A stretch of DNA of 9,731 bases from Candidatus Hermodarchaeota archaeon (GTDB taxonomy: Archaea; Asgardarchaeota; Hermodarchaeia; Hermodarchaeales; Hermodarchaeaceae). The DNA lies in NCBI GenBank assembly GCA_016840595.1, contig JAEOSA010000062.1:1-9731 (forward strand), written 5' to 3'. The translations under genes were made by a program, and so were the position numbers. This document shows positions 1 to 9,731 of the stretch, one piece after another; the first letter of the stretch is position 1, and each line of letters starts with the position of its first letter. The notes under the pieces were generated by a model that was given only the letters and a program-made list of their open reading frames with translations, did not search any database and was not told the origin of the DNA.

Positions 1-23
1 AAAGAAAAATTTGCCAATGCCGG

Positions 24-34
24 CTTATAATAAC
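24..34 (-). promoter_or_regulatory. possible TATA box for a gene beyond the left edge
   Basis: Read on the minus strand this is GTTATTATAAG, a good archaeal TATA-like sequence. It lies just past a repeat copy (41-100), the same arrangement seen before other minus-strand genes here. A transcript would start near position 1-8 and run out of the window, so the gene it would serve cannot be seen. Confidence 0.3.
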
Positions 35-40
35 AACTCA

Positions 41-100
41 AAAAGTGGTCGTCCACACCCGCCAACCGTAAATCACTGGTTTTTCCCTAAACACTTAGCT
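41..100 (-). repeat. dispersed repeat, copy 1
   Basis: The core GTGGTCGTCCAC at 45-56 is a perfect 4-bp stem with a TCGT loop. On the minus strand it is followed by TTTTTGAG. Beyond the core (57-100) it resembles copies 6 and 7, with a GGTTTTTCC stretch at 78-86 and an AAACAC motif at 89-94. It starts about 70 bp after the stop of the membrane protein gene (124-660), so it could end that gene's transcript. Confidence 0.7.
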
Positions 101-123
101 CGTGCAGCTCCCCACATTACGCC

Positions 124-660
124 CTAGGGTGTTATCAGATAAATACCAATTAACCCAATGAAGAAGACGCAAATAATCAGCCAAAAAACGATAAACGAAA
201 TTGGAATTAATCTCCCCCACGAACTTCCTCTAATTTTTAGAAACTCCAGATTTGTATCCTCAATCTGTTTCCCACTCCATATCTTATAATCTGGGAATTT
301 CTCCATCCGTTTTTCTAAATTCTTCGCCAATGACACATAGAACTTCCGCCATTTATCTGCCGTCTGAATAGTTGCGAGCCAAAACACTGAGACAAGCAGA
401 CAAAAGATAATGATGATGACCGACAATATTGTGGCAAAGAAATTCCATGAAAGCGGAGTCGATTGAAAGATGATTGCCGAGGGAAACAAACTCCAAAGGA
501 CCGCAGCAAAAATCGAATTAAAAACTAAAAACACACCTTGTCGCTGCCACCAAAGGTTATTTTCAAAAATCACTAAATTAACAAGCGTTCCCAGATGCTC
601 TAGTAGCTCCTCTGTATCATATTTAACGTCCAAATCTTTTTCTTTCCCCAAAACTATCAA
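124..660 (-). CDS. small integral membrane protein, three predicted helices
   Basis: The protein is 178 aa and has no recognised enzyme motif. Hydrophobic segments lie at about residues 43-65, 73-98 and 150-176. A polar, charged, probably helical part (about 99-148) sits between helices 2 and 3, and an acidic N-terminal stretch precedes the motif FENNLWWQRQ. A helix pair joined to a charged cytoplasmic stretch recalls small membrane families of the 8xMP/RipA and SLATT kind, but this is a resemblance of shape, not a firm assignment. No ATG lies near the 5' end in this frame. The TTG at 658-660 is the longest choice; another TTG at 631-633 follows a GGGGAAAG stretch and suits the TATA-like box at 669-679 better. 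The gene appears to be transcribed alone, with repeat copies on both sides. Real gene: likely. Function: unknown. Confidence 0.7.
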   Translation of the reverse strand: MIVLGKEKDLDVKYDTEELLEHLGTLVNLVIFENNLWWQRQGVFLVFNSIFAAVLWSLFPSAIIFQSTPLSWNFFATILSVIIIIFCLLVSVFWLATIQTADKWRKFYVSLAKNLEKRMEKFPDYKIWSGKQIEDTNLEFLKIRGSSWGRLIPISFIVFWLIICVFFIGLIGIYLITP

Positions 661-668
661 CCCAAATT

Positions 669-679
669 AAGATAAATAA
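669..679 (-). promoter_or_regulatory. TATA-like box of the membrane protein gene
   Basis: The minus strand reads TTATTTATCTT just upstream of the 124-660 gene. A start of transcription about 26 bp on would fall near 645-650, past the TTG at 660. This favours the internal TTG at 631-633 as the start codon. Confidence 0.3.
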
Positions 680-715
680 TACAGATACTTCTATTAATTC
701 TGTTGCATGAAAAAG

Positions 716-731
716 AAAAGGTCGTCCACCC
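716..731 (-). repeat. dispersed repeat, copy 2 (core only)
   Basis: GGTCGTCCACCC at 720-731 matches the repeat core, but the outer stem bases are lost (AAGG at 718-721 against CCAC), so the hairpin would be weak. On the minus strand it runs into TTTTCTTTTT. It lies about 25 bp beyond the stop codon of the 755-1069 ORF and about 40 bp before the TATA-like box of the membrane protein gene. Confidence 0.55.
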
Positions 732-754
732 AAATTACGATGAGCTTTCCTTGT

Positions 755-1069
755 TTATTGTTTAACACGTTCCAGCAGACATACGCCTCGTGAGAAGCCT
801 ACTGCGCGCCACCCAAACTTTGCCATGTAATTCAGCGCTTCGGCCAGCGTCTCAACAATTTGACCCATATGACCCCGCATGAAAACATATCGGGACGTAA
901 GCTGGGCAACATCCACCTTTCCTTTCAACACATCCTTTGCTGAAAAATACACACGATCTGACATACCCATTACACAACCAAATGTAAGTACTCTAGCTAT
1001 TCGTCCGCTATCATCAAGAAGTTTTTCATCTAAAAAAGTGGTCGTCAACCCTGCCAATCGATACAGCAC
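755..1069 (-). CDS. small DUF4177-like protein, start uncertain
   Basis: The C-terminal half (residues about 62-104, with LNYMAKFGWRAVGF and then a strand CLLERVKQ) has the pattern of DUF4177-type small proteins: a helix, then a GW motif and an edge strand ending in basic residues. No function is known for that family. The longest ORF is 104 aa and starts at a GTG that lies at the inner end of repeat copy 3, so its first dozen residues would be repeat-encoded. That is doubtful: no good Shine-Dalgarno site precedes it, and the same repeat in copy 6 is out of frame by one base. In-frame ATGs at 968-970 and 962-964 give proteins of 71 and 69 aa, also without a clear ribosome site. This may be a short real gene, or the remnant of a longer one cut by the repeat. 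Confidence 0.45.
   Translation of the reverse strand: MLYRLAGLTTTFLDEKLLDDSGRIARVLTFGCVMGMSDRVYFSAKDVLKGKVDVAQLTSRYVFMRGHMGQIVETLAEALNYMAKFGWRAVGFSRGVCLLERVKQ
1032..1069 (-). repeat. dispersed repeat, copy 3
   Basis: The core GTGGTCGTCAAC is at 1038-1049, with one change that breaks a stem pair. On the minus strand it is followed by TTTTTTAG. The flank GCCAATCGATACAGCAC (1053-1069) matches copy 6 (GCTAATCGATACAACAT at 5603-5619) at all but a few bases. It lies about 80 bp past the stop of the winged-helix gene and overlaps the 5' end of the 755-1069 ORF. Confidence 0.7.
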
Positions 1070-1129
1070 CCCTGTTCCCGAGTGAGATTCACGTCCTTTA
1101 TCTTGTTTACAGGGAATTTTGGGGTCATT

Positions 1130-1426
1130 TTAATGGGTGTTTCCATCAGTGGATTGATATTTCAACAAACGGAAACGCCCTCGAGACGGTTTGTACACCT
1201 TTTCTGGAAATTTCTGGACAAGCTTCCACACGCATCCGTTGACCGTTTTCGGATGGAAATTTGGATATGCTTCCTCAATCTTTGAGCGCAGTTCTGTAAA
1301 ACGCAACCCCTCTGGATGCTGTTCTAGTAATTCCAATGCTTTTGCATAGATACGTCCCGTAATCGTGGAGGACCGTTTAGGACCTTCCTTACCATTAGAT
1401 TTTTCCGCTTTTTTGGTTTCATTCAT
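1130..1426 (-). CDS. small winged-helix DNA-binding protein
   Basis: This 98-aa protein begins with about 25 lysine/serine-rich, probably disordered residues. One winged-helix domain follows (about 26-90): helix ALELLEQHPEGLRFTEL, a second helix with KIEEAYPNF, a recognition helix around PKTVNGCVWKLVQKFP (59-74), and a basic wing KVYKPSRGRFRLLKY (76-90). The wing pattern (VYKP-S-RG-FR) recalls the winged-helix module found alone or next to restriction-type nucleases in archaea and bacteria. No nuclease part is present here, so it is probably a stand-alone DNA-binding protein; its target is unknown. The ATG start is supported by a GGAG site (1437-1440) ten bases upstream. It has its own possible promoter and is flanked by repeat copies 3 and 4. 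Confidence 0.75.
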   Translation of the reverse strand: MNETKKAEKSNGKEGPKRSSTITGRIYAKALELLEQHPEGLRFTELRSKIEEAYPNFHPKTVNGCVWKLVQKFPEKVYKPSRGRFRLLKYQSTDGNTH

Positions 1427-1460
1427 TTTCGCTTTTCTCCTTAGAATCGTAATTGCTAGA

Positions 1461-1471
1461 ATTTACTAAAA
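1461..1471 (-). promoter_or_regulatory. possible promoter of the winged-helix gene
   Basis: The minus strand reads TTTTAGTAAAT, a weak TATA-like box ending just beside repeat copy 4. A start about 26 bp on would fall near 1440, where the GGAG ribosome site begins, giving a very short leader. Confidence 0.3.
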
Positions 1472-1474
1472 GCG

Positions 1475-1494
1475 AAATGGTCGTCCATCCCAGC
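1475..1494 (-). repeat. dispersed repeat, copy 4
   Basis: ATGGTCGTCCAT at 1477-1488 differs from the consensus at both outer positions, but the two changes still pair (G-C has become A-T), so the stem is kept. CCCAGC (1489-1494) continues the consensus. It lies about 35 bp past the stop of the hydrolase gene and directly before the possible promoter of the winged-helix gene. Confidence 0.65.
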
Positions 1495-1521
1495 CTATGA
1501 GACATGACCAAGGTAATGTAG

Positions 1522-2424
1522 TTATTTGGCATGCTGCAAAATTGCCCCTAATAATCGCGGAGCTTCAGCTTCCGGTAAACTATGTCCCATTCCCTCAACA
1601 ACAATCAGTTTTGACCCCGGAATCGCTGCTGCCGTGGCTTTCCCGCCCTCAACGGGAACTAGCGGATCTGCATCCCCATGCACCACCAAGGTGGGACTCT
1701 CCACCGACTTCAACGCCTCCGTCCAATTCCCAGAGGTAAAAATCGCCGCCAATTGTCGCTTCATACCTTGGGGATAATAACTGCGATCAAAAGCCTGCCC
1801 CGCAAAGGTACGCACCAGCTCCTCATTGACTGGATAATTCGTACCCTGCATTACCCACGCACTTTCAACCTTAAAATCACAATACGCGTCACGATCCGCG
1901 GGGGGCGCCTGTAAAATGATTTCTCGCGCCTCCTCAGTCGCCATCCACTCCTGAGAATACCCCGGACAGGACATCCCCGATATAAACGTCCGTACTCGAT
2001 CTGGAAAATGAATGCATATCTGCTGACCAATCATTCCTCCCATCGAAACCCCCACCACATGCGCGGCCTCAATGTTCAACACATCCAGCAACCCCACCAC
2101 ATCCTGCGCCATATCCTTCACCAAATACGGCGCCGATAACTCGCCCTCACCCGAACACCAAAACGATCGTAACACCTCAACACTCGGCACCCCCGCTGCC
2201 TCAAATTTCGTCGACTTCCCCACATCCCGATTATCAAACCGCACCACAAAATACCCCGCCGCCGCCAACACCCGACACGACGCCTCATCCATCCCAATCA
2301 TCTGCCCCCCCAACCCATTAACTAACATCATCGCCGGGTCTACTGGGTCACCAAACGTATCGTAACACAACTCCACATCATTCACTTTCACAAGCGTTTC
2401 CGCACTCTGCACAACCTTTTCCAT
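1522..2424 (-). CDS. alpha/beta hydrolase
   Basis: A 300-aa alpha/beta-hydrolase fold enzyme, probably a soluble esterase or related hydrolase. The catalytic set is complete: nucleophile elbow GVSMGG (Ser127), acid in HGDADPLVP (Asp253, or Asp251), and histidine in GMGHSLP (His281). The oxyanion region is VNGLGG, and RFDNRDVGKST is the usual strand-4 motif in the style of RdmC/aclacinomycin methylesterase-like bacterial proteins. A cap (about residues 150-225) follows the nucleophile; the substrate cannot be read from the sequence. The ATG at 2422-2424 is chosen because GGAGGG (2431-2436) lies six bases before it; an upstream in-frame GTG (2440-2442) would add six residues but overlaps that site. 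The gene is richer in G+C than its neighbours, which suggests transfer from bacteria. It seems monocistronic. Confidence 0.92.
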   Translation of the reverse strand: MEKVVQSAETLVKVNDVELCYDTFGDPVDPAMMLVNGLGGQMIGMDEASCRVLAAAGYFVVRFDNRDVGKSTKFEAAGVPSVEVLRSFWCSGEGELSAPYLVKDMAQDVVGLLDVLNIEAAHVVGVSMGGMIGQQICIHFPDRVRTFISGMSCPGYSQEWMATEEAREIILQAPPADRDAYCDFKVESAWVMQGTNYPVNEELVRTFAGQAFDRSYYPQGMKRQLAAIFTSGNWTEALKSVESPTLVVHGDADPLVPVEGGKATAAAIPGSKLIVVEGMGHSLPEAEAPRLLGAILQHAK

Positions 2425-2430
2425 CACAAA

Positions 2431-2436
2431 CCCTCC
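2431..2436 (-). promoter_or_regulatory. ribosome binding site that fixes the hydrolase start
   Basis: GGAGGG on the minus strand with a six-base spacer to the ATG at 2422-2424. It argues against the longer GTG start at 2442. Confidence 0.75.
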
Positions 2437-2458
2437 ACCCACCCCTACCCACCTCGAG

Positions 2459-2466
2459 AAATAAAA
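2459..2466 (-). promoter_or_regulatory. TATA-like box of the hydrolase gene
   Basis: TTTTATTT on the minus strand. A start of transcription about 26 bp on (near 2436) would give a leader of roughly 12 bases that just includes the ribosome site. Confidence 0.45.
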
Positions 2467-2584
2467 TCATTTCCCAAACAATGCATCCGCTCACACACTA
2501 ACATGAAAAGAAAAGTGTTCTCCTAGTCAATGCATAGCAATTAACCTGCGAATTTTAAATTCATCAGGATAATCTTATTAATTA

Positions 2585-2594
2585 CTATATAAAA
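2585..2594 (+). promoter_or_regulatory. TATA box of the 138-aa zinc-ribbon gene
   Basis: CTATATAAAA followed by an A-run is a strong archaeal TATA box. Transcription would start near 2615 and leave a leader of about 35 bases before the ATG at 2653. The rest of the divergent gap 2443-2652 is A+T-rich, with no gene visible. Confidence 0.6.
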
Positions 2595-2652
2595 AAAAGT
2601 CGAATACTAATCTCGAGTAAGTTCTGTATACCGAATTTTGGTTGGATAGGCA

Positions 2653-3069
2653 ATGGTTCAACGAAAAATCGAGCTTGGTCGGATAAAATTTGGGAGTCAT
2701 CGAAGTAAAACACTTACTGATGCACTGGGTATTCCAGCGAGTGAATTCGATAGGCTAGTTGGATTTGCACGAGAAGCGTGGAACTATGGGGATACAATCT
2801 CAAAAAGCGTTGAATACCTCGCAATGCGTCTCAAAAACTCTCGGTTTGTCTTGGCGGTATTAATTCTCGGACGAATATGGGAGGAGCAGCAAAAGGGAAC
2901 AGGTGAGAAGGACATCCAACAGATATCACCGTACCTAGCCCCTCCCGACGTTGTTCACACCAAAGAAATTATCCGTGAACGCGAAGTCGTATTCATCCGT
3001 TGCCCATCCTGTAACACCAAAAACGAAGAAGGGTCCAAATTCTGTGCTCACTGCGGTGCACCACTGTAG
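2653..3069 (+). CDS. orphan helical protein with C-terminal zinc ribbon
   Basis: This 138-aa protein is not recognised by family. Residues about 15-85 look all-helical (TLTDALGIPASEFDRLVGFAREAWN, then a SKSVEYLAMRL helix and an LAVLILGRIWEEQQ helix). A proline-rich, charged linker follows. The last 22 residues form a short zinc ribbon with Cys117, Cys120, Cys131 and Cys134 (CPSC...FCAHCGAPL), the common archaeal zinc-ribbon tail that binds one zinc and often mediates protein or nucleic acid contact. There is no signal peptide or membrane segment, so it should be cytoplasmic. The ATG follows TTGGATAGGCA, a weak ribosome site. It stands alone, divergent from the hydrolase and convergent with the substrate-binding protein. 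Function unknown. Confidence 0.8.
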   Translation: MVQRKIELGRIKFGSHRSKTLTDALGIPASEFDRLVGFAREAWNYGDTISKSVEYLAMRLKNSRFVLAVLILGRIWEEQQKGTGEKDIQQISPYLAPPDVVHTKEIIREREVVFIRCPSCNTKNEEGSKFCAHCGAPL

Positions 3070-3125
3070 TCTTTGGCTCCACCCCCTCTTTGATTCCGAA
3101 ATACCCCTACCACAGATAGGCTGAA

Positions 3126-3147
3126 GAAATGGTCGCCCACCCAAAAA
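3126..3147 (-). repeat. dispersed repeat, copy 5 (core only)
   Basis: ATGGTCGCCCAC at 3129-3140 is a diverged core with one unpaired outer base. It lies 27 bp past the stop of the substrate-binding protein gene, in the gap between two convergent genes. No minus-strand promoter follows it, so this copy fits a 3'-end role better than a promoter role. An A6 run (3143-3148) lies on its gene side, which is a T6 run on the minus strand. Confidence 0.55.
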
Positions 3148-3176
3148 AGAGGGAAGTGGCTCCCCACTAGGGAGCC
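3143..3176 (-). terminator. hairpin plus T-run at the end of the substrate-binding protein gene
   Basis: On the minus strand GGCTCCC (3170-3176) pairs exactly with GGGAGCC (3158-3164). The five-base loop TAGTG contains the stop codon (3167-3169). CTTTTTT follows after about nine bases (3143-3149). This resembles an intrinsic terminator overlapping the last codons of the gene. Archaeal termination relies mainly on the T-run, so the hairpin may instead protect the 3' end. Confidence 0.5.
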
Positions 3177-5500
3177 TCTGGTTGACGTCGACGGAGCCAA
3201 AACAGCACTAAGAATCCATGTATGACAACACTTGCCAACCCGATGACCCCTAGAGCCGCTAACCATAACTCAAAGACGTCTGGTGGCAGGGGGTCGCCTG
3301 GGGGATCAATGTGAAACTGGATCATTTCATAGGTTTCGCCTTGCACCCAGCCCTCCTTGAGGATAATCGCATGCACATACACTAGATAGATGCCCTTCGG
3401 CCATTTCAGGTCCTTAAGCGTTAAGTCACTGGTATACGTGTAGAGCCCGGGCTCAGGAATCGTTTCGGTAAGGGAAAAACGGTTCCACTCAGCTCCATCC
3501 GGACCATAGAGCGTTGCGGATAATACCGCTCCTGAAATCGGTTCACCTGTTTCGAAATCTGTCAGTAAGGCCGCTATCTGGAAGAGAATCTCTTCTTTTT
3601 CGAGAAAGTCAAAGCTACCGCTCACTTGTAGTTGACCTCGCCTTGGTAATATGTAGCCAGCCTTAGCAAGTAACTCCGCTGCGCGTTCAGGATTATACTC
3701 ATAGGGGCTAAGTGAGGAATCGAATGCTGGGAGTAAGGGATGAATCGGTGTAATTCCTGGTGTGCCATAACCGTTTAGAATTTCATCAATGATTTGCTGT
3801 CGAGGAATGAGGTGGTTGAGCGCCTGCCTGACATACCGTGCCGCCTCTGTTGCCCGGCTAGGGTCGGTTTGACCAAGTGGTGTCGCTTCGCCAGTACCCA
3901 AAATGGGATGGCGCATATTGAACCCTACCTCTTGATAACCTGGATGAGGTTCAATAAAGATAGTACCCCAACTAGAATCAATCCAATCGAGATGATTCTG
4001 AAGCAGGTAATTAGCAATCAGATTTACGTTTCCAGCTTCCAGTGCTGCAATTGCTTCTTCTGCTGAGGGAATTGTTAATGCGGCATAGGTCTCAGGCATA
4101 TCTGTAATACCAAATCCGGTTGATCCCATAAAATATCCTGGATCTGGATTGGTAGGGTCTGTTACTAGGTCACGGCGTCGTGTTCTGAAAATTTGGTTCT
4201 CCCAGTCCATCCCCGTGTCAGGTTCATGACAGACATATGGTCCAAGGCCTAGGGGACCGTAGACATCATAGTCGTGAATGTATGTGCCACCGTAATTCGC
4301 CAAAGTTGTCCAGAGACCACCACGATTGGAGGGATGTTCTCTCCAATCCTCGAAGGGGATATCCTTCATTGCAACATATGATATCGGACACACATTCAGA
4401 TAGAGTTTAGCCCAAAAATTTGGCTGAGGTAAAGTGACTCTAAGGGTAAATTCATCAATAATTTCAAAATCATTGATGTCTACACCCATCGCTCGAAAAT
4501 TGGCAGACTCGTATGGAAACCCAATTACAGGGTCCATAGCAGCTTGATAGGTTAGATAAAGGTCGCTGGCATTGAAGCGGAATCCTGTTGGCCAGTAAAT
4601 GTCATCACGGAGATAAATTGTCCAGATACATCCATCTTCACTTACATCATAGGGCGCAGCTGCAAGAGTAGGGGTCAATTCATGGGCGAAGCTTGCATCG
4701 TTATTAGCATAGGTAAAGAGGTGTTCGTAGGTAGGGTTGATGGCTCTACGGTCATATATCGAACCTGTGAAAATAGGGTTCAAGTTCTCTGGATTTCCAA
4801 GTTGAGCAACGATAAGGTCTCCTCCGCCTGCAGGGAAGCGAATTTGCGGGTCACCCGCCTGTATCTGAAAGATATATGTGCAATCTTCGAGGTTATTGAG
4901 GTTTGGATCGTATACCCAAATGTCCTTAGGATAATGGAGAATCGCGCTAGGTGTCTCCTCGATAATATATTGTTGCCAGTCCCGAATTAACTGATTGCGT
5001 ATCGTCTCATCGGCTTCATTAGCAATCTCTTCAATGAGGGCATCATTGATTTCATCTTCCCAAAGAAGATAGTTTAGACCAATGGGAGGCAAGCTTTCAG
5101 AATGAAGATTCCAGTAAGGATCTGGATTTGACCAGGTATTTATACCCAGACATAAAGTATCCCATCCTCCATCTGCAAACGTCGAACCGATCACTTCTTC
5201 AGATGGGTAAAACACCCGTGACCACCAAAATCCAAAGTTATCAACGTGGATCTGTACATCAATATTCGCTTCTGCAAAAGATTCTGCAATCATTTCGTTC
5301 CACAAAATGCGATCCGGATTAGTATCAGGACATCCAAGCACGAGCGAAAAAAAAGGCTCCTGGGGTTCAGCAGTCACTGTTGTAGACGAACTCGCAAATA
5401 TTGGAACAAACGCTAGCATCAGTAGAAACACTACTACAATTTTTATTCGAAACTTTCCCAAAGTTCCCACCCTAAATAGGGTAATTCGTGCATTAAACAC
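3167..5500 (-). CDS. membrane-anchored family 5 solute (peptide)-binding protein, apparently circularly permuted
   Basis: A 777-aa cell-surface binding protein of the SBP_bac_5 (oligopeptide/dipeptide, DppA/OppA) type. Order of parts: N-terminal hydrophobic signal (about 18-44); a module (52-205) with the hallmarks of the usual C-terminal lobe (NPDRILWNEMIAESF, NIDVQIHVDNF, GGWDTL, NPDPYWNLH, IIEETPSAILHYPKDIWVYDP); the usual N-terminal parts (226-615: GGGDLIVAQLGNPENLNPIF, then YLRDDIYWPTGFRFNASD, then ARYVRQALNHLIPRQQI and YNPERAAELLAKAGY); an Ig-like stalk (about 628-732, with FETGEPISGAVLSATLYGPDG); a C-terminal membrane helix (about 743-769) and a basic RRRQ end. It should be held outside the membrane and pass its ligand to an ABC permease, but no permease or ATPase gene is in the window. 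The start is uncertain: GTG at 5500 is longest, and the TTG at 5459-5461 follows GGGTGGG and keeps the signal peptide. Confidence 0.88.
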   Translation of the reverse strand: MFNARITLFRVGTLGKFRIKIVVVFLLMLAFVPIFASSSTTVTAEPQEPFFSLVLGCPDTNPDRILWNEMIAESFAEANIDVQIHVDNFGFWWSRVFYPSEEVIGSTFADGGWDTLCLGINTWSNPDPYWNLHSESLPPIGLNYLLWEDEINDALIEEIANEADETIRNQLIRDWQQYIIEETPSAILHYPKDIWVYDPNLNNLEDCTYIFQIQAGDPQIRFPAGGGDLIVAQLGNPENLNPIFTGSIYDRRAINPTYEHLFTYANNDASFAHELTPTLAAAPYDVSEDGCIWTIYLRDDIYWPTGFRFNASDLYLTYQAAMDPVIGFPYESANFRAMGVDINDFEIIDEFTLRVTLPQPNFWAKLYLNVCPISYVAMKDIPFEDWREHPSNRGGLWTTLANYGGTYIHDYDVYGPLGLGPYVCHEPDTGMDWENQIFRTRRRDLVTDPTNPDPGYFMGSTGFGITDMPETYAALTIPSAEEAIAALEAGNVNLIANYLLQNHLDWIDSSWGTIFIEPHPGYQEVGFNMRHPILGTGEATPLGQTDPSRATEAARYVRQALNHLIPRQQIIDEILNGYGTPGITPIHPLLPAFDSSLSPYEYNPERAAELLAKAGYILPRRGQLQVSGSFDFLEKEEILFQIAALLTDFETGEPISGAVLSATLYGPDGAEWNRFSLTETIPEPGLYTYTSDLTLKDLKWPKGIYLVYVHAIILKEGWVQGETYEMIQFHIDPPGDPLPPDVFELWLAALGVIGLASVVIHGFLVLFWLRRRQPEAP

Positions 5501-5527
5501 GGTGAACCAGATTCTGGTACATTCTTT

Positions 5528-5540
5528 CTCTTATAATTTG
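5528..5540 (-). promoter_or_regulatory. TATA box of the substrate-binding protein gene
   Basis: CAAATTATAAGAG on the minus strand. Transcription would start near 5505, leaving almost no leader for the GTG at 5500 or about 45 bases for the TTG at 5461. Repeat copy 6 ends about 50 bp upstream. Confidence 0.5.
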
Positions 5541-5582
5541 TCAAAAACCTCGTTAAAAGAGCGATGCGAAAATGAAAGCAAG

Positions 5583-5697
5583 AAAAGTGGTCGTCCACCC
5601 CAGCTAATCGATACAACATAGGTTTTTTCCAATGAAACACCCAGCTCCCTATGCCCACTCCACTCCAAGATGCCCGGAATGGCATTTCAGATGAAAT
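5583..5697 (-). repeat. dispersed repeat, copy 6 (long form)
   Basis: The core GTGGTCGTCCAC (5587-5598) is perfect and is followed on the minus strand by TTTTCTTGC. The copy runs about 110 bp and aligns along its length with copy 7 at roughly 70% by eye, with an identical 21-base block (5629-5649 here, 6525-6545 there). Around that block GGTTTTTT and AAACACC can form a second stem with a CCAATG loop. It fills most of the gap after the HEAT-repeat gene and precedes the substrate-binding protein promoter. An ORF through it exists on the minus strand, but the frame is not kept between copies. Confidence 0.8.
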
Positions 5698-5745
5698 AGA
5701 TTCTTTGACATTAATCCAGTCACTGGTCTCCACATTATTACGAGT

Positions 5746-6423
5746 TTAGCCTAGACGACGTAGTGCAGTTTCTGCGGCTTCTTGCAAGCTGAGCTTAGTT
5801 AATCCAATCTCTTGGGCAACAGGTTCCATACCGATCATTTCGCCATCCATGAAGAGCTCTTCGACATCAATTACTGGAGCATTCGGGTCTGCCGCGATTG
5901 CAGTGAGCGGGTCTCGTGCCCTAGTGTCTCCAATTTTCCCCAGCGCACCAATAGCCATCCATCGTGTCGGAATGTCCGAATCAGTCAGTCGTTGAATTAA
6001 AGGTTCTACCGCTAAGGGATTCCCAATCATTCCTAGCGCCCACGCTGCAGGGCGGCGCAACCAACTATCTGAGGCGGTTAATGCCTGAAGCAATTGTTCC
6101 ACGGCTCGTGGCTCACGAACTCGACCCACAACCATCGCCATGGAAGTTTGTTCAAAGATATTCCCATCTTGGAGCAAACCGATTACCGCGTCCATCGCTG
6201 GATCACCAATCACACCCAGCGCATCGGCGGCCTCGAATGTTACCGGTAACGGATAATCCTGCAACGCCTTGAGTAATGGTTCAATGGCCTGCTGGTCTTT
6301 CAATGCTCCAAGTGCTCGGATGCATGCAATCTGTTCTTCTTCTTTCTTTGTTTTTTGAAGCAATGTCACTAACCCTGCGACATCGCGCTTCTCAACAAGC
6401 TTATCCACTTTCGACTTACCCAT
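5746..6423 (-). CDS. HEAT-repeat protein
   Basis: The 225-aa protein is made almost wholly of about six HEAT/PBS-lyase-type helical repeats of 30-31 residues, starting near 14, 45, 76, 106, 137 and 168. The typical pattern is AIEPLLKAL followed by ALGxIGD (for example 66-74, 129-136, 159-167). Such solenoids are protein-binding scaffolds; a few relatives act on phycobilins or tRNA, but nothing here points to catalysis. The last repeat is broken by an acidic, methionine-rich insert (about 184-205, VIDVEELFMDGEMIGMEPV) before its final helix, a possible regulatory or partner-binding loop. There is no signal peptide, so it is probably cytoplasmic. The ATG at 6421-6423 follows GGTGGTGGGATGGG. A TATA-like box is at 6461-6470. 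The partner is unknown, and the neighbouring genes do not suggest one. Confidence 0.88.
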   Translation of the reverse strand: MGKSKVDKLVEKRDVAGLVTLLQKTKKEEEQIACIRALGALKDQQAIEPLLKALQDYPLPVTFEAADALGVIGDPAMDAVIGLLQDGNIFEQTSMAMVVGRVREPRAVEQLLQALTASDSWLRRPAAWALGMIGNPLAVEPLIQRLTDSDIPTRWMAIGALGKIGDTRARDPLTAIAADPNAPVIDVEELFMDGEMIGMEPVAQEIGLTKLSLQEAAETALRRLG

Positions 6424-6460
6424 AATCCCATCCCACCACCTGAATGGGTGTCCATGCCAT

Positions 6461-6470
6461 TAAATTATTT
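6461..6470 (-). promoter_or_regulatory. TATA-like box of the HEAT-repeat gene
   Basis: AAATAATTTA on the minus strand. The predicted start is near 6440, giving a leader of about 15 bases. The core of repeat copy 7 ends only about 15 bp upstream of this box. Confidence 0.4.
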
Positions 6471-6481
6471 CCATCTCAAAA

Positions 6482-6594
6482 CAGGTGGTCGTCCATTCCA
6501 GCAGTTCGTCCAACACCGGGTTTTCCAATGAAACACCCAGCTCCCAATCCCACCCTCCAATCCAAGACTTCCTGAAAGGCGTCTCAGAGGAAAT
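6482..6594 (-). repeat. dispersed repeat, copy 7 (long form), in a divergent gap
   Basis: The core GTGGTCGTCCAT is at 6485-6496. The long form extends to about 6594 and aligns with copy 6. GGGTTTT (6518-6524) and AAACACCC (6531-6538) pair around a CCAATG loop with one bulged C. Unlike the other six copies it has no minus-strand gene before it: the next gene is the divergent 6696-7961 gene. It may be a relic of a lost gene end, or show that the element moves or acts on its own. Confidence 0.75.
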
Positions 6595-6621
6595 GAATAT
6601 TTATAACATTATGATATAGTT

Positions 6622-6645
6622 ACAAAATAATTCAGGCATTTAAAC
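6622..6645 (+). promoter_or_regulatory. promoter region of the 421-aa gene
   Basis: Two A+T-rich candidates are present: ACAAAATAAT (6622-6631) and CATTTAAA (6637-6644). They imply starts near 6652 or 6667. Both leave room for the GGAGGG ribosome site at 6682-6687. I cannot choose between them. Confidence 0.35.
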
Positions 6646-6681
6646 CCCTTTTTGAGGAGTAAAATTGCCTGTTCTTTAATT

Positions 6682-6687
6682 GGAGGG
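6682..6687 (+). promoter_or_regulatory. ribosome binding site of the 421-aa gene
   Basis: GGAGGG with an eight-base spacer to the ATG at 6696, which fixes that start. A second site, GAGGAG (6654-6659), lies about 28 bases upstream and precedes a tiny TTG-started frame of four codons (6665-6679). Confidence 0.7.
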
Positions 6688-6695
6688 AAATTCAA

Positions 6696-7961
6696 ATGGA
6701 TGCGAAGGAATTCCGAAAATTATATCGAGATAAGTTTAATGAGTTGAATCTTTGGAAGCTTCTCCAGGATATCTGGCGTGACCACTTGATTTTCAAATGG
6801 GAACAATCACCTCGAGATAGGTTTCTGCATCTTCCAGACATTCAAGTTGATATTCTTCAACATGGGGCTCCTGATAAAAAGAAGAATCGGGCCACATTAA
6901 CGTTTAAAGTTAGAATGAACAAGAAAATTCCTGGAATAAGATCAAAGATTTTGTTTAACAAGGACGAAAATAAGGGTTGGGCGCAACTCTCAGATGACGA
7001 TCCACTCCAAAAAATCCTCTCCAAAAACTCTCAACTAAAAACCCTATATGACGAACTACCAGAGAATGATTTACTTCGTAGGTTTGATTACCGGGTTTCT
7101 GACAACGATGTTTTCAATAAAAGATTTGAAATGGCATTTATGGATTCGGAGGACATTTCGAAACTTCCCCGTGAAGAAATGTTCAAACATTTAGGTGCTG
7201 TAATGGTTCGTGGAGTATTTATTTTCCATTTGGCTCAACCAACATACATTTCATGTAGTACTGTTTTCGATGTTGAGTTCGATAAATGGTTGAAACTGGT
7301 CAAACAACAAGAAGACTACGCGATTCCTTTTAACAGTGTAAAAAAATTCATAACGAATCTTACCAATAACGTCCAACAATTCGGATTTGACCCAGTACCA
7401 GGACAACGTCGCTTGATAGACCTTGAAACAGACGAAGAATACCAACTCCGAAAACGGAGCCGCGAACAGCTCCTCAATCCTATTCGCAATTATCTTGCCC
7501 TAAATAACCCGTTGGATCGTGAAAATCTAAAACAACTCAACGACTTCTACCAAATTCTAGAATCAACCTATAAAGAATGGAGACAGACTGAGACAAGACG
7601 AACTGGGTGGACTAAACAATGGTTAGAGGACGTCTACATAACAAGTCATCGGGCAGGTATCACTAAACGTGTTTCCAAAAAGGGAACCAAAGACTCGCCT
7701 TTTAAAGACCTAGCCAAAAGAGCCAAGAAAGGGAAATCAATTGACGAATGGCAAGTCGCCTTATTCTTAAATTCCATACTAGAATGGCTTGGTCCCGGAG
7801 AAAACCTTGCCAACGCCGATCTCAACATGACTCTCAAACAAGCCCATGACCAAATTGAAGAACGTTTTAACATCCCCCTCACTGGGAATAAATGCCAAAC
7901 CTGTGAAACGATAAACCCTGAAACACACACCACCTGCTACTGGTGCCACAAATCGATATGA
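6696..7961 (+). CDS. unrecognised 421-aa protein with C-terminal zinc ribbon
   Basis: I do not recognise the family. The protein is soluble, with no signal peptide or membrane helix, and charged throughout. The N-terminal two thirds look mixed alpha/beta (an amphipathic helix at 4-30, strands around ATLTFKVRM and the AVMVRGVFIFHLAQPTYIS stretch near residues 168-186). A lysine/arginine-rich region around 297-345 could touch nucleic acid. The last 25 residues form a zinc ribbon with Cys400, Cys403, Cys414 and Cys417 (CQTC...TCYWC). The ATG is fixed by GGAGGG eight bases upstream. Base composition is A+T-rich, unlike the hydrolase. It is transcribed away from the HEAT-repeat gene, and nothing around it hints at a pathway. 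Real gene: nearly certain. Function: open. Confidence 0.85.
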   Translation: MDAKEFRKLYRDKFNELNLWKLLQDIWRDHLIFKWEQSPRDRFLHLPDIQVDILQHGAPDKKKNRATLTFKVRMNKKIPGIRSKILFNKDENKGWAQLSDDDPLQKILSKNSQLKTLYDELPENDLLRRFDYRVSDNDVFNKRFEMAFMDSEDISKLPREEMFKHLGAVMVRGVFIFHLAQPTYISCSTVFDVEFDKWLKLVKQQEDYAIPFNSVKKFITNLTNNVQQFGFDPVPGQRRLIDLETDEEYQLRKRSREQLLNPIRNYLALNNPLDRENLKQLNDFYQILESTYKEWRQTETRRTGWTKQWLEDVYITSHRAGITKRVSKKGTKDSPFKDLAKRAKKGKSIDEWQVALFLNSILEWLGPGENLANADLNMTLKQAHDQIEERFNIPLTGNKCQTCETINPETHTTCYWCHKSI

Positions 7962-8142
7962 TATCCGGGCAATATCAGTTTCAGCTCTTTAAAGATACGG
8001 GGCTCTCCAAATCACATTTCTGAGTTATTCTTCGGGTCATTCCCAAAACTTCTCTAATATTGCCTGGCTAACCAAAACCCCGAAAACAACACCGGTTATT
8101 CCAATACTACACCCAAACTCCTACCGCACATAAGTCTCCCAA

Positions 8143-8163
8143 GGTATCCCCACAGGGATAACC
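8143..8163. repeat. bulged inverted repeat
   Basis: GGTATCCC (8143-8150), a four-base CACA loop, and GGGATAACC (8155-8163) pair with one extra A. No clear T-run follows on either strand, so it is not an obvious terminator. It could be the 3' end structure of the 421-aa gene transcript or chance. Confidence 0.3.
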
Positions 8164-8248
8164 CAGAAGAAACGCATTATTAAGAGGAAAAGGTCTCCTC
8201 ATGGTGTCTTTTGTTGATTTTAGATATTTATGAAAATATTGACATAAA

Positions 8249-8256
8249 CTATAAAT
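8249..8256 (+). promoter_or_regulatory. TATA box of the FG-GAP protein gene
   Basis: CTATAAAT. Transcription would start near 8276-8280, only a few bases before the GGAGGG site at 8283, giving a short leader that fits the TTG start at 8295. Confidence 0.5.
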
Positions 8257-8282
8257 GAAACTAGAATGGGAAAGGGAAACTC

Positions 8283-8288
8283 GGAGGG
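8283..8288 (+). promoter_or_regulatory. ribosome binding site that selects a TTG start
   Basis: GGAGGG with a six-base spacer to TTG at 8295-8297. The first in-frame ATG (8316-8318) would lie 27 bases from this site, too far. The TTG start also adds the basic residues K and R that a signal peptide needs. Confidence 0.65.
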
Positions 8289-8294
8289 ACCCTT

Positions 8295-9731
8295 TTGGTT
8301 TCAAAATATTCGAGAATGTTCTTTCTCATATTATCACTTAGCTTGCTCTTTGGATCCGTGTTGGTTCTCGAAACTTCAAGCAATATCAACGTGCATGTGA
8401 GTGAGAGATACCATCCGGGTATTTCAGAAACTGGTGCATCCATCGTTACTCCATCTCTAGTGTGGCCTGATGACTTCCATGATGTGAACTATGATGGTTT
8501 GACCGTGAACACAGGCTTGTCACCTACTAAGTTACCAATACCTAGCCCAAGTACTGAATTGGTTTGGTCCTACAATGGTTCAAGTCAATTGAATAGTCTG
8601 GGTGATGTGGACGGAGACGGGCAAATAGAAATGGTGATGTCGAATGTTTCATTGGCAGGTGGACGCCAAGTCATCTCAATCTGGAAATACGACTTAATGA
8701 ATCAAGCTTGGAACATGTGGGCATACGATGAAATTACAGCAGATGGTCTCGTGGCTTGGTCACTGGATTTAGACCATGATGGCACGGCTGAATTGCTTTT
8801 AAATAAGCGATTGACATCGAGCTCCTATTCGAATGTCGTGGTCTTAGCACACTGGACTGAAACAGGACTGGTGGAGCTCACCAATGAATTCACTATCAGC
8901 GGAGCACTATACGGTGGTCCTGACGCTTACGATTTTGATGGTGACGGCGTAGATGAAATCTCGCTTTGTAGTGGTTATACGAGTGGTTCATCAGCATGGA
9001 TACTCGATTGGACAGGTAGCAGTCTAATCGAAATGTGGCGTCGCAATTTCGGAACCACCTGGATGGCAGACACCAAAATCGCCAATGTTGATGACGAACC
9101 AGGGATGGAACTAGTAATCATCGAAGGACGGGATGGGAGGTTCGAAATCTATGACTGGACTGGCACCACCTTCATCCCCTTATTACAAACAACTATCGAT
9201 TTAGGTTGGATCTACACCGGTCTCCGTGCCCTATTCGTGGATGACTTCAATCAAAATGGCATCAATGAAGTTGTCGTAGGCACTGGTTGGCACCATGTCG
9301 GTGACGAGAATATCGATGCGTATTTGATCGTTTACGAATGGACGGGAACTGAGTTTGAACAGACTTATTGGAGCCCAGACTACCGCCGCCAACTCTATTA
9401 TGGCATTCAAGCCGATCTTACTGGAGATGGTATCAGTGAAATTATCCTCAACTACGGGGAGGATATTGATCGACCTGGTGCTGATCCGCACGTCTCGATT
9501 CGTAAGTGGAACGGGACAGCCTTTGATGAAATTTGGCGGTGGAGCGTAGAACGACCAGTCCTGTGTGCAGTAGCCGATGTTGACAATGATGGTAGACTAG
9601 AATTCTTTGCAACAGATCGTCCATATCATGAGCCAGTGTTCTGGCAATGGACAGGAATGTTTGAATTCACTCATTTTCCACATTCTCCCATTGTAATAGA
9701 TGGTGACGAGGATTTTGTTAACCAAGCTTGG
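8295..9731 (+). CDS. secreted FG-GAP/VCBS-type beta-propeller protein (partial, 3' end missing)
   Basis: 479 codons are visible and the frame is open to the window edge. Residues 1-28 form a signal peptide (MVSKYSR, then a hydrophobic core FFLILSLSLLFGSVLVL). A short linker follows, then repeated calcium-binding loops of the FG-GAP/VCBS (integrin-like) kind: GDVDGDGQIE (103-112), LDLDHDGTAE (157-166), YDFDGDGVDE (212-221), ANVDDEPGME (263-272), VDDFNQNGINE (315-325), ADLTGDGISE (373-382) and ADVDNDGRLE (427-436). The spacing is about 51-58 residues, so seven units could close a seven-bladed propeller. WTG turns recur between them (for example 239-241, 288-290, 349-351, 452-454). Role: extracellular, probably adhesion or ligand binding. 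No anchor is seen, but it could lie in the missing part. The TTG start is chosen from the GGAGGG spacing and the signal peptide. Confidence 0.88.
   Translation, partial: MVSKYSRMFFLILSLSLLFGSVLVLETSSNINVHVSERYHPGISETGASIVTPSLVWPDDFHDVNYDGLTVNTGLSPTKLPIPSPSTELVWSYNGSSQLNSLGDVDGDGQIEMVMSNVSLAGGRQVISIWKYDLMNQAWNMWAYDEITADGLVAWSLDLDHDGTAELLLNKRLTSSSYSNVVVLAHWTETGLVELTNEFTISGALYGGPDAYDFDGDGVDEISLCSGYTSGSSAWILDWTGSSLIEMWRRNFGTTWMADTKIANVDDEPGMELVIIEGRDGRFEIYDWTGTTFIPLLQTTIDLGWIYTGLRALFVDDFNQNGINEVVVGTGWHHVGDENIDAYLIVYEWTGTEFEQTYWSPDYRRQLYYGIQADLTGDGISEIILNYGEDIDRPGADPHVSIRKWNGTAFDEIWRWSVERPVLCAVADVDNDGRLEFFATDRPYHEPVFWQWTGMFEFTHFPHSPIVIDGDEDFVNQAW

Follow-up and report, generated by a model that had tools for sequence, protein, structure and literature searches.

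The closest described counterparts of the gene arrays reported here are the ssrA islands of Dehalococcoides, which go with tmRNA and a 20-bp repeat; in the portion of the published account drawn on here, 16 islands have an integration module, with serine recombinases (PMC3146451). By the parts of their descriptions used, HeimM2 is inserted beside the only 16S rRNA gene of a Heimdallarchaeum (PMC8813620), and the rRNA genes that flank the SAR11 region HVR2 were proposed as homologous recombination sites (PMC2217521). A search of the open-access literature, by titles and abstract openings, found no comparable array derived from 16S rRNA. We analysed a window of 9,731 nucleotides from a Hermodarchaeota archaeon, together with related loci. 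On balance we favour the explanation that its direct repeats delimit small gene cassettes gained by accretion at the 16S rRNA 3' end, like tandem tmRNA-gene islands or an integron. We base this on one-directional clusters of the repeat, differing genes between its copies, shared units with other neighbours and a copy behind 16S in two genomes.

An earlier note on the window had listed seven copies of a core in one orientation, and a search for GTGGTCGTCCAC with up to two mismatches returned plus-strand matches at exactly those positions (45, 718, 1038, 1477, 3129, 5587 and 6485). Nine matches were found in the window against 0.57 expected, as many as in none of 200 shuffles; owing to the near-palindromic core, those at 45 and 5587 were matched on both strands. 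The repeat is real but longer than the note had it: there is an element of ~120 nt, read on the minus strand, and the 12 bases form just its 3' end. In this element a left part that can fold as a hairpin leads into a conserved right part, which is followed by the core GTGGACGACCAC and a T-rich stretch. A search of the window with the R1 model revealed an eighth copy, in which the core has decayed. The elements and genes of the window are as follows.

35-145, minus: element copy 1 (core 45-56); R1 36.3 bits, E 3e-10; 22 nt overlap with the 3' end of gene 124-660
124-660, minus: cassette gene, 8xMP membrane protein (PF24838, 41.3 bits)
708-734, minus: element copy 2, 3' part only (core 718-729); R1 10.1 bits (weak), a bare match to the full-length model (E 0.05 and 0.15); core matrices 28.4 and 29.3 bits
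755-1069, minus: cassette gene, no assigned function; its listed start overlaps copy 3 and the true start is probably later
1028-1140, minus: element copy 3 (core 1038-1049); R1 28.0 bits; overlaps the listed 5' end of ORF 755-1069
1130-1426, minus: cassette gene, possible winged helix (PF23159, 20.7 bits, below the cut-off of 27.6)
1467-1498, minus: element copy 4, 3' part (core 1477-1488); R1 22.3 bits
1522-2442, minus: cassette gene, alpha/beta hydrolase (PF00561, 79 bits)
2653-3069, plus: cassette gene, zinc-ribbon protein (PF13240, 33.9 bits)
3121-3148, minus: element copy 5, core only (core 3129-3140); core matrices 19.8 and 23.2 bits, no R1 match
3167-5500, minus: cassette gene, SBP family 5 substrate-binding protein (PF00496, 134.9 bits)
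5577-5697, minus: element copy 6, full length; R1 103.2 bits; 77.5% identity with copy 7
5701-5726, minus: 26-nt stretch, immediately upstream of copy 6, that agrees in register with the 16S rRNA 3' end at 17 nt (p ~1e-4 versus random positions)
5746-6423, minus: cassette gene, HEAT-repeat protein (PF13646, 126.8 bits)
6475-6594, minus: element copy 7, full length; R1 95.4 bits
6696-7961, plus: cassette gene, 421 aa, without a Pfam family
8054-8173, minus: element copy 8, decayed core; R1 50.1 bits, E 2e-14; no core-matrix match
8295-9731, plus: FG-GAP repeat protein gene (PF13517, 51.1 bits), upstream of copy 8 in the element's reading direction, running off the window

A profile search of 227 genomes of the phylum found one-directional clusters in four and a single copy in a fifth (E <= 1e-4); strong profile matches occurred in 4 of 39 relatives, with one orientation per contig. 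We counted as chance the weak R1 matches of G015, G032, G033 (E 0.002-0.004) and G005 C22 (E 0.008); the same applies to L068:6887-6981 (E 0.14), the sole match of 37 opposing the orientation of its contig. A genome-contig collection contained two exact pattern matches, both labelled Hermodarchaeia, and IMG/VR had no match to two exact patterns. At a threshold of 15 bits, the core matrix matched 35 times on the array strand of 10 array loci, never on the opposite strand and never in 28 control loci (196,884 bases, both strands counted); as the matrix was built from these same cores, only the opposite strand and the control loci are independent. Element identity was scarcely different within genomes (0.588) and between them (0.561). 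Being multi-copy, mainly intergenic and partly able to form a hairpin, the element could be thought a dispersed mobile repeat of the MITE or REP type, inserted between genes by chance. However, its copies lie in one-orientation clusters rather than dispersed in both orientations, and genome-wide core counts were no higher than those of a reversed-pattern control (11 versus 11 in G001, 12 versus 13 in G002), which makes such an origin highly improbable.

The genes between the elements are unrelated and stand in either orientation. One gene lay between successive elements in 17 of 26 intervals, one or two in 22, and three to seven in four. The cargo looks accessory in character and includes methyltransferases, HXXEE, DUF4256, ATC hydrolase, nitroreductase, creatininase and luciferase-like proteins; no relatives of the window's nine proteins were found in other array loci (E 1e-5). 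Defence cargo was considered and rejected: one of ten proteins scanned with PADLOC defence models, the window's HEAT protein, matched two models, probably through repeat similarity. The search beyond the window that had been proposed earlier did find copies elsewhere that are clustered, one-directional and mainly intergenic, but their orientation relative to flanking genes is random, with 24 of 45 array genes in seven loci co-oriented with the element. Such randomness had been set out beforehand as an outcome that would refute a gene-linked signal.

Units common to the arrays of G001, G002 and G003 have other neighbours, within the limits of the contigs. The shared units encode a Fer4 protein (91% amino acid identity), a creatininase (82%), a protein of 380 aa (75%), a methyltransferase (74%) and a protein of 64 aa (83%). 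The Fer4 homology block begins with CCACTTT, which is the core's 3' half, and a shared 115-aa region has 85% DNA identity, element included. A weak homologue pair (29% amino acid identity), located close to this 380-aa gene in two arrays, counts against the favoured explanation. A TnpB-like gene common to L065 and L073 was excluded from the count of shared units because it is a transposon gene.

We compared the structure of the element with shuffled controls. The double change (A..T) in the stem of copy 4, which had been read as a sign of selection on structure, is real; over 33 cores, however, only 2 of 132 cells changed on both sides, a number reached by 389 of 500 shuffles, and outer stem pairs were broken in six cores. 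With no covariation beyond shuffles, selection on the core stem is not supported, and we dropped it. The whole element, folded by RNAalifold, gave just the 5-bp core hairpin, and column covariation on the element sequence alignment yielded no coherent helices. Over 24 copies the left hairpin had a mean z of -1.65 and was strong in four of them (z -5.4 to -6.7), whereas no excess of structure was seen in the right domain (mean z -0.38, n=27). As for known RNA families, Rfam gave no match above the gathering score in the window and none at the elements of related loci, and this candidate was dropped; two sub-threshold snoRNA matches sit away from the elements.

Where the copies lie relative to gene ends bears on termination. 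The earlier note had placed copies 1-6 20-150 bp past the ends of minus-strand genes and a T-rich run after most minus-strand cores, and our measurements agree: the distances are 68, 26, 81, 34, 27 and 148 bp, and at least 5 T occur in the 8 nt after the core in six of seven window cores and in 29 of the full set of 33 cores. Its further claim, that no copy follows a plus-strand gene end, was mistaken, since copies 5 and 8 lie 60 bp and 93 bp beyond the ends of the plus-strand genes 2653-3069 and 6696-7961, respectively. Six of eight window genes are co-oriented with the element. If a terminator or processing signal of 16S transcription had been copied to sites after other genes and retained for termination, this would account for the T-rich runs, the placement of copies 1-6 and the position behind 16S in two genomes. 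Across the arrays, however, elements and genes are oriented independently, which gene termination fails to explain; moreover, the copies are clustered rather than genome-wide, the core stem covaries no more than shuffles, and pairing of 16S leader and trailer was not significant in G002 (z -1.2) or G216 (z +2.0). We regard this explanation as improbable. Among the functions suggested at the outset (mobile-derived terminator, boundary element or regulator site), a mobile-derived boundary element comes near our preferred reading, in which the repeats would mark the joints of separately acquired genes.

The link to the ribosomal locus comes from two genomes. An element copy begins 8 bases past the 16S rRNA 3' end in G002 (C71) and in the more distant G216 (C82). 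The G002 16S matches the model over 1-1478, with insertions, and is followed by 8 nt and then the element, the array continuing on another contig. It is in G002 only, with this continuation across a contig end, that an array adjoins 16S; G216 shows a single copy without an array. The 3' stretch of the G002 16S had no match in G001, G003 or G005, and the G002 and G003 arrays have different distal neighbours. A register test on 25 copies, a set that leaves aside two lying just 7 nt outside its reach (L001:1-106 and partial copies), found a degenerate remnant of the 16S tail at p ~1e-4 in two, including window copy 6, and a signal short of p<0.01 in 23. A local-alignment test gave p <= 0.014 in 4 of 20 copies and 0.054 for window copy 6, and with the 16S of another species as query the two best copies had p 0.06 (window copy 6) and 0.018. 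The decay expected with distance from the upstream end (59 versus 43 pairs, p 0.17) was not significant overall. In our preferred reading the repeat would be a copy of the region just behind 16S, a few copies apparently keeping a remnant of the 16S 3' end.

Copies of the 16S trailer in a one-way array suggest that genes were added there one by one, in an integron-like manner. In integrons, attC sites consist of complementary RYYYAAC and GTTRRRY boxes, and a CALIN lacks IntI by nature. The arrays could be true integron arrays without an integrase, with attC sites that have drifted, recombined as a folded single strand by IntI acting in trans. The gene-repeat-gene layout is the same, tandem short cassettes with one-directional sites (at least three genes in 4 of 26 intervals); the left part folds strongly in a minority of copies, and three recombinases match the XerA family, whose NCBI name includes 'integron integrase'. 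Asgard archaea are reportedly enriched in integrons, mostly without IntI, and archaeal integrons are, in the same source, generally described with genes in one orientation (PMC9668308), whereas gene orientation here is random. Strict boxes with complementary pairing were present in 0 of 34 junctions (shuffles 0.11), a test run without a positive control; the right domain is no more structured than shuffles, and none of the seven tyrosine recombinases scanned (of eight, all but L079) reached the cut-off of the integron-integrase models. We consider a CALIN unlikely. The PF00589 matches number eight in four draft genomes, none on an array contig, and array contigs have no PF00239 match. A serine recombinase was rejected as a candidate, with no family match in four genomes.

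In the explanation that we favour, cassettes with copies of the 16S trailer would have been added successively at the 16S 3' end, joined by recombination at or near the core, which would leave 16S with a complete trailer every time. Counting against this are the four intervals of three to seven genes, the array contigs free of PF00589 and PF00239 matches, the confinement of a 16S-adjacent array to G002, the 16S-tail signal short of p<0.01 in 23 of 25 copies, and the window proteins' lack of relatives in other arrays. Candidates for the enzyme are a tyrosine recombinase of the XerA type, supplied in trans, and a homing endonuclease from 16S introns, with repair after the cut. The second route has been weighed separately as a rival, although it is a mechanism variant of the same explanation: LAGLIDADG enzymes of 16S introns would cut the 16S 3' region, and repair would copy in trailer-flanked DNA. 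The G002 16S locus includes a LAGLIDADG protein, the G216 16S carries an insert near its 3' end, and a co-opted homing endonuclease was suggested for HeimM2 by Wu et al. in the part of their report used here (PMC8813620). However, no integrase or homing endonuclease was recognised among the cassette proteins scanned, from incomplete arrays, and we hold this route to be very improbable. More tentatively, Hermodarchaeia might possess a dedicated integron-like gene-capture platform, in which insertion at the 16S 3' end and trailer is served by its own putative recombinase or homing nuclease and each cassette brings a replacement trailer; we would give this fuller claim limited credence. Because cassettes would be added beside 16S in this way, the cell's most essential transcription unit would serve as a docking site.

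If this is true, Asgard archaea, relatives of the ancestor of eukaryotes, collect genes singly at a fixed place, unlike their reported integrons. The 16S 3' flank would then serve as a recombination boundary, and the question of how accessory genes get into the genomes of these archaea one at a time would have a testable answer. The comparisons that follow hold for those parts of the cited accounts that we drew on. SAR11 HVR2 is likewise a hypervariable region adjoining rRNA genes, but it is bacterial, a single region of 48 kb that lies between 23S and 5S and contains an integrase gene, with attC sites reported absent (PMC2217521). HeimM2 differs in being a single element of 8 kb that carries a homing-endonuclease-like gene itself, and those parts describe no repeat array (PMC8813620). 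With integron cassette arrays and CALINs, archaeal ones included, the arrays share short cassettes split by one-directional repeats; they differ in having no strict attC boxes, no recombinase of seven above the cut-off, random gene orientation and a site tied to 16S rather than to intI/attI (PMC9668308). Compared with the ssrA islands of Dehalococcoides, they go with 16S rRNA, their repeat is longer (~120 nt), most units have one or two genes, and four genomes gave no match to a serine-recombinase family. Both consist of tandem units with variable cargo; the islands lie downstream of an RNA gene, bounded by direct repeats of its 3' end and in part without integration genes, as the units here would on our preferred reading (PMC3146451).

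A pattern search of the window, allowing at most two mismatches, recovered all seven copies of the 12-base core listed in the earlier note (starting at 45, 718, 1038, 1477, 3129, 5587 and 6485), and all seven lie in one orientation. In total, nine core matches were found at this stringency against 0.57 expected, a number reached by none of 200 shuffles. On the minus strand the core reads GTGGACGACCAC and is followed by a T-rich stretch, with at least five T within 8 nt after it in 29 of 33 cores overall and in six of the seven in the window. Alignment of the copies showed that the similarity extends about 110 nt further upstream of the core; no Rfam family matched in the window. A profile model, R1, built from 12 copies and covering 122 positions, and a 28-column core matrix gave the following copies.

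Copies of the element in the window
35-145, minus strand, R1 match
708-734, minus strand, weak R1 match
1028-1140, minus strand, R1 match
1467-1498, minus strand, R1 match
3129, minus strand, core detected by the core matrix only
5577-5697, minus strand, R1 match (copy 6)
6475-6594, minus strand, R1 match
8054-8173, minus strand, new copy found by R1

In the genome collection, a strict 22-position pattern occurred on two contigs only, from H03M_Hermod_104 (L001) and Ca. Hermodarchaeum yapensis (L002), both labelled Hermodarchaeia; viral contigs held no match to either of two exact patterns. Genome-wide in these two genomes, the core alone showed no excess over the reversed pattern (11 versus 11 and 12 versus 13). 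R1 matched at E ≤ 0.01 in 7 of 39 relatives of the Asgard genome G002, strongly in four (G001, G002, G003 and G005). Across the phylum, under stricter filters, 5 of 227 genomes matched at E ≤ 1e-4: these four plus G216. The element is also the basis for placing the window itself in Hermodarchaeia.

Strong copies share one direction per contig: minus on G002 contigs C9 and C71, G003 C1 and G001 C393, and plus on G005 C25 and G001 C129 and C429. At 15 bits or more, all 35 matches of the core matrix in ten array loci fell on the array strand; the 28 control loci (both strands counted, 196,884 bases) gave no match. Successive elements or cores enclose one gene in 17 of 26 intervals, two in five, and 3, 4, 4 and 7 in the other four (one gene in six of seven window intervals), a count that covers all arrays and depends on our choice of ORFs. 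The earlier note had tied the repeat to minus-strand genes. This link is present in the window, where 6 of 8 genes are co-oriented with the element, but absent over the arrays (24 of 45; 1 of 3 in L001, 0 of 2 in locus L070, 3 of 3 in L071), indicating that it is a local feature of the window.

Domain scans assigned unrelated, accessory-looking functions to genes of the cassettes, the units between successive elements. Six units are common to more than one genome.

Shared units
296-aa Fer4 protein, G002 and G003
creatininase, G002 and G001
380-aa protein, G002 and G001
methyltransferase, G001 and G003
64-aa ORF, G002 and G001
115-aa region with its element, G001 and G003

No two of the six are adjacent, unless a weak match (29%) close to the 380-aa gene is counted; neighbours are visible in part, as several units sit at contig ends. 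The nine window proteins had no match at E 1e-5 in other array loci. The Fer4 homology block (82% at the DNA level) extends from CCACTTT, which is the latter half of the core, to the start of the element, and the sequence upstream of the block differs. The 115-aa block spans the element and stops 9 nt past the core. The G003 array is closed, after its last cassette, by a decayed element (core GTGGACGACCAA), beyond which lies an ABC-transporter operon. From these block boundaries and the closing element, the cassette unit looks like a T-rich start, gene, element and core, in that order.

Three further observations concern individual genes. Two HXXEE-family genes, 71% identical, occupy separate places in one array (L068:10148-10642 and 14429-14923, minus). 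An element-bearing contig carries a TnpB/Cas12f-like gene (L073:2031-3068, minus), 86% identical to a G002 C9 gene outside the array; this is an IS605-type element in the neighbourhood. For the SBP family 5 protein at window 3167-5500 (minus), three ENA entries hold the only close relatives (50-53% identity); among 7996 candidates scored, the next best reached 28% identity at most, with 40% or more of the query covered.

On G002 C71 the element begins 8 nt past the 3' end of a 16S gene. In G216 the element takes the same position relative to 16S, matches over its full length at 27 bits and has an exact core; no further copy there rises above chance. Of the 16S loci compared, that of G216 comes nearest to the G002 one (86% over the longest block, 590 nt; 82.9% weighted). 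Behind 31 Asgard 16S 3' ends (30 loci from 97 genomes with a match, plus G216), the core matched at 11 and 12 of 12 positions in G002 and G216 and at best at 6-8 in the other 29, one of which has only 92 nt behind 16S. In a test in register against the last 26 nt of 16S, 2 of 25 array copies stood out at p about 1e-4.

Array copies with a 16S-tail-like stretch in register
window 5577-5697, minus strand, copy 6, 17 of 26 positions
L066:6338, G002, 18 of 26 positions

By local alignment, 4 of 20 copies reached p ≤ 0.014 (window copy 6, p 0.054); when the query was the 16S of another species, the best two copies gave p 0.06 and 0.018. The G002 data fit one array starting behind 16S on C71 and continuing on C9, a join suggested by orientation; on C9 it ends before a complex-I/hydrogenase-like operon. 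A search with the G002 16S stretch was negative in G001, G003 and G005 and gave a 42-nt match in the genome G006.

The G002 16S gene spans 3.6 kb (L067:619-4212, minus) against a 1.48-kb model, indicating large inserts, one of which contains a LAGLIDADG protein (1319-1903, minus). Inserts occur in the G216 16S too, one of them near its 3' end, and downstream of this 16S and the single element lies a BglII-like restriction endonuclease gene (L117:3360-3851, minus). At L070:1-220 and L068:18993-19103, the sequence ahead of one element is CCTCCTAAGAA or a close variant, resembling the 16S 3' end. On the opposite strand it would be the Shine-Dalgarno of a gene seemingly starting there, and is possibly a 16S-derived ribosome binding site, or a coincidence.

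Our reading is that of a real gene-cassette array whose repeats are of the 16S-trailer type. The data fit the direct repeats that successive insertions at the 16S 3' end would leave, by putative recombination with a putative enzyme and crossover base. The predicted decay of copies away from the upstream end was not seen overall (p 0.17), and G003 was the only genome to show it (p 0.045). No serine recombinase was found in four genomes, and three of seven tyrosine recombinases passed the threshold for the archaeal XerA family; integron integrase is also named in the NCBI title of that family. A bold possible reading would be a dedicated platform for gene capture, anchored at rRNA.

Our literature search brought up no gene-cassette array of the 16S-trailer type; PMC8813620 describes one Asgard element inserted beside 16S, to which the serial insertion proposed here may be likened. 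The array is like an integron in layout and unlike one in its lack of strict attC boxes (0 of 34 junctions), its mixed gene orientation, and the failure of all seven tyrosine recombinases scanned to reach the cut-off of integron-integrase models. In the direct repeats that serial insertion would leave, it resembles the Dehalococcoides tmRNA-gene islands, for which such repeats are described (PMC3146451).
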